A stretch of 64,000 nt of DNA from Sphingobacteriaceae bacterium (GTDB lineage: Bacteria > Bacteroidota > Bacteroidia > Sphingobacteriales > Sphingobacteriaceae), in the NCBI GenBank assembly GCA_947460875.1, contig CANHGR010000002.1, forward strand, positions 62,001 to 126,000, written 5' to 3'. This document shows, piece by piece, positions 1-64,000 of this stretch. How positions within the stretch are numbered: the stretch's first letter is position 1; each line of letters starts with the position of its first letter. The translations under genes and the position numbers were made by a program. The notes beneath the pieces were generated by a model that saw only the letters and a list, made by a program, of their open reading frames with translations, was not told where the DNA came from and searched no databases.

Positions 1-2
1 TT

Positions 3-401
3 GTTATTTCAGGTTTATTGTTTCTTCCTGGTTGCAGAGTTTTTACTGAAAGTTCTGAAATGCCCACCTTGGGAGACAATCAGTGGCAACTTATCGCCAT
101 GGATCAAAAGCCTGTTAATCTTGGCAGCAATGCATATATTAAATTTAATGAAAAGGACCTTAAAGTAGGCGGTAAAGCTGCGTGCAATACTTTTTTTGCT
201 GATTTTGAACGGTCCGGTGATAAGATATCTTTTTCCATAGTTGGTTCTACTAAGATGTATTGCGAAGGATTAATGGAAGTGGAAGGGCAGATTATTACGA
301 ATCTCCAAAAAGTGAAGCGGTATGAAGTAAAGTACGGTCTCCTTTATCTTTTCGGATCCGACGACCTTCTGTTGACTTTCAAGAAGGTAAATGTTAATTA
401 A
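3..401 (+). CDS. META-domain (HslJ-like) lipoprotein, 5' end cut by the window
   Basis: The frame is open from the first bases of the window and stops at 401, so the true start lies upstream. The first visible residues are hydrophobic and end in a lipobox-like L-P-G-C, as expected for the end of a lipoprotein signal peptide with the Cys becoming the lipidated N-terminus. The body (NQWQLIAMD..., later AACNTFFADFE and a paired hydrophobic/charged pattern) matches the META/HslJ domain, a small beta-rich periplasmic or surface domain of unclear biochemical role, sometimes tied to heat or antibiotic tolerance. A TTG at 18 could be called as a start, but it would sit inside the signal peptide and is unlikely. 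recQ follows in the same direction after about 70 bases. Confidence 0.75.
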   Translation, partial: VISGLLFLPGCRVFTESSEMPTLGDNQWQLIAMDQKPVNLGSNAYIKFNEKDLKVGGKAACNTFFADFERSGDKISFSIVGSTKMYCEGLMEVEGQIITNLQKVKRYEVKYGLLYLFGSDDLLLTFKKVNVN

Positions 402-406
402 GCGTA

Positions 407-435
407 TTTGCCTTACATCCCTTTATATAAATTTG
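407..435 (+). promoter_or_regulatory. Putative Bacteroidota promoter for recQ
   Basis: TTTG at 407-410 and TAAATTTG at 428-435 match the Bacteroidota -33 (TTTG) and -7 (TAnnTTTG) boxes. The 17-base spacing is slightly shorter than the usual 19-21. It lies about 40 bases before the recQ ATG. Confidence 0.4.
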
Positions 436-473
436 GTTATCATTAATTATCTCTTACCGGATTCTACCTGACT

Positions 474-2366
474 ATGACCATACATGAGATTCTAAAGAAG
501 TATTGGAACTTTAATGTGTTTCGCAGTTCTCAGGAAGATGTCATACAATCCGTTCTAAACGGACGAGACACCTTAGCATTGTTGCCTACAGGAGGCGGAA
601 AATCCATTTGTTTTCAGGTTCCGGCGCTTAGTAAACCGGGTATTTGTGTAGTAGTTTCACCTCTTATAGCCTTGATGAAAGATCAGATTGAAAACCTTAA
701 GGCTCGTCAGATTGAAGCAGTAGCTATATTCTCAGGCATGGGGAAGCGAGAAATAGATATCCTATTGGATAACTGCATATATGGCCCTGTTAAATTTCTT
801 TATTTATCGCCCGAGCGGCTTTTATCTGACTTAGTACGCGAACGCATCAGTCACATGAACGTTAATTTACTCGTGGTAGATGAGGCTCATTGTATTTCTC
901 AATGGGGATATGATTTTAGACCATCATATCTTCATATAAATAAGCTTCGGGAGATACATCCAAAAATTCCTGTGCTCGCTCTCACAGCTACGGCAACTCA
1001 AAGGGTTGTTGTTGATATTCAAGAAAAATTGAACTTTAGTATCTCTAATATTATTCGAAAAAGTTTTGAAAGGAAGAATTTAGCTTATGCCGTTCTCAAT
1101 GAGGAAAATAAGCTAAAAAGACTTGTTTCAATCCTAAAGAAGGTGAAAGGAAGCGGAATAGTCTATGTGAGGAATCGTCGCGAGACGCAGGAAGTTGCTC
1201 GTTTGCTTAGCCAACAAAAGATCATCAGTGATTTTTATCATGCAGGTCTGGACATCCTAACGAGAACAAAGAAACAACAATCCTGGAAAAATAATCAAAC
1301 ACGCATTATCGTTGCTACCAATGCGTTCGGAATGGGGATAGACAAGCCTGACGTACGTTTTGTTGTTCATTTAGATTTACCGGAAAGCCTGGAAGCCTAT
1401 TATCAAGAAGCGGGCCGCGCGGGGCGTGATGAAGAAAAAGCCTTTGCAATCCTCTTGTACAATAATTCAGATCGCGTTCTTTTACTTAAGAAACTAACTT
1501 TAAGTTTTCCTGAAATCGAGGAGATAAAAAAGGTATACCATCAATTAGGTAACTATTTTCAACTTGCCTATGGTGCCGGCGATGGGTTAACATTTGAATT
1601 TGATCTTGCAGATTTTTGTTCTCGTTTTCAATTTGACGTCGTGAAAACGTTAAATGCACTTAAATTTCTGGAACATGACGAATACATCACTTTAATTGAT
1701 CGTGTCTATTTACCCTCGCGCGCTAAAATTATCGTTTCAGCTGAGGATATGTATCGCTTTCAAATTGAAAACGAATTTTACGATGGATTTTTAAAAATAT
1801 TACTACGATCTTATGGTGGTCTGTTCGAGCAATATGTGCCCATTGAAGAAGCAGATTTGGCAAAGAGAACTGGCCATTCAAAGGCGGATGTCGAGGTAAT
1901 ATTAAAAAAGCTTGAGGAATTTGGCATATTGAGTTATCTGAAGCAAACGGACAAACCCCAAGTCCAATATGTAAAGGCGAGGGTTCATTCTGAGAATTTG
2001 TATATTGATTATAACTACATAAAGGCGCGCAAGGATATTGCTGCAACACAAATTTCCTCGGTAATTAATTATGCAGAAGGCGATATTTGTCGCAATCGCG
2101 TGCTTCTTTTGTACTTCGGCGACAAAGTGTTAAACACTTGTGGGGTCTGTGATATCTGCTTGGAACAACTACGCCGCAGTCCAAATGATGATGTCATTGA
2201 TTCAATTACAGAAGAGCTATTACAGGTATTGTCTGATGCGCACTTTACGCTTGATGAGTTAGTGCCCGCCTTACGGCATGGAACAGAAAAACAAAGGGTT
2301 GACGTCATTCGATTTCTATTGGATAGCGGAAAAATCAAGTGTGATGGGAAGACGTATTATTTATAG
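474..2366 (+). CDS. recQ: RecQ-family ATP-dependent DNA helicase
   Basis: A 3'-5' superfamily 2 DNA helicase used in recombination and replication-fork repair. The Walker A motif TGGGKS is at residues 39-44, the DEAH box at 136-139 is followed by the RecQ signature CISQWGYDFRP, and motif III is ALTATAT. The C-terminal RecA lobe carries the arginine-finger motif YYQEAGRAGRD. A zinc-binding region follows (C-R-N-R ... CGVCDIC near residue 555) with a winged-helix-like RQC segment. At 630 residues no clear HRDC domain is seen, so it fits the shorter RecQ type that Bacteroidota often carry alongside a full-length paralogue. ATG at 474 gives a canonical N-terminus beginning about 30 residues before the Walker A motif. 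Confidence 0.93.
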   Translation: MTIHEILKKYWNFNVFRSSQEDVIQSVLNGRDTLALLPTGGGKSICFQVPALSKPGICVVVSPLIALMKDQIENLKARQIEAVAIFSGMGKREIDILLDNCIYGPVKFLYLSPERLLSDLVRERISHMNVNLLVVDEAHCISQWGYDFRPSYLHINKLREIHPKIPVLALTATATQRVVVDIQEKLNFSISNIIRKSFERKNLAYAVLNEENKLKRLVSILKKVKGSGIVYVRNRRETQEVARLLSQQKIISDFYHAGLDILTRTKKQQSWKNNQTRIIVATNAFGMGIDKPDVRFVVHLDLPESLEAYYQEAGRAGRDEEKAFAILLYNNSDRVLLLKKLTLSFPEIEEIKKVYHQLGNYFQLAYGAGDGLTFEFDLADFCSRFQFDVVKTLNALKFLEHDEYITLIDRVYLPSRAKIIVSAEDMYRFQIENEFYDGFLKILLRSYGGLFEQYVPIEEADLAKRTGHSKADVEVILKKLEEFGILSYLKQTDKPQVQYVKARVHSENLYIDYNYIKARKDIAATQISSVINYAEGDICRNRVLLLYFGDKVLNTCGVCDICLEQLRRSPNDDVIDSITEELLQVLSDAHFTLDELVPALRHGTEKQRVDVIRFLLDSGKIKCDGKTYYL

Positions 2367-2371
2367 TGATG

Positions 2372-2493
2372 AGATGTGAGTATTGAGATGTGATATATGT
2401 TTCAAAGGTGTTCGTTCGGTAAGGTATGAGAATGTTCGCTAGGAAGCTCGTCTCTGCTGTAGTCTTAATACGCACATCTCAATACTCCCATCT
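2372..2493. repeat. Intergenic inverted-repeat element (21-bp arms)
   Basis: The arm at 2372-2392 (AGATGTGAGTATTGAGATGTG, 21 bases described by its halves AGATGTGAGT and ATTGAGATGTG) returns as its reverse complement at 2473-2493 with one mismatch, separated by 80 bases. It fills the recQ-MFS spacer. The arms are built from short GAGATGTGA/GAGTATTGA-like units, similar in character to the 7-base repeat found inside folC near 54590. It could fold into a long stem or be a remnant of a dispersed palindromic repeat family. Confidence 0.7.
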
Positions 2494-2522
2494 AAGTAAT
2501 TTTTCGTTTCTTTAAACAAGAT

Positions 2523-3836
2523 ATGGAATTTAAGAACAACAAAAAGACAATCAAGGCTTGGGCAATGTTTGATTGGGCCAACTCCGCATATAATCTGGTT
2601 ATCACCTCTACAATTTTCCCTGCCTATTTTACAATTATTACCACTACCGAAGAATTTGGGGACAAAGTCGTTTTTTTTGGAAGAAGTTTCACCAATACTG
2701 CCTTATCAAATTATGCGCTTGCCGTAGCCTACCTGCTAATGGCATTGTCGCTGCCGATTTTTTCAGCTATTGCCGATTACCGAGGTAATAAGATGGCGTT
2801 CATGAAGTTTTTCACCTATATGGGCGGCATCGCTTGCGCGGGTTTGTTTTTCTTCAAACTTGAAACTCTGGAGTTTTCTGTAATTTGTTTTGCGCTCGCG
2901 GCTATGGGCTATGTAGGTGGTGTAACTTTCAACAATTCATACCTTCCGGAAATTGCTACGATCGAGGAACAGGATCGCGTTAGTGCAAAGGGTTATTCTT
3001 ATGGCTATATTGGGAGCGTCCTTCTGCAGATAATTAGTTTTGTTTTTGTGCTAAAACCCGAGTGGTTTGGCATAACGGATCCTTCATTGCCCGCGCGCTT
3101 ATCATTCCTGCTTGTTGGAATTTGGTGGATTTCATTTGCACAAATTCCTTTTAGGAAACTGCCTTTGGCTAGTCCGAATAATAAAAAACTTAACAGGAAA
3201 TTGATTAGAAGTGGTTTTCAAGAGTTTGAGAAGGTTTGGCAACACCTAAAGGAGATGAGAGTTCTTAAGCGGTTTTTAACGGCTTTCTTTTTTTATTCCA
3301 TGGGAGTACAAACCATTATGTTAGTGGCCGCTGGATTTGGCGAAAAGGTTTTAAACCTTGGCACTACCAAACTGATAGCAACGGTACTGGTCATTCAATT
3401 GGTAGCTATTCTCGGAGCACAGGCAATGTCTTACCTGGCAAATAAAATTGGGAATTTGTTGGTTTTAGCCATTGTTCTGGTCATTTGGATATTTCTATGT
3501 ATATCTGCCTACTATGTTGAACGTGAACTAGAGTTCTATATTTTGGCGGCAATTGTTGGCTTCGTAATGGGAGGAGTTCAGTCCTTATCACGTTCCACAT
3601 ATTCTAAATTCCTTCCGGAAGACACTCCCGATACCGCTTCATTTTTCAGTTTTTATGATGTCACTGAAAAAATCGCCATTGTTATCGGCCTAATCTGTTT
3701 TGGTTACATCGAAGAGTTTACAGGTAACATGCGTAATTCGGCCTTGAGCATGAGTGGTTTCTTTATTATCGGATTAGTATTACTCATCACAATTGTCAAT
3801 GTCAAAACGCCTGATAATAATAAAGCAATTGAATAG
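2523..3836 (+). CDS. MFS transporter, UMF1 (Atg22-like) family
   Basis: A 437-residue polytopic inner-membrane protein with about a dozen hydrophobic segments. The opening AWAMFDWANSAYNLVITSTIFP is the hallmark of the UMF1/Atg22-like branch of the major facilitator superfamily, and QSLSRSTYSKFLPEDTPDTASFFSFYDVTEK in the C-terminal half is also typical of the family. The substrate is not evident; relatives include the vacuolar amino-acid exporter Atg22, but bacterial members are mostly uncharacterised. ATG at 2523 begins directly at the conserved amphipathic N-terminus. The LutA-like gene follows after 48 bases on the same strand, which is compatible with cotranscription. Confidence 0.88.
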   Translation: MEFKNNKKTIKAWAMFDWANSAYNLVITSTIFPAYFTIITTTEEFGDKVVFFGRSFTNTALSNYALAVAYLLMALSLPIFSAIADYRGNKMAFMKFFTYMGGIACAGLFFFKLETLEFSVICFALAAMGYVGGVTFNNSYLPEIATIEEQDRVSAKGYSYGYIGSVLLQIISFVFVLKPEWFGITDPSLPARLSFLLVGIWWISFAQIPFRKLPLASPNNKKLNRKLIRSGFQEFEKVWQHLKEMRVLKRFLTAFFFYSMGVQTIMLVAAGFGEKVLNLGTTKLIATVLVIQLVAILGAQAMSYLANKIGNLLVLAIVLVIWIFLCISAYYVERELEFYILAAIVGFVMGGVQSLSRSTYSKFLPEDTPDTASFFSFYDVTEKIAIVIGLICFGYIEEFTGNMRNSALSMSGFFIIGLVLLITIVNVKTPDNNKAIE

Positions 3837-3884
3837 ATTTTTTTTCGGATTTTAGCTGCCTCAAAGTACATATCCGAAAAACCC

Positions 3885-4613
3885 ATGACAGTTGAACTAT
3901 TTGTCCCTTGCTTTATAGATCAGTTATTTCCTGAAACCGCATTTAATACCATTAAAATACTCGAGAAGGCAGGCTGCAAGGTGGTTTACAATAACCAGCA
4001 AACTTGCTGCGGCCAACCGGCGTTTAATGCAGGTTTTTGGGAGGAAGCAAAAGCGGTCGGTAGTAAATTTCTCAATGACTTTTCTGAGGATAAATACATC
4101 GTGTCGCCGTCCGCTTCATGCACGGGGATGGTGAAAAACTATTATAATGATCTATTTACCAATACAGTTGTTCATAATAAATGCCGCTCCATTCAAAGTA
4201 ATATTTATGAGCTTTCAGATTTTTTGGTCAATGTTTTAAATAAGGATTATTTTGGAGCAGAGCTTGAAGGAACTGCAGTCTATCATGATTCTTGTGCTGC
4301 GTTGCGCGAATGTAAAATAAAAGATGAGCCGAGAACACTTCTCTCAAAAGTACACGGGCTAACTCTTCTGGAAATGAAAGATACCGACATGTGTTGTGGC
4401 TTTGGAGGGACTTTTGCTGTAAAATTCGAAGGGATTTCTAGCGCGATGGCACAACAAAAAGTTGACAACGCATTAGCGATGAAAGCTGAGTATATTATCT
4501 CAACTGATGCTTCTTGTTTACTTCATCTTCAAGCGTATATCGACAAAAATCAACTCCCAATTAAAACCATGCACATTGTTGATGTGCTGGCGCATGGCTG
4601 GGGGAATGTGTAA
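3885..4613 (+). CDS. lutA: (Fe-S)-binding protein, LutA/LldE-like
   Basis: The protein carries the two cysteine-rich (CCG) modules of the lactate-utilisation protein LutA/LldE and heterodisulfide-reductase-like subunits: Cys9 and CCGQP at 41-42 in the first half, then SCTG (Cys79), HDSC (137) and CCGFGG (170-171). Such proteins bind an Fe-S cluster and form part of the LutABC L-lactate oxidase. The length of 242 residues is normal. LutB and LutC are not adjacent here; Bacteroidota often encode them elsewhere. An MFS transporter lies immediately upstream, but there is no evidence that it moves lactate. Family assignment is strong; the lactate role is inferred. Confidence 0.85.
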   Translation: MTVELFVPCFIDQLFPETAFNTIKILEKAGCKVVYNNQQTCCGQPAFNAGFWEEAKAVGSKFLNDFSEDKYIVSPSASCTGMVKNYYNDLFTNTVVHNKCRSIQSNIYELSDFLVNVLNKDYFGAELEGTAVYHDSCAALRECKIKDEPRTLLSKVHGLTLLEMKDTDMCCGFGGTFAVKFEGISSAMAQQKVDNALAMKAEYIISTDASCLLHLQAYIDKNQLPIKTMHIVDVLAHGWGNV

Positions 4614-4615
4614 CT

Positions 4616-4656
4616 ATTTAATAATCAGATGATCTTCGATCATTTGATTATTAAAT
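4616..4656. terminator. Hairpin between convergent lutA and Dabb genes
   Basis: A near-perfect inverted repeat, AATAATCAGATGAT and ATCATTTGATTATT, around a CTTCG loop. It is flanked by A- and T-rich ends on both sides and starts just after the lutA stop. The location between convergent genes suggests a bidirectional terminator. The U-tracts are short, so it may be weak. Confidence 0.55.
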
Positions 4657-4671
4657 TAGCAGCTACTTAAC

Positions 4672-4968
4672 TTAGATAGCGTCGTATATAATCACCTTTT
4701 CAAATCTTTCTCTAAAAGTATTTAGAAACGCTTGATGCAGTGGGTGCACTTGGTAAACATTATGACCTTCCAAATCTTCAAATGTGATTGCTAATGAGAA
4801 TGAATACGTGTCATCGATTACAGGTCTGCTGATCGGCGCAGGCGTTCCTACGTTAATGGACTTTACCGATTCAATTCCCTTTAATGAATTTAAGCTAGCG
4901 CGAAACGCTATTTTCTGATCGTCTGTGGTATCCGGCTTTAGCCAGAACAATACGTGGTGTACAAGCAT
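4672..4968 (-). CDS. Dabb (stress-responsive A/B barrel) family protein
   Basis: A 98-residue protein beginning MLVHHVLFWLKPDTTDDQ and containing DPVxxx-like VIDDTYSFSLAITFEDLEGHNVYQVHPLHQAF. This is the single dimeric alpha/beta-barrel Dabb domain (Pfam Dabb, about 95-100 residues), so the whole protein is one domain. Members are cytosolic, stress-induced in plants and of unknown activity in most bacteria. It stands alone, convergent with lutA and divergent from thrS, with a good -7 box just upstream (4988-4995). Confidence 0.85.
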   Translation of the reverse strand: MLVHHVLFWLKPDTTDDQKIAFRASLNSLKGIESVKSINVGTPAPISRPVIDDTYSFSLAITFEDLEGHNVYQVHPLHQAFLNTFRERFEKVIIYDAI

Positions 4969-4987
4969 AGTTTTATATTAAGAGCTG

Positions 4988-4995
4988 CAAATATA
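4988..4995 (-). promoter_or_regulatory. Putative -7 box for the Dabb gene
   Basis: The minus strand reads TATATTTG followed by CAGC, a perfect TAnnTTTG. It sits 20 bases before the ATG at 4968, giving a short leader. No clear -33 box was found. Confidence 0.45.
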
Positions 4996-5082
4996 TCTTT
5001 TAGCTCATAAATAATACATCTAGAATTGTAATTGGTATTTAAAGGCCATTTCCCTAAAATAATCATATTTTTACAGCGATAT

Positions 5083-5150
5083 AAATCACTTTGTAGGTGA
5101 TTGCTTTTTTGAAATTTACATATAACGTTTAAATCATTTTGTATATGATT
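5083..5150 (+). promoter_or_regulatory. thrS translational operator: two tRNA-Thr(UGU) anticodon-arm mimics
   Basis: Two near-identical hairpins lie in tandem. Hairpin 1 has stem AATCAC (5084-5089) / GTGATT (5097-5102) with a 7-base loop TTTGTAG. Hairpin 2 has stem AATCAT (5132-5137) / ATGATT (5145-5150) with loop TTTGTAT. Numbered as an anticodon loop (32-38), both place U at 33, U-G-U at 34-36 and A at 37. That is the anticodon loop of tRNA-Thr(UGU), the substrate of the downstream enzyme. The second stem contains the thrS ATG at 5145-5147. In E. coli, ThrRS represses its own translation by binding anticodon-like hairpins in the thrS leader; the architecture here suggests the same logic. 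The hairpins are read directly; the regulatory role is inferred. Confidence 0.75.
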
Positions 5151-7082
5151 ACTATTACTTTACCTGACGGTTCTGGCCGTCAGTATGAAAAAGGAATTAC
5201 TCCTTTTCAGATTGCTCTTTCAATTTCAGAAGGTCTTTCTCGAAATGTTTTATGTGCCGAAGTCGATCTAGGACAGGGCTCGGAAGTCTGGGATGCTAGT
5301 CGCGCAATCGACTCAAACGCATCTGTAAAGTTAATAACCTGGAACGATCCCCTAGGAAAGGCAACATTCTGGCATTCTTCAGCCCACTTGATGGCAGAAG
5401 CATTAGAGTCCTTATATCCAGGAACTAAATTTGGAATCGGACCTGCAATTGAAACAGGCTTTTATTACGATGTTGATTTCGGCGATAGAGAATTCTCTTC
5501 AGATGATTTTAAGCAGATCGAAGACAAAATCCTTGAACTTGCCAGGGCAAAGTCCACTTTTGAAAGACAGCTGGTCGCTAAGGCCGATGCAATAGCCTAT
5601 TTCACCGAAAAAGGCGATGAGTACAAGCTTGATTTAATTAAAGATCTAGCGGATGGATCGATCACTTTCTATACCCAAGGAAATTTTACTGATCTGTGTC
5701 GCGGACCACATATTCCTAATACGGGCATTATTAAAGCCGTCAAATTAATGAATGTTGCCGGGGCATACTGGCGTGGAGATGAAACTCGGAAGCAACTGAC
5801 ACGTATTTATGGTGTAACTTTTCCTAAGCAAAGCGAGCTGACAGACTATCTTCATGTGATTGAAGAAGCGAAAAAGCGTGATCATAGAAAGTTAGGTAAG
5901 GAACTTGAACTATTTACTTTTTCTGAAAAAGTAGGAATGGGTTTACCGCTTTGGTTGCCAAAAGGCGCCGCTTTACGTGAGAAACTAATTAATTTCCTTC
6001 AACGTGCCCAGGTTAAGGCCGGTTACGAACAGGTTATAACTCCACACATCGGACATAAAAATTTGTACATTACATCAGGCCATTATGAAAAATATGGCGC
6101 TGATTCATTCCAGCCCATCAAAACACCGCAGGAAGGCGAGGAGTTCTTCTTAAAGCCGATGAACTGCCCGCATCATTGCGAAATATACAAGTCTAAACCA
6201 CGTTCTTATAAAGATTTACCTGTGCGTTATGCCGAATTTGGTACAGTTTATCGCTATGAGCAGAGTGGGGAGCTTCATGGTCTAACACGTGTTAGAGGTT
6301 TTACACAAGATGATGCCCATCTTTTCTGCCGTACAGATCAAGTGAAGGATGAGTTTAAAAAGGTAATCGACCTGGTGTTGTACGTTTTCAATGCCCTTGG
6401 ATTCGAGGACTATACTGCGCAGATTTCGTTGCGTGATCCGGCAAACAAGACAAAATATATTGGCTCTGATGAGAACTGGAAATTGGCGGAGAGTGCTATC
6501 ATCGAAGCAGCAGAAGAAAAAGGGTTAAAAACCGTTGTTGAGTTAGGGGAGGCAGCTTTTTATGGTCCGAAGCTTGATTTTATGGTTAAAGATGCTTTGG
6601 GTCGGAAATGGCAATTAGGAACAATTCAAGTAGATTATAACCTGCCAGAACGATTTGAACTCGAGTATACTGGCAGTGATAATATGAAGCACCGTCCGGT
6701 AATGATTCATAGAGCGCCCTTTGGTTCATTGGAAAGATTTATTGCTGTGCTGATTGAGCATTGCGCCGGTAACTTTCCGTTGTGGCTAACGCCCGAGCAA
6801 TTTATTGTTCTTCCGATCTCTGAAAAATATGAAGAATATGCAAAAAAAGTTTTAGAATCGCTTAATAATTCCGATATTCGCGGCCTGATTGACTTTAGAG
6901 ACGAGAAGATCGGGAGAAAGATTCGTGATGCCGAAGTCAAGAAGATACCCTACATGCTAATCATCGGTGAAAAGGAAATGAATGAAGGGATCGTTGGTGT
7001 AAGAAAACATGGCGAGGGTGACTTAGGCGGGATGACGATTGAAAGTTTTAAGAGTCAATTGATTAAAGAAATAACAGTTTAA
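5145..7082 (+). CDS. thrS: Threonine--tRNA ligase
   Basis: Charges tRNA-Thr with threonine in the cytosol. Domains in order are an N-terminal TGS domain ([11 protein letters not shown]..., about residues 1-60), an editing domain with [10 protein letters not shown] and the later Cys/His site near [11 protein letters not shown], a class II catalytic core ([17 protein letters not shown] with the zinc Cys; motif 2 [25 protein letters not shown]; motif 3 [11 protein letters not shown]), and a C-terminal anticodon-binding domain (FPLWLTPEQ onward). At 645 residues it is full length. I chose ATG at 5145 rather than the TTG two codons upstream because the TGS domain starts there. It leads the classic thrS-infC-rpmI-rplT operon, and its leader carries tRNA-Thr-like hairpins. 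Confidence 0.96.
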
Positions 7083-7096
7083 AAGTAGATTTTAAT

Positions 7097-7666
7097 TTGG
7101 CATTAAGTAGACCAAGCTTTAACAGGGGGCCAAGACCTCCATTTAAAAAGAAGGAAGCAGAACACAGTATCAACGAGTTTATCAGGGCGCCTGAAGTTCG
7201 CCTTGTCGGTGATAATGTGGAAAGTGGTATAATGTCTTTAAGAGATGCTTTAGCTTTGGCTGACGAGCAGGGTTTGGACCTTGTTGAAATTTCTCCGAAT
7301 GCAGTTCCGCCGGTCTGTAAGGTTGTTGACTACAACAAGTTTATATACGAGCAGAAGAAGAAGCTGAAGGAGATAAAATCAAATGCTAAGCAAACCGTTA
7401 TTAAAGAGATTCGCTTTGGTCCAAATACAAATGATCACGATTTTGATTTTAAATTAAAACATGCCATAAAGTTTTTGGAGGCAGGGGAAAAAGTTAGGGC
7501 ATACGTTCACTTCAAAGGAAGGGCAATTGTTTATAAAGAGCAAGGAGAGATCTTATTACTTAAGTTTGCTCAGGCACTTGAAGAAACCGGTAAAGTTGAA
7601 CAATTGCCAAAATTGGAAGGCAAGCGTATGTTTTTGACCGTTGCTCCCAAGGGAGGTAAAAAGTAG
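7097..7666 (+). CDS. infC: Translation initiation factor IF-3
   Basis: IF-3 binds the 30S subunit, proofreads start-codon choice and prevents premature 50S joining. The N-terminal domain begins [16 protein letters not shown] and continues [23 protein letters not shown]. The linker and C-terminal domain follow ([40 protein letters not shown]). The length is 189 residues with a basic N-terminal extension. The start appears to be TTG at 7097, since the next in-frame ATG is far inside the N-terminal domain. A non-canonical start is a family habit: E. coli infC uses AUU, and IF-3 discriminates against such starts to autoregulate. It follows thrS by 14 bases. Confidence 0.93.
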
Positions 7667-7695
7667 AGTATTGTAAAATCGTAAATATATTTGTT

Positions 7696-7896
7696 ATGCC
7701 AAAAATGAAAACCAATTCCAGTGCTAAAAAGCGTTTTAAGCTTACTGGAACAGGTAAAATCACCAGGAAGAACGCATACAAGAGCCACATCCTTACCAAG
7801 ATGTCTACAAAAAGAAAACGTAATTTGGGTCAAACCAGCTTAGTTTCGGATGCAGATATGGGTAACGTGAAGCGGATGCTTGCTATCGGAAAGTAA
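7696..7896 (+). CDS. rpmI: 50S ribosomal protein bL35
   Basis: A 66-residue, highly basic protein starting [22 protein letters not shown], the standard bL35 N-terminus (K-T-x-S-A-K-K-R-F). It binds 23S rRNA in the large subunit. It lies 29 bases after infC and 80 bases before rplT, the usual IF3-L35-L20 order. Confidence 0.97.
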
Positions 7897-7924
7897 TTAT
7901 TAATTAAGTATTAACCCAGGTATC

Positions 7925-7960
7925 CGGTTGTAAGTGTACTGAAAAACGTACCACCGCTTA
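7925..7960 (+). promoter_or_regulatory. Structured rpmI-rplT spacer, possible L20 binding element
   Basis: The 80-base spacer before rplT contains several short complementary arms. GTAC at 7936-7939 pairs with GTAC at 7948-7951. CGGT at 7925-7928 pairs with ACCG at 7953-7956. TAAG at 7931-7934 could pair with CTTA at 7957-7960, crossing the CGGT/ACCG pair. The crossing arms allow a pseudoknot or two alternative folds. L20 is known in other phyla to repress its operon through structured leader RNA, sometimes a pseudoknot. The base pairing is seen; L20 binding is a guess. Confidence 0.3.
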
Positions 7961-7976
7961 TCAAAAACAAAAAAAC

Positions 7977-8321
7977 ATGCCACGTTCGGTTAACGCAGTA
8001 GCGTCAAGAAGAAGAAGAAAAAGAATCCTCGACCTAGCCAAAGGCTATTGGGGTTCTAGAAGCAAGGTATACACCGTTGCGAAGAATACAGTAGAAAAAG
8101 GTTTGCAATATGCTTACCGAGATAGAAAAACCAAGAAAAGGGAATTCAGAGCATTGTGGATACAACGTATTAATGCAGGAGCTCGTCAATATGGAATTTC
8201 TTACTCTCAACTAATTGGAAAATTGGCTTCAAAAGAAATCGGTTTGAACCGTAAAGTTTTGGCCGATCTAGCTCTAAACAATCCGGATGCTTTTAAAGCA
8301 GTGATTGATGCGGTGAAATAA
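7977..8321 (+). CDS. rplT: 50S ribosomal protein bL20
   Basis: A 114-residue basic protein starting [36 protein letters not shown], the invariant L20 N-terminal extension, followed by [29 protein letters not shown]. It binds 23S rRNA early in 50S assembly and in several bacteria represses its own operon. It is the last gene of the thrS operon and is followed by a strong intrinsic terminator. Confidence 0.97.
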
Positions 8322-8344
8322 GACATAGATATTAAGTTACAATT

Positions 8345-8379
8345 AAAAAAGAGGAGCCAGAAATGGCTCCTCTTTTTTT
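8345..8379 (+). terminator. Rho-independent terminator of the thrS-rplT operon
   Basis: GAGGAGCC (8351-8358), a six-base loop, GGCTCCTC (8365-8372), then a run of seven T. The stem is extended by A/T pairs on both sides. It lies 25 bases after the rplT stop. Confidence 0.92.
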
Positions 8380-8575
8380 GGGTATAATTGTTTGTATTTC
8401 GTAATGAGTAGTTAGAACGTGGAGCTTAAGTTAAACGCTCTTCTGGCCTTATTCTTTCTAAATTCGGCATTCATGCTAACGTCAACTTCTAAATTTCGCG
8501 CTTTTTTATTGCCGACTCTTATAGAAATCTACTAACTTAGTCGATATTGAATATTCGTTTTACTTAAAATTAAAC
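8380..8575. other. Intergenic region before the peroxiredoxin gene
   Basis: No confident gene. On the minus strand, 8412-8528 is open without a start codon and would encode a basic 38-residue stretch ending NLSSTF, which resembles the end of an outer-membrane protein. It is too short to call. No clear promoter boxes were found for the downstream gene. Confidence 0.3.
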
Positions 8576-9214
8576 ATGATGGGCTTACGATTAGGTGATG
8601 CAGCACCAAACTTCAGAGCAATGACTTCGCAAGGCGAAATCGACTTTTACGAGTATGTGGGCGATAGCTGGGCTGTTTTGTTTTCACACCCGGCAGATTA
8701 TACTCCTGTTTGCACTACTGAGCTCGGTAAGACAGCGTCTCTGAAAGAAGAATTTGATAAACGTAATGTAAAAGTGATCGCACTGAGCGTTGATCCTATC
8801 GATAAACATCATGGATGGATTAATGACATCAATGAGACACAAAATGTTGAGGTTAATTTTCCAATTGTCGCCGACGAAGATAGAAAGGTTGCAGAAGCAT
8901 ATGATATGATTCATCCCAATGCTTCCTTGACAGCAACCGTACGTTCATTATTTATCATTGGCCCGGATAAAACTGTTAAACTGATGATCACCTATCCAGC
9001 TTCAACCGGAAGAAATTTTCAGGAAATACTTAGGGTAATAGATTCACTGCAGCTTACGGCTAAATATAGTGTAGCTACACCGGCGGATTGGAAAGATGGC
9101 GAGGACGTTATCGTGGTGCCCGCAATTAAAACGGAAGATATTCCGGCTAAATTTCCAAAAGGATTTACTGAAATTAAGCCATACTTAAGGACGACTCCGC
9201 AACCTAATAAATAG
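8576..9214 (+). CDS. 1-Cys peroxiredoxin (Prx6-type)
   Basis: A thiol peroxidase that reduces hydrogen peroxide and organic peroxides. The AhpC/TSA fold opens LRLGDAAPNFRAMTSQG. The peroxidatic Cys lies in HPADYTPVCTTELG (Cys46, or Cys45 from the second Met). The Prx6-type long C-terminal part follows (TGRNFQEILRVIDSLQLTAKYSVATPADWKDGEDVIVVP). There is no other Cys in its 212 residues, so it must be the 1-Cys mechanism with an external thiol reductant. Two consecutive ATGs (8576 and 8579) are possible starts; family members usually begin MGLRLGD, which favours 8579. It is monocistronic, with no reductase gene nearby. Confidence 0.92.
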   Translation: MMGLRLGDAAPNFRAMTSQGEIDFYEYVGDSWAVLFSHPADYTPVCTTELGKTASLKEEFDKRNVKVIALSVDPIDKHHGWINDINETQNVEVNFPIVADEDRKVAEAYDMIHPNASLTATVRSLFIIGPDKTVKLMITYPASTGRNFQEILRVIDSLQLTAKYSVATPADWKDGEDVIVVPAIKTEDIPAKFPKGFTEIKPYLRTTPQPNK

Positions 9215-9270
9215 TAATTTTTTCCTTTTTCAAAAATTTTATAAACTATTCCATATTTCCGATAAATATA

Positions 9271-9278
9271 TATCTTTG
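9271..9278 (+). promoter_or_regulatory. Putative -7 box of the cold-shock gene
   Basis: TATCTTTG is a perfect TAnnTTTG. If used, it gives a leader of roughly 90 bases containing a hairpin (AATTCTG at 9303-9309 with CAGAATT at 9326-9332). Long structured leaders are typical of cold-shock genes. No good -33 box is visible. Confidence 0.4.
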
Positions 9279-9376
9279 ATTAAGCGTGTATCAACTGCTT
9301 CAAATTCTGCTACTTAGGTAATCATCAGAATTATATTTGCCTGGAGATACATCACATTACTAATACTTAATTATTT

Positions 9377-9574
9377 ATGAAAACTGGAAAAGTAAAATGG
9401 TTTAACAACCAAAAAGGTTATGGTTTTATTGTACAGGACGATGGAAAAGACATTTTTGTGCATTTTAAGGACGTTGAGGGAGGTGTGAATGGATTGCGCG
9501 ACAATGACGAAGTAGAGTTTGAAGTTGAAGAAGGTAAAAAAGGCTTACAAGCGATTAATGTGAAGAAAGTTTAG
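9377..9574 (+). CDS. Cold-shock protein (CspA family)
   Basis: A 65-residue single cold-shock domain beginning MKTGKVKWFNNQKGYGFI. The RNA-binding motifs RNP1 (KGYGFI) and RNP2 (DIFVHF) are intact. It binds single-stranded RNA or DNA and acts as an RNA chaperone. A leader of up to 162 bases without a gene precedes it, and a strong terminator follows. Whether it is truly cold-induced cannot be told from the sequence. Confidence 0.95.
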   Translation: MKTGKVKWFNNQKGYGFIVQDDGKDIFVHFKDVEGGVNGLRDNDEVEFEVEEGKKGLQAINVKKV

Positions 9575-9597
9575 AATGATCCAACCATAAAGAAGCC

Positions 9598-9630
9598 AAG
9601 AGTCTCGAAATCACGAGGCTCTTTTTTTTT
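9598..9630. terminator. Terminator after the cold-shock gene
   Basis: AAGAGTCTCG, a six-base loop, CGAGGCTCTT, then a run of T. The stem is 10 bp with one G-T pair. It sits between convergent genes; the T-run serves the plus strand and overlaps the last codons of the methyltransferase gene. Confidence 0.85.
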
Positions 9631-10807
9631 ACACTCTTTTGGCATGAATTGTAATCAGCTTATTATCTAAACCGGTTGTAAAAAATAGATAGTCATCCCC
9701 TCCGTCGCTTAAGCCATGCTTTTTTTTCAATTCAGCAGTCGATAAGGGGAAGTTTCGGGCGATTATATTGGCTTTCTTCAGGTGGCTATTTTTAATAAAT
9801 ATTTTATAGCTCATTGAGCTTATAACCCTAAATATACGTCCGATAAATTCTTTTTTTAATTCGTTTGACGTGTATAAATGTGTGTTGATGTGAAGTTTTT
9901 GGATGCCATACCTCTTGGCGATCAACTTAAAACAGCCTGCCTTTAGCAAGGCTACATCTGGTTCGTATAGGATTTGAAGCGGCTCCGAGTAGTTTTCAAG
10001 TGTAAGCGCCTTTTCTTCAGATCGATCAAAAGAGAAAATCTGCTGTTCGGTATTGTTTATGGCAACGCTGAAAATCCGGACTTCACCTATGAAAGCCCTG
10101 TCAATTATCCAAAGTATCTCTTTGCAGTCGTTTTTAACGCTTAAAACATGAATTTCACTTACTTGCTGTAACTGTTGTAGTCCAGATTGAAGATCGAGAA
10201 GGGGTGAAGTCTTTAAGATGACCCGATTAGCTTTCGCAAGCATAAGATTCAAATTCTTTGTAATATCCGGCTCACAATCTTTCAACATAAAAACTTTATT
10301 GGTTTTTACTCTCCGGGAAGGATCTAAATACACGGTATCAATTGTTTCTTTTGTACTTAGAAGGTAATCCACGCCATCCCCAATGAAAAAATGGATATTA
10401 TCCGCGTTAAGTAAAGAACTGTTATGAACAGCGATTTCAGACAAGGACGTATCTTTTTCGCAGTGAATAACTTGTTTAATCGTAGTTGAAAAATGAACGC
10501 TATCTACTCCATAACCACCTGTAATATCGATCAACTTGGCGCCGTGCGCCAGTTGGCTTTTGTATGCTGCTGTTGCTTCGGATGAAGCCTGTTCCATCGA
10601 AAGCTTGGCAGGATAATAAATATTTGGCGTACTAAACCAGCGTGGAAGTTTTTTTTCTGCACGCTTTTTGACGTCTATCTGTTCTGCAATCTCTTTGCTA
10701 CTTACGTTGTTAAACGGACTTTTACCCAAAAGGATAGCTATAATGTCATCATTTAGATGATCATTGATGTATTGCTGGACCTCCTTCTGTAATATCGCCT
10801 TGTTCAA
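9629..10807 (-). CDS. Class I SAM methyltransferase with C-terminal THUMP-like domain
   Basis: A 392-residue protein typical of Bacteroidota. After a helical N-terminal part (FSTPNIYYPAKLSMEQASSE) comes a Rossmann methyltransferase core with LIDITGGYGVDSVHF as SAM motif I, CEKD at the end of beta-2, and a DPSRR motif in place of the usual DPPY. The C-terminal third fits the THUMP-like domain found in this family. The THUMP connection suggests an RNA substrate (tRNA or rRNA), but the target is unknown to me. It is the last gene of the minus-strand group yggS-GNAT-lysC-methyltransferase and begins one base after the lysC stop. Confidence 0.78.
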   Translation of the reverse strand: MNKAILQKEVQQYINDHLNDDIIAILLGKSPFNNVSSKEIAEQIDVKKRAEKKLPRWFSTPNIYYPAKLSMEQASSEATAAYKSQLAHGAKLIDITGGYGVDSVHFSTTIKQVIHCEKDTSLSEIAVHNSSLLNADNIHFFIGDGVDYLLSTKETIDTVYLDPSRRVKTNKVFMLKDCEPDITKNLNLMLAKANRVILKTSPLLDLQSGLQQLQQVSEIHVLSVKNDCKEILWIIDRAFIGEVRIFSVAINNTEQQIFSFDRSEEKALTLENYSEPLQILYEPDVALLKAGCFKLIAKRYGIQKLHINTHLYTSNELKKEFIGRIFRVISSMSYKIFIKNSHLKKANIIARNFPLSTAELKKKHGLSDGGDDYLFFTTGLDNKLITIHAKRV

Positions 10808-10808
10808 T

Positions 10809-12077
10809 CTATTGTTTTAATACCATTTGAGCGGTGTTGCGACTAAGTTGTTGAAGTAATACGGTTTTGCCTGAACATAGTTTATCCACAGTTTTCTGCT
10901 CATAATGCCGAACTGTAATTAATTGTAAGCCATTGTTGTATTTTAATTGATAATTAGTCCCAAGAGCTTTAAAAAGGGCTTCCGCTGAATTGTCATCTGA
11001 ATCAAAGCAAACGGTAAAGCTTATCGCAGATAACTGCATTGCATTAATCTTGACGCGGTACGTCGAAAAAGTACTAAAGATTATGCTTAAGTGTTCTTCC
11101 GATATAAAGGAAAAATCTTTTGACGATATCGAAACCAGTGTTTGATTTTCCTTAACGATTATCGCGGGAATATAGTCTGTAATAGTTGCATCGCTACTTA
11201 TTTTGGTGCCGTTTTCGTTTGGCGATTTGAACGGCTTGACAAACAGTGGAATATTGGCATTCTTAAGCGGTTTGATAGTTTTAGCATGGATAACAGTTGC
11301 TCCAAAATAGGTCATCTCAAGGGCTTCTAAATACGATAATTCAGGATATTTTACGGTATCCGTGAAGATTTTCGGGTCAGCATTTAGTACCCCTGGAACA
11401 TCTTTCCAAATTGTAACCGCCGCAGCATCAAGGCAGGTTGCAAATATTGCTGCAGAATAATCGGAGCCTTCGCGACCCAGAGTAGTGCTATAATTCTCTG
11501 AAGTGCCGCCAATAAAACCCTGCGTAACGATAAATTGGTCGTTTAATATAGATGGAAGATCCTTTTGAATAGCGCTTTTTGTCCTGTGCCAGTTAACAAT
11601 TCCTTCCTTATAAGTATTATCTGTTTGAATATAATTGCGGGCATCCACCCATTTGTTGTTTAGGCCGGAGTATTGTAGATAGGCGCTAACAATCCGAGTA
11701 GATACAAGTTCGCCTATTGATACTATTTGGTCGTACACAAATGCAGCATCGGGATGACATTCTTCTTCTAAAATCCACTCTATTTCTACAAATACGTTGG
11801 CTATATCGTCAAAAATAGGATGTTTAGCGTCAAATAAATCCGACAGGATATTGTCATGATATTTTCTAATTGTTGCTAAAACTTGTTCGGCGGCAGGATC
11901 GGCATGTAGATAAAGCTTCGTTAACTCTTCAAGTTTGTTTGTAGTTTTATCGATAGCAGAAACAACAATTAATATTTTCTTGTCTCTATTGAGTGCAATT
12001 ATTTCCTTCAAGTTACGGATACCGTCAGCGTCTTTAACCGAGGCGCCACCAAACTTATATACTTGAATTTCAGTCAT
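10809..12077 (-). CDS. lysC: Aspartate kinase (monofunctional)
   Basis: Phosphorylates aspartate, the first step towards lysine, threonine, methionine and diaminopimelate. The kinase signature KFGGASV is near residue 8. GREGSDYSAA forms the Asp/ATP site. WKDVPGVLNADP and SYLEALEMTYFGATVIHAKTI follow. C-terminal ACT-type regulatory domains start about residue 300. It is 422 residues with no homoserine dehydrogenase fusion. It sits 9 bases downstream of the GNAT gene and 1 base before the methyltransferase gene. No leader or riboswitch is visible because it is inside an operon. Confidence 0.93.
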   Translation of the reverse strand: MTEIQVYKFGGASVKDADGIRNLKEIIALNRDKKILIVVSAIDKTTNKLEELTKLYLHADPAAEQVLATIRKYHDNILSDLFDAKHPIFDDIANVFVEIEWILEEECHPDAAFVYDQIVSIGELVSTRIVSAYLQYSGLNNKWVDARNYIQTDNTYKEGIVNWHRTKSAIQKDLPSILNDQFIVTQGFIGGTSENYSTTLGREGSDYSAAIFATCLDAAAVTIWKDVPGVLNADPKIFTDTVKYPELSYLEALEMTYFGATVIHAKTIKPLKNANIPLFVKPFKSPNENGTKISSDATITDYIPAIIVKENQTLVSISSKDFSFISEEHLSIIFSTFSTYRVKINAMQLSAISFTVCFDSDDNSAEALFKALGTNYQLKYNNGLQLITVRHYEQKTVDKLCSGKTVLLQQLSRNTAQMVLKQ

Positions 12078-12086
12078 TAATTTAGC

Positions 12087-12572
12087 TTATCTCTCAGTCA
12101 ATAAAAGAATTTTTTCCCTGCTAAGCGATCCATTTAGCCATTCCGAATCGATGTGTGCAGCATACTTATTGTAAAAATTAATTGCCGGTGTATTCCAATC
12201 TAGCACCTGCCAGTTCATTCCGTTAAATCCCCCATCTTTGGCTTCGACTAGTATTCGATTGAATAATGCTTTTCCTATTCCTTTTCCACGCATATCTTGC
12301 GTTACTAAAATGTCTTCGAGATATAAACGCTGGCCTTTCCATGTTGAATAACGAATATAGTACAGTGCAAATCCCTCTATTCGTACGGCGCTTTCTGCTA
12401 CAAAAGCCTTCCAGACCGGTTTGGTTCCAAATCCATCTTGTTTAAATTCTGCAAGCGTCAAGGTAACTTCATTCGGGTACTTTTCATACTCGGCAAGCTC
12501 CTGTATTAGTTCTAGAATTTTTTGGCAGTCGCTTTCGACGGCTCGTCGGATATTAATGCTGATCGGGTTCAT
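12087..12572 (-). CDS. GNAT family N-acetyltransferase (SSAT-like)
   Basis: A 161-residue acetyl-CoA-dependent acetyltransferase. The opening IRRAVESDCQKILELIQELAEYEKYP and the motif LYLEDILVTQDMRGKGIGKALFNRI (motif A, acetyl-CoA pyrophosphate loop Q/R-x-x-G-x-G) resemble the diamine/thialysine (SSAT-like) branch. WQVLDWNTPAINFYNKY is the usual motif B. The substrate is not proven; small amines or amino acids are plausible. Its ATG shares one base with the yggS stop (TAATG), indicating translational coupling. Confidence 0.85.
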   Translation of the reverse strand: MNPISINIRRAVESDCQKILELIQELAEYEKYPNEVTLTLAEFKQDGFGTKPVWKAFVAESAVRIEGFALYYIRYSTWKGQRLYLEDILVTQDMRGKGIGKALFNRILVEAKDGGFNGMNWQVLDWNTPAINFYNKYAAHIDSEWLNGSLSREKILLLTER

Positions 12573-13237
12573 TAACGGTCACCAAATATTGTGCTTCCAA
12601 TTCTGACCATGGTACTTCCTTGTTCTATCGCAATTTTGTAGTCTGAAGACATTCCCATTGATATTTCTTTGAAAGAATCCTGTTTACGAAAAAAGCTTTG
12701 TTTTAAACCCTTAAAGAAAGTAGAAAGCTCATAAAACTCGTCTTTAATTTTTTTAGCGTTCGCAGAGTTTGTGGAAATACCCATTAATCCAACAATACGG
12801 ACATTTTCTAATACTTCGTATTCGCTTGATCTAAGCAATTCGATCGCTTCATCGAAGCCGAGACCAAACTTAGTTTCCTCATCAGCAATATATATTTCAA
12901 GCAAGCAATCTATTATTCTGCCGACTTTTGCGGCATGTTTATTTATTTCCTGCAGCAGCTTCAAGCTATCAACAGAATGAATCATCGATACAAACGGAGC
13001 AATGTATTTTACCTTATTTGTTTGCAAGTGCCCAATTAAGTGCCATTGTATATCTTTTGGCAAGTGCTCATATTTTTCTACTAATTCCTGTACTCTATTT
13101 TCGCCAAAAAAACGATGACCGGCATCGTAGGCTTCTTTAATTGCATCTAGGCCTTTGTTTTTTGAAACTGCGATCAGAGTCACGTTCAATAGTTCAACTT
13201 CTTTCTTTAGCGATGATAAATTGGCTGTAATGCTCAT
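12572..13237 (-). CDS. yggS: YggS/PROSC family pyridoxal-phosphate homeostasis protein
   Basis: A PLP-binding protein without known catalytic activity that buffers PLP and affects amino-acid and 2-oxobutyrate metabolism. The PLP lysine is Lys26 in AVSKNK. GENRVQELVEKYE and IQWHLIGHLQTNKVK are the family signatures. GLMGISTNSAN and SMGMSSDYKIAIEQGSTMVRIGSTIFG complete the alanine-racemase-like TIM barrel. It is 221 residues and first in a four-gene minus-strand operon. It is divergent from the DUF4296 gene across only 39 bases, which must hold both promoters. Confidence 0.93.
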   Translation of the reverse strand: MSITANLSSLKKEVELLNVTLIAVSKNKGLDAIKEAYDAGHRFFGENRVQELVEKYEHLPKDIQWHLIGHLQTNKVKYIAPFVSMIHSVDSLKLLQEINKHAAKVGRIIDCLLEIYIADEETKFGLGFDEAIELLRSSEYEVLENVRIVGLMGISTNSANAKKIKDEFYELSTFFKGLKQSFFRKQDSFKEISMGMSSDYKIAIEQGSTMVRIGSTIFGDR

Positions 13238-13276
13238 TAATATGTATTTTTAACGCGATAACGGCTAAATTAACAA

Positions 13277-13624
13277 ATGAAGCGCTTACTTTCGGTGTTT
13301 TTAATATTGATTTTTTTAATTTCCTGTAACAGAGACGGCGCCCCTGTGGGTGTCATCGCGGAAGAAAAGATGATTAGTTTACTCACTGATATTCACTTAA
13401 TAGACGGATACATTTTAAATGTGCTACAAGACACCATAAAACCCAGTGCCGCCGGTTTGCACGAGTCAGTTTTCAAGAAACACAAAACTGATTCTATTCA
13501 GTTTAGAAAAAGCATGCAGTTCTATTCTCAAAATCCGGATAAATTAAGGTTAATGTATGAAAAAGTTACGGCAAACCTGGACACTTTACGCAATGAATTC
13601 TTACGGGAGAAACTAACTAAATAG
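13277..13624 (+). CDS. DUF4296 lipoprotein
   Basis: A small lipoprotein: signal peptide MKRLLSVFLILIFLISC with the lipid-attached Cys17, then a helical 98-residue domain (EEKMISLLTDIHLIDGYI ... KHKTDSIQFRKSMQFYSQNPDKL) matching DUF4296, a family confined to Bacteroidota with no known function. The stop codon is followed immediately by the mutS2 ATG (TAGATG), so the two are almost certainly cotranslated. Confidence 0.85.
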   Translation: MKRLLSVFLILIFLISCNRDGAPVGVIAEEKMISLLTDIHLIDGYILNVLQDTIKPSAAGLHESVFKKHKTDSIQFRKSMQFYSQNPDKLRLMYEKVTANLDTLRNEFLREKLTK

Positions 13625-15988
13625 ATGATTTACCCCGCCAATGCCGCTGACAAATTAGGATTTACCGAAATTTCGGCCCTTATTAAATCAAAATGCCTTA
13701 GCGAAATGGGTAGTGATATGGTTGATAAGGTGCAGTTTATGTCGCGTTTTGATCATATTAGTAAGTTTCTCAATCAAACTAACGAGTTCAAAAACATTCT
13801 GGAGAACGATGCTCCGCTGCATATTCACCATCTCTTTAATATAAAATCGCTTGCGGAAAAAATTAGGGTTGAGGGAACCTTCTTAACAGAAGAAGAATCT
13901 TTTCAGGTGTTACTGTCGCTTAATACTGTCTTTTCGGTTATTCATTATTTTAATGAACGTGAAAAGCGATATCCCAATCTGGAAGCATTGTTTGAGCATC
14001 TGCCAATCGAAAAGAATATCGTTAAAGAAATTGAGCAGGTTATTGACATAAAAGGTAGAATGAAGCCCAATGCATCGAAGGCTCTTCAGGAGTTAACCGC
14101 CGCTATTTCAAAAGCGGAATCTGAAGCTCGTAAAAAAATCGACCAACTATACAAAAACGCACAATCCAGTGGTTGGACGGCAGATGGCAGCTTGACTGTG
14201 AGAGACGGCCGAGTTTGTATCCCGATTCTGGCCGAAAATAAGAGGAAGGTAAAGGGCTTTATCCATGATGAGTCTTCATCCGGACAAACAGTTTATATTG
14301 AGCCTGAAGAAGTTTTCTATCTGAACAATCAAATAAGGGATCTGGAATTTGAGAAAAGACGAGAGATTATAAAAATATTGACGGCATTAACCGACAGGCT
14401 AAGGCCCTACGCTCCCCTGTTTGTTTCGTATAACAGCCTACTAACAAAGCTCGATTTTGTCCGTGCTAAGGCACTATTTGCGATAGATATTGATGCCGAA
14501 ATGCCTGAATTACTTGAAACTTCGGAGCTTAATCTAATCAATGCACGGCATCCGCTACTGCTGCTAAATATGAAGAAAGAGCAAAAAACTGTTGTTCCAT
14601 TGAACATCAATATAGATCATCTTCAACGTGTAGTGGTGGTATCCGGACCAAATGCAGGAGGGAAGTCGGTTTGTTTGAAAACCGTAGGTTTATTGCAAAT
14701 GATGCTGCAATCAGGTTTATTGATTCCGGTAGATCCATATTCGAAAGTTGGCATTTTCAAGCAGATTTTTGCGGATATTGGTGACGATCAGTCCATAGAA
14801 AGTGATTTGAGCACCTACAGCGCTCATTTGTCAAAAATGAATTACTTCGTGGAGCGTGCTAACGCGAAGACCTTAGTGCTTATAGACGAATTTGGAACTG
14901 GAACTGATCCTCAGTTTGGGGGGGCGATTGCAGAAGCTGTACTGGAAGTATTGAATCAAAAAAAAATCCGTGGTGTGATAACGACTCACTATTCAAACTT
15001 AAAGATTTTTGCTAACGCTGCCGAAGGACTTGAAAATGCCTCCATGATGTTCAACAATGCAGAAATGCAGCCAATGTACATTCTAGAAATGGGTAAGCCC
15101 GGCAGTTCATACGCGTTTGAGATTGCTCAAAAAATTGGTTTGCCCCAGCGAGTACTTGACAGAGCTAAGAGTAAAATAGGTATTCAGCAAAAGAAAATTG
15201 ATACACTGTTGGTTGATCTTGAAAGAGATAAAAAAGAACTTCTCGATAGCAAAATATCGACAGATAAGCAGCAAAAGCAAGTAAGAGTGCTGATTGATGA
15301 AAATGAGAAACTGAAGTCATATCTGGAAGAAAATAAAAAGAGTATTTTGAAAGAAGCGAAGTTAGAAGCCCAGAATATTATTCAAAATGCTAATAAACTA
15401 ATAGAGAACACCATTGCTGAAATAATAGAAAATAAAGCCGACAAACAGGTTACCCGTGTCTTACGCGAGAATTTACAAAAGGAGTTAACTAAGAATCAGA
15501 TTAAGGAAATCGCGAATCCCATTCAGGACTTGAAGGTTGAACTTCTCCAAGGTGATTGGGTAAAACTATCAGGTTCTGAAACACTAGCACAAGTTTTAGA
15601 TATTTCGAAAGAGAACGTGGTTTTAGCTATTGGCAATTTACGATCGGTCGTAAAACGTAATAAAGTTGAAAAAGTGTCGCACAAGGAAGTTCCGAAAGCG
15701 ATGCGCTCATATTCCTCCCAAATTACAGAAAGCGTTTTACAATTTAAGCCTGAAATTGATGTCAGAGGAATGAGGGGCGAAGAGGCTTTGTATGAAATTG
15801 AAAAATATTTCGACCGTGCATTGATGATGAGCTTTCCGAGCATTAAAATCATTCATGGGAAAGGTGATGGCATCTTAAGAAAGCTGATTAGAAACTATTT
15901 TAAGAAATATTCGCAAGTTAGTCATATGGAAGATGAGCATGCCGATAGGGGTGGCGACGGTATAACCTATGTTTTTTTGAAGGCCTAA
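13625..15988 (+). CDS. mutS2: Endonuclease MutS2
   Basis: A MutS-family ATPase with a C-terminal Smr nuclease domain. In different bacteria it suppresses homologous recombination or resolves collided ribosomes. The Walker A motif GPNAGGKS is at 341-348, Walker B is LVLIDEFGTGTDP, and the switch is VITTHYSNLK. A long coiled coil spans roughly residues 510-650. The Smr domain (DVRGMRGEEALYEIEKYFD ... IKIIHGKGDGILRKLIRNYF) ends the protein. The nucleolytic-type DxR and HGxG motifs are both present. It is 787 residues, full length. It meets the PorE-like gene tail to tail with only 4 bases between. Confidence 0.94.
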   Translation: MIYPANAADKLGFTEISALIKSKCLSEMGSDMVDKVQFMSRFDHISKFLNQTNEFKNILENDAPLHIHHLFNIKSLAEKIRVEGTFLTEEESFQVLLSLNTVFSVIHYFNEREKRYPNLEALFEHLPIEKNIVKEIEQVIDIKGRMKPNASKALQELTAAISKAESEARKKIDQLYKNAQSSGWTADGSLTVRDGRVCIPILAENKRKVKGFIHDESSSGQTVYIEPEEVFYLNNQIRDLEFEKRREIIKILTALTDRLRPYAPLFVSYNSLLTKLDFVRAKALFAIDIDAEMPELLETSELNLINARHPLLLLNMKKEQKTVVPLNINIDHLQRVVVVSGPNAGGKSVCLKTVGLLQMMLQSGLLIPVDPYSKVGIFKQIFADIGDDQSIESDLSTYSAHLSKMNYFVERANAKTLVLIDEFGTGTDPQFGGAIAEAVLEVLNQKKIRGVITTHYSNLKIFANAAEGLENASMMFNNAEMQPMYILEMGKPGSSYAFEIAQKIGLPQRVLDRAKSKIGIQQKKIDTLLVDLERDKKELLDSKISTDKQQKQVRVLIDENEKLKSYLEENKKSILKEAKLEAQNIIQNANKLIENTIAEIIENKADKQVTRVLRENLQKELTKNQIKEIANPIQDLKVELLQGDWVKLSGSETLAQVLDISKENVVLAIGNLRSVVKRNKVEKVSHKEVPKAMRSYSSQITESVLQFKPEIDVRGMRGEEALYEIEKYFDRALMMSFPSIKIIHGKGDGILRKLIRNYFKKYSQVSHMEDEHADRGGDGITYVFLKA

Positions 15989-15992
15989 AGTC

Positions 15993-17897
15993 TTAGTTTC
16001 CTAAAACTAAAAACTCCGTTCGACGGTTATTCTTCCTTCCTTCTTCTGTTGCGTTATCTGCAGTCGGATTTGTTTTACCATATCCTTTTATACTTAATCT
16101 AAAGGGCTGTATATTTCTGTCTATAAGGTATTTATAAACAGAAATAGCTCTTTTTTCTGAGAGAATCTGATTGACCATTGCATCGCCCTCATTATCTGTG
16201 TGCCCTTGAATTTCGATCATAGTTTTAGGATTTGTGTTTAGGAAACTGACCAGCTTTTCCAACTCGGTTTTTGATTCAGGCAGGAGTTCAAACTTGTTCG
16301 TTTCAAAGAAAATATTCCGAAGGGCGACATTCTTTCCGGTTTCAATTTTCTGAAGTGGCACTTCTATTTTATAAGGTTTAAGTGCTAATCTTGAATCTTC
16401 AATCAAAAAATTCTCGGAGTAAAAAAGGTAATTTTCTTTGCTTGCATATAACGCAATTGTTTGTCCGGCAACAAATGGTACAAGAAACTCGCCTGATTCA
16501 TAGTCTGCATGATCCCCGTATAGGATTTTACCCGTTTTTACATTGATCACGCTTATAGCAGCATCAAGTGGTTGTTTCGTCGCCTGATCATAAACTATCC
16601 CCTTTAGGTAGCTCACCGGCATCGGCTGTAACTCGGCAGGAAGTTCGAATGTGTAGATGTCGAGGCCTCCGAGGCCGCCTTCCTGGTCGGAAGCAAAGAA
16701 TGCAGTTTGACCATTTGTGCTAATGCTAAGGCTACTTTCTTCTTTAAATGAATTAATTGGATAACCTAAATTTTTACACCGTTGCCATCTACCTAATGCA
16801 TCTTTTCTGCTTAAAAAGACATCTTTATTTCCAAGACCGGGCCAGCCGTTAGACGAGAAATAGAGCGTTTGATCATCCGGGTGGATAAATGGCGATTGCT
16901 CGTCATAAGGCGTATTTATTTCCGGTCCTAAGTTTTGAGGTTCCGTCCACGTCCCTCCGGCGAGGAGAGATGACTTCCAAATATCGTATCCGCCTAGGCC
17001 ACCTGCCCGAAGGCTTGTGAAATATAGGGTGCTTCCGTCGGCACTTAAGGACGGCTGTGATTCCCATCCCGCTGTATTGACGGGTGCGCCAATATTGTGT
17101 GGGCTTCCCCAATCTTTTCCTTCGCGACGAGAAACATAGATATCGCACCTGCCCATTCCATCGGGTCTGTTACAGCCCGTAAAGAAAAGATACAGCCCAT
17201 CGGGAGATATGTACTGAGCACCTTCATTGGTAGTTAAAGAATTAATGTTCTTACTGAGATAGACCGAAGAATCCCATACTCCATCCTTTTTTGTGCTCTT
17301 AAAAAAATCTTCGTTATTGTTAGCTCTTCGGGTAAAAATCAACGTTTCTTCATCGGCGGTCACTACCGGAAGATATTCATGCTCAGGGCTGTTAATTCCT
17401 TTTCCGGCATTTTGAGGTTTAAATGTAACTGGATTCTGTATCGCTAGTAGACTATATTCGCAATCAGTAATATACTTAGCTGTTATTTTTTTACTTTGTT
17501 CACTAAGATTCGGCGTGGCAGCATATCGTTTAAAATGGATTAATGCGTCTTGATAATCGCCGGTATTTAGCTCACTTGCCCCTAACCCGAAGTAAGTAGC
17601 AGCATAAAATACTGGATTTGTGAAGATTACTCTGCGATAGCATTCTTTTGCAGCATTATAATCTTGCTGCTTGCGATATAAATCTCCTAATTGTTGCCAT
17701 GCTGCAGTAAACTTTGCATCCAGTTTTACAGCCTCTCTAAGCGATTTTATTGCTTCGTATGAAGAATTACCATTAATATATCTGTTCGCGTCATCATAGG
17801 CCTTCTGGGCGGCTCTGTTTGAAGAGCGTCGACTGTTGTCTTGGCCGTACGAAAATACCGAGCAAAAATAGATAGCCAGAATGATTAGGGTCTTCAT
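15993..17897 (-). CDS. TPR / PD40 propeller / CRD / OmpA-domain protein, PorE-like
   Basis: A 634-residue exported protein. The signal peptide MKTLIILAIYFCSVFSYGQ is followed by TPR repeats (about 25-140), a WD40-like PD40 beta-propeller (about 165-420, with repeated LYFTSxRxGGLGGYDIW blades), a carboxypeptidase-regulatory-like beta domain (about 428-500) and a C-terminal OmpA peptidoglycan-binding domain (IEIQGHTDNEGD ... LSEKRAISVYKYL ... GRKNNRRTEF). This order matches PorE, a type IX secretion component proposed to bridge the outer membrane complex and peptidoglycan. Unlike lipoprotein PorE, no lipobox Cys is at the cleavage site. Bacteroidota have several such paralogues, so the role remains open. 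Confidence 0.82.
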   Translation of the reverse strand: MKTLIILAIYFCSVFSYGQDNSRRSSNRAAQKAYDDANRYINGNSSYEAIKSLREAVKLDAKFTAAWQQLGDLYRKQQDYNAAKECYRRVIFTNPVFYAATYFGLGASELNTGDYQDALIHFKRYAATPNLSEQSKKITAKYITDCEYSLLAIQNPVTFKPQNAGKGINSPEHEYLPVVTADEETLIFTRRANNNEDFFKSTKKDGVWDSSVYLSKNINSLTTNEGAQYISPDGLYLFFTGCNRPDGMGRCDIYVSRREGKDWGSPHNIGAPVNTAGWESQPSLSADGSTLYFTSLRAGGLGGYDIWKSSLLAGGTWTEPQNLGPEINTPYDEQSPFIHPDDQTLYFSSNGWPGLGNKDVFLSRKDALGRWQRCKNLGYPINSFKEESSLSISTNGQTAFFASDQEGGLGGLDIYTFELPAELQPMPVSYLKGIVYDQATKQPLDAAISVINVKTGKILYGDHADYESGEFLVPFVAGQTIALYASKENYLFYSENFLIEDSRLALKPYKIEVPLQKIETGKNVALRNIFFETNKFELLPESKTELEKLVSFLNTNPKTMIEIQGHTDNEGDAMVNQILSEKRAISVYKYLIDRNIQPFRLSIKGYGKTNPTADNATEEGRKNNRRTEFLVLGN

Positions 17898-17958
17898 CTT
17901 TATTAAGCGACTTCGGATGCCAAAGCGTATGGCCGATCTCTAGAGCAATATCGGAATT

Positions 17959-18582
17959 TTAAGGAATATTTAGGTATTTGTGTGTTTGCAATGAGATTTC
18001 CCATTTAGGGTTTGCTTTCACATAATCGATAATGAGCGGTATAACTTCGTCAGCTTTGGACCATTCAGGCTGTAAATACAACTTGCAAGAAGAAGATACT
18101 CGCTCAGCATAGTGTTCAGCCCACGCAAAATCGCTCTTATTAAAAACTATAACTTTTAGTTCGCCAGCTAAGGGAGCGATATCAGGCCTTGGAGCTTTGA
18201 ATTTTTTTGGCGACAAGCAGATCCAGTCCCAAATCCCCGAAAGTGGATATGCGCCTGAAGTTTCAATAAAAGTTTGTATTCCACGCTGCCTAAGGCCAGC
18301 GGTAAGGTAATCGAGATTATAGATTAAGGGTTCGCCTCCAGTAACGACAACGGCCTTTCCTGGGTAATTTGATGCTTGCTCTATGATTGCATCAGCGTGC
18401 GTCAACGGATGCAGTTCGGCATCCCAACTCTCTTTTACATCGCACCAATGGCAGCCTACATCGCATCCGCCCAAACGAATGAAGTAAGCAGCTTTACCAG
18501 AATGGAAACCCTCTCCCTGAATAGTATAAAACTCTTCCATCAATGGTAAAAGTGTTCCATCTTCTGGTATTTGATGCGGCAT
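17959..18582 (-). CDS. queE: 7-carboxy-7-deazaguanine synthase QueE
   Basis: A radical-SAM enzyme that converts 6-carboxytetrahydropterin to CDG in the synthesis of queuosine (and of 7-deazapurine DNA modifications). EEFYTIQGEGFHSGKAAYFIRLGGC precedes the cluster motif Cys40-x3-Cys44-x2-Cys47 (CDVGCHWCD). VVVTGGEPL is the SAM-binding GGE motif. At 207 residues it is the compact form. QueC and QueD are not nearby. It is divergent from the Rieske gene across 32 bases. Confidence 0.94.
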   Translation of the reverse strand: MPHQIPEDGTLLPLMEEFYTIQGEGFHSGKAAYFIRLGGCDVGCHWCDVKESWDAELHPLTHADAIIEQASNYPGKAVVVTGGEPLIYNLDYLTAGLRQRGIQTFIETSGAYPLSGIWDWICLSPKKFKAPRPDIAPLAGELKVIVFNKSDFAWAEHYAERVSSSCKLYLQPEWSKADEVIPLIIDYVKANPKWEISLQTHKYLNIP

Positions 18583-18598
18583 ATCGTAAATTTAGGCA

Positions 18599-18606
18599 CA
18601 AATATA
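18599..18606 (-). promoter_or_regulatory. Putative -7 box for queE
   Basis: The minus strand reads TATATTTG, a perfect TAnnTTTG, 17 bases before the queE ATG. The -33 region is weak. It implies a very short leader. Confidence 0.4.
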
Positions 18607-18614
18607 CCGAATGA

Positions 18615-18965
18615 ATGCCGAAGATAAACTGGATAAAGATATTCGACACTAAGATATTACAGGCTGCCGACTTCGTCAGAGGACTTGAAATCAGTGGAAA
18701 AAGGCTTTGTATTGTCAAAGACGGCGAGAAATTCTTTGCTACCCAATTTTATTGTCCACATGCCGGTGCGGTGCTTGCAGATGGGTGGTGCAAAGAACAA
18801 AGGCTAATTTGTCCCTATCATCGTTACGAATACGATTTAAAAACCGGAAGGGGAGCACCGGGGCAAGGGGATTATATTGATTTGTATCCGACGGAGGTCA
18901 GAGAAGATGGCTTGTATGTTGGTCTACCTGAACCAGGCTTTTTGAAAAAAATATTTCGTTTTTGA
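18615..18965 (+). CDS. Small Rieske (2Fe-2S) protein
   Basis: A 116-residue soluble Rieske ferredoxin-like protein. The cluster ligands are C47-P-H49 (FYCPHAGA) and C66-x2-H69 (ICPYHRYEYDLKTG). Such proteins pass electrons to oxygenases or other reductases (NirD/BphF type); the partner is not adjacent. There is no signal peptide, so it is cytosolic. ATG at 18615 is chosen because it gives the conserved start; an ATG at 18611 is out of frame. Confidence 0.87.
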   Translation: MPKINWIKIFDTKILQAADFVRGLEISGKRLCIVKDGEKFFATQFYCPHAGAVLADGWCKEQRLICPYHRYEYDLKTGRGAPGQGDYIDLYPTEVREDGLYVGLPEPGFLKKIFRF

Positions 18966-19585
18966 GCTAATAGGAAATAAACTGTATTATTTCCTAGGTA
19001 CTGAAGGATGTAACTCTGGGAAAGTCGCTGCGTCTGTTTTAGGTATAATTATTGTTTCTGAAAGGAACGCCGTGTAGATGCGGACGGTTGGGCCTTATTT
19101 TTCTCTCTGATATCCCTGTAAAATAGACGGTTAAGATTATTTTCAGCAAGATTTTCAAGCATTGTTGGAGCTACCAATAAATAGGTTTCATTTATCCGCG
19201 CTGCATTTGGCCGAAAGCTGTGCTCTTGTTCCTTATTGGCAATTTCAAATTTTCCAACAACACGCTCATCTGTTCCGTTTCGTATTTCGATTGTTGCTTG
19301 AATTAATAAGTGATCGAGCTGTTCGGTAAAGTAAACTACAAAATCGATTTTATTTCAGGAGTTCCAACGGTAAAGCCATATGGCGATGCGATTGACCGAT
19401 TTTTGCCTGCACACAGAATAGGTTCAGCACAATCGATGGTGAGGAAACATAGATTTGTTTTGTCATTTTGGAGTTTGAATGGGGGCAGAACGAACTTATT
19501 TAACGGATTACGATTTTGTTACCTGTCATACTTAATTAATAAGTGATACACGCAAGAATTTAAACGGAAATACTACAATCGAGTT
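18966..19585. other. Gene-poor 620-base region after the Rieske gene
   Basis: No intact gene is supported. The plus-strand frame 19310-19546 starts inside the minus-strand remnant described separately and has no recognisable features. The remainder is AT-rich spacer; 19519-19585 shows nothing. Confidence 0.5.
19049..19518 (-). pseudogene. Decayed minus-strand gene of unknown family, one frameshift
   Basis: Two consecutive minus-strand frames read like one protein. From 19518 to about 19345 the frame encodes a stretch with PPFKLQNDKTN, CAGKNRSIASPYGFTVGTPEI. It runs into a stop exactly where the second frame (19354-19049) continues KIDFVVYFTEQLDHLLIQAT, RNGTDERVVGKFEIANKE, NETYLLVAPTMLENLAEN and ends TRRSFQKQ. 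The two join if one A is added to a four-A tract near 19343. Neither part has a start codon in a sensible place. I do not recognise the family. It lies downstream of folD on the same strand. It could instead be a sequencing error or chance open frames. Confidence 0.35.
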
Positions 19586-20467
19586 CTAAGGATATATCTC
19601 GCGCTTAGCTGAAGCTAAAGTGTTCTTTAACAGGCCAATAATTGTCATTAATCCAACGCCACCAGGAACCGGCGAAATCCAGGAAGATTTTCGGGAAACT
19701 TGACTAAAATCAACATCCCCGTATAATTTATATCCAGATTTAGATTCTGAATTTTCTTCACGATTCATTCCCACGTCAATTACAACTACGCCTTCCTTTA
19801 CCATATCGGCGGTTATCAGATTTTTTTTGCCGATTGCTACAATCAAGATATCTGCATCTAACGTAAATTTTTTCAAGTCAGGCGTTTTGCTATGGCAGAT
19901 AGAAACCGAGCAGTTTCCAGGATAATCATTTCGAGCCATCAGTATGCTCATCGGCGACCCGACGATATTGCTCCGACCGACAACTACGCAGTGCTTCCCA
20001 GAAGTCTGAATTTTATATTCTTTTAGCATTAGCATTATGCCAAATGGCGTTGCTGGGATAAAGCAGGGGAGGTTGCGTTGCATCCGTCCAAGGTTAATCG
20101 GATGAAATCCATCAACGTCTTTTCGATAATCTATTTTTTCTGTAATCTTTTCTTTATCAATATGTTTAGGTAGTGGTAGCTGAACAATTACTCCATCAAT
20201 TTCTTTATCTTTATTGATCAGTTCGATTCGGTCTAGGAGTTCGATTTCGGTTACCGAGCTTTCATAACGAATTAGCGTTGAAGTGAAGCCTACTTTCTCG
20301 CAACTTCGCATTTTACTGGCGACATAAGTCTCACTTCCTCCGTCGTGTCCTACTAGAATTGCAACTAAATGCGGCTTGCGACCGTTTTTTGCAAGCATAG
20401 CGGCCGCCTCAATTGCAATTTCTTTCTTCAGTTTTTCAGATACATACTTTCCGTCAAGTATTTGCAT
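19586..20467 (-). CDS. folD: Bifunctional methylenetetrahydrofolate dehydrogenase / methenyl-THF cyclohydrolase
   Basis: Interconverts 5,10-methylene-, methenyl- and 10-formyl-tetrahydrofolate using NADP+, feeding purine synthesis and formyl-Met-tRNA. Signatures are [15 protein letters not shown] (catalytic Lys), [52 protein letters not shown] (dinucleotide site) and a C-terminal [16 protein letters not shown] start it at MQILDGKYV (ATG at 20467) because folD proteins begin there; an upstream in-frame ATG at 20479 would add MQGL. About 293 residues. Confidence 0.95.
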
Positions 20468-20546
20468 AAGCCCCTGCATCTCCTAAAGAGAATATTTTTT
20501 TTAATGGTTTACAAATTTAAAATTTGAAGACAAAAATTGTCTTCGG

Positions 20547-22334
20547 TTAGTCTAATTTTAGCACCGCCATAAAGGCTGACTGTGGAATTTCTACATTTCC
20601 AACCTGACGCATACGCTTTTTGCCTTTTTTCTGTTTCTCTAAAAGTTTACGCTTACGCGAGATGTCGCCACCATAACATTTAGCGGTTACATCTTTACGA
20701 AGCGCTTTTACAGTTTCTCGGGCTATAATTTTAGCACCTATTGATGCCTGAATAATGATTTCAAATTGCTGACGTGGAATAAGTTCGCGTAGTTTTTCGC
20801 AAATCTTTTTACCAAACTCATAAGAATTAGTACGGTGAATCAACGAAGAAAGTGCATCGACCGGCTCAGCGTTAAGCAAGATGTCAAGGCGCACTAATTC
20901 AGACTGTCGATAGCCGATTTGGTGGTAATCGAATGATGCATAGCCTTTAGATATCGTTTTAAGGCGATCGTAGAAGTCGAATACGATTTCTCCCATTGGT
21001 ATCTCAAAAATTAATTCTACACGATCTGACGTCAGGTATGACTGGTTGACAATGGTTCCACGTTTTTGAATACATAATGACATGACTGGACCAACAAACT
21101 CTGACTTCGTAATGATGTTGGCTTTTATGTAGGGCTCTTCAACAAAGTCTAATTTACTTGGATCAGGAAGATCAGATGGGTTATTTACTGCAATTTCAAC
21201 GCCTTTTGTCGTAAAAGCTTTGTAGGACACGTTAGGTACGGTAGTAATCACCGTCATATCGAATTCGCGCTCCAATCGTTCCTGGATAATTTCCATGTGA
21301 AGCATTCCGAGAAACCCGCAGCGGAAGCCAAAACCTAATGCTGCCGAAGATTCAGGTTCAAATACTAAAGAAGCATCATTCAACTGCAATTTATGCATCG
21401 CCTCGCGAAGTTCCTCAAATTCATCGGTATCTACCGGATAAATTCCAGCAAAAACCATCGGCTTTACTTCTTCAAAGCCCTTTATTGCTTCTTTACTTGG
21501 CTTATCCTTGTGCGTGATTGTATCCCCAACTTTAACTTCACGCGCCTCTTTTATTCCAGAAATGATATATCCTACATCGCCGGTTTTGATGACATCTTTC
21601 GGTTTTTGCGTTAATTTTAAAGTGCCAACTTCCTCTGCGATATATTCCTTGTCGGTCGCTACAAATTTTACCCTGTCTCCTTTGCGTATTTCGCCGTTCA
21701 GTACTTTGAAATAGGCTACGATCCCGCGAAATGAATTATATACCGAGTCGAAAATTAATGCTTGAAGCTCTCCGTCAGGGTTCCCTTTCGGGGATGGAAC
21801 GCGCTCTACAATCGCCCTTAAAATATCATCTACACCTAATCCTGTTTTGCCTGACGCAGGGATGATGTCTTCTCTTTTACAGCCGATTAACTCGATAATT
21901 TGATCTTTTACTTCTTCAGGCATAGCACCCGGTAGGTCCATTTTATTTAAAACTGGAATGATTTCAAGATCTTGTTCGAGGGCTAGATATAAATTAGAAA
22001 TGGTCTGTGCCTGTATTCCCTGAGAAGCGTCGACAATTAGTAACGCACCTTCGCAGGCAGCAATGGATCTGGAAACTTCGTATGAAAAGTCTACGTGCCC
22101 AGGTGTATCAATAAGATTTAATACATAAGGTTGGCCGTCCTGGAGATAATCCATTTGAATAGCGTGACTTTTGATAGTTATTCCGCGCTCGCGCTCCAGA
22201 TCCATATCGTCGAGCAATTGAGCTTGTGCCTCGCGCTGTGTAATGGTATGAGTATGTTCTAAAAGACGATCAGCCAATGTGCTCTTCCCGTGATCGATAT
22301 GGGCGATAATACAAAAGTTACGAATATGCTTCAT
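20547..22334 (-). CDS. lepA: Elongation factor 4 (LepA)
   Basis: A translational GTPase that acts on ribosomes, in initiation/30S maturation or back-translocation. G1 is [10 protein letters not shown]3 DTPGHVDF, G4 NKMDLP. Domain II, the EF-G-like domains III and V, and the LepA-specific C-terminal domain ([40 protein letters not shown] ... [13 protein letters not shown]) follow. I place the start at ATG 22334 ([19 protein letters not shown]), giving 595 residues. The frame stays open for 51 more codons upstream, but these are encoded by a repeat-like purine-rich tract and have no homology to LepA. Confidence 0.95.
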
Positions 22335-22708
22335 CAAGCGCAAAGATAATTTTTTTGAGCGCAATAATAGGAGGGGAGGGCAGGATGTTTTTAATCGTCC
22401 AAATTCTAGATTTAGGATGGAAGGAGTAAGGACGATAGTAAAAGGAAGCAAAGAATAACGGTCAAAGACTAAGGACGATGGCCGCAAAATTTTTTTGGGT
22501 ATGCTGGCTCAAATTAAATAAACCAAACGATCTGAGGAAAAGCGGTTATCTGAAAATGCTTAGGCTATACTACTTATTCTTTATTCTAATTACGTAATAT
22601 ATAATATAAACCTTGTATTAATTTGATTTACAATTAGTTATGAAATAAAATATGACAGCTTGTCATGGGTTATTTGTAAGAATAGCTGCTCCTGTTAGCC
22701 ATTTTTAT
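22335..22708. other. Intergenic region between lepA and the NtrC-type gene
   Basis: No gene is seen. It holds a purine-rich repeated tract (TAAGGACGAT at 22427-22436 and again at 22470-22479, with the complementary ATCGTCC at 22394-22400). It also has a palindrome ATGACA-GCT-TGTCAT at 22652-22666, which on the minus strand is followed by ATTTTATTT and may be a weak terminator for the regulator gene. The lepA promoter should lie here but was not recognised. Confidence 0.5.
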
Positions 22709-24085
22709 TTATTCCGACCTCTTAAGGCCATACCTTTCGATCTTACTGTAAAGGTGACTTCTTTGGATATCGATATCGTCTGCTGTCTTTGATACATTCC
22801 AGTTGTTCTTTTCCAGTTTGTATTTGATGTACTCTTTCTCAGCAAAATCCTTGTACTCCTGAAAATTGGCAAATTGATCGAAATTAGTTTGAGAAGAAGT
22901 GCTCCGTCCTTCGGCTTCTACCGCTCTGAGGGGATTAGCAAATGTTTTTACATCAACATCAGTGATCGTTTTTTCGCCAAGAATAATAAGGCGTTCTACC
23001 ATATTGCGAAGCTCACGTATATTTCCTGTCCATGGTAGCGCCTTAAGGGCGACAATGGCACTATCAGTGAATTTTTTGACCGGCATCTTATATTCTGTAC
23101 AAATCTCGTCGCAGAAATTTTGTGCGATCATTGGAATGTCGTCTACACGTTCACTAAGATTCGGAACATGTATAAGAATAACGCTGAGTCTATGATATAA
23201 GTCCATCCGGAAATTGCCCTCATCAATTTCCCTCATCAGGTCTTTGTTGGTTGCAGCGATAATTCTAACGTTCACTTCGATTTCCCTTTCGCCTCCTACA
23301 CGGGTAATTTTATTTTCTTGTAATGCTCTTAGAACCTTAGCCTGGGCAGAAAGGCTCATGTCGCCAATTTCATCAAGGAATAAGGTGCCTTTATCGGCCT
23401 GCTCAAACTTTCCTATACGCTGTTTAACGGCGGAGGTAAAAGAGCCTTTTTCATGGCCAAAAAGCTCACTTTCAATTAGCTCTGATGGGATCGCAGCGCA
23501 ATTTACTTCAATAAGTGGTGCTTGCGCGCGACCTGATTTTTCATGTAACCACTTTGCAACTAATTCTTTGCCACTTCCATTAGCACCGGTAATCAGCACG
23601 CGTGCTTCGGTTGGCGCTACACGCTCGATCGTCTCCTTAATTTTGCCAATTGCTAAAGACTTACCAAGAATTTCACGCGTTTTGCTGACTTTACGTTTAA
23701 GTACTTTGGTTTCGGTCAGCAAATTGCCGCGTTCTAGAGCGTTTCGAACCGTGATAAGAAGTCTATTAAGATCTGGAGGTTTTGAAATAAAGTCAAAAGC
23801 GCCTTTTTTACTCGCTTCAACCGCAGTTTCTACCATTCCGTGCCCAGAGATCATAATGAATGGCAGGTCGGGTCTGATGGCAATACCTTCAGTAAGTACC
23901 TCCATCCCATCCATCTTATTCATTTTAATATCGCAAAGAACCAGATGATAGTCTTGCTGCTCAATAAGTCTTAATCCATCTATGCCGTTATCTACGTCAT
24001 CAACTTGATAGCCCTCATATTCGAGAATTTCACGCAGCGTACTTCGGATTGCACGTTCATCGTCAATTATTAAAATTTTGGTCAT
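22709..24085 (-). CDS. Sigma-54-dependent response regulator, NtrC family
   Basis: A 458-residue transcription activator of RpoN promoters. The receiver domain (about 3-115) has Asp52 as phospho-acceptor (CDIKMN). The AAA+ domain has Walker A GANGSGKE (167-174), GTLFLDEIGDM as Walker B and VRIIAATNKDL. The C-terminal Fis-type helix-turn-helix is NNWNVSKTADDIDIQRSHLYSKIERYGL. The sigma-54 contact loop, normally GAFTGA, reads GSFTSA (214-219). No histidine kinase is adjacent, so the signal is unknown. The isolated position is common for this regulator in Bacteroidota. Confidence 0.92.
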   Translation of the reverse strand: MTKILIIDDERAIRSTLREILEYEGYQVDDVDNGIDGLRLIEQQDYHLVLCDIKMNKMDGMEVLTEGIAIRPDLPFIMISGHGMVETAVEASKKGAFDFISKPPDLNRLLITVRNALERGNLLTETKVLKRKVSKTREILGKSLAIGKIKETIERVAPTEARVLITGANGSGKELVAKWLHEKSGRAQAPLIEVNCAAIPSELIESELFGHEKGSFTSAVKQRIGKFEQADKGTLFLDEIGDMSLSAQAKVLRALQENKITRVGGEREIEVNVRIIAATNKDLMREIDEGNFRMDLYHRLSVILIHVPNLSERVDDIPMIAQNFCDEICTEYKMPVKKFTDSAIVALKALPWTGNIRELRNMVERLIILGEKTITDVDVKTFANPLRAVEAEGRSTSSQTNFDQFANFQEYKDFAEKEYIKYKLEKNNWNVSKTADDIDIQRSHLYSKIERYGLKRSE

Positions 24086-24221
24086 AAGCTAAATTTCTTC
24101 TTTTTTATCTTATGGGCTAGAAATTAGTTCGTTGCGATAACAAATCTACTATAAAGATTGTTTGATATCGTTATCTACATTCTCGCATTTGGGGAAGGAG
24201 AATTCTTTGAAATTTTAAAAA

Positions 24222-24612
24222 GCAAGCCTATAAGCCGGGTTCTGTCTCCTGCTCCGATTTTCATCGGCACAGAACTTCTATCATTTATCTTGCCCTTTCA
24301 TTGCTGAAAGGATCTAACGACCTACCCATTCCGTGGAGCGAGCAACTCCTTTCCATTCCCGATATCATCGGGCGATGGATTCGAAACCTATTTGGTCTTT
24401 CAACTCCTGGGGTTTACCGCAATGCATGTCGCCATGCAAAGCTGTGAGCTCTTACCTCACATTTTCACCTTTACTCCAATGGAGTAGTTTATTTTCTGTG
24501 GCACTTGCCGTCCCCGACAAGTCGGGGCCTTCCCGTTAGGAAGCAGGATGCTCTATGTTGCCCGGACTTTCCTCCCCCTTGTTATTAAGAGAGCGATAGA
24601 ACGGCTTGCAAC
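24222..24612 (-). ncRNA. rnpB: RNase P RNA (class A)
   Basis: The catalytic RNA of RNase P, which trims tRNA 5' ends. On the minus strand it begins with GCAAGCC, which pairs with GGCTTGC at the 3' end (P1). Conserved blocks are in order: GAGGAAAGTCCGGGC, GCCACAGAAAATA, AGGTGAAAATGTGAGGTAAG with AGCTCACAG, GCGGTAAACCCC, and near the 3' end ACCCGGCTTATAGGCTTGC. A GC-rich P12-like arm GCCCCGACTTGTCGGGGAC is present. The 3' end is followed by a T-run. A plus-strand frame at 24333-24539 lies inside it and is not a gene. Ends are estimated to within a few bases. Confidence 0.96.
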
Positions 24613-24614
24613 TG

Positions 24615-24622
24615 TAAAGATA
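24615..24622 (-). promoter_or_regulatory. Putative -7 box for rnpB
   Basis: The minus strand reads TATCTTTA, one base off TAnnTTTG. It lies just upstream of the expected 5' end of the P1 helix, at the right distance for transcription to start at the RNA's first base. Confidence 0.35.
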
Positions 24623-24668
24623 CGAAATACGTGATATGCTTTATGTAATACGTCGAACTAGATACATT

Positions 24669-25094
24669 TTAGTCGCATGTTTCCAGATCAGCATCTGCTG
24701 ATTTTACATCATATAGACCCTGATTATTTCCAAAGGAATTGGTAACGTACGTTATCACTGCTGCGATATCAATGTTCGCTAAATGGGTTTGAGCGGGCAT
24801 ATTTCCCTCGTAAAGTTTCCCATTTATGATTATTGCATGATCCATGCCTTGCTTAACAAAGCAAGCTAGTTTATTTTTATTTTTTATTAAAAATATCGAG
24901 TCTGTCAATGGCGGAATCAAGGCTTGTAAGCCTAAACCATCTTTGCTGTGGCAGTTTTGGCAGTGTTGCTCATAGAATCCTTTCCCGTTTACATAATAGC
25001 GGGCATAGATGATGTCTTGCTCTGTTTGGCAAGAATTAAAAAGAATAAATATTATAATAATGCTGCAGAATACTAGGATCGCCTTGTTTTTCAT
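24669..25094 (-). CDS. Cytochrome c lipoprotein
   Basis: A 141-residue periplasm-facing lipoprotein with one class I heme site: lipobox ending in Cys22 (FNSC), heme motif C45-Q-N-C48-H49, and a distal Met in GNMPAQTHL. It carries electrons in the respiratory chain or nearby. Its ATG overlaps the SCO stop by four bases (ATGA), so the pair is coupled. Together with SCO it may serve a terminal oxidase encoded elsewhere, but that is inferred. Confidence 0.88.
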   Translation of the reverse strand: MKNKAILVFCSIIIIFILFNSCQTEQDIIYARYYVNGKGFYEQHCQNCHSKDGLGLQALIPPLTDSIFLIKNKNKLACFVKQGMDHAIIINGKLYEGNMPAQTHLANIDIAAVITYVTNSFGNNQGLYDVKSADADLETCD

Positions 25095-25741
25095 TTGGTT
25101 TTGTATTCATCAAGCAAAATCTGAATATCAGAAATTAGTTTGTCAACCTGCTTTTCGTCAGTTCCATCGTAGCCGGTTCCGCGAAGACGTTTTTCTTTAT
25201 CAATTAGCACAAACCAGCCCTGATGTACAAGACCCGCATGATCATCGGCACTGTTATCTTCCTGCACCGCAACTAAATAATTTTGCTCTGCAATCGTGTA
25301 TACTGAATCTTTAGTACCTCGCAAAAATTCCCACTGAGTACCCTCTATACCAAGTTTTGTAGCATATCTTTTCAAAACGGATGGCGTATCGTACTTATAA
25401 TCGATGGTGTGCGAAATTATTTTTACATCGGGATTGCCCTTAAATTTTTCGTAAACCTTAAGCATATTGCGGTGCATTACCGGACAGATACTTGGGCAGG
25501 AAGTAAAAAAGAAATCGGCAACATAAATTTTTCCGTCAAAATCTTTATCGGTCACTACGATACTATCCTGATTAATGAAACTAAAACTCGGGATGGTTAG
25601 ATAAAGCGTATCTATTACTGTCTTGCCGTCAATTACCTTCTCAATAGCTTCCCTCTCGCCCATGATGGGGAGGCTCGTCGGTTCGTTAGAAGAACAAGCA
25701 GTTATTAGAAAAGCTGCAATTGCAAAAATGAATAGTTTCAT
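25091..25741 (-). CDS. SCO family copper chaperone lipoprotein
   Basis: SCO/SenC proteins deliver copper to the CuA site of cytochrome oxidase or act as thiol-disulfide reductants. The lipobox is ITAC with Cys16. The copper motif FFTSC82-P-S-I-C86-P lies in a thioredoxin fold, and the third ligand is the His in DDHAGLVHQG. The length is 216 residues. It is coupled to the cytochrome c downstream. A good -7 box lies upstream at 25782-25789. Confidence 0.92.
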   Translation of the reverse strand: MKLFIFAIAAFLITACSSNEPTSLPIMGEREAIEKVIDGKTVIDTLYLTIPSFSFINQDSIVVTDKDFDGKIYVADFFFTSCPSICPVMHRNMLKVYEKFKGNPDVKIISHTIDYKYDTPSVLKRYATKLGIEGTQWEFLRGTKDSVYTIAEQNYLVAVQEDNSADDHAGLVHQGWFVLIDKEKRLRGTGYDGTDEKQVDKLISDIQILLDEYKTK

Positions 25742-25781
25742 AGTGTTGTTGAAATGCGGCTGAAAAGATTCATCCGATCTG

Positions 25782-25789
25782 CAAAAGTA
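25782..25789 (-). promoter_or_regulatory. Putative promoter of the SCO-cytochrome c pair
   Basis: The minus strand has TACTTTTG followed by CAG, a perfect TAnnTTTG. TCTG lies 20 bases upstream, close to the TTTG -33 box at the right spacing. It lies about 40 bases before the SCO ATG. Confidence 0.5.
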
Positions 25790-25909
25790 CTAACGATCTA
25801 CGGAAAATACAGACTTGTGGAAGAGTTCGTTAAATTTTATTATTTCTTGTAACTTTTTTTCAGCCCATCACGTATAAATCAAAAAGTGCTCTCTTTTAGA
25901 TTTTTTACT

Positions 25910-26704
25910 ATGAAGCGCTGTTTATTTCTTTTGGTTTTTCTTCCTTTTTCAATTTCTGCGCAGATCGGTCCCGGTCCCCGTATAACGGCATTAGGATCTA
26001 TCGGACCGGCACTTCAAGATACGTGGAGTATGCAGTCTAACCCTGCAGGCATCGCATCTATACGGAAGGTTTCAATAGCAACAAGTTACGAGAGCGAATA
26101 TTTTAATCCCGATTTAAGCAGGCAATCAGCGGTGATTATCTTACCTCATAAAAAAAATGTCTACGGTATTAACTTTCATAATTACGGGTTTTCAGTCTAC
26201 AATGAACAACGTGTAGGATTTGCATATGCAAAAATCTTTGGAGAGGAGATTTTTGCCGCTCTTAGCTTTAACTATCACTTGTTATCGCTGCATCAATATG
26301 GTAGCGCAGACAGCTATTCTTTTGAACTCGGACTACAATATCGTTTCGGTGATAATCTTTTTGTTGGGGCTCATATCGCTAATCCAAATGCAAGTACGTA
26401 CAATGCAGTCTCAAACGCATCAATCCCCGTATACCTTGAATTTGGCGTATCCTATCGGTTTACGAATGAGCTGCTCCTTAACACTGGAGTAAAAAAGTAC
26501 CTAAACTCGTCCGCCGATTTTGCAATTGGTATGGAATACAGTCTTGCCGGATGGCTTGCAGCGCGTGGCGGCGTAACGGTAAATCCGTTTATGCAATTTG
26601 CTGGTTTTGGGTACTCCTTGGGTAGTTTTCGTTTTGATGCTGCTACTTCTTTACATAGTATTTTGGGTTATTCTCCACAGATAGCGATCAGTTATGAGTT
26701 TTAG
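25910..26704 (+). CDS. PorV/PorQ-like outer-membrane beta-barrel protein
   Basis: An exported barrel protein: signal peptide MKRCLFLLVFLPFSISAQ, then IGPGPRITALGSIGPALQDTWSMQSNPAGIASI, the N-terminal signature of the PorV/PorQ group, then alternating aromatic beta-strands to the terminal ISYEF. PorV and PorQ work with type IX secretion cargo at the outer membrane, but many family members have no assigned role. I start at ATG 25910 (signal peptide) rather than eight codons upstream. About 264 residues. Its 3' end overlaps the next gene by 11 bases, so the two are coupled. Confidence 0.78.
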   Translation: MKRCLFLLVFLPFSISAQIGPGPRITALGSIGPALQDTWSMQSNPAGIASIRKVSIATSYESEYFNPDLSRQSAVIILPHKKNVYGINFHNYGFSVYNEQRVGFAYAKIFGEEIFAALSFNYHLLSLHQYGSADSYSFELGLQYRFGDNLFVGAHIANPNASTYNAVSNASIPVYLEFGVSYRFTNELLLNTGVKKYLNSSADFAIGMEYSLAGWLAARGGVTVNPFMQFAGFGYSLGSFRFDAATSLHSILGYSPQIAISYEF

Positions 26705-28730
26705 ATCGCATGTATTGATAGCCGTTTGCCTTTGCATCGGCCGTTTGTCTTATTCTCAAACAGAGCGGATTCTTATCGTCGAGCAGGTTATAGAATCAAT
26801 AACCGAGAGCACGGAAGAAGATTTTGACTATTCAGAATTATCCGAAAGACTGAATTTTTATTTTCTAAATCCTGCTGATATTAATTCTGTAGGTGAAGAG
26901 CAATTAAAGGAATTTGTTTTTTTATCTCCATTGCATATCCATCGTATTTTAGCCTATCGTGAAAAAAATGGAGCGTTTATAGACTTGCTTGAGTTACAAA
27001 GTATTGACGGGATAGATAAGGAGACAATAATGAACTTGATTCCTTTTGTCAAGATCGGTTCCGTAAATGCTCTTCTCAACACCACCACCGAAGATTTGCT
27101 GGCAAAGGGTCATCATGATCTAATATTGCGTTATGGACAAACCCTTCAGCGACAGCAAGGATTTTTAATTCAGGATACAAGTAAATCAAGATATTTGGGA
27201 TCACCAGAGCGGCTTTTTGTTCGTTACCGTTATCGTTATGGGCAGCATGTATACTTGTCTTTGAATATGGAAAAGGATGCTGGTGAGCAATTTTTTTTAG
27301 GAAAAAAATTAAATGGATTTGATTTCTACTCCGCAAGCCTGTACTTGAGAGATCTGGGCAGATTCAAGAAGATCGTTATTGGCGACTATGCCCTTCAGTT
27401 TGGACAAGGACTTTCTTTATGGTCGGGTTTGGCTTTCGGAAAAGGAGCTGCAATAGCTACAACTACAAAATCGGAGATCGGTCTGCGGCCGTATTCTTCT
27501 TCAAACGAAGCATTGTTTTTTAGGGGTTTTGCAACAACTTGGACCGTTAAGAAGCTAAACATTACACCCTTTGTTTCTTATCGTTTGCTTGATGCAGGTA
27601 TAACTGATTCAGCCGATTTCGAGATCAAGTCGCTAAACCAATCAGGATTTCATCGCACGGCCGGCGAACTGAAAAACAAGGGTAATTTACGGCAAATGGT
27701 TTACGGCTTAAATGTCAAATATAACAAACGGAATTTAAGCATGGGTTTAAGTGCCTATAGAACAGTATTTAATCGTTTTTTTGAGCCCGGAAAAAACATT
27801 TACAATAAATTTAGATTTAGCGGGCTGTCACTATTTAATGGGTCCATATATTTTAACCGTACTTGGCGTAATATTTATTTATTTAATGAGGTGTCCCATA
27901 GCTTTGGCACAGGCATGGCATTATTAAATGGTTTATTGATTAGCCTTTCTCCGCAGGTATCGCTTTCTCTTCTACATCGTAATTACCATCGAGATTACCA
28001 TACTTTTTATAGTCAGGCAATAAGCGAAGGGAGCGGCGCAGCAAATGAAAAAGGGATGTATTCCGGCTTAGTAATCGCACCGTCGCGAAGTTTAGAACTT
28101 GCGGTGTATACCGACATTTTTAAGTTTCCATGGCTAAAATTCCGTGTTGATGCGCCATCAACAGGATTTGAAGGGTTTTCTCAGCTCACATGGTCATTAA
28201 AGAAAGTATTGAAGGCAATTTTAAGGTACAACATTGAACAGAAAGAACAGAATGGTGATGAAGGCATAGTTAGTATTCCTGTTGCAGTTTTCAAACAGAA
28301 TATCAGAGCTGAATTAAGTTATGTCTTGGCTGAGGGGCTCCAAATTCGTCACAGGATCGAAGTTTCAATTCATAAAAAAGGCTCGATTACTGAAGAAGGT
28401 TATCTCATTTATCAAGATTTGTTATACAATCCGATGCAGTCCCGTTTTTCCGGGAACTTCCGATTTGCACTCTTTAGTACAAGCGGGTATAATTCAAGGC
28501 TTTATGCGTACGAAAATGATGTGTTATATGGCTATTCTGTACCGGCTTTGCAAAATAAAGGAATTCGATTTTATTTAAACGGTCGGTGGAATTTGAGGAG
28601 GGGATTGGATGTTTGGATGAAGTACGGTATAACAAAATATACCAATGTCGATGAAATTGGTTCCGGATTAGAACTGATTAGCGGTAATATTAAGTCGGAC
28701 GTAAAAGTACAGTTCCGATTTCAGCTGTGA
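26694..28730 (+). CDS. ComEA-like helix-hairpin-helix protein with outer-membrane barrel
   Basis: A 678-residue exported protein. After a signal peptide ending at SYSQ and a helical segment, residues 59-121 form paired helix-hairpin-helix units: NPADINSVGEEQLKEF, then ILAYREKNGAFIDLLELQSI and GIDKETIMNLIPFVKIG. This is the pattern of the DNA receptor ComEA (NINTA...L..L.GIG...A..I...R...G.F). The remaining 550 residues alternate like amphipathic beta-strands and end FRFQL, as in outer-membrane barrels. The HhH could bind DNA at the periplasmic face. It sits between the PorV/PorQ-like gene (11-base overlap) and comEC (TGATG overlap). DNA binding is inferred. Confidence 0.75.
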   Translation: MSFRSHVLIAVCLCIGRLSYSQTERILIVEQVIESITESTEEDFDYSELSERLNFYFLNPADINSVGEEQLKEFVFLSPLHIHRILAYREKNGAFIDLLELQSIDGIDKETIMNLIPFVKIGSVNALLNTTTEDLLAKGHHDLILRYGQTLQRQQGFLIQDTSKSRYLGSPERLFVRYRYRYGQHVYLSLNMEKDAGEQFFLGKKLNGFDFYSASLYLRDLGRFKKIVIGDYALQFGQGLSLWSGLAFGKGAAIATTTKSEIGLRPYSSSNEALFFRGFATTWTVKKLNITPFVSYRLLDAGITDSADFEIKSLNQSGFHRTAGELKNKGNLRQMVYGLNVKYNKRNLSMGLSAYRTVFNRFFEPGKNIYNKFRFSGLSLFNGSIYFNRTWRNIYLFNEVSHSFGTGMALLNGLLISLSPQVSLSLLHRNYHRDYHTFYSQAISEGSGAANEKGMYSGLVIAPSRSLELAVYTDIFKFPWLKFRVDAPSTGFEGFSQLTWSLKKVLKAILRYNIEQKEQNGDEGIVSIPVAVFKQNIRAELSYVLAEGLQIRHRIEVSIHKKGSITEEGYLIYQDLLYNPMQSRFSGNFRFALFSTSGYNSRLYAYENDVLYGYSVPALQNKGIRFYLNGRWNLRRGLDVWMKYGITKYTNVDEIGSGLELISGNIKSDVKVQFRFQL

Positions 28731-30835
28731 TGGAAAAAGTACAGTTAGGTAATATTCCCTTTGTTCGTATGTTAATACCGCTCATGTTAGGAATATACGG
28801 TGCATCTATTTATACGCCCTCAGAACAACAATTTTCTATATATTCTTCGGGGTCAATCGTCCTGTTTATACTGACGCTATTATATATAGCTTTTTTTAAA
28901 CGAAATACAAATATTCGTTCGGCCTGGTTAATGGGCTTGCTAATAAGTTCGGTTGTATTTTTGGGAACTTATTTACTTACAGCCTATAAGTCTCAATTTG
29001 TATTAAGAGACCATTTCAGTCAAAAGAAATTTGAAATCCTTGCCGTTGTCATTAGAACAGAGCCCAAAAAATCAGGAAGTGTCGTACGCTTTGAAGCGGA
29101 TGTGCTGCAAGGCTATAAGAGCCCTAAATTTTACGCAGCTAGCGGTAGGCTATTGATCGCATTGCAAACCGATTCTTTAAAGAAGTACAGTTATGGTGAT
29201 CTTCTATTTATTTCAGCAGATTACTCGGAAGTGGAGCCTCCCTTCAATCCTAATGAGTTTGATTATAAGGCATATTTAGCGAATCACGAAGTTTATCATC
29301 AGATATTTCTTACAGAAAGCAAGCTGAGGTTGATTAAACATGATCAGGGAAATCTGCTGATTGCCAAGGCGCATAAGCTACGTGAGGTTTTAGTAAGCAA
29401 GCTTGAGCAATATATTGATAATCGGGATGCAAGTTCGCTTGCATCTACTTTGATCTTAGGTTATCGAGCCGATCTAAGCAAAGATGTTATCGACGCCTAT
29501 TCAAAAACCGGAACGATGCATGTATTGTCCGTCTCTGGGATGCATGTGGGGATAGTCTTTGTCGTAATGATTTTTCTCTTCAAAATTATGGATAGAAGTA
29601 AGAAACTGCGGTTAATCCGTGCAGCGCTTATGATTGCGCTAATCTGGTTTTACGCAGGTATTACCGGATTTTCGGCAGCGGTCTGTCGTGCAGCGCTCAT
29701 GATCAGCTTTGTAGTTATTGGTAAAGCACTGAATCGAAATCAGAATACGTACAATATAATCGCTATATCGGCTGTATTTCTCCTTATTTATGATCCGTTT
29801 CTGTTATTTGATGTCGGTTTCCAACTTTCGTATCTCGCGGTGCTAGGTCTGGTTTATCTATATCCGAAGATTTATAACCTATTTATTATAAAAAGTTGGC
29901 TTGGCGACAAATTGTGGAGCTATATGGCACTTTCTACCGCCGCCCAGATTGCGACTTTTCCACTCAGCGTTTATTATTTTCATCAGTTCCCCGTTTATTT
30001 TCTGATCAGCAATTTGTTGATCGTTTTACCGGTAACTATAATCATGTACGCGGGCCTGGTATTTCTTTTCATCCCTTGGGGTTTTTTACTGAAACCTCTG
30101 GGCTGGCTTTTGACCAAAAGTATTGTTTTAACTAATCAAGGACTATTTTGCATCGAAGAATTGCCGTCTGCGAGTATACACGGTATTTGGATAAGTGCTC
30201 AGTCAAGTATATTGATTTATGTCTTAATTGTGCTAATTGTATTTACATTTCATTATAAAAGAAAAAGCTATTTGTACCTAACTCTAGCTACAGTTGGCTT
30301 CCTTCTCGCATCCTACTCATTTGCAGAAATTAATCGCCAACGCCAGCATAAAGTAATTTTTTACAGCCTACGAAAGAATTCGGCGATTGGCTTTTTTAAT
30401 GGGGAAAAGGCTTGGATTCTAACCGACTTGTCTGCTTCCGACAAAGCGTTTACATATTCTATCAAACCTTCGATCGAATTTTCTCGGCTCAACGATTTTG
30501 AATTAGTTCAAACTGCCGCTTCATTTTCTCGCGAAAGTCTATTTATTCGGCCTAATTTTATTCAGTTTCGCGATTGGACATTGCTGATTTGGGATAAAAA
30601 ATTTGACCGAAGAACGTTTTCAAAGAATATTTCTGTTGATGCGGTTCTACTGAGGGAGAATCCAGAAATTGACATTAGCGATCTGAGACGTATGGTTGAT
30701 TTTAAAATTTTGCTAGTAGACGCAAATAATGCAGATGACCATATTGAAAAGTGGAATGAGCAGGCAGTGAAGGTGGCGACAAATTATCATGTTCTAAAAA
30801 GAAATAACGCATATCTTGTAATCTTTAACGACTAA
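28730..30835 (+). CDS. comEC: ComEC/Rec2 family DNA-uptake channel
   Basis: An inner-membrane channel that moves single-stranded DNA into the cytosol during natural transformation. The N-terminal soluble DUF4131 region is flanked by membrane helices. The competence domain has the signature GTMHVLSVSGMHVGIVF followed by AAVCRAALM and many helices (total about ten). The C-terminal part (about 560-701) replaces the usual metallo-beta-lactamase domain and shows no HxHxDH motif, as commonly seen in Bacteroidota. I choose ATG 28730, which overlaps the upstream TGA; a GTG one codon earlier is also possible. 701 residues. Confidence 0.9.
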   Translation: MEKVQLGNIPFVRMLIPLMLGIYGASIYTPSEQQFSIYSSGSIVLFILTLLYIAFFKRNTNIRSAWLMGLLISSVVFLGTYLLTAYKSQFVLRDHFSQKKFEILAVVIRTEPKKSGSVVRFEADVLQGYKSPKFYAASGRLLIALQTDSLKKYSYGDLLFISADYSEVEPPFNPNEFDYKAYLANHEVYHQIFLTESKLRLIKHDQGNLLIAKAHKLREVLVSKLEQYIDNRDASSLASTLILGYRADLSKDVIDAYSKTGTMHVLSVSGMHVGIVFVVMIFLFKIMDRSKKLRLIRAALMIALIWFYAGITGFSAAVCRAALMISFVVIGKALNRNQNTYNIIAISAVFLLIYDPFLLFDVGFQLSYLAVLGLVYLYPKIYNLFIIKSWLGDKLWSYMALSTAAQIATFPLSVYYFHQFPVYFLISNLLIVLPVTIIMYAGLVFLFIPWGFLLKPLGWLLTKSIVLTNQGLFCIEELPSASIHGIWISAQSSILIYVLIVLIVFTFHYKRKSYLYLTLATVGFLLASYSFAEINRQRQHKVIFYSLRKNSAIGFFNGEKAWILTDLSASDKAFTYSIKPSIEFSRLNDFELVQTAASFSRESLFIRPNFIQFRDWTLLIWDKKFDRRTFSKNISVDAVLLRENPEIDISDLRRMVDFKILLVDANNADDHIEKWNEQAVKVATNYHVLKRNNAYLVIFND

Positions 30836-31219
30836 CTCCAGTCAAACTTTCATAATAATAGTAAGCGCAGGTGCCGCCGGAGCTAATCACTTTAAATTTA
30901 CTCGCTACCATCCGTGTTACCCGAATCTTCGATATCACTGTTTCGAGACGATTTTCCGCTGTCAATATTTTGATAATGAGCCATGTCTTCATCAGTTTAT
31001 ACCTCGTCTTTCTCATCTTTATTCAAGTTTTTATTGCCTTTGCTATTTTCCGGAGTCAATTTTTTGAGCAGTAGATTCTTGGCTCTGAGTAGTTATTTTT
31101 TTATCTTTTGGAATCTTTTTCATACTATCGATTTGTTTATTTAGACAACGTAGTATCTGTTTTATTGTTTAAGATCGTAGTTGTTTTGTATTTGTTAAAA
31201 AATTGCCTAAGCTAGCTAT
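30836..31219. other. Intergenic region after comEC
   Basis: Contains the degraded small gene described at 30898-31123. No other feature is seen; the last 90 bases before the pentapeptide gene are AT-rich spacer without a clear promoter. Confidence 0.4.
30898..31123 (-). pseudogene. Broken small hydrophilic protein gene
   Basis: On the minus strand an ATG at 31123 opens MKKIPKDKKITTQSQEST, ending early at a stop after DSGK. Slipping one base in the AAAA run continues NSKGNKNLNKDEKDEV, then a TAA, then in the same frame TDEDMAHYQNIDSGKSS and NSDIEDSGNTDGSE to the stop at 30898. The whole reads as one acidic, Lys/Glu/Asp-rich protein of about 75 residues broken by one frameshift and one stop. 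Short charged proteins of this style are common in Sphingobacteriaceae; no function is known to me. It could also be chance. Confidence 0.35.
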
Positions 31220-31792
31220 ATGGATAGAGGGTTTATTGAAGACCAGACCTTTGAAAAAATTAAATTTTCTGAAAAAAGCTTCCCAATAGGGAATTATGAA
31301 AACTGTGTTTTTTCTAATTGCGACTTTTTTAATACTGATATTTCTAACTTTAATTTCACGGAGTGTGAATTCAAATCATGCAATTTAAGTTCCGCTAAGT
31401 TTGAGAAAACTGCCTTTAGAGATATAATTTTTGTTGATTGTAAAATGTTGGGCCTGCGTTTTGAAAATTGCAATGAGTTTTTATTTGAGGTTAATTTTCG
31501 AAACTGCAATCTTAATTTTTCTTCGTTCTATCGTCGAAAGCTAAAAAAGACAAAATTCATTTCTTGTTCCCTTCAAGAAGTTGATTTTACAGAATCGGAT
31601 CTTTCTGAATCTCTGTTTGAAAATTGTGACCTTCTAAGCTCGGTTTTTGAAAATACTGTCCTTGAAAAAGTAGATTTCAGAACGTCGTATAATTATAATA
31701 TTGACCCCCAGGCAAATCGTATCCGGAAAGCAAAATTTTCGATTAAAGGGGTAGCCGGCCTTTTAAATCAATTCGATATCGAAATAGAATAA
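31220..31792 (+). CDS. Pentapeptide-repeat protein
   Basis: A 190-residue protein made of A(D/N)LXX-like repeats, seen as recurring F-x-N/S-C-x-F units (ENCVFSNCDFFNTDISNF, ECEFKSCNLSSAKFEKTAF, ENCDLLSSVFENTVLEKVDF). Such proteins fold as a right-handed quadrilateral beta-helix that can mimic DNA. Qnr-type members protect gyrase from quinolones, and the C-terminal end (DPQANRIRKAKFSIKGVAGLLNQFDIEIE) has a Qnr-like layout. Sequence alone does not show gyrase binding. No signal peptide, so cytosolic. It stands alone between two degraded genes. Confidence 0.85.
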   Translation: MDRGFIEDQTFEKIKFSEKSFPIGNYENCVFSNCDFFNTDISNFNFTECEFKSCNLSSAKFEKTAFRDIIFVDCKMLGLRFENCNEFLFEVNFRNCNLNFSSFYRRKLKKTKFISCSLQEVDFTESDLSESLFENCDLLSSVFENTVLEKVDFRTSYNYNIDPQANRIRKAKFSIKGVAGLLNQFDIEIE

Positions 31793-32269
31793 AGTATTGA
31801 TGGCCGCCTATTAAGCATGATCCGCATTTTTACATTGGTGTACATATTTCAATCAAAAAGCCGTCTATGTCTTTTATATAGATAGGCAACAACTTGTCCC
31901 CAGGGCTTTGTCTTTGCTGCTGCTATCGCGATAGCACCGGCTTTTAATGTGTTGTAGGGTTCTTCAACATTGTCTGTAGAAGGCAATTTCAATTGCGAAT
32001 GACTTGTTGTTAGACATGCTTTCGATAAATCCTTTAGGAAAGTTCGCCCTGGCCATATCGAGAGAAGCGAAAGATCATGTTGTATCACCTGTAATAAATT
32101 CGCCGTAATCATCGCTGGGAGCGATAAACGTTCGTTGAAATTCAAAAGGCCTTTTCGTAGAAATTGAGCGTTTTAGGAACGCTTTTCATGGATAAAATGG
32201 TATAAGCAAATAGTATTATGGTTTTAACCTGAAGGTTTAATGCAACAACAAATAAGTTAAACACGATGA
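31793..32269. other. Intergenic region holding a VOC-family remnant
   Basis: Apart from the glyoxalase-like pseudogene at 31830-32210, nothing is seen. A continuous minus-strand frame (31849-32145) is a shifted frame of that remnant, not a gene. Confidence 0.5.
31830..32210 (-). pseudogene. VOC (glyoxalase/bleomycin-resistance) family pseudogene
   Basis: Read in three frames, the minus strand gives the segments FAYTIL..SVPKTLNFYEKAF, then RTFIAPSDDYGEFITGDTT, SFASLDMARANFPKGFIE, NNKSFAIEIAF, TDNVEEPYNTLKAGA, AKTKPWGQVVAYL, and finally KDIDGFLIEICTPM with a stop at 31830. Together these are a full-length VOC protein (FYxKxFGF...GDTTLSF...KPWGQxVAYxKDxDGFLIEIxTP) broken by at least four frameshifts or internal stops. 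The expected start codon is also lost (ATA). It is clearly dead and points to recent decay in this patch. Confidence 0.8.
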
Positions 32270-33514
32270 CTAAACTAGATATTCAAACAAGGTCTGATCT
32301 CCATTTAAAGGCTTATAGTCAAACTTCAAGTCGTCCATTCTCTTTAATAGTTTAGGATAATCTTCAACATGTTTTAACTCTATGCCAACTAGTGCTGGTC
32401 CGCGTTCGCGTTGCGTTTTTTTGATAAATTCAAATCGAGTAATATCGTCATCCGGCCCTAACACATCATTTACAAACATCTTTAGGCCTCCGGGACGTTG
32501 TGGGAATCTGATTATAAAATAGTGCTTAAGTCCTTCATAAAGCAGAGAAAGCTCCTTAATTTCCTGCATCCGCTCGATGTCGTTATTGCCGCCGCTAATA
32601 ATACAAACAATCTTTTTAGCTTTTATTTGATCTGCAACAAGGTCTAAAGCAGCGACAGAGAGCGCCCCGGCAGGTTCAGCAACGATTGCATCTTCATTAT
32701 AAAGTGTCAGTATTGAGGTACACACTTTTCCTTCCGGGACGAGCAGCATCAAATTAAGTACGGCCTTGCACATTGGGAAGGTTAGGGTGCCTGCGCGACG
32801 TACAGCGGCACCGTCAACAAACTGATTAATGTGATCAAGCGTAACAGGCTGATCTGCTTCCAGCGCTTTAACCATTGATGGCGCGCCCTCCGGTTCCACG
32901 CCAATTATTTCAATTGCCGGGTTAATTGATTTTAAGTAATGGCCAACTCCTGCAAGTAAACCACCTCCACCAACAGGCAAGATTACTGTATCGACATCCG
33001 GTATTTCTTCGAGTATCTCAACGCCCACAGTCCCTTGTCCTTCAATGACGCTATAATCATCAAAAGGAGGGATGAAAGTCATTCCATTCGTTTCGGCATA
33101 GGCGAGAGCCTCTTTTAAACAATCATCAACAGTATCGCCAGTCAGGATAATTTTGATTTTTCCAGCACCAAACATTTCAGTCTGCCTAACCTTTTGCCTT
33201 GGAGTAATTACCGGCATAAAGATCACGCCTAGCGTGTCTAGTTTTTGGCAGGTGTATGCTACGCCTTGGGCGTGATTGCCGGCGCTGGCACAAACTACGC
33301 CATTAGCTAATTTCTCGGCATTTAATTGGCTAATCATGTTGTAGGCACCGCGGAGTTTATACGAGCGAACTAATTGTTGATCCTCCCTTTTTAGATATAT
33401 TTCGGCACCGTATTTTTCAGATAAATTTTTATTGTAGTTGAGAGGAGTCCGTTTAATGATATCCTGTAAGCGCCGGGAAGCGGCTAATGAATTTAATTTC
33501 ACGTCAGGAATCAT
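32270..33514 (-). CDS. ilvA: Threonine ammonia-lyase (threonine dehydratase)
   Basis: PLP enzyme converting threonine to 2-oxobutyrate, the first committed step to isoleucine. The PLP lysine is Lys53 in SYKLRGAYNM. SAGNHAQGVA, the glycine loop PVGGGGLLAGVG and SGGNND are conserved. The C-terminal portion (KHYFIIRFPQRPGGLKMFVNDVLGP onward) is a single ACT-like regulatory module, as in the shorter 400-residue enzymes, so feedback control by isoleucine is possible. Last gene of the ilv-leu cluster, preceded by a perfect 14-bp hairpin. Confidence 0.95.
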   Translation of the reverse strand: MIPDVKLNSLAASRRLQDIIKRTPLNYNKNLSEKYGAEIYLKREDQQLVRSYKLRGAYNMISQLNAEKLANGVVCASAGNHAQGVAYTCQKLDTLGVIFMPVITPRQKVRQTEMFGAGKIKIILTGDTVDDCLKEALAYAETNGMTFIPPFDDYSVIEGQGTVGVEILEEIPDVDTVILPVGGGGLLAGVGHYLKSINPAIEIIGVEPEGAPSMVKALEADQPVTLDHINQFVDGAAVRRAGTLTFPMCKAVLNLMLLVPEGKVCTSILTLYNEDAIVAEPAGALSVAALDLVADQIKAKKIVCIISGGNNDIERMQEIKELSLLYEGLKHYFIIRFPQRPGGLKMFVNDVLGPDDDITRFEFIKKTQRERGPALVGIELKHVEDYPKLLKRMDDLKFDYKPLNGDQTLFEYLV

Positions 33515-33526
33515 AGTTGTTTTTAG

Positions 33527-33560
33527 TAGAGATCCGATGAATTAAGTCATCGGATCTCTA
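33527..33560 (-). other. Perfect 14-bp stem-loop between leuB and ilvA
   Basis: TAGAGATCCGATGA (33527-33540), a six-base loop, and TCATCGGATCTCTA (33547-33560) are exact reverse complements. No T-run follows on the minus strand, so it is not a classical terminator. It sits 13 bases before the ilvA ATG, close enough to affect ribosome access or to act as an RNA processing or stability element. Confidence 0.7.
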
Positions 33561-33565
33561 AGCTA

Positions 33566-34624
33566 TTAAATATTCTTTGCCAGCCAATCGCCAACTTCGC
33601 TTGTTTTATACGCTTTTTTATCTCCAGACAAATCTTCTGTGACAATACCTTCAGCCAATGATTGGTTGACAACATTTCTAATCACTTCCGCTTCTTCTTT
33701 AAGCCCAAAAGCATCTTCAAACATCATTGCTGCAGAAAGGACTGTTGCTAGTGGATTAGCGATGTCTTTTCCGGCGGCCTGAGGATACGAACCATGAATT
33801 GGTTCAAAAAGGGAAGTATGCAGGCCGATGGAAGATGAAGGCATTAATCCCATAGATCCTGAAATAACAGAAGCCTCATCCGTTAAAATATCGCCGAAAA
33901 GATTTTCCGTAATAATTACATCGTATGAATTGGGCCACTGCACCAAACGCATCGCAACAGCATCGACAAACTCATAACTAACTGTAACTTCCGGATAATC
34001 TTTCTCCATGTTCTGTACAGTTTCTCTCCAAAGACGCGAAGTTTCTAATACGTTAGCTTTATCTACACAACATAATTTCTTACTACGACTCATAGCCATC
34101 TCAAAGCCTAGTTTAGCAAGGCGTTGAACTTCAGATCTTGTATAAACACAAGTATCAAAGGCGGTATTTCCGTCATCTCTGCGCCCTCTTTCGCCAAAAT
34201 AAATTCCTCCGGTAAGCTCGCGTAAAATAATAAGGTCTGTGCCTTCGATACGCTCTCTTTTTAATGGAGAATTGTCTATTAGCGACGGAAAAGTAAATGT
34301 AGGACGAACATTGGCAAACAATCCCAATTTCTGGCGCATCTTTAATAGCCCTTGCTCAGGTCGTACTTTTGCTTTCGGATCATTATCGAACCTTGGATGA
34401 CCGATGGCTCCAAACAAGACAGCATCGGCTGCCATACAAATTTCATGAGTAGCGTCAGGATAGGGTTCGCCAACAGCATCAATGGCGCAGGCACCGGTTA
34501 ATGCCTCCGTCCAACTAATCTCATGATTAAATTTCTTTGCTACCGCATTAACTACTTTCACCGCCTGATTAATTACTTCAGGTCCTATTCCGTCTCCGGC
34601 CAAAAGGGCAATTTTGAATTTCAT
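33566..34624 (-). CDS. leuB: 3-isopropylmalate dehydrogenase
   Basis: NAD-dependent oxidative decarboxylation of 3-isopropylmalate to 2-oxoisocaproate in leucine synthesis. Signatures are LLAGDGIGPEVINQAV, the LRxxxxLxxNxRP-like LLKMRQKLGLFANVRPTF, RELTGGIYFGERG, and DVIITENLFGDILTDEASVISGSMGLMPSSSIG with the catalytic Asp residues, then EPIHGSYPQAAGKDIANP. 352 residues, full length. It lies 179 bases downstream of the LeuA-like gene, in the same direction. Confidence 0.96.
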   Translation of the reverse strand: MKFKIALLAGDGIGPEVINQAVKVVNAVAKKFNHEISWTEALTGACAIDAVGEPYPDATHEICMAADAVLFGAIGHPRFDNDPKAKVRPEQGLLKMRQKLGLFANVRPTFTFPSLIDNSPLKRERIEGTDLIILRELTGGIYFGERGRRDDGNTAFDTCVYTRSEVQRLAKLGFEMAMSRSKKLCCVDKANVLETSRLWRETVQNMEKDYPEVTVSYEFVDAVAMRLVQWPNSYDVIITENLFGDILTDEASVISGSMGLMPSSSIGLHTSLFEPIHGSYPQAAGKDIANPLATVLSAAMMFEDAFGLKEEAEVIRNVVNQSLAEGIVTEDLSGDKKAYKTSEVGDWLAKNI

Positions 34625-34803
34625 TTGTTTGTATTTGTAGGTATTAAGTTATGGGTTATATATTAGAAGTACTAGTGCTAAATTCCAGGGTATAAGTTAT
34701 ACACAATTGTTAAAGTTTTATGAGTAAGCTTGTAACTTAGGGCTGAATGCAAATTATAAACAATTTAGCACTTTTCAGTTTGCTGCTCACGTAAAGCGCC
34801 TGC

Positions 34804-36321
34804 TCAAATTATATTCAACATTTTCTGTGTAGACTTTATCGCACAAACAGTTTGGTCAGAATCTAATCCTCTTGTTATAAATGTTTTATGTTCAGTTTCC
34901 CAAGTAATAATCGTTTCACATAAAGCATCCGAGTTACTTCCTGGTGCGATCCTTACCGCATAATCGATCAGTTTCGGAAGACACATGTTTTTACGATGGT
35001 AAACCTGCGTAAGGGCTTTCATAAATGCATCGAACTGACCATCGCCTTGAGCATTTTCCTCAAAAACTTCCCCGTCTATCCTTACGGAAATTGTGGCAGA
35101 AGGGCGGAGTCCTTTTGAATGGGTCAGAACATATGATTCGACAACTACTTTTTCCTCATAAAGATTGCTGTCTAGTACATCTGAAATGATGTACGGAAGA
35201 TCCTCTTTTGTGACGGTCTCTTTTTTATCACCTAGTTCAATTACTCGTTGCGTTACCTTTTTTATCTCGTCGTCGCTTAATTTTAATCCAAGCTCCTGTA
35301 GATTTTTTTCAATGTTCGCTTTGCCCGAGTTTTTACCCAGGGCGTATTTGCGTTTTCTGCCGAATCGCTCGGGCAGTAAATCATTGAAGTATAGATTTTT
35401 CTTATTGTCGCCATCTGCATGAATTCCAGCCGTTTGTGTAAAGACATTGTCGCCTACGATTGGTTTGTTTGATGGAATTCGTACGCCTGAGAAAGTTTCT
35501 ACTAGTTTACTAATCGTATAAATAAATGATTCATTTATTCCAATTTCGATCTCCGGTAAAAAGTCGTTTATAACGGCTACGACACTAGCCATAGGAGCAT
35601 TTCCAGCTCTTTCACCCATGCCGTTTACGGTAAGGTGTAAACCATTTACTCCCGCTTTAACGGCTTCCAACACGTTTGCAGTGCTCAAATCATAATCATT
35701 ATGGGCATGGAAGTCGAAATGTGTTTTTGGATATTTCGTTCTTATTTCGGAAATAAACTCAAATGTTTCCGAAGGGATCAAAACACCTAAAGTATCAGGC
35801 AATAAAATTCTCTTTACCGGCTGCGTGGATAAAAAGTCTAGCAATTGTAACACATATTCCTGCGAATTGCGCATGCCATTACTCCAATCTTCCAAATAGA
35901 CGTTCGTTGAAATTCCACTGTCAAGCGCTTTTTTTATTACGTCAGCAATGTCTTGAAAATGTTGTTCCGGATCTTTTTTGAGCTGGTAAGTTAGATGGCT
36001 CATTGAACCCTTAGTTAGCAAGTTTTGAACTTTAATGCCAGCTTTCGCCATCCAATCGACAGAAACCCCGTTGTCAACGAACGAAAGAACTTCAATTTGG
36101 TCAATATATCCATGCGATATTGCCCAATTCGCGATAGTTTTTACCGCTAGAAATTCTCCTTCAGACACACGTGCTGAAGCAATTTCTACACGATCTACTT
36201 TCAATTCCTCAATCAGTAATTGAGTAATATTCAGCTTTTCTGAAATAGAAAAAGCTACGCCAGAAGTTTGTTCGCCATCCCGCAGAGTGGTATCCATTAT
36301 CTCAATTCTCCTCGTTTTCAT
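34804..36321 (-). CDS. 2-isopropylmalate/citramalate synthase family protein (second LeuA-like)
   Basis: A 505-residue acyl-CoA condensing enzyme of the LeuA/CimA family. The TIM barrel starts [20 protein letters not shown], the metal-binding HxH is in FDFHAHNDYDLSTAN, and GMGERAGNAP and AGIHADGDNK are conserved. A C-terminal LeuA-type regulatory dimer domain begins about residue 390. It differs from the LeuA encoded 2 kb away ([13 protein letters not shown] there). By position between leuD and leuB it may be a citramalate synthase (pyruvate + acetyl-CoA), whose product LeuCD and LeuB could convert to 2-oxobutyrate. An alternative is a second isopropylmalate synthase. Specificity cannot be settled by eye. 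Confidence 0.82.
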   Translation of the reverse strand: MKTRRIEIMDTTLRDGEQTSGVAFSISEKLNITQLLIEELKVDRVEIASARVSEGEFLAVKTIANWAISHGYIDQIEVLSFVDNGVSVDWMAKAGIKVQNLLTKGSMSHLTYQLKKDPEQHFQDIADVIKKALDSGISTNVYLEDWSNGMRNSQEYVLQLLDFLSTQPVKRILLPDTLGVLIPSETFEFISEIRTKYPKTHFDFHAHNDYDLSTANVLEAVKAGVNGLHLTVNGMGERAGNAPMASVVAVINDFLPEIEIGINESFIYTISKLVETFSGVRIPSNKPIVGDNVFTQTAGIHADGDNKKNLYFNDLLPERFGRKRKYALGKNSGKANIEKNLQELGLKLSDDEIKKVTQRVIELGDKKETVTKEDLPYIISDVLDSNLYEEKVVVESYVLTHSKGLRPSATISVRIDGEVFEENAQGDGQFDAFMKALTQVYHRKNMCLPKLIDYAVRIAPGSNSDALCETIITWETEHKTFITRGLDSDQTVCAIKSTQKMLNII

Positions 36322-36342
36322 ATAGCTTGAGAGCGTTTGATA

Positions 36343-36939
36343 TTACAGGGGAAGATTTTCAGCAAATTCCTTGATCTCTGATTTTATATTTTGAAGATAA
36401 TCGATATCGTCGAATCCGTTAATCATATTGTCTTTCTTGTAAGAACTGATTTCAAATTTTTCCTGTTCCCCCGTGCTAAGGAGTGTTATGGATTGGTTGG
36501 CTAAGTTGACTTCTAGCTCTGCTTTTGGATCAGAAGCTATTGCGTGAAAGATCTTTTCGGCAAATACAGCGCTAACCTGTACGGGTAGTACGCCAATATT
36601 TAAACAGTTGTTTCTAAAAATGTCAGCGAAAAAGCTCGACACAACACACCTGAATCCATAATCGTAGATCGCCCAGGCTGCGTGTTCTCTAGAAGAACCA
36701 GAGCCGAAGTTCTTGCCTCCAATCAATATCTTGCCACTATAGGTAGGATCATTTAAGACAAAGTCTTTTTTTGGGGTGTTGTCTGGATTATATCTCCAAT
36801 CGCGGAACAAATTGTCTCCAAATCCAACCCGTTCAGTTGCTTTTAAAAAACGTGCTGGAATCAGTTGATCAGTGTCAACGTTTTCAATTGCTAATGGAAC
36901 TGCTGTGCTTTTTAATATTGTAAATTTATCGTAGGCCAT
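36343..36939 (-). CDS. leuD: 3-isopropylmalate dehydratase small subunit
   Basis: Swivelling-domain partner of LeuC in isomerising 2- to 3-isopropylmalate. VDTDQLIPARFLK near residue 22 and GGKNFGSGSSREHAAWAIYDYGFRCVVSSFFADIFRNN are the family motifs. 198 residues. It is 20 bases downstream of leuC and 21 bases upstream of the LeuA-like gene. Confidence 0.96.
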   Translation of the reverse strand: MAYDKFTILKSTAVPLAIENVDTDQLIPARFLKATERVGFGDNLFRDWRYNPDNTPKKDFVLNDPTYSGKILIGGKNFGSGSSREHAAWAIYDYGFRCVVSSFFADIFRNNCLNIGVLPVQVSAVFAEKIFHAIASDPKAELEVNLANQSITLLSTGEQEKFEISSYKKDNMINGFDDIDYLQNIKSEIKEFAENLPL

Positions 36940-36959
36940 TTTATATTTTTTTAGCGGAA

Positions 36960-38366
36960 TTAAACCAATTCTTCGATCAGATCTCTTGGATCGGTCACTT
37001 TTCCGGTAACTGCAGCTGCTGCAGCAACTAACGGACTAGCAAGCATTGTCCTAGAGCCGGGTCCCTGTCTGCCTTCGAAATTTCTGTTTGAAGTGCTAAC
37101 AGCATATTTGCCTGCCGGAATTTTATCATCATTCATGGCAAGGCAAGCAGAGCAGCCGGGCTGACGTAAAACAAATCCGGCTTCATTGAAAATATCCAAC
37201 AATCCTTCTTGTTTGATTTGAGCTTCAACGATATGGGATCCGGGTACAAGCCATGCGGTTACATTTGGCGCTTTTTGTTTACCTTTTACGATGGACGCAA
37301 ATGCCCTGAAATCTTCGATGCGACCATTAGTACAACTTCCAATAAATACAAAGTCAACCGGTTTGCCTAACATTGCTTCTCCTTCATGAAAGCCCATGTA
37401 ATTCAATGATTTTTCATAGGTAGTTATACCGCCTTGAACATCTTCGGCATCCGGAATATTATTGGAAATTCCCATTCCCATGCCCGGATTAGTGCCGTAT
37501 GTGATCATTGGTTCTATTTTTGAGCCGTCGAAAGTATATTCTTTGTCGAAAACGGCGTCTGCATCTGTTTTTAAAGTCTTGTAATAGGCGAGTGCTTTTT
37601 CCCATGCCTCGCCTTCGGGACTAAACTCCCGGCCCTTAACATAGCTAATAGTCGTTTCGTCAGGAGCAATCATGCCGCCTCTGGCACCCATTTCGATACT
37701 TAGGTTACAAACGGTCATACGACCTTCCATGGTCATACTTTCGAATACTTCCCCGGCGTATTCAACGAAATAGCCTGTGGCACCCGAAGTAGTTAACTGA
37801 GAAATGATAAATAATGCTACATCTTTTGGTGTAACTCCAAAACCAAGCTTTCCTGTCACGTTTATCCTCATTTTTTGAGGCTTAGGTTGCATGATACACT
37901 GAGAAGCAAGAACCATTTCAACTTCTGAAGTGCCGATGCCGAATGCAATAGCACCAAACGCACCGTGTGTTGACGTGTGCGAGTCGCCGCATACGATTGT
38001 TGCACCAGGTTGGGTAATACCATATTCAGGACCAACAACATGTACAATTCCGTTTTTCTGGTGACCTAAACCCCAGTGGCTGATGCCATACTCGTTTGAG
38101 TTCGACTCGAGTGCTTTGAGCTGGTTGGCAGACAGCGGATCTGCTACCGGCAAATGTTGATTAATTGTAGGTGTATTGTGATCTGCCGTAGCGAAAGTAC
38201 GTTCAGGATACAATACTTTTATTCCCCTACTTTTCAGTCCGAGAAATGCAACCGGACTAGTAACTTCATGTATTAAATGACGGTCAATAAATAACACGTC
38301 GGGGCCGCCTTCGATCTTTCGTATCACATGGGTATCCCAAACCTTGTCAAATAATGTGTTGCTCAT
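36960..38366 (-). CDS. leuC: 3-isopropylmalate dehydratase large subunit
   Basis: Aconitase-family subunit carrying a [4Fe-4S] cluster. [10 protein letters not shown] at the start, [28 protein letters not shown], the cluster Cys in FIGSCTNGR, and the Cys pair in [12 protein letters not shown], then [21 protein letters not shown] are all intact. 468 residues, full length. First of a tight leuC-leuD-LeuA-like group, about 150 bases after leuA. Confidence 0.97.
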
Positions 38367-38517
38367 ATTCCTATTTAAATTATAATTACTAAATTATTAC
38401 ACTGATTAAAAGGTTAGACTGTTTTTTTTAGTCGATTTAAATTTCGTCCTTCGAGTTTTCAACCTTACAGTGAAACTCTCTATTCTGTTTATTCTTCTTT
38501 ATCTGTGTAGTCTTACT

Positions 38518-40026
38518 TTATACAAATTTATTTAGCGCATCGATGTACGCATTAGCAGATGCCCGAACAATATCTGTACTAAAGCCGTATCCCATATAGG
38601 ATTGATCTTCGAACATCACGCGCATATCCACTTTACTAACATCTTCGCTACCTCCATGGATAGCATGGATATTAAATTCTTTAATTTCTACCGGTTTTCC
38701 AGTAATACTTTCAATTGCCTTTATTGTAGCGTCAACCGGCCCATTGCCTATTGCGGTCGCGTTATGATCCGCCCCATTATATGTTACTTTTACAAGGGCT
38801 TCTGGACTGGATTGATCTCCGCAGGTTACGTGCAATTGATTAATCTTAAATCCGTTTTTAAAGCTTACTTCCGCATCAACACCCATTAAAAGCAAGAGAT
38901 CGTCGTCTTTAATTTCCTTTTTTGCGTCTGCAAGTGTTAGAAACCGGTCATATACATAATCAAGGTCCACCCTGTCAGAAGCATATCCTAAACGTTCTAA
39001 ATGATGTTTTAAAGCATGTCTACCGCTACGTGCGGTAAGTATAATTTCAGATTGATCAATGCCAACATCTTCGGGATTCATAATCTCATAGTTTTCTCTG
39101 TGCTTTAAGACGCCATCCTGGTGAATTCCTGAACTATGAGCAAATGCATTTTTGCCGATGATAGCCTTATTAGCTTGAACGGGCATGCGCATCATCCGAC
39201 TAACCATCCCACTTAGTCTGTATAAGTGCTTGCTATTAATATTTGTATGAAAATTAAGCGATTGATGCGTTTTTAAGATCATTACCACTTCTTCCAAAGA
39301 AGTGTTTCCGGCACGCTCACCTATGCCATTGATAGTACATTCGATCTGCCTCGCGCCATTTTGAATGCCGGCTATGCTGTTCGCTGTCGCCAAGCCTAAA
39401 TCATTATGACAATGTGCCGAAATTATTGCCTTATCGATATTTTTGACGTTTTCTTTCAGAAATCGAATCTTTTCGCCATACTGCTCCGGCATGCAATAAC
39501 CGTTAGTATCCGGTATATTGACGACGGTTGCACCAGCGGCGATAACAGCCTCAATCATTTTCGCAAGGAATTCATTATCTGCACGGCCCGCGTCTTCGGC
39601 ATAAAATTCAATATCCTCAACAAAACTTTTGGCGTATTTCACCGCTTCAACAGCGCGTTCTAAAATGGCTTCGCGAGTACTGTTAAACTTGTATTTAATG
39701 TGCGTATCTGATGAACCGATCCCTGTGTGAATACGAGGATACTTTGCGAATTTCAACGCTTCTGCTGCGCAATCAATATCACCTTTATTTGCACGAGTTA
39801 ATGCACAAATAATTGGCGCGCGAACTACCTTAGACAATTCAACCACGCTTTTAAAATCGCCCGGACTTGAAATTGGAAATCCGGCCTCAATGACGTCAAC
39901 GCCGAGTTGCTCTAGCGCTTCCCCGATGATAATCTTTTCGGGAGTTGTCAGTTGAGATCCCGGCACCTGCTCGCCATCACGCAGAGTAGTATCAAAAATA
40001 AATATACGATTTGGATCGTGTAACAT
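38518..40026 (-). CDS. leuA: 2-isopropylmalate synthase
   Basis: Condenses acetyl-CoA with 2-oxoisovalerate, the first step of leucine synthesis. [17 protein letters not shown] opens the TIM barrel, [17 protein letters not shown] holds the metal-binding His pair, and [17 protein letters not shown] and [13 protein letters not shown] follow. The C-terminal regulatory domain ([14 protein letters not shown] ... [16 protein letters not shown]) mediates leucine feedback in the family. 502 residues. It is separated from ilvC by a 211-base spacer with an inverted-repeat element. Confidence 0.96.
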
Positions 40027-40044
40027 GCTTTTTTGAGTATGGAG

Positions 40045-40222
40045 TTTTAAGTCGTAGGTTATAAGTGATAGGTACTAAGTGATAGATTACATGTCATTAG
40101 TTCAGATAGAATTTTCACCTAAACCGACAAATCAAGAGCTAAAATCTTATCGCTCGAAAACCTATTCTTATTTCTTAAAACTTATAACCTAAAACCGTTA
40201 ACTTAAAACTTATAACTTACTG
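40045..40222. repeat. Inverted, internally repeated element between ilvC and leuA
   Basis: The left arm contains TTTTAAGTCGT, AGGTTATAAGT (40056-40066) and repeats of TAAGTGATAG. The right arm holds the exact reverse complement ACTTATAACCT (40180-40190) and further ACTTAAAACTTATAACTTA units up to about 40222. The arms are 113 bases apart. It resembles the recQ-MFS element in plan (short tandem units arranged as a long inverted repeat) and takes up most of the spacer. Confidence 0.6.
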
Positions 40223-40237
40223 CTTAAATTCTACAAC

Positions 40238-41290
40238 TTAAACCGGTTGATTTTCAGGACGAAGACTTCTAACGGTCTTCCCTGCTTGCCATAGTTCGCT
40301 TTCGCGAAGTTCTTTAAGTTCTGCATCCAGCTTTTCGCGATAATCATCTTGGCTGTTTGAATCTATAGAGCGTTGAGATTCTTTTCCAGTTTCAACGCTA
40401 TCATATAGTTCTTGAAATACCGGTTTAGTGGCATCTCTGAATTTTTTCCACCAGTCTAGTGCGCCGCGTTGTGCTGTAGTTGAGCAGTTAGCATACATCC
40501 AATCCATGCCATTTTCTGCAACAAGTGGCATTAATGATTGAGTTAGTTCTTCAACCGTTTCGTTGAATGCTTCTGACGGACTGTGTCCTTTACTGCGTAA
40601 AACATCGTACTGAGCTGCAAAAATACCTTGGATACAACCCATTAGAGTACCGCGCTCGCCTGTTAAATCACTATAAACTTCTTTTCTGAAATCTGTTTCA
40701 AACAGGTAGCCGCTTCCGACTGCAATTCCGAGTGCAATAACACGATTGAATGCATTACCTGTAGCGTCCTGGAATATTGCATAACTAGAGTTAAGGCCAC
40801 GTCCCTGTAGAAACATTCGGCGTAAAGACGTTCCTGATCCTTTTGGAGCCACTAGGAAAACATCGACATCTTTCGGCGGAATGATGCCGGTTTGTTCATT
40901 GAAAGTAATACCGAAGCCATGAGAGAAATATAAAGCTTTGCCAGGAGTTAAATGCTTTTTAACGGTCGGCCACATTGCAATTTGCGCAGCGTCACTCAAT
41001 AAATAGCAAATGATTGTCCCTTTTTCTAGTGCTTCTTCAATTTCGAAAAGTGTTTTTCCTGGTACAAAGCCATCACTAATTGCTTTATCCCATGATTTGG
41101 AATTCTTCCTTTGACCGACAATGACATTGATGCCGTTGTCTTTTTGATTTAGAGCTTGTCCGGGACCTTGAACGCCATAGCCAATAACGGCTACCGTTTC
41201 ATTTTTCAATACTTCTTGAGCTTTCGATAGTGGAAACTCTTCACGGGTTACTACGTTTTCTTCAGTACCGCCGAAATTTAATTTTGCCAT
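40238..41290 (-). CDS. ilvC: Ketol-acid reductoisomerase
   Basis: Rearranges and reduces acetolactate or acetohydroxybutyrate with NADPH and Mg. VAVIGYGVQGPGQALNQKDNG is the dinucleotide site, the loop QRKNSKSW suggests NADPH preference, and FVAPKGSGTS-like LVAPKGSGTSLRRMF, DLTGERGTLMG and VEELTQSLMPLV hold the catalytic and metal residues. 350 residues, matching the Bacteroidota form with its own C-terminal extension. It follows ilvN by about 80 bases. Confidence 0.95.
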   Translation of the reverse strand: MAKLNFGGTEENVVTREEFPLSKAQEVLKNETVAVIGYGVQGPGQALNQKDNGINVIVGQRKNSKSWDKAISDGFVPGKTLFEIEEALEKGTIICYLLSDAAQIAMWPTVKKHLTPGKALYFSHGFGITFNEQTGIIPPKDVDVFLVAPKGSGTSLRRMFLQGRGLNSSYAIFQDATGNAFNRVIALGIAVGSGYLFETDFRKEVYSDLTGERGTLMGCIQGIFAAQYDVLRSKGHSPSEAFNETVEELTQSLMPLVAENGMDWMYANCSTTAQRGALDWWKKFRDATKPVFQELYDSVETGKESQRSIDSNSQDDYREKLDAELKELRESELWQAGKTVRSLRPENQPV

Positions 41291-41370
41291 GATTTGATTT
41301 TTGTTTTTTTGGCTTTCGCCTCTTTCTATATGTTATCAATTAATTGCTTTTCTAATAATCTTGAATAGTA

Positions 41371-41973
41371 TTACATTGTAAATACTTTATGCCTGCTATT
41401 GAGAAATTCATTCTCAATCACTTCTTCGCCTGGTTCTGCTTGTTCAAATTCTCTGAGTTTACTGTTAAAGCCTTTGCTATGCTTAATAATCATCACCCTT
41501 GCACTCCGCACAAACTCAATTAATCCATAGGGCTGAAGGACTTTAATCAGGGTGTCTGTCTCTTCTCGATGACCAGTGGTTTCAAAAACGGTATAATCTT
41601 TACGAATAACTACAGCACGCGCACCGTGTTCGCGCAAGAGTCGTTCCACGCTCACCTGATCGGCAATGATATCTGTAGGAACTTTATAAAGCGCCATTTC
41701 CTGCCAGATCACGTCTTCGTTGGTATTGTAATAGACTTTTAGTACCTCGACTTGCTTCTCAATCTGTCTGCAAAGTTTTGTCACTACATCTTCAGTCTCA
41801 TTGATTACGATATTAAAACGGTGGATACTCTCAATCTCAGATGGAGAAGTATTCAAGCTGTCAATATTTATCTTACGCCGTGTAAATATGATGGCGATGC
41901 GGCTCAACAAACCAATCTGGTTTTCTGTATAGACCGTTATATTATATTCTTGCTTTTCTATCGGATCGCTCAT
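41371..41973 (-). CDS. ilvN: Acetolactate synthase small subunit
   Basis: Regulatory ACT-domain subunit of acetohydroxyacid synthase, conferring valine sensitivity and full activity. ITVYTENQIGLLSRIAIIFTRRKINIDSLNTSPSE is the N-terminal ACT domain and valine-binding region. A longer C-terminal domain follows (EMALYKVPTD ... EFVRSARVMIIKHSKG). 200 residues. It follows ilvB by 22 bases. Confidence 0.95.
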   Translation of the reverse strand: MSDPIEKQEYNITVYTENQIGLLSRIAIIFTRRKINIDSLNTSPSEIESIHRFNIVINETEDVVTKLCRQIEKQVEVLKVYYNTNEDVIWQEMALYKVPTDIIADQVSVERLLREHGARAVVIRKDYTVFETTGHREETDTLIKVLQPYGLIEFVRSARVMIIKHSKGFNSKLREFEQAEPGEEVIENEFLNSRHKVFTM

Positions 41974-41995
41974 GGTTATTTCTTTAATTCACAGA

Positions 41996-43735
41996 CTATT
42001 TTAATCTGATTTCTGCTACACTACAGCCTTGCGGAACCATTGGAAATACATTATTTTCTTTGGTAACCATGACTTCAAGAAGATAAGAACCTTTATAATT
42101 AAGCATGGTTTTTAAGGATTCTGCAACGTCTGTACGTTCTGAAACATATTTTCCAGGTATACCATAGGCTGCCGCTAACGCAACAAAATCAGGACTAGCA
42201 ATATCCACAAAAGAATAACGACGCTCATTGAAGAGCTCTTGCCACTGGCGAACCATCCCTAAAAATCTGTTGTTTAGGATTATTATCTTTATATCAATGC
42301 CGGTTTGCATGATTGTTCCAAGTTCTTGTAAAGTCATTTGAAAGCCTCCATCGCCGATCACAGCAACAACGGTCTTGTCCTGCGCGCCAAATTTTGCACC
42401 AATAGCAGCGGGTAGCGCGAATCCCATTGTGCCTAAACCGCCACTTGTAATATTGCTTCTTGTGTTATTTAGCTTTGCATAGCGGCATGTCACCATTTGA
42501 TGCTGCCCAACGTCGGTTACCATAATCGCTTCGCCCTTTGTTAGGATGTTTAGCTGATGAATAACTTCGCCCATGGTAAGCTCGCCGCTGGTTGGGTGTA
42601 ATTCATCTTGAATCACTGCCTCCACTTCGCGCTCATAAAAATCTTTGAATTTCCGAAGCCAATCGCGATGTTCTTTCTTCTCGACGGCCGTAGTTAATAG
42701 GGGAAGAGTTTCTTTACAGTCGCCCCAAACTGGTACAGTAGTTTTAACGTTTTTGTCAATTTCCGCCGGATCAATATCTAAATGGACTACTTTAGCTTGC
42801 TTGGCGTACTTATCAAGGCGACCGGTTACGCGGTCATCAAAGCGCATACCAATTGCGATAAGTACGTCGCATTCATTTGTTAATACGTTTGGACCGTAAT
42901 TGCCGTGCATGCCCAGCATTCCCACATTTAAGGGATGATCGCCAGGTATGGCGCCTGCTCCAAGTATTGTCCAGGCTGCAGGAATGCCACTTTTCTCTAA
43001 AAACGCCTTGAATTCGGTCTCTGCGCTTCCTAAAATCACACCTTGGCCGAAAAGCACAAATGGCTTTTTCGCATTATTGATCAATTCGGCTGCTTTCTCA
43101 ATATATTGTTGGCGGACGATTGGTTTAGGGCGGTAACTACGAATATGATTGCATTTCGTATACCCTTCGTATGAAAATTTTTGAATTTGTGCGTTCTTTG
43201 TAATATCTATTAATACGGGTCCGGGACGACCGCTTTTCGCGATATAAAATGCCTTGGCAAGAATCTCAGGGATCTCTACAGCATCGGTGATCTGGTAATT
43301 CCATTTGGTAACCGGCGTTGTGATATTCATCACATCTGTTTCTTGAAAAGCATCCGTTCCTAAAAGATGTGCAAAAACTTGCCCAGTAATACAAACAAGT
43401 GGCGTACTGTCTATCTGTGCATCCGCTAAGCCAGTAACTAGGTTTGTCGCACCGGGCCCGCTAGTAGCAAAAACTACCCCCACCTTGCCTGACGAACGAG
43501 CATAGCCTTGGCCGGCGTGAATGCCACCCTGCTCATGCCTTACAAGTACATGGTTCAGTTTTTCTTGATAATCATACAATGCATCATAGATTGGCATGAT
43601 AGCACCTCCCGGATAGCCGAAAATAGTATCGACACCTTCGGCAATAAGCGCTTCTAATACCGCTACCGAGCCACTAACTTCGATAGTCTCCTTTACTAAA
43701 GGGGCGGGTAATACATCCGTTTGAGTAATCTCCAT
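41996..43735 (-). CDS. ilvB: Acetolactate synthase large subunit
   Basis: TPP- and FAD-dependent catalytic subunit. It makes acetolactate from pyruvate and acetohydroxybutyrate from pyruvate plus 2-oxobutyrate. VFGYPGGAIMPIYDALYD with VRHEQGGIHAGQGYARSSG (catalytic Glu), the FAD-binding middle domain (GMRFDDRVTGRLDKYA), and the TPP motif GDGGFQMTLQELGTIMQTGIDIKIIILNN are intact. I favour ATG 43735 (MEITQTDVLP); an ATG ten codons upstream (43765) overlaps the end of ilvD and is possible. About 579 residues. Confidence 0.95.
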   Translation of the reverse strand: MEITQTDVLPAPLVKETIEVSGSVAVLEALIAEGVDTIFGYPGGAIMPIYDALYDYQEKLNHVLVRHEQGGIHAGQGYARSSGKVGVVFATSGPGATNLVTGLADAQIDSTPLVCITGQVFAHLLGTDAFQETDVMNITTPVTKWNYQITDAVEIPEILAKAFYIAKSGRPGPVLIDITKNAQIQKFSYEGYTKCNHIRSYRPKPIVRQQYIEKAAELINNAKKPFVLFGQGVILGSAETEFKAFLEKSGIPAAWTILGAGAIPGDHPLNVGMLGMHGNYGPNVLTNECDVLIAIGMRFDDRVTGRLDKYAKQAKVVHLDIDPAEIDKNVKTTVPVWGDCKETLPLLTTAVEKKEHRDWLRKFKDFYEREVEAVIQDELHPTSGELTMGEVIHQLNILTKGEAIMVTDVGQHQMVTCRYAKLNNTRSNITSGGLGTMGFALPAAIGAKFGAQDKTVVAVIGDGGFQMTLQELGTIMQTGIDIKIIILNNRFLGMVRQWQELFNERRYSFVDIASPDFVALAAAYGIPGKYVSERTDVAESLKTMLNYKGSYLLEVMVTKENNVFPMVPQGCSVAEIRLK

Positions 43736-43757
43736 AATCAATTCCTTTTTTGCAAAA

Positions 43758-45464
43758 TCAAGCATCTGTTACACAGCCTTCTGCAGCTGTTGTAACTTGC
43801 TTTGCATATTTATAAAGAATGCCTTTTTTAACTCTTAATTCCGGTTGGACCCATTTGGATCTTCGCTTGGCGATTTCATCGTCAGATACGATTAGTTTTA
43901 TGCTATTTGTTACGGCATCAATTTCTATTTTGTCTTCATCCTCTACAAAGGCGATTAAGCCGCCGTTAAAGGACTCGGGAGTAATATGACCCACAACAAA
44001 TCCATGGGTCCCACCGCTAAAGCGCCCATCTGTAATTAAAGCAACACTGCTTCCTAGTCCGGCGCCGAAAATTGCAGAAGTCGGCTTAAGCATTTCGGGC
44101 ATTCCTGGAGCACCACGTGGTCCGACGTTACGAATCACTACGACATCGCCTGCTTTTACGCGGCCGCTGGTAATGCCGTCCAGCAACTCGAATTCGCCAT
44201 TAAATACCCGTGCTGGTCCTACAAATTTTTCGCCCTCTTTTCCGCTAATCTTTGCAACACTGCCGCCTTCAGCGAGGTTGCCATATAATATTTGCAAGTG
44301 TCCCGTCGCTTTAACCGGTCTTTCAACCGGAAGGATAACTTTTTGTGTTGCGAAATCTAATGCAGGAACATCTTTTAGGTTTTCAGCGATTGTTTTCCCC
44401 GTTACGGTTAAACAGTCGTCGTGTAGCCAACCTTGTTTTTGAAGGTATTTTAGCACTGCCGGCACTCCACCCACTTTGTGTAAGTCTTCCATCATGTATT
44501 TTCCGCTTGGCTTCATATCTGCCAAAACGGGAATACGATCACTGATGGTTTGAAAATCATCTTGCGTTAATGGCACATCTACACTCTTAGCCATTGCAAT
44601 TAGGTGTAAAACTGCGTTTGTTGATCCTCCAAGCACCATGATGGTGACTATCGCATTCTCAAATGCTTTGCGGGTCATGATGTCAGATGGCTTTATGTCT
44701 TTTTCCAGCAATATCTTGATTGCCTTTCCTGCCGCAAGACATTCAGCTTTTTTTTCCTCGCTCAAAGCGGGATTAGAAGAAGAATAGGGGAGGCTCATAC
44801 CCAAGGCTTCGATTGCCGCAGCCATTGTATTTGCTGTATACACTCCGCCGCATGCACCTGCACTTGGACAAGCATTCTTTATAATTTCTTTAAAGTCAAA
44901 ATCGCTTAAGGTACCAGCCATTTTTTGACCCAGAGCCTCAAATGCCGAAACAATGTTCAAATCTTCGCCTTTGTAATGCCCTGGTTTAATAGTTCCTCCA
45001 TAGACCATAATTGAAGGACGATTTAACCTTCCCATGGCCATTATAGAGCCAGGCATGTTTTTATCACATCCTGGAAGCGCAATCAATGCATCATAATATT
45101 GTGCTCCACAAACCGCTTCAATAGAATCTGCTATAATATCGCGACTAACCAAAGAGTAACGCATTCCCTCGGTGCCATTGCTCATGCCATCGCTTACCCC
45201 AATTGTATGAAAAATTAATCCTACCAGATCTTCAGTCCAAATACCTTCTTTCACAATTTTTGCAAGATCGTTGAGATGCATGTTACATGTATTGCCGTCA
45301 TATCCCATACTTGCAACTCCGACCTGTGCCTTTTGCATATCATCATCGGTTAAACCGATGCCGTATAACATTGCTTGCGCAGCAGGCTGTGTAGGATCCT
45401 GCGTTAAGGTTTTGCTGTAACGGTTCAATTCAAATGATTCGTCGGTTCCTGTGGATGTTTTCAT
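43758..45464 (-). CDS. ilvD: Dihydroxy-acid dehydratase
   Basis: Fe-S dehydratase giving the 2-oxo acids for valine, isoleucine and leucine. The cluster and active-site motifs [24 protein letters not shown] and [16 protein letters not shown] are present, then [12 protein letters not shown] and [18 protein letters not shown]. 568 residues. It is the first structural gene of the ilv-leu cluster and is preceded by a leader with a short Ile/Leu/Val-rich frame and a terminator-like hairpin. Confidence 0.96.
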
Positions 45465-45520
45465 GTTCCAAATAGGTGGTTATCTTAGTTTGGTTTTTAT
45501 TTTTTTGTTTTTTTTATTAT

Positions 45521-45562
45521 AAAAAAGGCGCCTTTTATCTGCAAGGCGCCTTTTTTAATTTA
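45521..45562 (-). terminator. Terminator-like hairpin in the ilvD leader (attenuator candidate)
   Basis: On the minus strand AAAAAAGGCGCC, a short loop, then GGCGCCTTTTTT followed by further T/A. It is a textbook intrinsic terminator, but it lies upstream of ilvD with no gene ending nearby on that strand except the short Ile/Leu/Val-rich frame. CAGGCG just before it could pair with CGCCTTG of its first arm to give an alternative antiterminator. Confidence 0.75.
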
Positions 45563-45567
45563 TTCAA

Positions 45568-45687
45568 TTACAACGCCTGATTCTGTTTCAAAACGAGAAG
45601 TGTCAAGATAAAATAGTAGCTATAAACCAGGACACTTGCCATCCAGTTTGTACCTGCGATTATTGTGTAGATTAGGTTCTTGTTCAA
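45568..45687 (-). CDS. Putative ilv leader peptide
   Basis: A short minus-strand frame ends at 45568, about ten bases before the terminator-like hairpin of the ilv operon. From an internal ATG at 45642 it encodes 24 residues beginning MASVLVYSYY and including the run F-I-L-T-L-L-V-L. From a TTG at 45687 it would have 39 residues. The density of Ile, Leu and Val codons next to a hairpin matches amino-acid attenuation leaders (as in enterobacterial ilvGMEDA). An alternative is a small membrane protein or a chance frame. Translation is unproven. Confidence 0.45.
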   Translation of the reverse strand: MNKNLIYTIIAGTNWMASVLVYSYYFILTLLVLKQNQAL

Positions 45688-45844
45688 TGTCTTTATTTCT
45701 ATATCGTCAAGTTAATTACTTCATTTTAGTTACGCAATAGAAAAGGCTAAAAATTTAAATTCAGAATATTATTTTGAATTTTAAACTAAAACAGTGTAAA
45801 TATTAGTATTAATAGATAATTATACGAATTATAAATTTTATATA

Positions 45845-45870
45845 GTATACCAAAGTTCAATTTGGTATAC
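45845..45870. promoter_or_regulatory. Perfect 10-bp palindrome, operator candidate upstream of the ilv cluster
   Basis: GTATACCAAA (45845-45854), six bases, TTTGGTATAC (45861-45870). The arms are exact. It is about 160-200 bases upstream of the leader frame on the minus strand and downstream of the atpC terminator, so it is not a terminator itself. The size and symmetry suit a dimeric transcription factor. Confidence 0.5.
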
Positions 45871-45956
45871 GGTTTATAGTAATCCTTACAATTGTCAATC
45901 GGCCGTATTCTGCCTAAAACGGATCCGAAGTGAGTGATTTTTAGGAAATTTGGCAT

Positions 45957-45988
45957 AAAAAAAGCCGGTCTTAAATGACCGGCTTTTT
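45957..45988 (-). terminator. Terminator after atpC
   Basis: AAAAAGCCGGTC (5' arm) and GACCGGCTTTTT with a six-base loop, extended by A/T pairs and a T-run on both strands. It lies 30 bases after the atpC stop. Confidence 0.9.
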
Positions 45989-46018
45989 CTAAAAAATAGT
46001 TGGGTAAACGAAAAAACA

Positions 46019-46255
46019 TTATCCTTCGGCCAACACCATAATTTTGTTATTTAACACTTCAATTACACCACCTTTTATGAAGAAATTTTCTTCGGTACTG
46101 GCAGTTTGTACGATCACTTTACCATCATCGAGCGTAGAGATAATTGGAGCGTGATCTTTTAACACCTGAAAAGAACCCAAAACGCCAGGAACGGTTACTG
46201 CCGTTACCTCGCCTTTAAATATAGTTTGGTCAGGAGTTATAATTTCTAAAGTCAT
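46019..46255 (-). CDS. atpC: ATP synthase F1 epsilon subunit (short form)
   Basis: Central-stalk subunit of F1. MTLEIITPDQTIFKGEVTAVTVPGVLGSFQVLKDHAPIISTLDDGKV is the N-terminal beta-sandwich domain. At 78 residues it lacks the C-terminal helical hairpin that gives ATPase inhibition in longer epsilon subunits; this short form is usual in Bacteroidota. It follows atpD by 11 bases. The other ATP synthase genes are not in the window. Confidence 0.94.
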   Translation of the reverse strand: MTLEIITPDQTIFKGEVTAVTVPGVLGSFQVLKDHAPIISTLDDGKVIVQTASTEENFFIKGGVIEVLNNKIMVLAEG

Positions 46256-46266
46256 TATTCTTATTA

Positions 46267-47790
<1,524 letters not shown>

Positions 47791-47837
47791 TTAAAAACTA
47801 TAATTTACGCCTGTGTAAGGCGAATTTTTTCCGTCTG

Positions 47838-47845
47838 CAAAACTA
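47838..47845 (-). promoter_or_regulatory. Putative promoter of atpDC
   Basis: The minus strand reads TAGTTTTG followed by CAG, a perfect TAnnTTTG, about 70 bases before the atpD ATG. A small hairpin CGCC/GGCG lies in the leader. The -33 box is poor. Confidence 0.45.
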
Positions 47846-47946
47846 CGCTTTTAACCCTGAAAATTAAAGTGTAAGCGAAAAGATTTTTCAACAGTTTGTT
47901 TGTGTTGCGAAAATGAAAAAATATACTGAAAAATATTCGTTGGATG

Positions 47947-48774
47947 TTAAAGGCTGACTTGCATCAGGCTTCTGTGAGGAGTGAAATTTTCAAGAACGAC
48001 TTTTTCTTCCATGTAGATAGAAGAATACGTAGACGATGGTCCATTTATGTAAAGCATCGTTTTTCCCTTAATCAATTTGATAATTTCTGAAGTTAAATTT
48101 GCCGGTAATGCCGGGCAGCCATGACTTCTTCCCAAACGGCCATGTTGATTTATAAATTCCTGACTAACATAATCGGCACCGTGAACAACAATGGCTCTTT
48201 CTTTAGCATTAGTATTAAAGCCTTTGTCCATACCATTGAGCGTTAAAGATAAGCCATGCTTTCCGGAATATGTATCGTCAGTAATATAAAATCCTAAACT
48301 GCTTTGATGGGAATTAGTGACATTGGAAAAATGCTGAGCCATATCGTTGCCACTTCCCTGACCATGAGCGACCAGGGTATTATAAAGTAGTTTGCTATTT
48401 GTCAAGTCAACGATCCAAAGACGTTTCTCTCTACTTGATTTATTAAAGTCTACAATCGTAATCACTGATTTTGCCGACGAAAGCATATTAAAATGACGGA
48501 AATTATAGTATCCAGTAACTGCTTTGCGGAATACATCCAGATTAAGGGCACTTTTTTCTAATCCAGCAGTTGAATAAACTGTATTTATATAAAGTTCAAA
48601 CAACACGGCGGCTGAAGTAACATCTTTTATAGAGACTACATTTTTTAAAGTGGTGTCTGAATAGTTCTCACGGTTAAACGAAGAACGCGTCCAACTTATC
48701 GCCGAAAGGCTCAAGACAAATATCATTAAACCGATAAACCAAAAGGGTAATTTCTTTATATATTTTCTAGCCAT
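47947..48774 (-). CDS. L,D-transpeptidase-family protein (YkuD-type catalytic domain)
   Basis: A 275-residue envelope protein with an N-terminal membrane anchor or signal (WFIGLMIFVLSLSAISW). The C-terminal catalytic domain has VVHGADYVS (His198) and GRSHGCPAL (Cys220), the His/Cys pair of L,D-transpeptidases, which form 3-3 peptidoglycan crosslinks or attach proteins. It fits the variant YkuD_2 family common in Bacteroidota. Monocistronic; a candidate -7 box lies at 48865-48872. Confidence 0.87.
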   Translation of the reverse strand: MARKYIKKLPFWFIGLMIFVLSLSAISWTRSSFNRENYSDTTLKNVVSIKDVTSAAVLFELYINTVYSTAGLEKSALNLDVFRKAVTGYYNFRHFNMLSSAKSVITIVDFNKSSREKRLWIVDLTNSKLLYNTLVAHGQGSGNDMAQHFSNVTNSHQSSLGFYITDDTYSGKHGLSLTLNGMDKGFNTNAKERAIVVHGADYVSQEFINQHGRLGRSHGCPALPANLTSEIIKLIKGKTMLYINGPSSTYSSIYMEEKVVLENFTPHRSLMQVSL

Positions 48775-48864
48775 CTTTAAGATGTTCTAATAACGGGTAC
48801 AAACTCCTAAAAGTATATGAAAGAAAAAATCAAGAAATCTCCAATTCTTAATGAGCTAATTATA

Positions 48865-48872
48865 CAAAGTTA
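48865..48872 (-). promoter_or_regulatory. Putative -7 box for the L,D-transpeptidase gene
   Basis: The minus strand reads TAACTTTG, a perfect TAnnTTTG, about 90 bases before the ATG. No clear -33 box. Confidence 0.35.
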
Positions 48873-48971
48873 CGTATTATTGCGCTAACTGATTGTATTT
48901 CACACGTTATGTCATTGAATACCATATTTTAACTAAGAATTAAAGCGTTGCGATTTCGATTAACTATTTAT

Positions 48972-49451
48972 ATGAAACTAAAAAATATTTTACTGGCATT
49001 AATATTATTTGCAGGTAGTTTTTTATCTGCCGATGCACAGAGTAGACAAACTGTTAGCGTCTTACCGGATTTCAGTTTTTTCAAATTGGACGGTACTTCT
49101 TTCACTAGAAATAACATAAAAGCAGGTGTAAAAAGTATAATTATCTATTTTGATCCAGGATGTGATCACTGTCAGCATGAAGTGGAAGCGATTGGAAAGC
49201 GATATAATGAGTTTAAGGACGTGGCCTTTTACTTGGTTTCGGCAAACGAAAAGACGCAAATCAGTTCGTTTATGCAGACGTTCGGCAAAGATTTGAATGG
49301 AAAGAACAATGTCACCGTTCTGCATGATCCCGAATTGCAATTCTTTTATAAATTTTCGCCAACTACATTTCCGGCCATCTATATCTACTCATTTCAAGGG
49401 AAGCTTATAAAGCAATTTAGTGGCACTACTAAAGTTGACGATCTGCTGTAG
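48972..49451 (+). CDS. Exported thioredoxin-like (TlpA/ResA-type) protein
   Basis: A signal peptide MKLKNILLALILFAGSFLSADAQ is followed by a thioredoxin fold with the redox pair C64-D-H-C67 (IIYFDPGCDHCQHE) and the cis-Pro loop TTFPAIYIYSFQG. It likely acts as a periplasmic thiol-disulfide reductase or as a Bacteroidota redox lipoprotein relative. I start at ATG 48972; a TTG eight codons upstream would disturb the signal peptide. About 159 residues, ending soon after the last strand. No partner gene is adjacent. Confidence 0.85.
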   Translation: MKLKNILLALILFAGSFLSADAQSRQTVSVLPDFSFFKLDGTSFTRNNIKAGVKSIIIYFDPGCDHCQHEVEAIGKRYNEFKDVAFYLVSANEKTQISSFMQTFGKDLNGKNNVTVLHDPELQFFYKFSPTTFPAIYIYSFQGKLIKQFSGTTKVDDLL

Positions 49452-49474
49452 GTTATAAACTGAGTATTTCTAGT

Positions 49475-50290
49475 TTAATGCTCTTCCTGCAATAAAATCT
49501 CTTGAAGTTTCTTAGCTATCGGTCCGATCGAACCCTCATTATATACGCGAGCATCAATTTGTGAAATAGCTAGAACTCGTTGAGTGCTTGATGTGCTGAT
49601 GACTTCGTCTGCGTTCAGCGTTTCTTTCAACGTAATATCGCGTTCTTCAACTTCTATAATTCTTTTGCAAGCTTGGATTAAGTGTTTTCTGGTTACGCCA
49701 GCTAGAAAGCCTGACTTTGGAGTAAACAGTTTTTTATTTTTAACAATAAAAATATTGCTTCTTGATGATTCTGTTATAAGACCGTTGTAATGATATATAA
49801 AGTCTGAAGCTCCAATCGCGTGCATGCTTGGAAGCATTTTAATAGGTATCGTATAATTCAAGGTTTTAACTTCAGGTATTTCGCGCTGGTATTCAAGCGA
49901 CATTAATTTAATGGCTTTTAAGGGGTCTTTAAATATAAAAGGTCTAGCAATCATGATTAGATTAGATTCTAAAGCGGGGGTGTATCCATCTGGCGAGAAG
50001 CCACCGGTAAGGATCATTTTTATCCCTAGTAAACGGTAAGGATTAAGGCGAATAAGCTCGTTAATGATTTCTTTTAATTTTTCTCTCCTGTCGGGGATTT
50101 TTAAACCCAATATTTGGGCAGAATTTTCGAAGCGATCTAAGTGATCGTTAAGGAATATAGGCTTGCCATTGATGCTTCTAAAAAAATCAAATATTCCATA
50201 ACCCCGCAGCAGCCCCAAGTCTGAAACTTGAATTTTTGTTTCTTCCGAGGGTAAAAATTGTCCGTTTAGATAGTAAAATTCTGTTGTCAA
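49475..50290 (-). CDS. Aminotransferase class IV
   Basis: A fold-type IV PLP enzyme (branched-chain amino acid aminotransferase, D-amino-acid aminotransferase or aminodeoxychorismate lyase group). LNGQFLPSEETKIQVSDLGLLRGYGIFDFFRSINGKPIFLNDHLDRF is the N-terminal signature, the PLP lysine is in EVKTLNYTIPI, and ITESSRSNIFIVKN and SGFLAGVTRKHLIQAC are the phosphate loop and later motif. 271 residues. It is not in the ilv cluster, 4 kb away. The exact substrate cannot be fixed by eye. Confidence 0.85.
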   Translation of the reverse strand: MTTEFYYLNGQFLPSEETKIQVSDLGLLRGYGIFDFFRSINGKPIFLNDHLDRFENSAQILGLKIPDRREKLKEIINELIRLNPYRLLGIKMILTGGFSPDGYTPALESNLIMIARPFIFKDPLKAIKLMSLEYQREIPEVKTLNYTIPIKMLPSMHAIGASDFIYHYNGLITESSRSNIFIVKNKKLFTPKSGFLAGVTRKHLIQACKRIIEVEERDITLKETLNADEVISTSSTQRVLAISQIDARVYNEGSIGPIAKKLQEILLQEEH

Positions 50291-50424
50291 AAGATTTTAA
50301 TAGATCTACATGTTTGACGTAAATATACATGCTTTCGCTGTTATCAAGAATCAAGTGAATGATTAATAACCTTGCAGAGCCTCAAGATTTTTTCGGTCCC
50401 AAGAACGCTAGCCGCTGAAGGAAT

Positions 50425-51147
50425 TTACTCAACCATTTTTCCTGATTTCTTCAGGTATCGTACAAGGATATATCCGAATACTAGCGCAATGAAAGCAATA
50501 GTCAGAAGACTGTTTCTAAATTCCGGATCATTCTCTGAAATGTGGGGATAGTTTAGCAGTAGGATTGCGGTAATTCCAGCAAGCCAGACAAATTGGGTGT
50601 TGTATTCTTTTAATATCCAGCGTTTTGTGTTAAATTTCATCCCACTAAATGTTTTGACGATTCCTGAGAAACTAATCCACCAGCGGTTTACTTTGGAACA
50701 ATAAACAGTGAATTGGTCGCCAAATTTATTGCGTAAAAAGTTTTCTTCTGCCAGTACAATTGCCTGATAAATGAATAAAAATAATGGAATCAATATTCCG
50801 ACATAAATGAGTGAGTTGGATAAAATCCCAACACCAAGCAGCATTAAAATATTTCCAACATACAAAGGGTTACGGCAATGGTTGAAGATTCCTTCTGTAA
50901 CTAGGGTGTCCGCATATACTTTCTTATCCTTTCCACCTCGTACAATGTACGCGAGGCCGATTGTAGCCCCTCGGATGGCCTGTCCGTAAATGGTTACGAC
51001 TAAACCGATAATTATTGGCCAATAATAATATGTTTCACCGAAGGCGTTTCTAGAAAAAAGAGGAGGGGAGGGTATGAACAATGCTAAATACAAGAAGATG
51101 AACAAGTAATTTCTGTATTTAAAAAAAAAATTGCCAATTGGGATCAT
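50425..51147 (-). CDS. Membrane methyltransferase of the PEMT/ICMT-like family
   Basis: A 240-residue integral membrane protein with about six hydrophobic segments. The motif FNHCRNPLYVGNILMLLGVGI followed by the acidic AEENFLRNKFGDQFTVYCSKVNRWW is the signature of isoprenylcysteine/phospholipid methyltransferases (R-x-P-x-Y-x-G ... E-E-x-x-L). Lipid or small-molecule methylation using SAM is likely; the target is unknown. It begins two bases after cmoA, so they are probably cotranscribed. Confidence 0.8.
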   Translation of the reverse strand: MIPIGNFFFKYRNYLFIFLYLALFIPSPPLFSRNAFGETYYYWPIIIGLVVTIYGQAIRGATIGLAYIVRGGKDKKVYADTLVTEGIFNHCRNPLYVGNILMLLGVGILSNSLIYVGILIPLFLFIYQAIVLAEENFLRNKFGDQFTVYCSKVNRWWISFSGIVKTFSGMKFNTKRWILKEYNTQFVWLAGITAILLLNYPHISENDPEFRNSLLTIAFIALVFGYILVRYLKKSGKMVE

Positions 51148-51149
51148 AA

Positions 51150-51896
51150 TTATTTTTTTACTGCGATAACACCAGAAAAATTATACCATTTAAAGAATGT
51201 TTCGCAATGATCAAATCCAGCTTCGCGAAGCATGTGAATATTTTCATTTAGTTTATAAGGTATCAGCACATTCTCTAGGGCTTCTCTTTTCTGAGAAATC
51301 TCCATTTCGCTGTAGTTGTTTCGGCGTTTATAGTTGTAATAGTATTTGATAAAATCGCGGTTGAACAAACTTTCTTCTGCGAGGATCTTTTCTGAGATAA
51401 TAAGTACGCCGCCAGGTACAAGTCCGTCGACAATAGTTTTAAGTAGCTTTTCTCTGGCAATTGGACGTACAAATTGAAGTGTTAGGCATAATACCACAAC
51501 TGAAGCATTTGTAATTTCCACACCTGTGTTGAGATCGGCTACCCTTAAGTCAAAAGGCCGTTTAACTCCTACCTCCTTCAGTTTACTATGGCATTTTTCA
51601 AGCATTTCAACTGAATCATCAATTCCGATAAAACGAATATCCTCATCAACCAAGCTATTCATGCCAATCATCGTCGTGCCTGTAGAACATCCAAGATCAT
51701 AAATGTCGGTTCCTTTTTGAACATGATCCGCGGCCAGTTCTGCGGTCATTCGTTGAATTTCTCCGTAATAGGGTACAGAGCGGCTCACCATATCATCAAA
51801 TACACCAGCGACTTTGCTGCCGAATTTAAAATCTGAAACCTTATTTATTTCTTCTTTAAATACTTCGTCTTTGTTAGTGTTTATTTTTGATGACAT
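51150..51896 (-). CDS. cmoA: Carboxy-S-adenosyl-L-methionine synthase
   Basis: Makes Cx-SAM from SAM and prephenate, known as the donor used by CmoB for the wobble uridine modification cmo5U. GVFDDMVSRSVPYYGEIQRMTAEL at the start and the motif NNYSEMEISQKREALENVLIPY are diagnostic for CmoA, and YDLGCSTGTTM is SAM motif I. 248 residues. CmoB is not in the window; instead a membrane methyltransferase gene follows after 2 bases. Confidence 0.9.
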   Translation of the reverse strand: MSSKINTNKDEVFKEEINKVSDFKFGSKVAGVFDDMVSRSVPYYGEIQRMTAELAADHVQKGTDIYDLGCSTGTTMIGMNSLVDEDIRFIGIDDSVEMLEKCHSKLKEVGVKRPFDLRVADLNTGVEITNASVVVLCLTLQFVRPIAREKLLKTIVDGLVPGGVLIISEKILAEESLFNRDFIKYYYNYKRRNNYSEMEISQKREALENVLIPYKLNENIHMLREAGFDHCETFFKWYNFSGVIAVKK

Positions 51897-52079
51897 TATT
51901 AATCCTTAGATTTAATTAGATAAGAGGCTGTTTTGTACTAAAAATTCAATCGATAAACTTAAGAATTTAATTTTCATCTTTAAATTAATTGATTTTTTAA
52001 TTTGAAACCTTCTTCCTAAGCTTCGTTCGTTATCTCTAAAGCTAATGCTTATTTTTGTAGTCTTTTGTGATATTAGTTA

Positions 52080-52958
52080 ATGAAAATGGATCAACAAATA
52101 AAAGTGGGATTAGTGCAGATGAGTTGCACACCTGATAAACGCGAAAATTTAAACAAGGCGGTTCTTAAAGTGCGGGAAGCTGCAGCGCAAGGAGCACAGA
52201 TTATTTGTCTTCAGGAGCTGTTTACTTCGTTATATTTCTGTGATATAGAAGAATACGATAATTTTATGTTAGCAGAAAGTATTCCGGGTCCGTCAACAGA
52301 CACTTTAAGTGCTTTAGCAAATGAATTGAATGTCGTGATCATCGCTTCGCTGTTCGAAAAGAGAGCACAAGGCATTTATCACAATACAACAGCTGTTTTA
52401 GACGCTGGTGGAGCTTATCTGGGCAAATACCGGAAAATGCATATACCGGAGGACCCGGGCTTTTCTGAAAAGTTTTATTTTACTCCCGGCGACCTCGGAT
52501 ACAAGGTTTTTAAAACCAAATTCGCTACAATAGGAGTTTTAATTTGTTGGGATCAATGGTATCCGGAAGCGGCAAGAATCACATCTTTGATGGGAGCGGA
52601 GATACTTTTTTATCCTACCGCGATTGGCTGGGCACATACTCAGAATGAAGAAACCAATATTGAACAATATAATGCCTGGCAGACTATACAACGCAGTCAT
52701 GCTATTGCCAACGGTGTGCATGTTGTGAGTGTAAACCGTGTGGGTAATGAAGCTGGAGTGAAATTCTGGGGAGGATCTTTTATTTCTAATCCATTCGGGA
52801 CATTATTATACAAGGGCTCGCATGAGGATGAGGAAGTCATTGTTCGGGAAATTGATCTAACTAAGACCGACAGTTATCGTACCCATTGGCCATTTATGCG
52901 AGATCGGAGAATCGATAGCTACGAGCCGATTAAAGAAAGGTTTATCGATGGAGAGTAA
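52080..52958 (+). CDS. aguB: N-carbamoylputrescine amidohydrolase
   Basis: Nitrilase-family hydrolase converting N-carbamoylputrescine to putrescine, CO2 and ammonia. The catalytic triad is Glu46 (LQELF), Lys119 (KYRKMHIPEDPGF) and Cys156 (LICWDQWYPEAARI). CDIEEYDNFMLAESIPGPST and NEETNIEQYNAWQTIQRSHAIANG are typical of AguB. 292 residues. It overlaps aguA by 11 bases, so the pair forms the arginine-agmatine route to polyamines. The arginine decarboxylase is elsewhere. Confidence 0.95.
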   Translation: MKMDQQIKVGLVQMSCTPDKRENLNKAVLKVREAAAQGAQIICLQELFTSLYFCDIEEYDNFMLAESIPGPSTDTLSALANELNVVIIASLFEKRAQGIYHNTTAVLDAGGAYLGKYRKMHIPEDPGFSEKFYFTPGDLGYKVFKTKFATIGVLICWDQWYPEAARITSLMGAEILFYPTAIGWAHTQNEETNIEQYNAWQTIQRSHAIANGVHVVSVNRVGNEAGVKFWGGSFISNPFGTLLYKGSHEDEEVIVREIDLTKTDSYRTHWPFMRDRRIDSYEPIKERFIDGE

Positions 52959-53994
52959 AACTCCAAACCAACTCGGATATTTTTTTCCACCCGAGTGGGC
53001 GCTACATGAAGCTACCTGGCTAAGTTGGCCGCATAAAGAAGAAAGCTGGCCGGGAAAGATCGACAGGATATATCCTATATATAGTCAGTTTGTAAAGTTG
53101 TTGACCGAGAGTGAAAAAGTAAGGATCAATATAAACGATGAAAGTAAAAAAGCATTTGCAATTGATCATCTAACGAAAGCAGGAGCGAATCTTAGTCGCG
53201 TGGAATTTTTTCTTCATCCCACAAATGATGCCTGGTGCCGTGATCACGGTCCGGCCTTTCTTATAAATGCGAATGCAGAGAATAAGAAGGTTATCATTGA
53301 TTGGAATTATAATGCCTGGGGGAATAAATATCCTCCTTATGATTTGGACGACGTTATTCCTACTCTTATCGGGAACCATTTTAATCTACCGGTCTTTCAT
53401 CCTGGAATCGTAATGGAAGGTGGATCTGTAGAATTTAATGGCGAAGGAACGATACTGACTTCGAAAGCATGTCTCTTAAATGGAAATAGAAATCCACACC
53501 TGACACAGCAGCAGATTGAACAGTATCTGTTTGATTTTTATGGGATGGAGCAAGTCCTTTGGGTTAACGAAGGTATTGTTGGGGATGATACTGACGGGCA
53601 TATAGATGATACTGTTCGATTTATAAACGAGGATACGGTACTCAGCATTGTAGAAACCGATGTCAATGATGATAATTACAAACTTCTTCAGGATAACCTA
53701 AAGGAATTACGCAAAATGAGATTGCTGAATGGAAAGCAGTTAAATATTATTGAGCTGCCTATGCCGGACGCTGTTTTCTATGATGGAATGCGCCTTCCTG
53801 CATCCTATGCTAATTTCTACATCAGCAACAAGCATGTGATTGTTCCGACGTATAGGAGTAAGAAAGATGACGTTGCTTTGGATATCATTGCTGCCTGTTT
53901 CCCCGGTAGGGAGGTCGTCGGACTAGATTCTACAGATATTATTTGGGGATTAGGTAGCTTTCATTGTTTAAGTCAGCAGGAACCTGCTATTTAG
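52948..53994 (+). CDS. aguA: Agmatine deiminase
   Basis: Hydrolyses agmatine to N-carbamoylputrescine. FPPEWALHEATWLSWPHKEESWPG is the N-terminal motif, TNDAWCRDHGP the substrate loop, MEGGSVEFNGEGTIL, GDDTDGHIDDTVRF, and the catalytic Cys340 in GLGSFHCLSQQEPA. 348 residues, full length. Its stop abuts the stop of the convergent folC gene with no spacer. Confidence 0.96.
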   Translation: MESKTPNQLGYFFPPEWALHEATWLSWPHKEESWPGKIDRIYPIYSQFVKLLTESEKVRININDESKKAFAIDHLTKAGANLSRVEFFLHPTNDAWCRDHGPAFLINANAENKKVIIDWNYNAWGNKYPPYDLDDVIPTLIGNHFNLPVFHPGIVMEGGSVEFNGEGTILTSKACLLNGNRNPHLTQQQIEQYLFDFYGMEQVLWVNEGIVGDDTDGHIDDTVRFINEDTVLSIVETDVNDDNYKLLQDNLKELRKMRLLNGKQLNIIELPMPDAVFYDGMRLPASYANFYISNKHVIVPTYRSKKDDVALDIIAACFPGREVVGLDSTDIIWGLGSFHCLSQQEPAI

Positions 53995-55329
53995 TTATAA
54001 AGCTTCCGCTACAACAAAGGTACTCCCACCAACGAAAACTAAATCATTAGTTAATGATGCGCTTTTAGCGGCCTCTAGTGCGCTTTTTACTGTAGTGTAG
54101 ACTTTGCCTTTAAGTCCAATTAGCAAAGCTTCATTTTGGAGCTCCAATGCTGGTTTCGCTCGTTCAAGCTCCGGACTGCAAAAATAATAGATAGCCTCTT
54201 TCGGCAGTAGAGCCAATATTTTACTGATTTCTTTATCTTTCACCATTCCTATAACCATATGGAGCTTGGAATGTGGTGTAGATTCAATATTTTTTAGCAC
54301 TTCGATAATACCATCTTTGTTATGTCCTGTATCGCAGATTACCAAAGGATTGGTACTAAGTGTTTGCCAGCGACCCATTAGGCCGGTTAGCTTTCCCACT
54401 TGCCCCAGCGCGGTCTGGATCTGCGCATCGCTTATTTGCCACCCTTGAGCACGAAGTTCCGCTGTAGCGCTTAAAACAGTAGCTAGATTCTTTGTTTGGT
54501 AGGTTCCTTTGAGGTCGAGACTGATGGATGGGAATTTTTTTGCAGGATGTGTCCGCGGGACTTCTTTCGTAGAGATATGAGATATGAAATATGAGATATG
54601 AGATGTATTTTCAAGCTTCCAGACTTTCGGACTTTCGGACTGTCGGACTTCCCACTCCTCCGAAGCGAAGCGTATAGTCGAGCCAGATTCTTGAGATTTA
54701 CGGATAAAAAATTCGGCTAGTTCCTCTTGTTTTTCACCAATAATGACTGGCACATTTCGTTTAATGATGCCGGCTTTTTCTGAGGCAATTTCTTGTAAAG
54801 TATTACCAAGAATGTTCATGTGATCATATCCAATATTGGTAATAACTGATAGAAGTGGGCTAATCACGTTTGTTGAGTCTAACCTGCCGCCTAGACCGGT
54901 TTCTATCACGGCGATATCTACTTGATTAATTGCAAAATGCTCAAAGGCCATCGCGACAGTGACTTCGAAAAATGATGGTTCGATTTTTTCGATTGCCTGC
55001 TGCTGATTCTCTACAAATTTCACAACATTCGATTCTGGAATCATTTTTCCGTTGATTCTGATTCTTTCTCTGAAATCCAGTAGATGCGGCGAAGTATATA
55101 GACCTGTTTTATAGCCTGCAGTTTGTAGAATGGCAGCAAGCATATGCGACGTAGAGCCTTTGCCGTTTGTTCCGGCGATATGAATTGATTTAAATTTTTG
55201 CTCGGGGTTGTCTAGAAGCTTACAAAGGGCAGTTGTGTTATTAAGGTTGTTTTTTAGCGCAGCTGCGCCGATGCGGGTAAACATCGGCAGACGCAAATAA
55301 AGATAATCAAGGGTTTCAGCGTAATTCAT
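53995..55329 (-). CDS. folC: Bifunctional folylpolyglutamate synthase / dihydrofolate synthase, with a repeat insertion
   Basis: Adds glutamate to dihydropteroate and to folates. The ATP loop GTNGKGSTSHMLAAIL is at residues 53-60 onward, then SPHLLDFRERIRING, ETGLGGRLDSTNVI, GYDHMNILGNTLQEIASEKAGIIKRNVPVI, and CDTGHNKDGI in the C-terminal domain. Residues about 225-252 are odd: they are encoded by four 8-base GACTTTCG-like units and about five 7-base GATATGA-like units (54574-54653). They replace an ordinary surface loop between the domains, and the frame is preserved. Otherwise full length (444 residues). It ends the TPR-barrel-SPOR-ExbBD-TonB operon. Confidence 0.93.
   Translation of the reverse strand: MNYAETLDYLYLRLPMFTRIGAAALKNNLNNTTALCKLLDNPEQKFKSIHIAGTNGKGSTSHMLAAILQTAGYKTGLYTSPHLLDFRERIRINGKMIPESNVVKFVENQQQAIEKIEPSFFEVTVAMAFEHFAINQVDIAVIETGLGGRLDSTNVISPLLSVITNIGYDHMNILGNTLQEIASEKAGIIKRNVPVIIGEKQEELAEFFIRKSQESGSTIRFASEEWEVRQSESPKVWKLENTSHISYFISHISTKEVPRTHPAKKFPSISLDLKGTYQTKNLATVLSATAELRAQGWQISDAQIQTALGQVGKLTGLMGRWQTLSTNPLVICDTGHNKDGIIEVLKNIESTPHSKLHMVIGMVKDKEISKILALLPKEAIYYFCSPELERAKPALELQNEALLIGLKGKVYTTVKSALEAAKSASLTNDLVFVGGSTFVVAEAL
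54574..54653. repeat. Two microsatellite-like tandem repeats inside folC
   Basis: On the plus strand, GATATGA, GATATGA, AATATGA, GATATGA and a partial GATG (54574-54605), followed after 16 bases by GACTTTCG, GACTTTCG, GACTGTCG, GACTTCCC (54622-54653). The unit sizes are 7 and 8, so any change in copy number would break the folC frame. Similar units make up the intergenic inverted repeat at 2372-2493. Confidence 0.85.
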
Positions 55330-55358
55330 GCCTGAGTCATAATGATGACAAGGAAGAT

Positions 55359-56168
55359 TTAATTAAGCTTAAAGCTAAAGACAATACTACCCACCTGGAC
55401 TTCAGGAGCTGAAGAGGATGATGTAAATTTTGCTCCTCTCACCGCAAGTTCACACTTTCTCCATAAATTAGTATCTGTTAATGTCGTTCCCCGCGCGCCT
55501 GCTCTGGCAAATACAACCTCGCCAGTTCTGTCAACACGGATTTCAACCACAATTTTACCGGAACTTTGACCTTGATCGTCAATCCTAGGTCTGTTTACAT
55601 ATTGCCGGTTTGCTAAGGTTAGATTCCCAAATCCTGAGCCGCCCTCACCATAGTTTGTAGACAAATTGTCTCCATTAATACTCCCTTGGTTGCCTGGGGT
55701 ACTTCCGGTACCATCGCCTTTTCCAGTGTTCGCCGTTTTGGTTTTTCCAGAATACAACGCATTTGGATTGATGGTGGGTTTAGTTTCTTTTGTTTCGGGC
55801 GCTGTAGTAGGGTTAGTATCTTTATCAGTTTTCGTAATTACACTTGGAGCGTCCTCATTATCTTGGGTGATAACCTCTTCATTACTATTTATAGCTGATG
55901 GATCTTGAGTTGGGTCAGTGTTCGGAATAGCCTTATCAGGAGGAGTACTATTGGTATTTTCGCTCATCGAGGGTTCATCAATACTCATATAATCGGTGCC
56001 CATACCTTCGGAGGAAGTTCCGAAATTGACGACCATTCCGCCGGTACCGCTTTCAGGTTTGAATGGCATGCCTATGATGAAAAAGTAACAGATTAATAGA
56101 AATAATACCAACAACCCAGTTGAGAAGGCAAGGGCTTTGGGGTAATTATTTTCTTCAGAATGCCGCAT
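55359..56168 (-). CDS. TonB/TolA-like energy transducer
   Basis: One N-terminal membrane helix (ALAFSTGLLVLFLLICYFFII), a long Pro/Thr/Asn-rich periplasmic linker, and a C-terminal domain (KIVVEIRVDRTGEVVFARAGARGTT ... KFTSSSSAPEVQVGSIVFSFKLN) like TonB C-terminal or AgmX/TolA-type modules. It should carry proton-motive energy from ExbB/ExbD to an outer-membrane partner. I start at ATG 56168 (MRHSEENNYPKAL), one base after exbD; the frame is open 12 codons further up. About 269 residues. folC follows after 29 bases. Confidence 0.83.
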   Translation of the reverse strand: MRHSEENNYPKALAFSTGLLVLFLLICYFFIIGMPFKPESGTGGMVVNFGTSSEGMGTDYMSIDEPSMSENTNSTPPDKAIPNTDPTQDPSAINSNEEVITQDNEDAPSVITKTDKDTNPTTAPETKETKPTINPNALYSGKTKTANTGKGDGTGSTPGNQGSINGDNLSTNYGEGGSGFGNLTLANRQYVNRPRIDDQGQSSGKIVVEIRVDRTGEVVFARAGARGTTLTDTNLWRKCELAVRGAKFTSSSSAPEVQVGSIVFSFKLN

Positions 56169-56169
56169 A

Positions 56170-56565
56170 TTATTTCTTCTGTGTGGCGACCACCATTTTA
56201 ACATTTAGCTTGCTTCCGATACTCAACACATCTAAAAGATCTTGTGTAGTGACTGTTCTGTCTACATGTAGAACGACAGTTAACTCGTTTATATTTTGTT
56301 GATACGACTGGATACCGGCCTGCAAGCCTTCAAAGGGAACGGCTTGTTTTTCAATATAGTACTCCAGATTGTCAGTGATACTTACGTTGATTGTTTTCTT
56401 TGACAATGACTGCCCTGTATCAGTTTTCGGCAACGTGATAGGTACAATATTTGGGTTGGTTACCGTTGCGGCAATAAGGAAGAACAACATCAAGAAAAAC
56501 ATGATATCATTCATCGCAGATGAATGAACTTCGACGCCAGCCCTTTTTCTTTTCCTGAGATTCAT
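56170..56565 (-). CDS. ExbD/TolR family biopolymer transport protein
   Basis: A 131-residue inner-membrane protein with one helix carrying the proton-relay Asp20 (SSAMNDIMFFLMLFFLIAATV) and a periplasmic domain ending VKMVVATQK. It works in a complex with ExbB/TolQ to convert the proton gradient to mechanical work. Its ATG overlaps the exbB stop by four bases. Confidence 0.93.
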   Translation of the reverse strand: MNLRKRKRAGVEVHSSAMNDIMFFLMLFFLIAATVTNPNIVPITLPKTDTGQSLSKKTINVSITDNLEYYIEKQAVPFEGLQAGIQSYQQNINELTVVLHVDRTVTTQDLLDVLSIGSKLNVKMVVATQKK

Positions 56566-57275
56566 CGTCCAGGTTCTTCTAAAAGGTCAATAAATTCAAT
56601 CGCATCTGTTTCCATACGCAAAATGACACGATCAACCATGATATTTAACACATGGTAGGCTATATAGGCTAAAATTCCAATCATCAATCCAGTAGCCGAA
56701 GTAATCATTTTTTCGTACAAGCCACCTGCGATAATTCCCATGCTGATATTGTCGGACAATGAAATATTGTAAAATATCCGGATCACGCCTGATATTGTTC
56801 CAACAAAGCCAAGCATCGGTGCTATCCCGGCAACGATTCCAAGTATATTAATATTCTTTTCCAATTTGGAAACTTCAAGTTTCCCGACATTTTCAATAGC
56901 GCCTTCGATATCTTTTATTGGACGCCCAATACGAATTAGCCCTTTTTGAAGCATTCTGCCCAGTGGCGTGTTATTATTCCGGCAGATAGCGACTGCGGAG
57001 TCTAATTTTCCGTTTAGAACACTTTGTTTTACTTGCTCCATCAGATTTACTTCATCCTTAGAGGCCTTTCGAATGGTTATATAGCGTTCAATAAAGATTA
57101 CTAAGGCGACAAATGCCAGAAGCAGTAAGGGAATCATTACCCATCCGCCTTTTATGAGAAGGTCTAAAAAACGGAGCTCATCGACGGCTTGTATGGTTTG
57201 TTCCGCGGCAGCGGCAACTGTTGAAGCTGTATCGGAAACGATGGTTGTTGGAGAATCTATCTGCAATAATATCAT
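56562..57275 (-). CDS. MotA/TolQ/ExbB proton channel family protein
   Basis: A 237-residue protein with three membrane helices: one near residues 43-64 (WVMIPLLLLAFVALVIFIERY), then LEKNINILGIVAGIAPMLGFVGTISGVI and MITSATGLMIGILAYIAYHVL, which hold the conserved Thr and Pro/Gly residues of the proton path. It partners the ExbD-like protein encoded next. Whether it is a true ExbB or a TolQ cannot be decided, but the neighbours (SPOR protein, TPR protein) resemble a Tol-like setting. Confidence 0.93.
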   Translation of the reverse strand: MILLQIDSPTTIVSDTASTVAAAAEQTIQAVDELRFLDLLIKGGWVMIPLLLLAFVALVIFIERYITIRKASKDEVNLMEQVKQSVLNGKLDSAVAICRNNNTPLGRMLQKGLIRIGRPIKDIEGAIENVGKLEVSKLEKNINILGIVAGIAPMLGFVGTISGVIRIFYNISLSDNISMGIIAGGLYEKMITSATGLMIGILAYIAYHVLNIMVDRVILRMETDAIEFIDLLEEPGR

Positions 57276-57288
57276 AAATAATTGATTT

Positions 57289-58605
57289 CTAGTTTGTTAC
57301 TTGGTATATCCAAGCTTCTTTGTTTATATTTTTTTGCACCGCGGGCAGTTCCTTTTGAGCTGATTTCTGATCTGGAAATGACCCGGCACTTACTTTATAT
57401 CTAAAGGTCTGCAAAGGTTTTTCGATAAGACGTACTTTTTGCCCCTTAGCTTCTGATTGCTTTATGTGTGTTTCTGCTTCCCTTTTTAAACTGAATGAGG
57501 CAACTATTATTTCATAGCTAATTGAACCGTTTAACGCAGAATCAACCCCGGCTGTCTTAGTCATGACGTTCGTGTCCAAAGATTGAATTTTGGTGCTGTC
57601 CGCTAATGAGTCTATCACTATTCGTAGTGGCTGCGCGGGAATAGCGGCGGTGGTCGGTTGGCTAGGCGATCTAAATTTTTGAATCGCTTCTGATATTTTA
57701 GGATGAAAGAAATAAAGTAGAACAGCTAAAAATACAAGAAATATAGGGATGATAAACATCAGCACCTTTAGGCCAGAAAATCTAGTTGGCTCATTTTCTT
57801 CTTCCGCATGATCTGAAAATTCATTTTGAGTGTCAGCGAGATTACTAAAAAGGTCATTTTCTAAAACCTTATTCGGATTTTCCTGGTCATAGAAGCTCTT
57901 TTTTTCCACAGCAGGTACTACTGGGTCCTCTATCGGGTGTTTATAGTTCTCTCGAACCCCCGCAATTGGTGTTTCGAGATTAACTTTTATAATCGGTTCT
58001 TCAATTGGAACAAAAAACTGTTCTTCAATTGCATGTTCTGGCTCGGACTCGCGGGGAGGCTCCTCGCTACCTGCTGTTGTCTCAGTTGCCACTTCTTCAT
58101 TGACAACTAGCTCCTGTTCAATTGATGCTGGAGATTCAGGCTCATGATTGTTGAACGGTTCATCGGGCTCTATAATTTCATCATCAAGCGGGTTGTAAAT
58201 AGAAGATGGCTGCAATATTAAGCTCGCCTCTGACATCGGTTGTAAGCCGTATGCAGAATTGAGGTCGATGAAATAATCGGAACCATTTTTTTTTAATTCT
58301 CCAAGTCCTCTGATACTGGCAGTTCCGGTAACGCTAAGGTCGGTATTGAATTTTGTCGCAAATTTTTTAACAACATCACTTACTTCGGGTAGCGCTATTT
58401 GTTTGGCCTTGCTTATATATTCAATAAAAGATGTGTCATCATCTTCGAATAATTTAAGTTGATATTTTTCATTGGCCGGAAAAAAGACTTGGAGTTCTTC
58501 ATCGAAAAACGAAGCAATTCTTTTCTTATAAAAAGTACCTACTCCAGGGACACTTACCTTTTCTTTCTGATACAATAATTCTGCAATATATAGCCCTATG
58601 TCCAT
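57289..58605 (-). CDS. HU-CCDC81-like / transmembrane / SPOR protein
   Basis: A 438-residue inner-membrane protein. Residues 1-135 form HU-like domains of the HU-CCDC81 bacterial family (IGLYIAELLYQKEKVSVPGVGTFYKK, later GLGELKK). An acidic linker follows (140-275), then one membrane helix (279-300, VLMFIIPIFLVFLAVLLYFF) and a periplasmic SPOR domain (363-436, YEIIVASFSLKREAETHIKQ ... YKVSAGSFPDQKSA). SPOR domains bind denuded septal glycan. The topology puts the HU part in the cytosol. It sits 13 bases upstream of exbB. A division or nucleoid-envelope link is inferred, not shown. Confidence 0.85.
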   Translation of the reverse strand: MDIGLYIAELLYQKEKVSVPGVGTFYKKRIASFFDEELQVFFPANEKYQLKLFEDDDTSFIEYISKAKQIALPEVSDVVKKFATKFNTDLSVTGTASIRGLGELKKNGSDYFIDLNSAYGLQPMSEASLILQPSSIYNPLDDEIIEPDEPFNNHEPESPASIEQELVVNEEVATETTAGSEEPPRESEPEHAIEEQFFVPIEEPIIKVNLETPIAGVRENYKHPIEDPVVPAVEKKSFYDQENPNKVLENDLFSNLADTQNEFSDHAEEENEPTRFSGLKVLMFIIPIFLVFLAVLLYFFHPKISEAIQKFRSPSQPTTAAIPAQPLRIVIDSLADSTKIQSLDTNVMTKTAGVDSALNGSISYEIIVASFSLKREAETHIKQSEAKGQKVRLIEKPLQTFRYKVSAGSFPDQKSAQKELPAVQKNINKEAWIYQVTN

Positions 58606-58647
58606 CCTCGTAAAGTTAAATTATAAATACTACTCGGCAAAATGAGC

Positions 58648-60315
58648 TTAGAATGAATAATTAAATCCGGCCAACACATTTAAGCCCAACCTCGGATAAT
58701 ACAAGAATTGCTGATAATTACTATTAAGGATATTGTTAGCTTGAATATACAAACCGACTTTATCCGCAAATCGATATTCCGCACCTGCGCTTAGATCCAC
58801 AAAGCTTTTTAGCACAATAACATTGGCGACCGGTAGTGGGGAATAGGTATACGTTTTTGCTTCGGTTTCTCCATTAAGTAGAACCTGGCCATGAACCACT
58901 AAATTTTTGTTTATTGAAAGTCGACCTGCGGATATAAGTTGAAAATCCGGTTTCGACCAAGCACTCGCTTCGGTTGCAAGATTATAGTTATTGATCAGAA
59001 CTTTTCCGGTCCACGAAAATGTTTCTGAAGTATTTAGGCTCACCTCTCCTTCAAAACCAATAATCTCGCTATCGCCACCATCATAGATAATATCAAATAT
59101 TCTTATACCATTAACGCTATTGACGAGTAAAGGAAGATCTGTTACAGTTCTATAATAAGCGGAAATTTTGTAGCCAAATCCACTGCCTGCATTTCCTTTT
59201 ATACCGGCATAAATATTTGTTCTTTCGACAGAATTCCGTATATTCTGTGTGCTAGCTAAGTATGGGTTTTCGAGTGAAAGCTGGCGTAGGGATGTTTTTA
59301 GAACGTCGCCGGTAAATCCTGCAAACAGCGATGCATACTTTGGTATAATGTTAAGCTCTCCAGTAACAGCGGGCAGTACGTTAGTCCTTGAGATTCCTCC
59401 AAATTCATTCGTTAGATTCAAGCCTACATTTAGTTCATAACCTTTGCCTGTCAGTCTTACATAAGGATTGGCTTTCAAAATATTATTTCCCATATCATTC
59501 AATGAATCTTTATTTGCTGTAAAGTCTACTGAACTATTAATGCCAAATTGAAGATGATTAAATGCTTTGCTAACTAATCCGCTTAACGCGATGGAGTTTT
59601 CTTTGGCTCCCGTAAGGCTATTCAGAAAATAAACCTCGCCTTTAGCAGCATAATCGATACTGTTAGTGCCGCCTGTTTGATTTTTTAACAAATCTCCACT
59701 CAGCTTTAGCAAATTATAGCGCTGTTTTGATGGGTCTGGATTTGCGGTTGGATTTTCATAGTCGAAACCATAAAAATAAGTGGATCGTCTGTCGTAGCTA
59801 ATATCTCCGTTTAGAGTAACCTGGTCAAGTATACTTCGGCCAAACAAACCAATTTGTTGTGTGGTAAATCTCTGTTTGTTTAAATCGCCTTCTTGGCCCA
59901 GATGCTTTATATACAGTCCGGCCTGTAAGGCTTGATCATCTCCTGTGTTTAAATATAGTTCACCAAGACCGCCATTAAGATTACCTACTCCAGCTTTAAA
60001 GTAATTATTCTTCACCCTAGGGTTAGGTAAGGTATTTAATTGCTGTGCTTGTAGCTGCCGGATATCCGCATTAAGCTCTAATCGCTTATCAGGAATAATA
60101 TACTTCTGTTCCACCTTAAAAAGCTGATCTTCATTTAAATTGGGGTTTCTCCTGATTTTTACTGCATCTGCTAACACAGGTTTGTAGGGTCTTACAACTT
60201 CAATTTCTTCGGTAAGTCTGGCTTGCTCAACTTTATCTTGGGCAGATGATATGCTGGAGATAGCGAATGACAATAGTACTAATGTATAGCGTAATTTAAA
60301 ATGACCAACTTTCAT
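58648..60315 (-). CDS. Outer-membrane beta-barrel protein, TonB-dependent-receptor-like
   Basis: A 555-residue exported protein (signal peptide ending SSISSAQ). The mature start LTEEIEVVRPYKPVLADAVKIRRNP is an acidic segment that could serve as a TonB box; a plug domain is not apparent. From about residue 105 onward it alternates as barrel strands (FKAGVGNLNGGLGELYLNTG ...) and ends RLGLNVLAGFNYSF, a barrel C-terminus with terminal Phe. It lies between the TPR gene (1-base gap) and the HU-SPOR gene. The substrate is unknown; it may be a structural partner rather than a transporter. Confidence 0.78.
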   Translation of the reverse strand: MKVGHFKLRYTLVLLSFAISSISSAQDKVEQARLTEEIEVVRPYKPVLADAVKIRRNPNLNEDQLFKVEQKYIIPDKRLELNADIRQLQAQQLNTLPNPRVKNNYFKAGVGNLNGGLGELYLNTGDDQALQAGLYIKHLGQEGDLNKQRFTTQQIGLFGRSILDQVTLNGDISYDRRSTYFYGFDYENPTANPDPSKQRYNLLKLSGDLLKNQTGGTNSIDYAAKGEVYFLNSLTGAKENSIALSGLVSKAFNHLQFGINSSVDFTANKDSLNDMGNNILKANPYVRLTGKGYELNVGLNLTNEFGGISRTNVLPAVTGELNIIPKYASLFAGFTGDVLKTSLRQLSLENPYLASTQNIRNSVERTNIYAGIKGNAGSGFGYKISAYYRTVTDLPLLVNSVNGIRIFDIIYDGGDSEIIGFEGEVSLNTSETFSWTGKVLINNYNLATEASAWSKPDFQLISAGRLSINKNLVVHGQVLLNGETEAKTYTYSPLPVANVIVLKSFVDLSAGAEYRFADKVGLYIQANNILNSNYQQFLYYPRLGLNVLAGFNYSF

Positions 60316-60316
60316 A

Positions 60317-63300
60317 TTACTTCTTCGTATTTAACTTCTGCAATTTTTGTTTTGCCGTTTCTAAAATATCATCTTCGCCGTCGTAATTATCGATAATGCT
60401 TTGGAGGGTTGCTTTTGCCTGAAATTCATCTCTCAATGCTATATAATTATCGGCTAGGAGTATATAAGACTTCGCTACCCAGTAATCATAGGACGGGAAT
60501 CTCTTAATCAAATCTAAAGCCGATTGCTGCGATGTTTTATAGCTCCGTTTTAGGAATTGAACATTTGCGACATTGAACTTGGCTTCTGCACCGGCAACTG
60601 TTAGGGTTTGATCCGCAACTTCCATAAATTCGCGATTTGCGCTGGTTGTATCGGCCTTCATTAAAAAGGCCTTTCCATTGTATAACCTTGCGCTAAGCTT
60701 TTCTTCTTGTGATGATTTTTCGTAATTCTTGATTATATCGTAGTATTTGAATACATCGTCAGGCATTTGCATTTCGCTGTACGCCTTTATCAGATTGGTT
60801 ACCGCATAACTATAATGAGCTTTGTATTCTGATGTTGTCTCTAACTTTTTAAGGTATACCACGGCATCGTTATATTTTTTCTGATCGAGATAGACTTTTG
60901 AAATACTCATTAACGCCCGCTCGGTGTAAGGGCTAGTCCAATCGTTTAATATGTAGTTATAATCCGGAATAGCCTGATCTGGCTTCTTGAGCTTTACGAG
61001 ACTTTCGGCGCGAATAAATCGTGCGTGTTTATCATTTATTGCCTTAGGAAATTTATCGAAATATGCATTTACCCTGTCGTAAGCTTGCTGATACTCGGCC
61101 CTCGTAAAATGGTCGAAAGCTACCTGAAAGGTAATAATATCCTGTTGCGCTTCTGTGAAATTGCCAATATTGGTGCTATTGGCATAAGTCAGAAACCCTT
61201 CTGCATCAGAACGATCCAGATAAATACTTTTGATATTTTCGAGTGCCGCCTTTGCCTCATCTGTTGTAGGATATTCATTCACAACTTGCTTAAAAGTTAT
61301 CAATGCATCGTCGTCCTTGTTCTGGTTATAATCAACTAATCCAATTGTCACTAATGCTCTAGGGATATAGCTGCTACGTGGGTATTTAGCAATTAAACCG
61401 GTCAGATCGCCTTTAGAGCGATCGAAATTTCCAGTTACAAAATAAGTGTAACCAATTTCAAAACCTGCTGCCGCGGCATAATATGAATTGGGTGCCTGGC
61501 TAAGCAAAGATTGCAACGTGGAGATTTTAAGCTCGTTTTGATTTTGTAAACCCTGAATCATACCGCGTTGAAAGAGGGCATAATCGGCACCTTTAACGTT
61601 TGATGCGATAATCTTATCGTAATGTTGCATCGCCTGAATATAATTTTTCATTACGAAATATGAATCTGCCAAACGTAAAGTGGCATCGTTTATGGTGTTC
61701 GGGTCTTTTTCATCACCTCTAAGGAATCGCGCAAAATATGTTGCTGATTTGCTGTAATTTTCATGCTCATATGCTGCATACCCAATCGCGTAATTCGCGT
61801 AATTAAAGACTTCGGTTTTCGGAGCCGCAGGCAACGTTAGGAATTTTTCAAATTGCTGAACAGCTTCCCCGAACTTTCTTACTTCAAACATTGCTTCTGC
61901 CAGCCAATAAGTAGCAAGTGCTTCTATTTCTAGGTCGCCTTTACTTGCCACCGATCGCATTAGCATGGAGATGCCATTTTCAAAAGCACGTTCATTATAA
62001 AATTGTAAACCCCGATAATAGGTGACACGCTGATATATTGCGCGCGCTTCTGCATTCCTATTCGGAATGGACTCCATAATATCAACAGCTTCTTGATAAT
62101 CTTTGGTTGACAGCAGCACTTGTCCAAGAAGAATTTTCGCTTCTGTTATTTTTTTTGATGAGGGAAATGTCCTTATGAATTCCTGTGTAGCATCAAGTGC
62201 AACTTCGTGGAACTCCAACTCATAAGAAAGCTTAGCATAATTAAAAAGACCTTCTTCTTGTAGGCTCTTGTCAAAAGCAAGCTTTGAAGCTCTAAAAAAT
62301 GCATTTCGTGCACCTTGTTTATTGTTTGTTTGTAAAAATGAAGCTCCAAGAGCTATCATGCCATTTTGATAGTATAAATCAGGTTCATTCATTTTTTCGA
62401 ACTCTGAAATGGCGGCGACAAAGTTCTTAAGTTTAAAGTTGCTGTAGCCAATTTGGTAACTGTCCTGAGTGTTCTGACTTCGGCCCAAATCGCGCTGTTG
62501 AAACTGATTGTAATAATTGCCGGCCTGTGGATAATTCTCTTTGGCAAAATAGGTTGCGCCAACAATTCTGAGCATCTCTGTTTTGTACTGATCGTCGATC
62601 GTTGATAATGCCGGAATTGTGTATATTAAAATATCATCATATCGCTGATCAAGGAAATATAAGGTGGATACATAATAAGGGTAACTGGATGAATATTTTG
62701 TCGATCCTTTAAGTCTCTCAAATTCGTTGAGAGATGTCTTATAATCTGCATTGAGATAACTGATATAAGCGTAATAATATATTGCTTCTTCCTGATGATC
62801 GCTTTTTATATCCTTTAATTTACTAAATAAAGGCTCGGAAGTATTATAATCTTGCTGGGAAAAATAGGAATAGGCCTGCATATACAAAAATTCGTTGTGG
62901 TCTCTATTGGCAAGGCTCTGGGCGTTAATCTTACTCAGCCATTCGATGGTTTTTGGATAGTCTCTCTTATCGAAATAAGAGCTCGCAACATAGAAGTAGG
63001 CTAGGTCAGAATTAGTGCTAATTGGATATTCTTCAACAAAAGCCAGTAATAATTTCTCTGCATCCTGGTTTCCAAGCTTTAAGGCACAAACTGCTCGGTA
63101 ATATTCTGAATTCTCTTGTAGAAGGGACAGTTTTTGCAGATTGTCGGTAAATGTTATAGCGGACATCCGACTTTCAGAAACTTGTCTGAAATGTTCGCTG
63201 GCAGCTGCATATTTTCCCTTATTAAAAAGTTCTATCGCAGTGTTGTAAGTATTGTTTGTTGTAAACCATGCCGTTTGTTGACCAAAGGATGTTGTAGATA

Positions 63301-63343
63301 TCAGTAAAAAAAGAATGAGTAGGGGAATATAATTCTTAAACAT
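60317..63343 (-). CDS. Large exported tetratricopeptide-repeat protein
   Basis: A 1008-residue protein with signal peptide MFKNYIPLLILFLLISTTSFGQ and TPR units over nearly its whole length (for example YAAASEHFRQ, FGEAVQQFEKFLTLPAAP, DDALITFKQVVNEYPTTDEA, FQAKATLQSIIDNYDG). Such repeats mediate protein contacts in the periplasm. It starts the operon with the barrel, SPOR, ExbBD, TonB-like and folC genes. The position recalls CpoB/YbgF in the Tol-Pal cluster, though it is much larger. No enzymatic motif is seen. Confidence 0.87.
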   Translation of the reverse strand: MFKNYIPLLILFLLISTTSFGQQTAWFTTNNTYNTAIELFNKGKYAAASEHFRQVSESRMSAITFTDNLQKLSLLQENSEYYRAVCALKLGNQDAEKLLLAFVEEYPISTNSDLAYFYVASSYFDKRDYPKTIEWLSKINAQSLANRDHNEFLYMQAYSYFSQQDYNTSEPLFSKLKDIKSDHQEEAIYYYAYISYLNADYKTSLNEFERLKGSTKYSSSYPYYVSTLYFLDQRYDDILIYTIPALSTIDDQYKTEMLRIVGATYFAKENYPQAGNYYNQFQQRDLGRSQNTQDSYQIGYSNFKLKNFVAAISEFEKMNEPDLYYQNGMIALGASFLQTNNKQGARNAFFRASKLAFDKSLQEEGLFNYAKLSYELEFHEVALDATQEFIRTFPSSKKITEAKILLGQVLLSTKDYQEAVDIMESIPNRNAEARAIYQRVTYYRGLQFYNERAFENGISMLMRSVASKGDLEIEALATYWLAEAMFEVRKFGEAVQQFEKFLTLPAAPKTEVFNYANYAIGYAAYEHENYSKSATYFARFLRGDEKDPNTINDATLRLADSYFVMKNYIQAMQHYDKIIASNVKGADYALFQRGMIQGLQNQNELKISTLQSLLSQAPNSYYAAAAGFEIGYTYFVTGNFDRSKGDLTGLIAKYPRSSYIPRALVTIGLVDYNQNKDDDALITFKQVVNEYPTTDEAKAALENIKSIYLDRSDAEGFLTYANSTNIGNFTEAQQDIITFQVAFDHFTRAEYQQAYDRVNAYFDKFPKAINDKHARFIRAESLVKLKKPDQAIPDYNYILNDWTSPYTERALMSISKVYLDQKKYNDAVVYLKKLETTSEYKAHYSYAVTNLIKAYSEMQMPDDVFKYYDIIKNYEKSSQEEKLSARLYNGKAFLMKADTTSANREFMEVADQTLTVAGAEAKFNVANVQFLKRSYKTSQQSALDLIKRFPSYDYWVAKSYILLADNYIALRDEFQAKATLQSIIDNYDGEDDILETAKQKLQKLNTKK

Positions 63344-63483
63344 ACTTAACCAGAATATATAATATAGCTAATATAGCGGTCTAGGTTTGTTTGCAAGTTC
63401 AATAGAAACTAACATATGTTGAAAAACTGCATATTTAACGCATACAGCCTTTGGAATGGTATTAAGCTGGGATAAAAAATAGA

Positions 63484-64000
63484 TTAAGCCGGACTTCGCT
63501 GACTGGCGAGAAGGTACAAAACAGCCATTCGGATAGCTACTCCATTTTCAACTTGATCAAGTATGACAGACTGTTGACTATCCGCCACATCACTGGTAAT
63601 TTCTACGCCGCGATTGATGGGGCCCGGGTGCATAATCATGATCTCTTTGTCTAAAGAGTCAAGGATTTGTTTATCGAGTCCATAGAGCATTGAATATTCT
63701 CTAAGCGAGGGGAAATATTTTATTTCCTGGCGCTCGAGTTGAATTCGTAACATATTTGCGACATCACACCAATTTAATGCTTTTAACAGGTTGTATTCAA
63801 TTTTTACTCCCAGCGTATGAATATACTTTGGAATGAGTGTTGTTGGTCCGCAAACCATCACCTCCGCGCCCAGTTTCTGCAGGCAGATGATATTTGATAG
63901 CGCGACGCGCGAATGCAGAATATCACCAATGATAACCACCTTCTTTCCTCGTACTTCGCCATATTTCTCTTTTATCGAAAATGCGTCGAGCAGTGCCTGT
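63484..64000 (-). CDS. pyrB: Aspartate carbamoyltransferase catalytic subunit, 5' end outside the window
   Basis: Carbamoylates aspartate in pyrimidine synthesis. The visible C-terminal half reads from the window edge QALLDAFSIKEKYG, then VVIIGDILHSRVALSN, EVMVCGPTTLIP, DVANMLRIQLER, HPGPINRGVEI (active-site Pro/Arg loop) and ends NGVAIRMAVLYLLASQ. The frame is still open at base 64000, so the gene is cut by the window rather than starting at the internal GTG near 63939. Stop at 63484. Confidence 0.94.
   Translation of the reverse strand, partial: QALLDAFSIKEKYGEVRGKKVVIIGDILHSRVALSNIICLQKLGAEVMVCGPTTLIPKYIHTLGVKIEYNLLKALNWCDVANMLRIQLERQEIKYFPSLREYSMLYGLDKQILDSLDKEIMIMHPGPINRGVEITSDVADSQQSVILDQVENGVAIRMAVLYLLASQRSPA

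Follow-up and report, generated by a model that had tools for sequence, protein, structure and literature searches.

Tandem hairpins resembling a threonine anticodon arm in the thrS leader of Sphingobacteriaceae: a probable autogenous operator

The thrS locus and its leader hairpins

The window, the whole 64-kb stretch of Sphingobacteriaceae DNA that was analysed, carries thrS at 5145..7082 on the plus strand. The gene encodes a threonyl-tRNA synthetase (ThrRS) of 645 amino acids counted from the ATG, with the Pfam domains TGS, tRNA_SAD, class II core, and HGTP_anticodon, and the protein aligns over its length to the solved ThrRS structures 1nyq and 1qf6. The next gene on the plus strand is infC (7097..7666), assigned by Pfam to initiation factor IF-3, after which come rpmI (~7696 on) and rplT (7977-8321), and the gene order thrS-infC-rpmI-rplT is identical in the window and in E. 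coli. No Rfam family matches the thrS leader of the window, and the E. coli thrS leader is likewise without a match. Rfam recognised a single feature across the whole window, a class A RNase P RNA gene at 24215-24612 on the minus strand (RF00010, 257.6 bits).

Directly upstream of thrS, on the plus strand, lie two near-copies of one hairpin that resemble the anticodon arm of a tRNA and are spaced 48 nt from centre to centre. The first, H1 (5084..5102; AATCAC-TTTGTAG-GTGATT), has its stem at 5084-5089/5097-5102 and its loop, UUUGUAG, at 5090-5096; read from the sequence in anticodon numbering, U33 is at 5091, UGU at 5092-5094, and A37 at 5095. The second, H2 (5132..5150; AATCAT-TTTGTAT-ATGATT), consists of a 5′ arm AAUCAU (5132-5137), a loop UUUGUAU (5138-5144), and a 3′ arm AUGAUU (5145-5150), the first triplet of which is the thrS ATG (5145-5147). 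In each hairpin, 6 Watson-Crick pairs close a 7-nt loop of the form U32-U33-U34-G35-U36-A37-N38, and between the two hairpins runs an AU-rich linker (5103..5131, plus strand) whose sequence and length are variable among the leaders of relatives. A sequence-only reading of this DNA had described two tandem hairpins with 6-bp stems, 7-nt loops, and U33, UGU, and A37, the second enclosing the thrS ATG in its 3′ arm, and our coordinates of 5084-5102 and 5132-5150, with the ATG opening the 3′ arm of H2, confirm this description. The near-copy arms and the spacing of 48 also held, except that the leading A of the arm it quoted as AAATCAC is unpaired and does not belong to the stem.

Both strands of the window were scanned for U33-N-GU-A37 loops of 7-8 nt on stems of at least 6 bp. 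Just three such hairpins were found in the 64 kb, and two of them were H1 and H2, both on the coding strand, 48 nt apart, and ahead of thrS; the window together with the other leaders served as the background for hairpin frequency. The centroid fold of 5076-5170 consists of H1 and H2. The folding energy of this segment is unexceptional compared with shuffled sequence (z = 0.26), and thus the case for the hairpins is a comparative one and does not depend on stability. H1 and H2 have arms so alike that these could exchange partners, which counts against the fold, and folding of 5060-5170, which starts upstream of the likely promoter, gives another minimum-energy structure. Upstream of H1, TAATCATA (5060-5067) is perfectly complementary to TATGATTA (5144-5151), which surrounds the start codon; this segment would compete with H2 if transcribed, but it is located within the likely promoter and hence probably outside the mRNA.

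A probable -7 promoter element, TATTTTTA, is located at 5066..5073 on the plus strand, one base off the TAnnTTTG found at the same place in relatives. The box TAnnTT(T/C)G, which we take to be the Bacteroidota -7 element, occurs upstream of the hairpin in 47 of 68 mimic leaders, mostly 5-16 nt away, as against 11 of 162 control windows, and several of the remaining mimic leaders have near-matches to it (e.g. GCATATTTGC). Because the box stands upstream of the mimic, H1 would coincide with the likely start of the transcript or follow it closely, and the thrS transcript probably begins just upstream of H1.

Conservation and compensatory changes

Upstream regions of thrS were taken from 60 relatives, from 80 named genomes (Mucilaginibacter, Pedobacter, Olivibacter, Sphingobacterium, and more distant Bacteroidota), and from a draw across the whole phylum, and were read directly; these leaders share ancestry, so that the counts given here are not independent and overstate independence. 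Both hairpins are present in nearly all leaders of the window's family, Sphingobacteriaceae. The H2 pattern, ATCATN{1,2}TNGTANRTGAT, was found in 136 of 151 family genomes, whereas the backward-read control was merely sporadic, and the pattern sits at the thrS start wherever one genome was covered by both the pattern search and the leader search. From 38 family leaders chosen by position alone, RNAalifold predicts exactly H1 and H2. In this set all of the H1 pairs (6/6) show double-sided compensatory changes, and the covariation score is 0.202 compared with at most 0.076 for slid structures. The H2 pairs scarcely vary and give almost no covariation signal, since the start codon and the codon after it lie in this stem. 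Two checks named in the sequence-only reading, conservation of hairpins and loop in orthologous leaders and compensatory changes in the stems, thus came out in its favour, the second of them through H1, with H2 pairs carrying little information.

The comparison was extended to 49 leaders reaching past the family, in which the H1 stem is almost rewritten and 94% of cells still pair. Stems beyond the family include GCATCT/AGATGC, CCTGC/GCAGG, TGGCTTAC/GTGAGCCG, and GCGAAAAC/GTTTTTGC, with the loop retained. The covariation score of this set, 1.066 versus at most 0.157 for slid controls, is biased because its rows were picked as hairpins, which applies neither to the covariation of the 38 leaders nor to the test of positions 35 and 36 given below.

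Some members of the family deviate from the common arrangement. The operator is missing from G010, G032, G022, and G017, and G030 and G025 have H2 but no clear H1. Upstream of thrS in G030 (L010), H1 and the promoter have given way to a sequence resembling a tRNA and, after it, a hairpin resembling a terminator, with an intact H2 immediately downstream. Another genome (G296:C8:226827-226888) contains two identical copies of the H2 pattern (ATCATTTTGTAGATGAT) at a spacing of 45 nt, which suggests duplication or homogenisation of the two modules.

H2 is a weak, AU-rich hairpin of 5-6 bp, and its non-coding 5′ arm is almost invariant in family leaders. On its coding side, isoleucine at codon 2 is written as AUA in 0 of 46 H2-bearing genes versus 27 of 78 genes without H2 (Fisher p ~6e-7, with relatedness ignored). 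AUA at codon 2 would break the outer pair of H2, and its avoidance is as pairing requires. A weak, AU-rich hairpin that buries the AUG might also act as a passive mask on the start codon, either as a translation brake or as an RNA thermometer, with its loop read by no protein. We consider this extremely unlikely, since the loop is conserved as much as the arms, H1 carries the same loop away from the start region, and single hairpins outside the family stand 8-48 nt upstream of the start.

The threonine anticodon signature and its reader

When U33 and A37 were held fixed and positions 35 and 36 were left free, hairpins with GU occurred in 71 of 184 distinct thrS leaders and those with any other dinucleotide in at most 4; dinucleotide-shuffled leaders gave an expectation of 0.6% for GU. 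All four bases were found at position 34 (U90, C9, A7, and G1 across the hairpins). As read from these leaders, the conserved loop is U33-N34-G35-U36-A37 with 7 or 8 nt, which displays NGU, that is, any threonine anticodon, and its conserved part is exactly what all threonine anticodons have in common. The retention of G35 and U36 with a free wobble base 34 matches the expectation for the reading of threonine anticodons. The sequence-only reading had regarded UGU as the anticodon of the mimic and had given the loop 7 bases; both statements are true of the two window loops, while among orthologues UGU is only the commonest case, N34 being variable, and the loop has 7 or 8 nt.

Copying of tRNA-Thr stem sequence was also considered and was rejected, because the genome's own tRNA-Thr arms, ACUGA-CUUGUAA-UCAGU in tRNA-Thr(UGU) and CUUCC-UUGGUAA-GGAAG in another tRNA-Thr, are unlike the mimic stems.

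The inverted repeats could be taken for a DNA operator bound by a transcription factor at the thrS promoter, since the palindromic arms AATCAC/GTGATT, just downstream of the promoter box, resemble a factor site and Flavobacteriaceae thrS has a different conserved motif upstream of the promoter. However, what is conserved is an asymmetric U-N-G-U-A loop, and the arms of H1 have been freely exchanged for others through compensatory changes, which is the reverse of a DNA palindrome. The specificity of the signature for GU at positions 35-36, the overlap of H2 with the start codon, and the widely varying spacing between H1 and H2 also argue against such a site, which we therefore regard as very unlikely.

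If the loop is read as RNA, its reader might be a factor for U36-A37 loops in general, for example the t6A37-modifying enzymes, and the hairpins may then be modified like tRNA. U36-A37 is the general context of t6A, and A37 is conserved beside U36 in the mimics, while the two mimic loops of E. coli carry G or U at position 37. General t6A recognition has no need of G35, yet G35 is kept (71 leaders versus at most 4 for any other dinucleotide), and the downstream gene is thrS itself; a reader of this kind thus seems exceedingly improbable. The position of the leader ahead of an aminoacyl-tRNA synthetase gene also called for comparison with T-box-like leaders, which sense tRNA. The loops show the threonine anticodon (NGU), not the threonine codon (ACN), no Rfam T-box model matches at an E-value up to 10, and the leader is just ~65 nt long. 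These results refute the T-box reading, to which we leave practically no probability.

Proposed control, origin, and comparison with known systems

Taking these results together, H1 and H2 very probably constitute a bipartite autogenous operator at which ThrRS represses the translation of its own message, like the operator of E. coli; thrS is presumed to be the regulated gene and its product the repressor. In the proposed mechanism, H1 would be the structure nearest the 5′ end of the mRNA, and translation would be initiated at H2. Whenever free ThrRS outnumbers tRNA-Thr, both NGU loops would be held by the anticodon-binding domains of the enzyme, and because ThrRS is a homodimer, a single dimer could take both hairpins, one per subunit. 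Binding of ThrRS to H2 would stabilise this weak hairpin, so that the AUG would be buried and the 30S subunit kept off, and plentiful uncharged tRNA-Thr would compete for ThrRS, allowing H2 to open and thrS to be translated. The locking of the start codon by dimeric ThrRS and its relief by tRNA-Thr are proposed by analogy. The distance from hairpin to start ranges from 8 to 89 nt, mostly 37-48, and this variation suggests that each mimic is a contact point of its own. In the window ThrRS, an Asp is aligned with E. coli N575, which we take to be an anticodon contact, and this counts against the proposal; E600 and R609 are kept. The comparisons make it likely that a Bacteroidota synthetase controls its own synthesis through such a circuit, the layout of which, with the start codon within the mimic, would be minimal. 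Bacteroidota generally do without Shine-Dalgarno sequences.

Inspection of 20 H2-pattern places in family genomes disclosed no second regulated gene that would point to a wider ThrRS regulon; thrS aside, almost all of these places look like chance and mostly fall inside long open frames (e.g. IIVVDD, ribB-like frame). One of the 20 is an att copy adjoining an integrase. In genome G303, a second copy of the double operator (C21, ~821440; L235/L248) lies beside a tyrosine-recombinase gene (PF13102, L235:410-1600), the thrS copy being at G303:C11 (L245), and the two copies have in common a 19-bp core, ATCATACTTGTAAATGATT, which is H2. An integrative element in this genome seems to use the thrS mimic as its attachment site, as others use tRNA genes. 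With the element, thrS acquires another promoter and another hairpin with an NGU loop, AGCAG-TATCGTAAT-CTGCT. G303 is the only family genome in which we saw H2 occupied by a mobile element, and the reappearance of such a loop in its replacement leader speaks for the operator reading.

Within the family, a mimic with a stem of at least 5 bp is present in 47 of 54 distinct leaders, and among the leaders read, a second mimic over the start codon was found only there. The other genomes of the best-80 set (Cytophagales-, Chitinophaga-, and Hymenobacter-type) have a mimic in 15 of 55 leaders, and scattered Cytophagales- and Chitinophaga-type genomes carry a single hairpin just behind the promoter. 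In the Flavobacteriaceae-like group (f26), one convincing mimic (G142) was found among 18, and weak AU-only hairpins of Flavobacteriaceae, which stand ahead of the promoter box, were for that reason excluded from the mimic counts. A single mimic among 20 leaders from the phylum's other classes is probably due to chance. The f26 leaders (e.g. L151, L153, L155, and L157) share a conserved TATATATTGTATG motif ~50-60 nt before thrS and upstream of the TAnnTTTG box, and in these genomes without a mimic it is possibly a DNA control site for thrS.

Because Flavobacteriaceae and the other classes are mostly without a mimic and the layout is unlike that of E. coli, the comparison, which covered Bacteroidota leaders and E. 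coli, favours convergence with the E. coli operator over common descent. We give about an even chance to a scenario in which anticodon mimicry at thrS of Bacteroidota arose independently of that in Gammaproteobacteria, with a single hairpin at the 5′ end first, as is still seen in Cytophagales- and Chitinophaga-type genomes, and then in Sphingobacteriaceae a second copy over the start codon that is locked by ThrRS binding.

In the literature searched, including two RNA-motif surveys and with subscription papers mostly outside the search, no account of a thrS operator in Bacteroidota came to light, and this absence is not proof of novelty. T-box leaders of Firmicutes likewise couple synthetase expression to tRNA status through an mRNA leader, but they bind tRNA via a codon-like specifier, whereas the window mRNA displays an anticodon. 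For AspRS, HisRS, ThrRS-RPC10, and others in yeast, binding to an mRNA stem-loop like the anticodon arm of their own tRNA, with regulation of translation as the outcome, has been proposed or demonstrated (PMC6542539, PMC9956033). The likeness lies in a synthetase reading an anticodon-arm-like mRNA stem-loop; these cases concern eukaryotic mRNAs and other regulatory contexts, with no tandem arrangement at a bacterial start codon.

The closest counterpart is the E. coli thrS operator, in which dimeric ThrRS binds two leader hairpins by virtue of their likeness to the anticodon arm and blocks the 30S subunit, and in which control passes to MetRS when the anticodon-like sequence is changed to that of methionine (PMC11088916; PMC9976931). 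The same kind of scan on K-12 found GTGATCT-TTCGTGT-GGGTCAC and ATTTAGC-ATTTGTTG-GCTAGAT, which we identify as domains 2 and 4 of this operator. Both systems have two anticodon-like hairpins in the thrS leader near the start codon, with loops of 7 or 8 nt and with U33 and G35-U36. They differ in that the E. coli loops have G37 or U37 (TTCGTGT and ATTTGTTG) in place of the A37 of the window loops, and in that the E. coli operator has a separate ribosome-binding domain 1, a linker domain 3, and mimics outside the start codon, whereas the window element lacks separate domains of this kind and encloses the AUG in H2. The leader in the window is also shorter than that of E. coli, and outside the family the relatives carry just a single mimic. 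The sequence-only reading was thus right that the known E. coli example has a different layout, although E. coli too has two mimics (PMC11088916) and the difference is that the window element has its start codon within H2 and no ribosome-binding domain apart from the mimics. Given these features, we class the window element as a probable variant of this type of control and distinguish it from the E. coli operator proper. The tRNA mimicry by which thrS is regulated, a textbook case from E. coli, would thus be no enterobacterial peculiarity. It appears to be conserved in a phylum far removed from E. coli, where every threonine anticodon is used and the architecture is another, and the natural series of stem and loop variants found there offers a means of probing what ThrRS reads.

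Follow-up and report, generated by a model that had tools for sequence, protein, structure and literature searches.

A predicted two-barrel outer-membrane gene pair of the Bacteroidota, coupled to comEC in the Sphingobacteriaceae

Two overlapping genes upstream of comEC were analysed in a 64 000-nucleotide stretch of Sphingobacteriaceae DNA (the window); they encode a PorV/FadL-like barrel (the PorV-like protein) and a much larger predicted barrel preceded by a helix–hairpin–helix domain (the HhH barrel). On balance, and with moderate confidence, they are best explained as encoding a two-barrel complex in the outer membrane of the Bacteroidota that is ancient and previously undescribed; its substrate is probably not specifically DNA, and in the Sphingobacteriaceae it is coupled to comEC. 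It is the pair of barrels, and not the trio, that stays constant; linkage to comEC is derived and restricted to one family.

Gene layout and predicted folds

All three overlapping reading frames proposed in an earlier note on this DNA were present (Table 1). The HhH-barrel gene starts inside the end of the PorV-like gene (...ATGAGTTTTAG), giving an overlap of 11 nt, and its TGA stop codon overlaps the ATG of comEC as TGATG. The N-termini of both barrel proteins resemble signal peptides. The layout is not due to chance, because it was seen again in dozens of genomes. Divergent to the trio lie SCO1/SenC and a c-type cytochrome gene (window 24669–25741); outside the class, three families (G042, G214 and G069) likewise have SCO1-like genes just 3' of the HhH barrel. 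A pentapeptide-repeat protein (Pentapeptide_4, 1.3e-24) is encoded downstream of comEC (window 31220–31789).

Table 1. Features of the locus (positions in the window).
Feature	Position	Strand	Remarks
PorV/FadL-like 14-stranded outer-membrane barrel gene	25910..26704	+	264 aa, signal peptide; from model and PDB match
HhH-barrel protein gene	26694..28730	+	678 aa: signal peptide, N-terminal helices, degenerate (HhH)2, predicted barrel of ~24 strands
Degenerate ComEA-type HhH domain, residues 60–120	26871..27053	+	Hairpins FLS, GID versus GIG, GIG
Predicted beta-barrel domain, residues 140–677 of the 678-aa protein	27111..28724	+	
TGATG stop/start overlap, HhH barrel/ComEC	28728..28732	+	
ComEC (DUF4131 and Competence, without Lactamase_B domain)	28730..30835	+	701 aa

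Structures were predicted with AlphaFold2 from alignments of 57 relatives (PorV-like protein) and 78 relatives (HhH barrel) and were compared with the PDB using Foldseek. The PorV-like protein was modelled with 14 strands (pLDDT 90.5); its top match was PorV in the type IX secretion system (T9SS) complex (8gl6_F; E = 1e-9, TM 0.78), followed by FadL/TodX. Its strand number and top structural match in the model place it in the PorV/FadL-like class. No NCBIfam model matched it, and it was not assigned as an orthologue of the T9SS PorV. A second PorV-type match in the genome (402 aa, C9:51740-52696) was taken as its true PorV.

In the 678-residue protein the sole Pfam domain above cut-off was HHH_3 (residues 62–119; 6.7e-9), and PDB entries related to it by sequence matched the HhH domain only. 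Its model (pLDDT 86.2, pTM 0.83) consisted of helices at residues 47–118 followed by 24 long strands at residues 140–677, so that the order of HhH domain and then barrel, proposed earlier, is borne out at the level of prediction. The strand residues alternate, the hydrophobic fraction of one face being 0.67 and that of the opposite face 0.33, and the charged residues of the protein are strongly conserved over wide distances. Structural matches were to large barrels of a generic kind, led by MtrB (E = 1.3e-12, TM 0.38) and followed by TonB receptors and FimD, with AlgE also present; a specific structural relative of the large barrel was not found by Foldseek (TM about 0.38).

The product of the third gene matched the Pfam families Competence (4e-58) and DUF4131 (5e-23), with no match to Lactamase_B. 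It was identified as ComEC by the Competence domain together with DUF4131, the DC profile that is usual in Bacteroidetes (PMC6299819).

The HhH domain compared with ComEA

The HhH domain has the HHH_3/ComEA-type fold (HHH_3, 6.7e-9; ComE operon protein 1 structure 8dss_A, E = 0.0013), and the HhH barrel matched the curated ComEA model TIGR01259 weakly (6.7e-5), with 22.9 bits against a cut-off of 152.35. The contrast with ComEA lies in the first hairpin. Its glycines were found at neither position in any aligned member (0/78; consensus FLS), and Gly-x-Gly was also absent there from all 29 members of another aligned set, whereas 30 of 30 true ComEA proteins from relatives carry Gly-Ile/Val-Gly. 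In hairpin 2 the first glycine was retained in 64 of the 78 members and the second in none (0/78), the motif being mostly GFD; the second glycine is also rare in the ComEA proteins of relatives (1/30), which mostly have G-x-D and therefore do not differ much at this point. Members from distant families were considered as possible carriers of canonical hairpins; this was rejected, since hairpin 1 was degenerate throughout, even in the few (e.g. G182 and G103) in which hairpin 2 is GIG.

On average the domain carries a net charge of -3.1; the corresponding values of the three ComEA units are +3.0, +0.3 and +2.8. The HhH barrel thus lacks the Gly-h-Gly DNA-contact hairpins of ComEA, and it is a barrel fusion rather than a free periplasmic or inner-membrane-anchored protein. 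Because the hairpin-1 glycines have been lost and the domain is acidic, canonical HhH contact with DNA is unlikely judging from the sequence, and the description of this domain as a DNA-binding module in the earlier note does not survive. The fold might nevertheless mediate contacts with proteins, since the third HhH unit of the genome's own ComEA is likewise without the glycines.

This ComEA is encoded separately (307 aa, C1:79834-80754). It has a membrane segment at its N-terminus and three HhH units, and the GIGPAFA hairpin of one unit is intact. Riemerella RA0C_RS02645, a protein indispensable for transformation (PMC8459023), is of this type too. Used as a query, the ComEA of this genome matched all 41 relatives (41/41), two of them (G012 and G023) through other HhH proteins only, and ComEA-type proteins were also found in genomes without the HhH barrel. 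As a canonical ComEA is encoded in the same genome, the fusion does not replace it; a fused ComEA standing in for the free protein was rejected. Nearly all relatives possess a separate ComEA, with or without the barrel. In one own-family genome (G012, 95% complete) the barrel trio is present and the ComEA-type match is to another HhH protein only, which may reflect an assembly gap.

Distribution and gene neighbourhood

The HhH-barrel family was found in 38 of 41 relatives (E <= 0.001), and for 37 of these the match extended beyond the HhH domain. ComEC is encoded directly beside the barrel in all barrel-bearing genomes of the window's own family (22/22), and in none of 15 genomes of other families (0/15), in which it lies on another contig or 45 kb away. 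Named loci place the family in the Sphingobacteriaceae. Among 80 named loci, comEC was <=100 nt downstream in 65; the 12 loci from other groups gave 0. A phylum-wide linkage to ComEC was therefore rejected, adjacency being confined to the one family.

Among the 37 relatives with the HhH barrel, 32 have an adjoining PorV-like gene, one more has it 2 kb away and one has a diverged copy; the three relatives without the barrel (G005, G014 and G037) gave no strong PorV-like match. Three own-family genomes (G002, G015 and G016) and many Pedobacter/Sphingobacterium loci keep the barrel and comEC without a PorV-like gene, so that the partner is dispensable in them, and in the family f32 no PorV-like gene could be recognised beside the barrel. 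The pair occurs in many other families, several of them outside the class. Its neighbours are purK/purE within the Bacteroidia and a divergent porD outside the class (eight loci of seven families; PorD identified with NF052317, 1.3e-85, in one member scanned), and both neighbourhoods look ancestral. Partial correlations of tree distances, calculated for 14 genomes only, were 0.35 for the barrel and the PorV-like protein, about 0 for the barrel and ComEC, and 0.63 for the PorV-like protein and ComEC. The trio had been expected to be co-conserved; its barrel genes are so phylum-wide, and ComEC joins them in the Sphingobacteriaceae only.

The HhH-barrel alignment matched 204 of 248 phylum genomes, or about 179 of 248 by reading of the table once weak matches, probably to the HhH domain only, had been removed. 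The large barrel is thus present in roughly 70% of the sampled Bacteroidota genomes; it is annotated just as 'helix-hairpin-helix domain-containing protein', a name that invites a wrong ComEA assignment, and it appears to be unstudied, a literature search for the family having returned nothing.

Other genes were seen after the HhH barrel: a response-regulator receiver-like protein in G042, G182 and G069, which represent three families outside the class (loci L221, L222 and L224), and a radical SAM gene in Parabacteroides and Bacteroides (L232 and L233), in which the barrel is annotated as a helix-hairpin-helix protein only and, in the Bacteroides copy, no PorV-like gene is annotated before it. 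The latter two records are labelled plasmids, yet they look like chromosome fragments because they carry genes such as nadA and leuS.

Possible functions and relation to known systems

In the two-barrel complex that we favour, the 678-residue protein would be a large transport barrel of about 24 strands, as modelled, and its HhH fold, devoid of DNA-contact hairpins, would most likely be a periplasmic or in-barrel plug or a protein-docking module. The PorV-like protein would be the partner subunit of the large barrel, by analogy with PorV for SprA and BamG for BAM, and DNA would probably not be the specific substrate. In the Sphingobacteriaceae, translational coupling would tie expression of the pair to that of ComEC, a shared pathway not being implied. 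Against this explanation stands the coupling to comEC, whose completeness in one family goes beyond what an accident would require.

The distinct outer-membrane DNA entry step envisaged in the earlier note is possible but not favoured. The barrel would act as the entry channel where secretins and the Riemerella-type pair are absent, and the HhH domain would guide DNA to the separate ComEA and then to ComEC. Besides the adjacency to comEC in all barrel-bearing own-family genomes, this is consistent with the absence from the genome of both the secretin domain (PF00263, no match at E <= 0.1) and any DUF5689 protein. A tally of listed rows across the 248 phylum genomes further showed that 33 of 37 strong-DUF5689 genomes (E <= 1e-43) are without the full-length barrel; the families f20 and f19 have a strong DUF5689 protein and no full-length barrel. 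Eight such loci were read, and in seven of them the DUF5689 gene immediately follows a gene for a TonB-receptor-like barrel, as is the case for the Riemerella uptake genes. This complementarity is, however, confounded by phylogeny, being carried mainly by f20 and f19, and four genomes (three of f21, and G128) have both. One own-family genome (G005, 1.7 Mb, 99% complete) is without the barrel, the PorV-like gene and ComEC together, but it keeps a full-length ComEA (51% identity) and so offers a natural loss case for the role of ComEA without ComEC. Conversely, G014 keeps ComEC without the HhH barrel or a DUF5689 match. The argument from the HhH domain fails, its hairpins being lost and the domain acidic, and no competence gene was found in the conserved neighbourhood outside the family. 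We therefore regard a DNA entry channel as unlikely.

Its extension, in which the HhH barrel and its PorV-like partner form the DNA entry channel of most Bacteroidota and were functionally replaced in Flavobacteriaceae-type lineages by the Riemerella RS04915/RS04920 pair, appears quite unlikely; if true, it would fill the missing outer-membrane competence step in the phylum. According to a study of P. gingivalis, it is still unclear how DNA is imported into the periplasm (PMC11532111); in the Bacteroidota literature candidates for outer-membrane DNA uptake were found for Riemerella only (PMC8459023). The barrel module is a testable candidate for this passage.

It is decidedly improbable that the pair serves the T9SS or outer-membrane biogenesis as an accessory, such as a carrier or an anchoring module, with the PorV-like protein as a PorV paralogue. 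The divergent porD outside the class and the top structural match to PorV point in this direction, but PorD is encoded elsewhere in the window's own genome, f32 has no recognisable PorV-like neighbour and the barrel is absent from f20, which we take to be the Flavobacteriaceae, a T9SS-rich family. An ordinary nutrient or ion porin pair unrelated to ComEC, its adjacency a frozen accident in one family, would suit the generic Foldseek matches and the lower transcript level (-3.7), in one iron-transcriptome table, of B. thetaiotaomicron BT3167, an HhH-domain protein and putative member, under iron depletion (PMC10434189), but is very improbable given the strict pairing and strongly conserved charged residues, which argue for a more specialised role.

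The preferred two-barrel complex can be compared with four known systems. The HHH_3-type fold is shared with ComEA, but the HhH barrel is without the hairpin-1 Gly-x-Gly, acidic and fused to a barrel, whereas the true ComEA of this genome is inner-membrane-anchored. RA0C_RS04915/RS04920 of Riemerella anatipestifer, envelope proteins needed for transformation (PMC8459023), differ in being a barrel with a carboxypeptidase-regulatory domain and a DUF5689 protein, the latter absent here. BamG, the FadL-family subunit of the Flavobacterium BAM complex (PMC12611786), is a FadL-family barrel within a larger machine, and PDB entry 9n2d is in the Foldseek list of the PorV-like protein; BamG is, however, part of BAM and not paired with an HhH barrel. 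SprA–PorV, the T9SS translocon, is similar in that a large outer-membrane barrel has a FadL/PorV-family partner, but SprA has 36 strands (PMC10994853) against about 24 predicted in the HhH barrel, the partnership here is a proposed one, and the genome has a separate PorV-type match.
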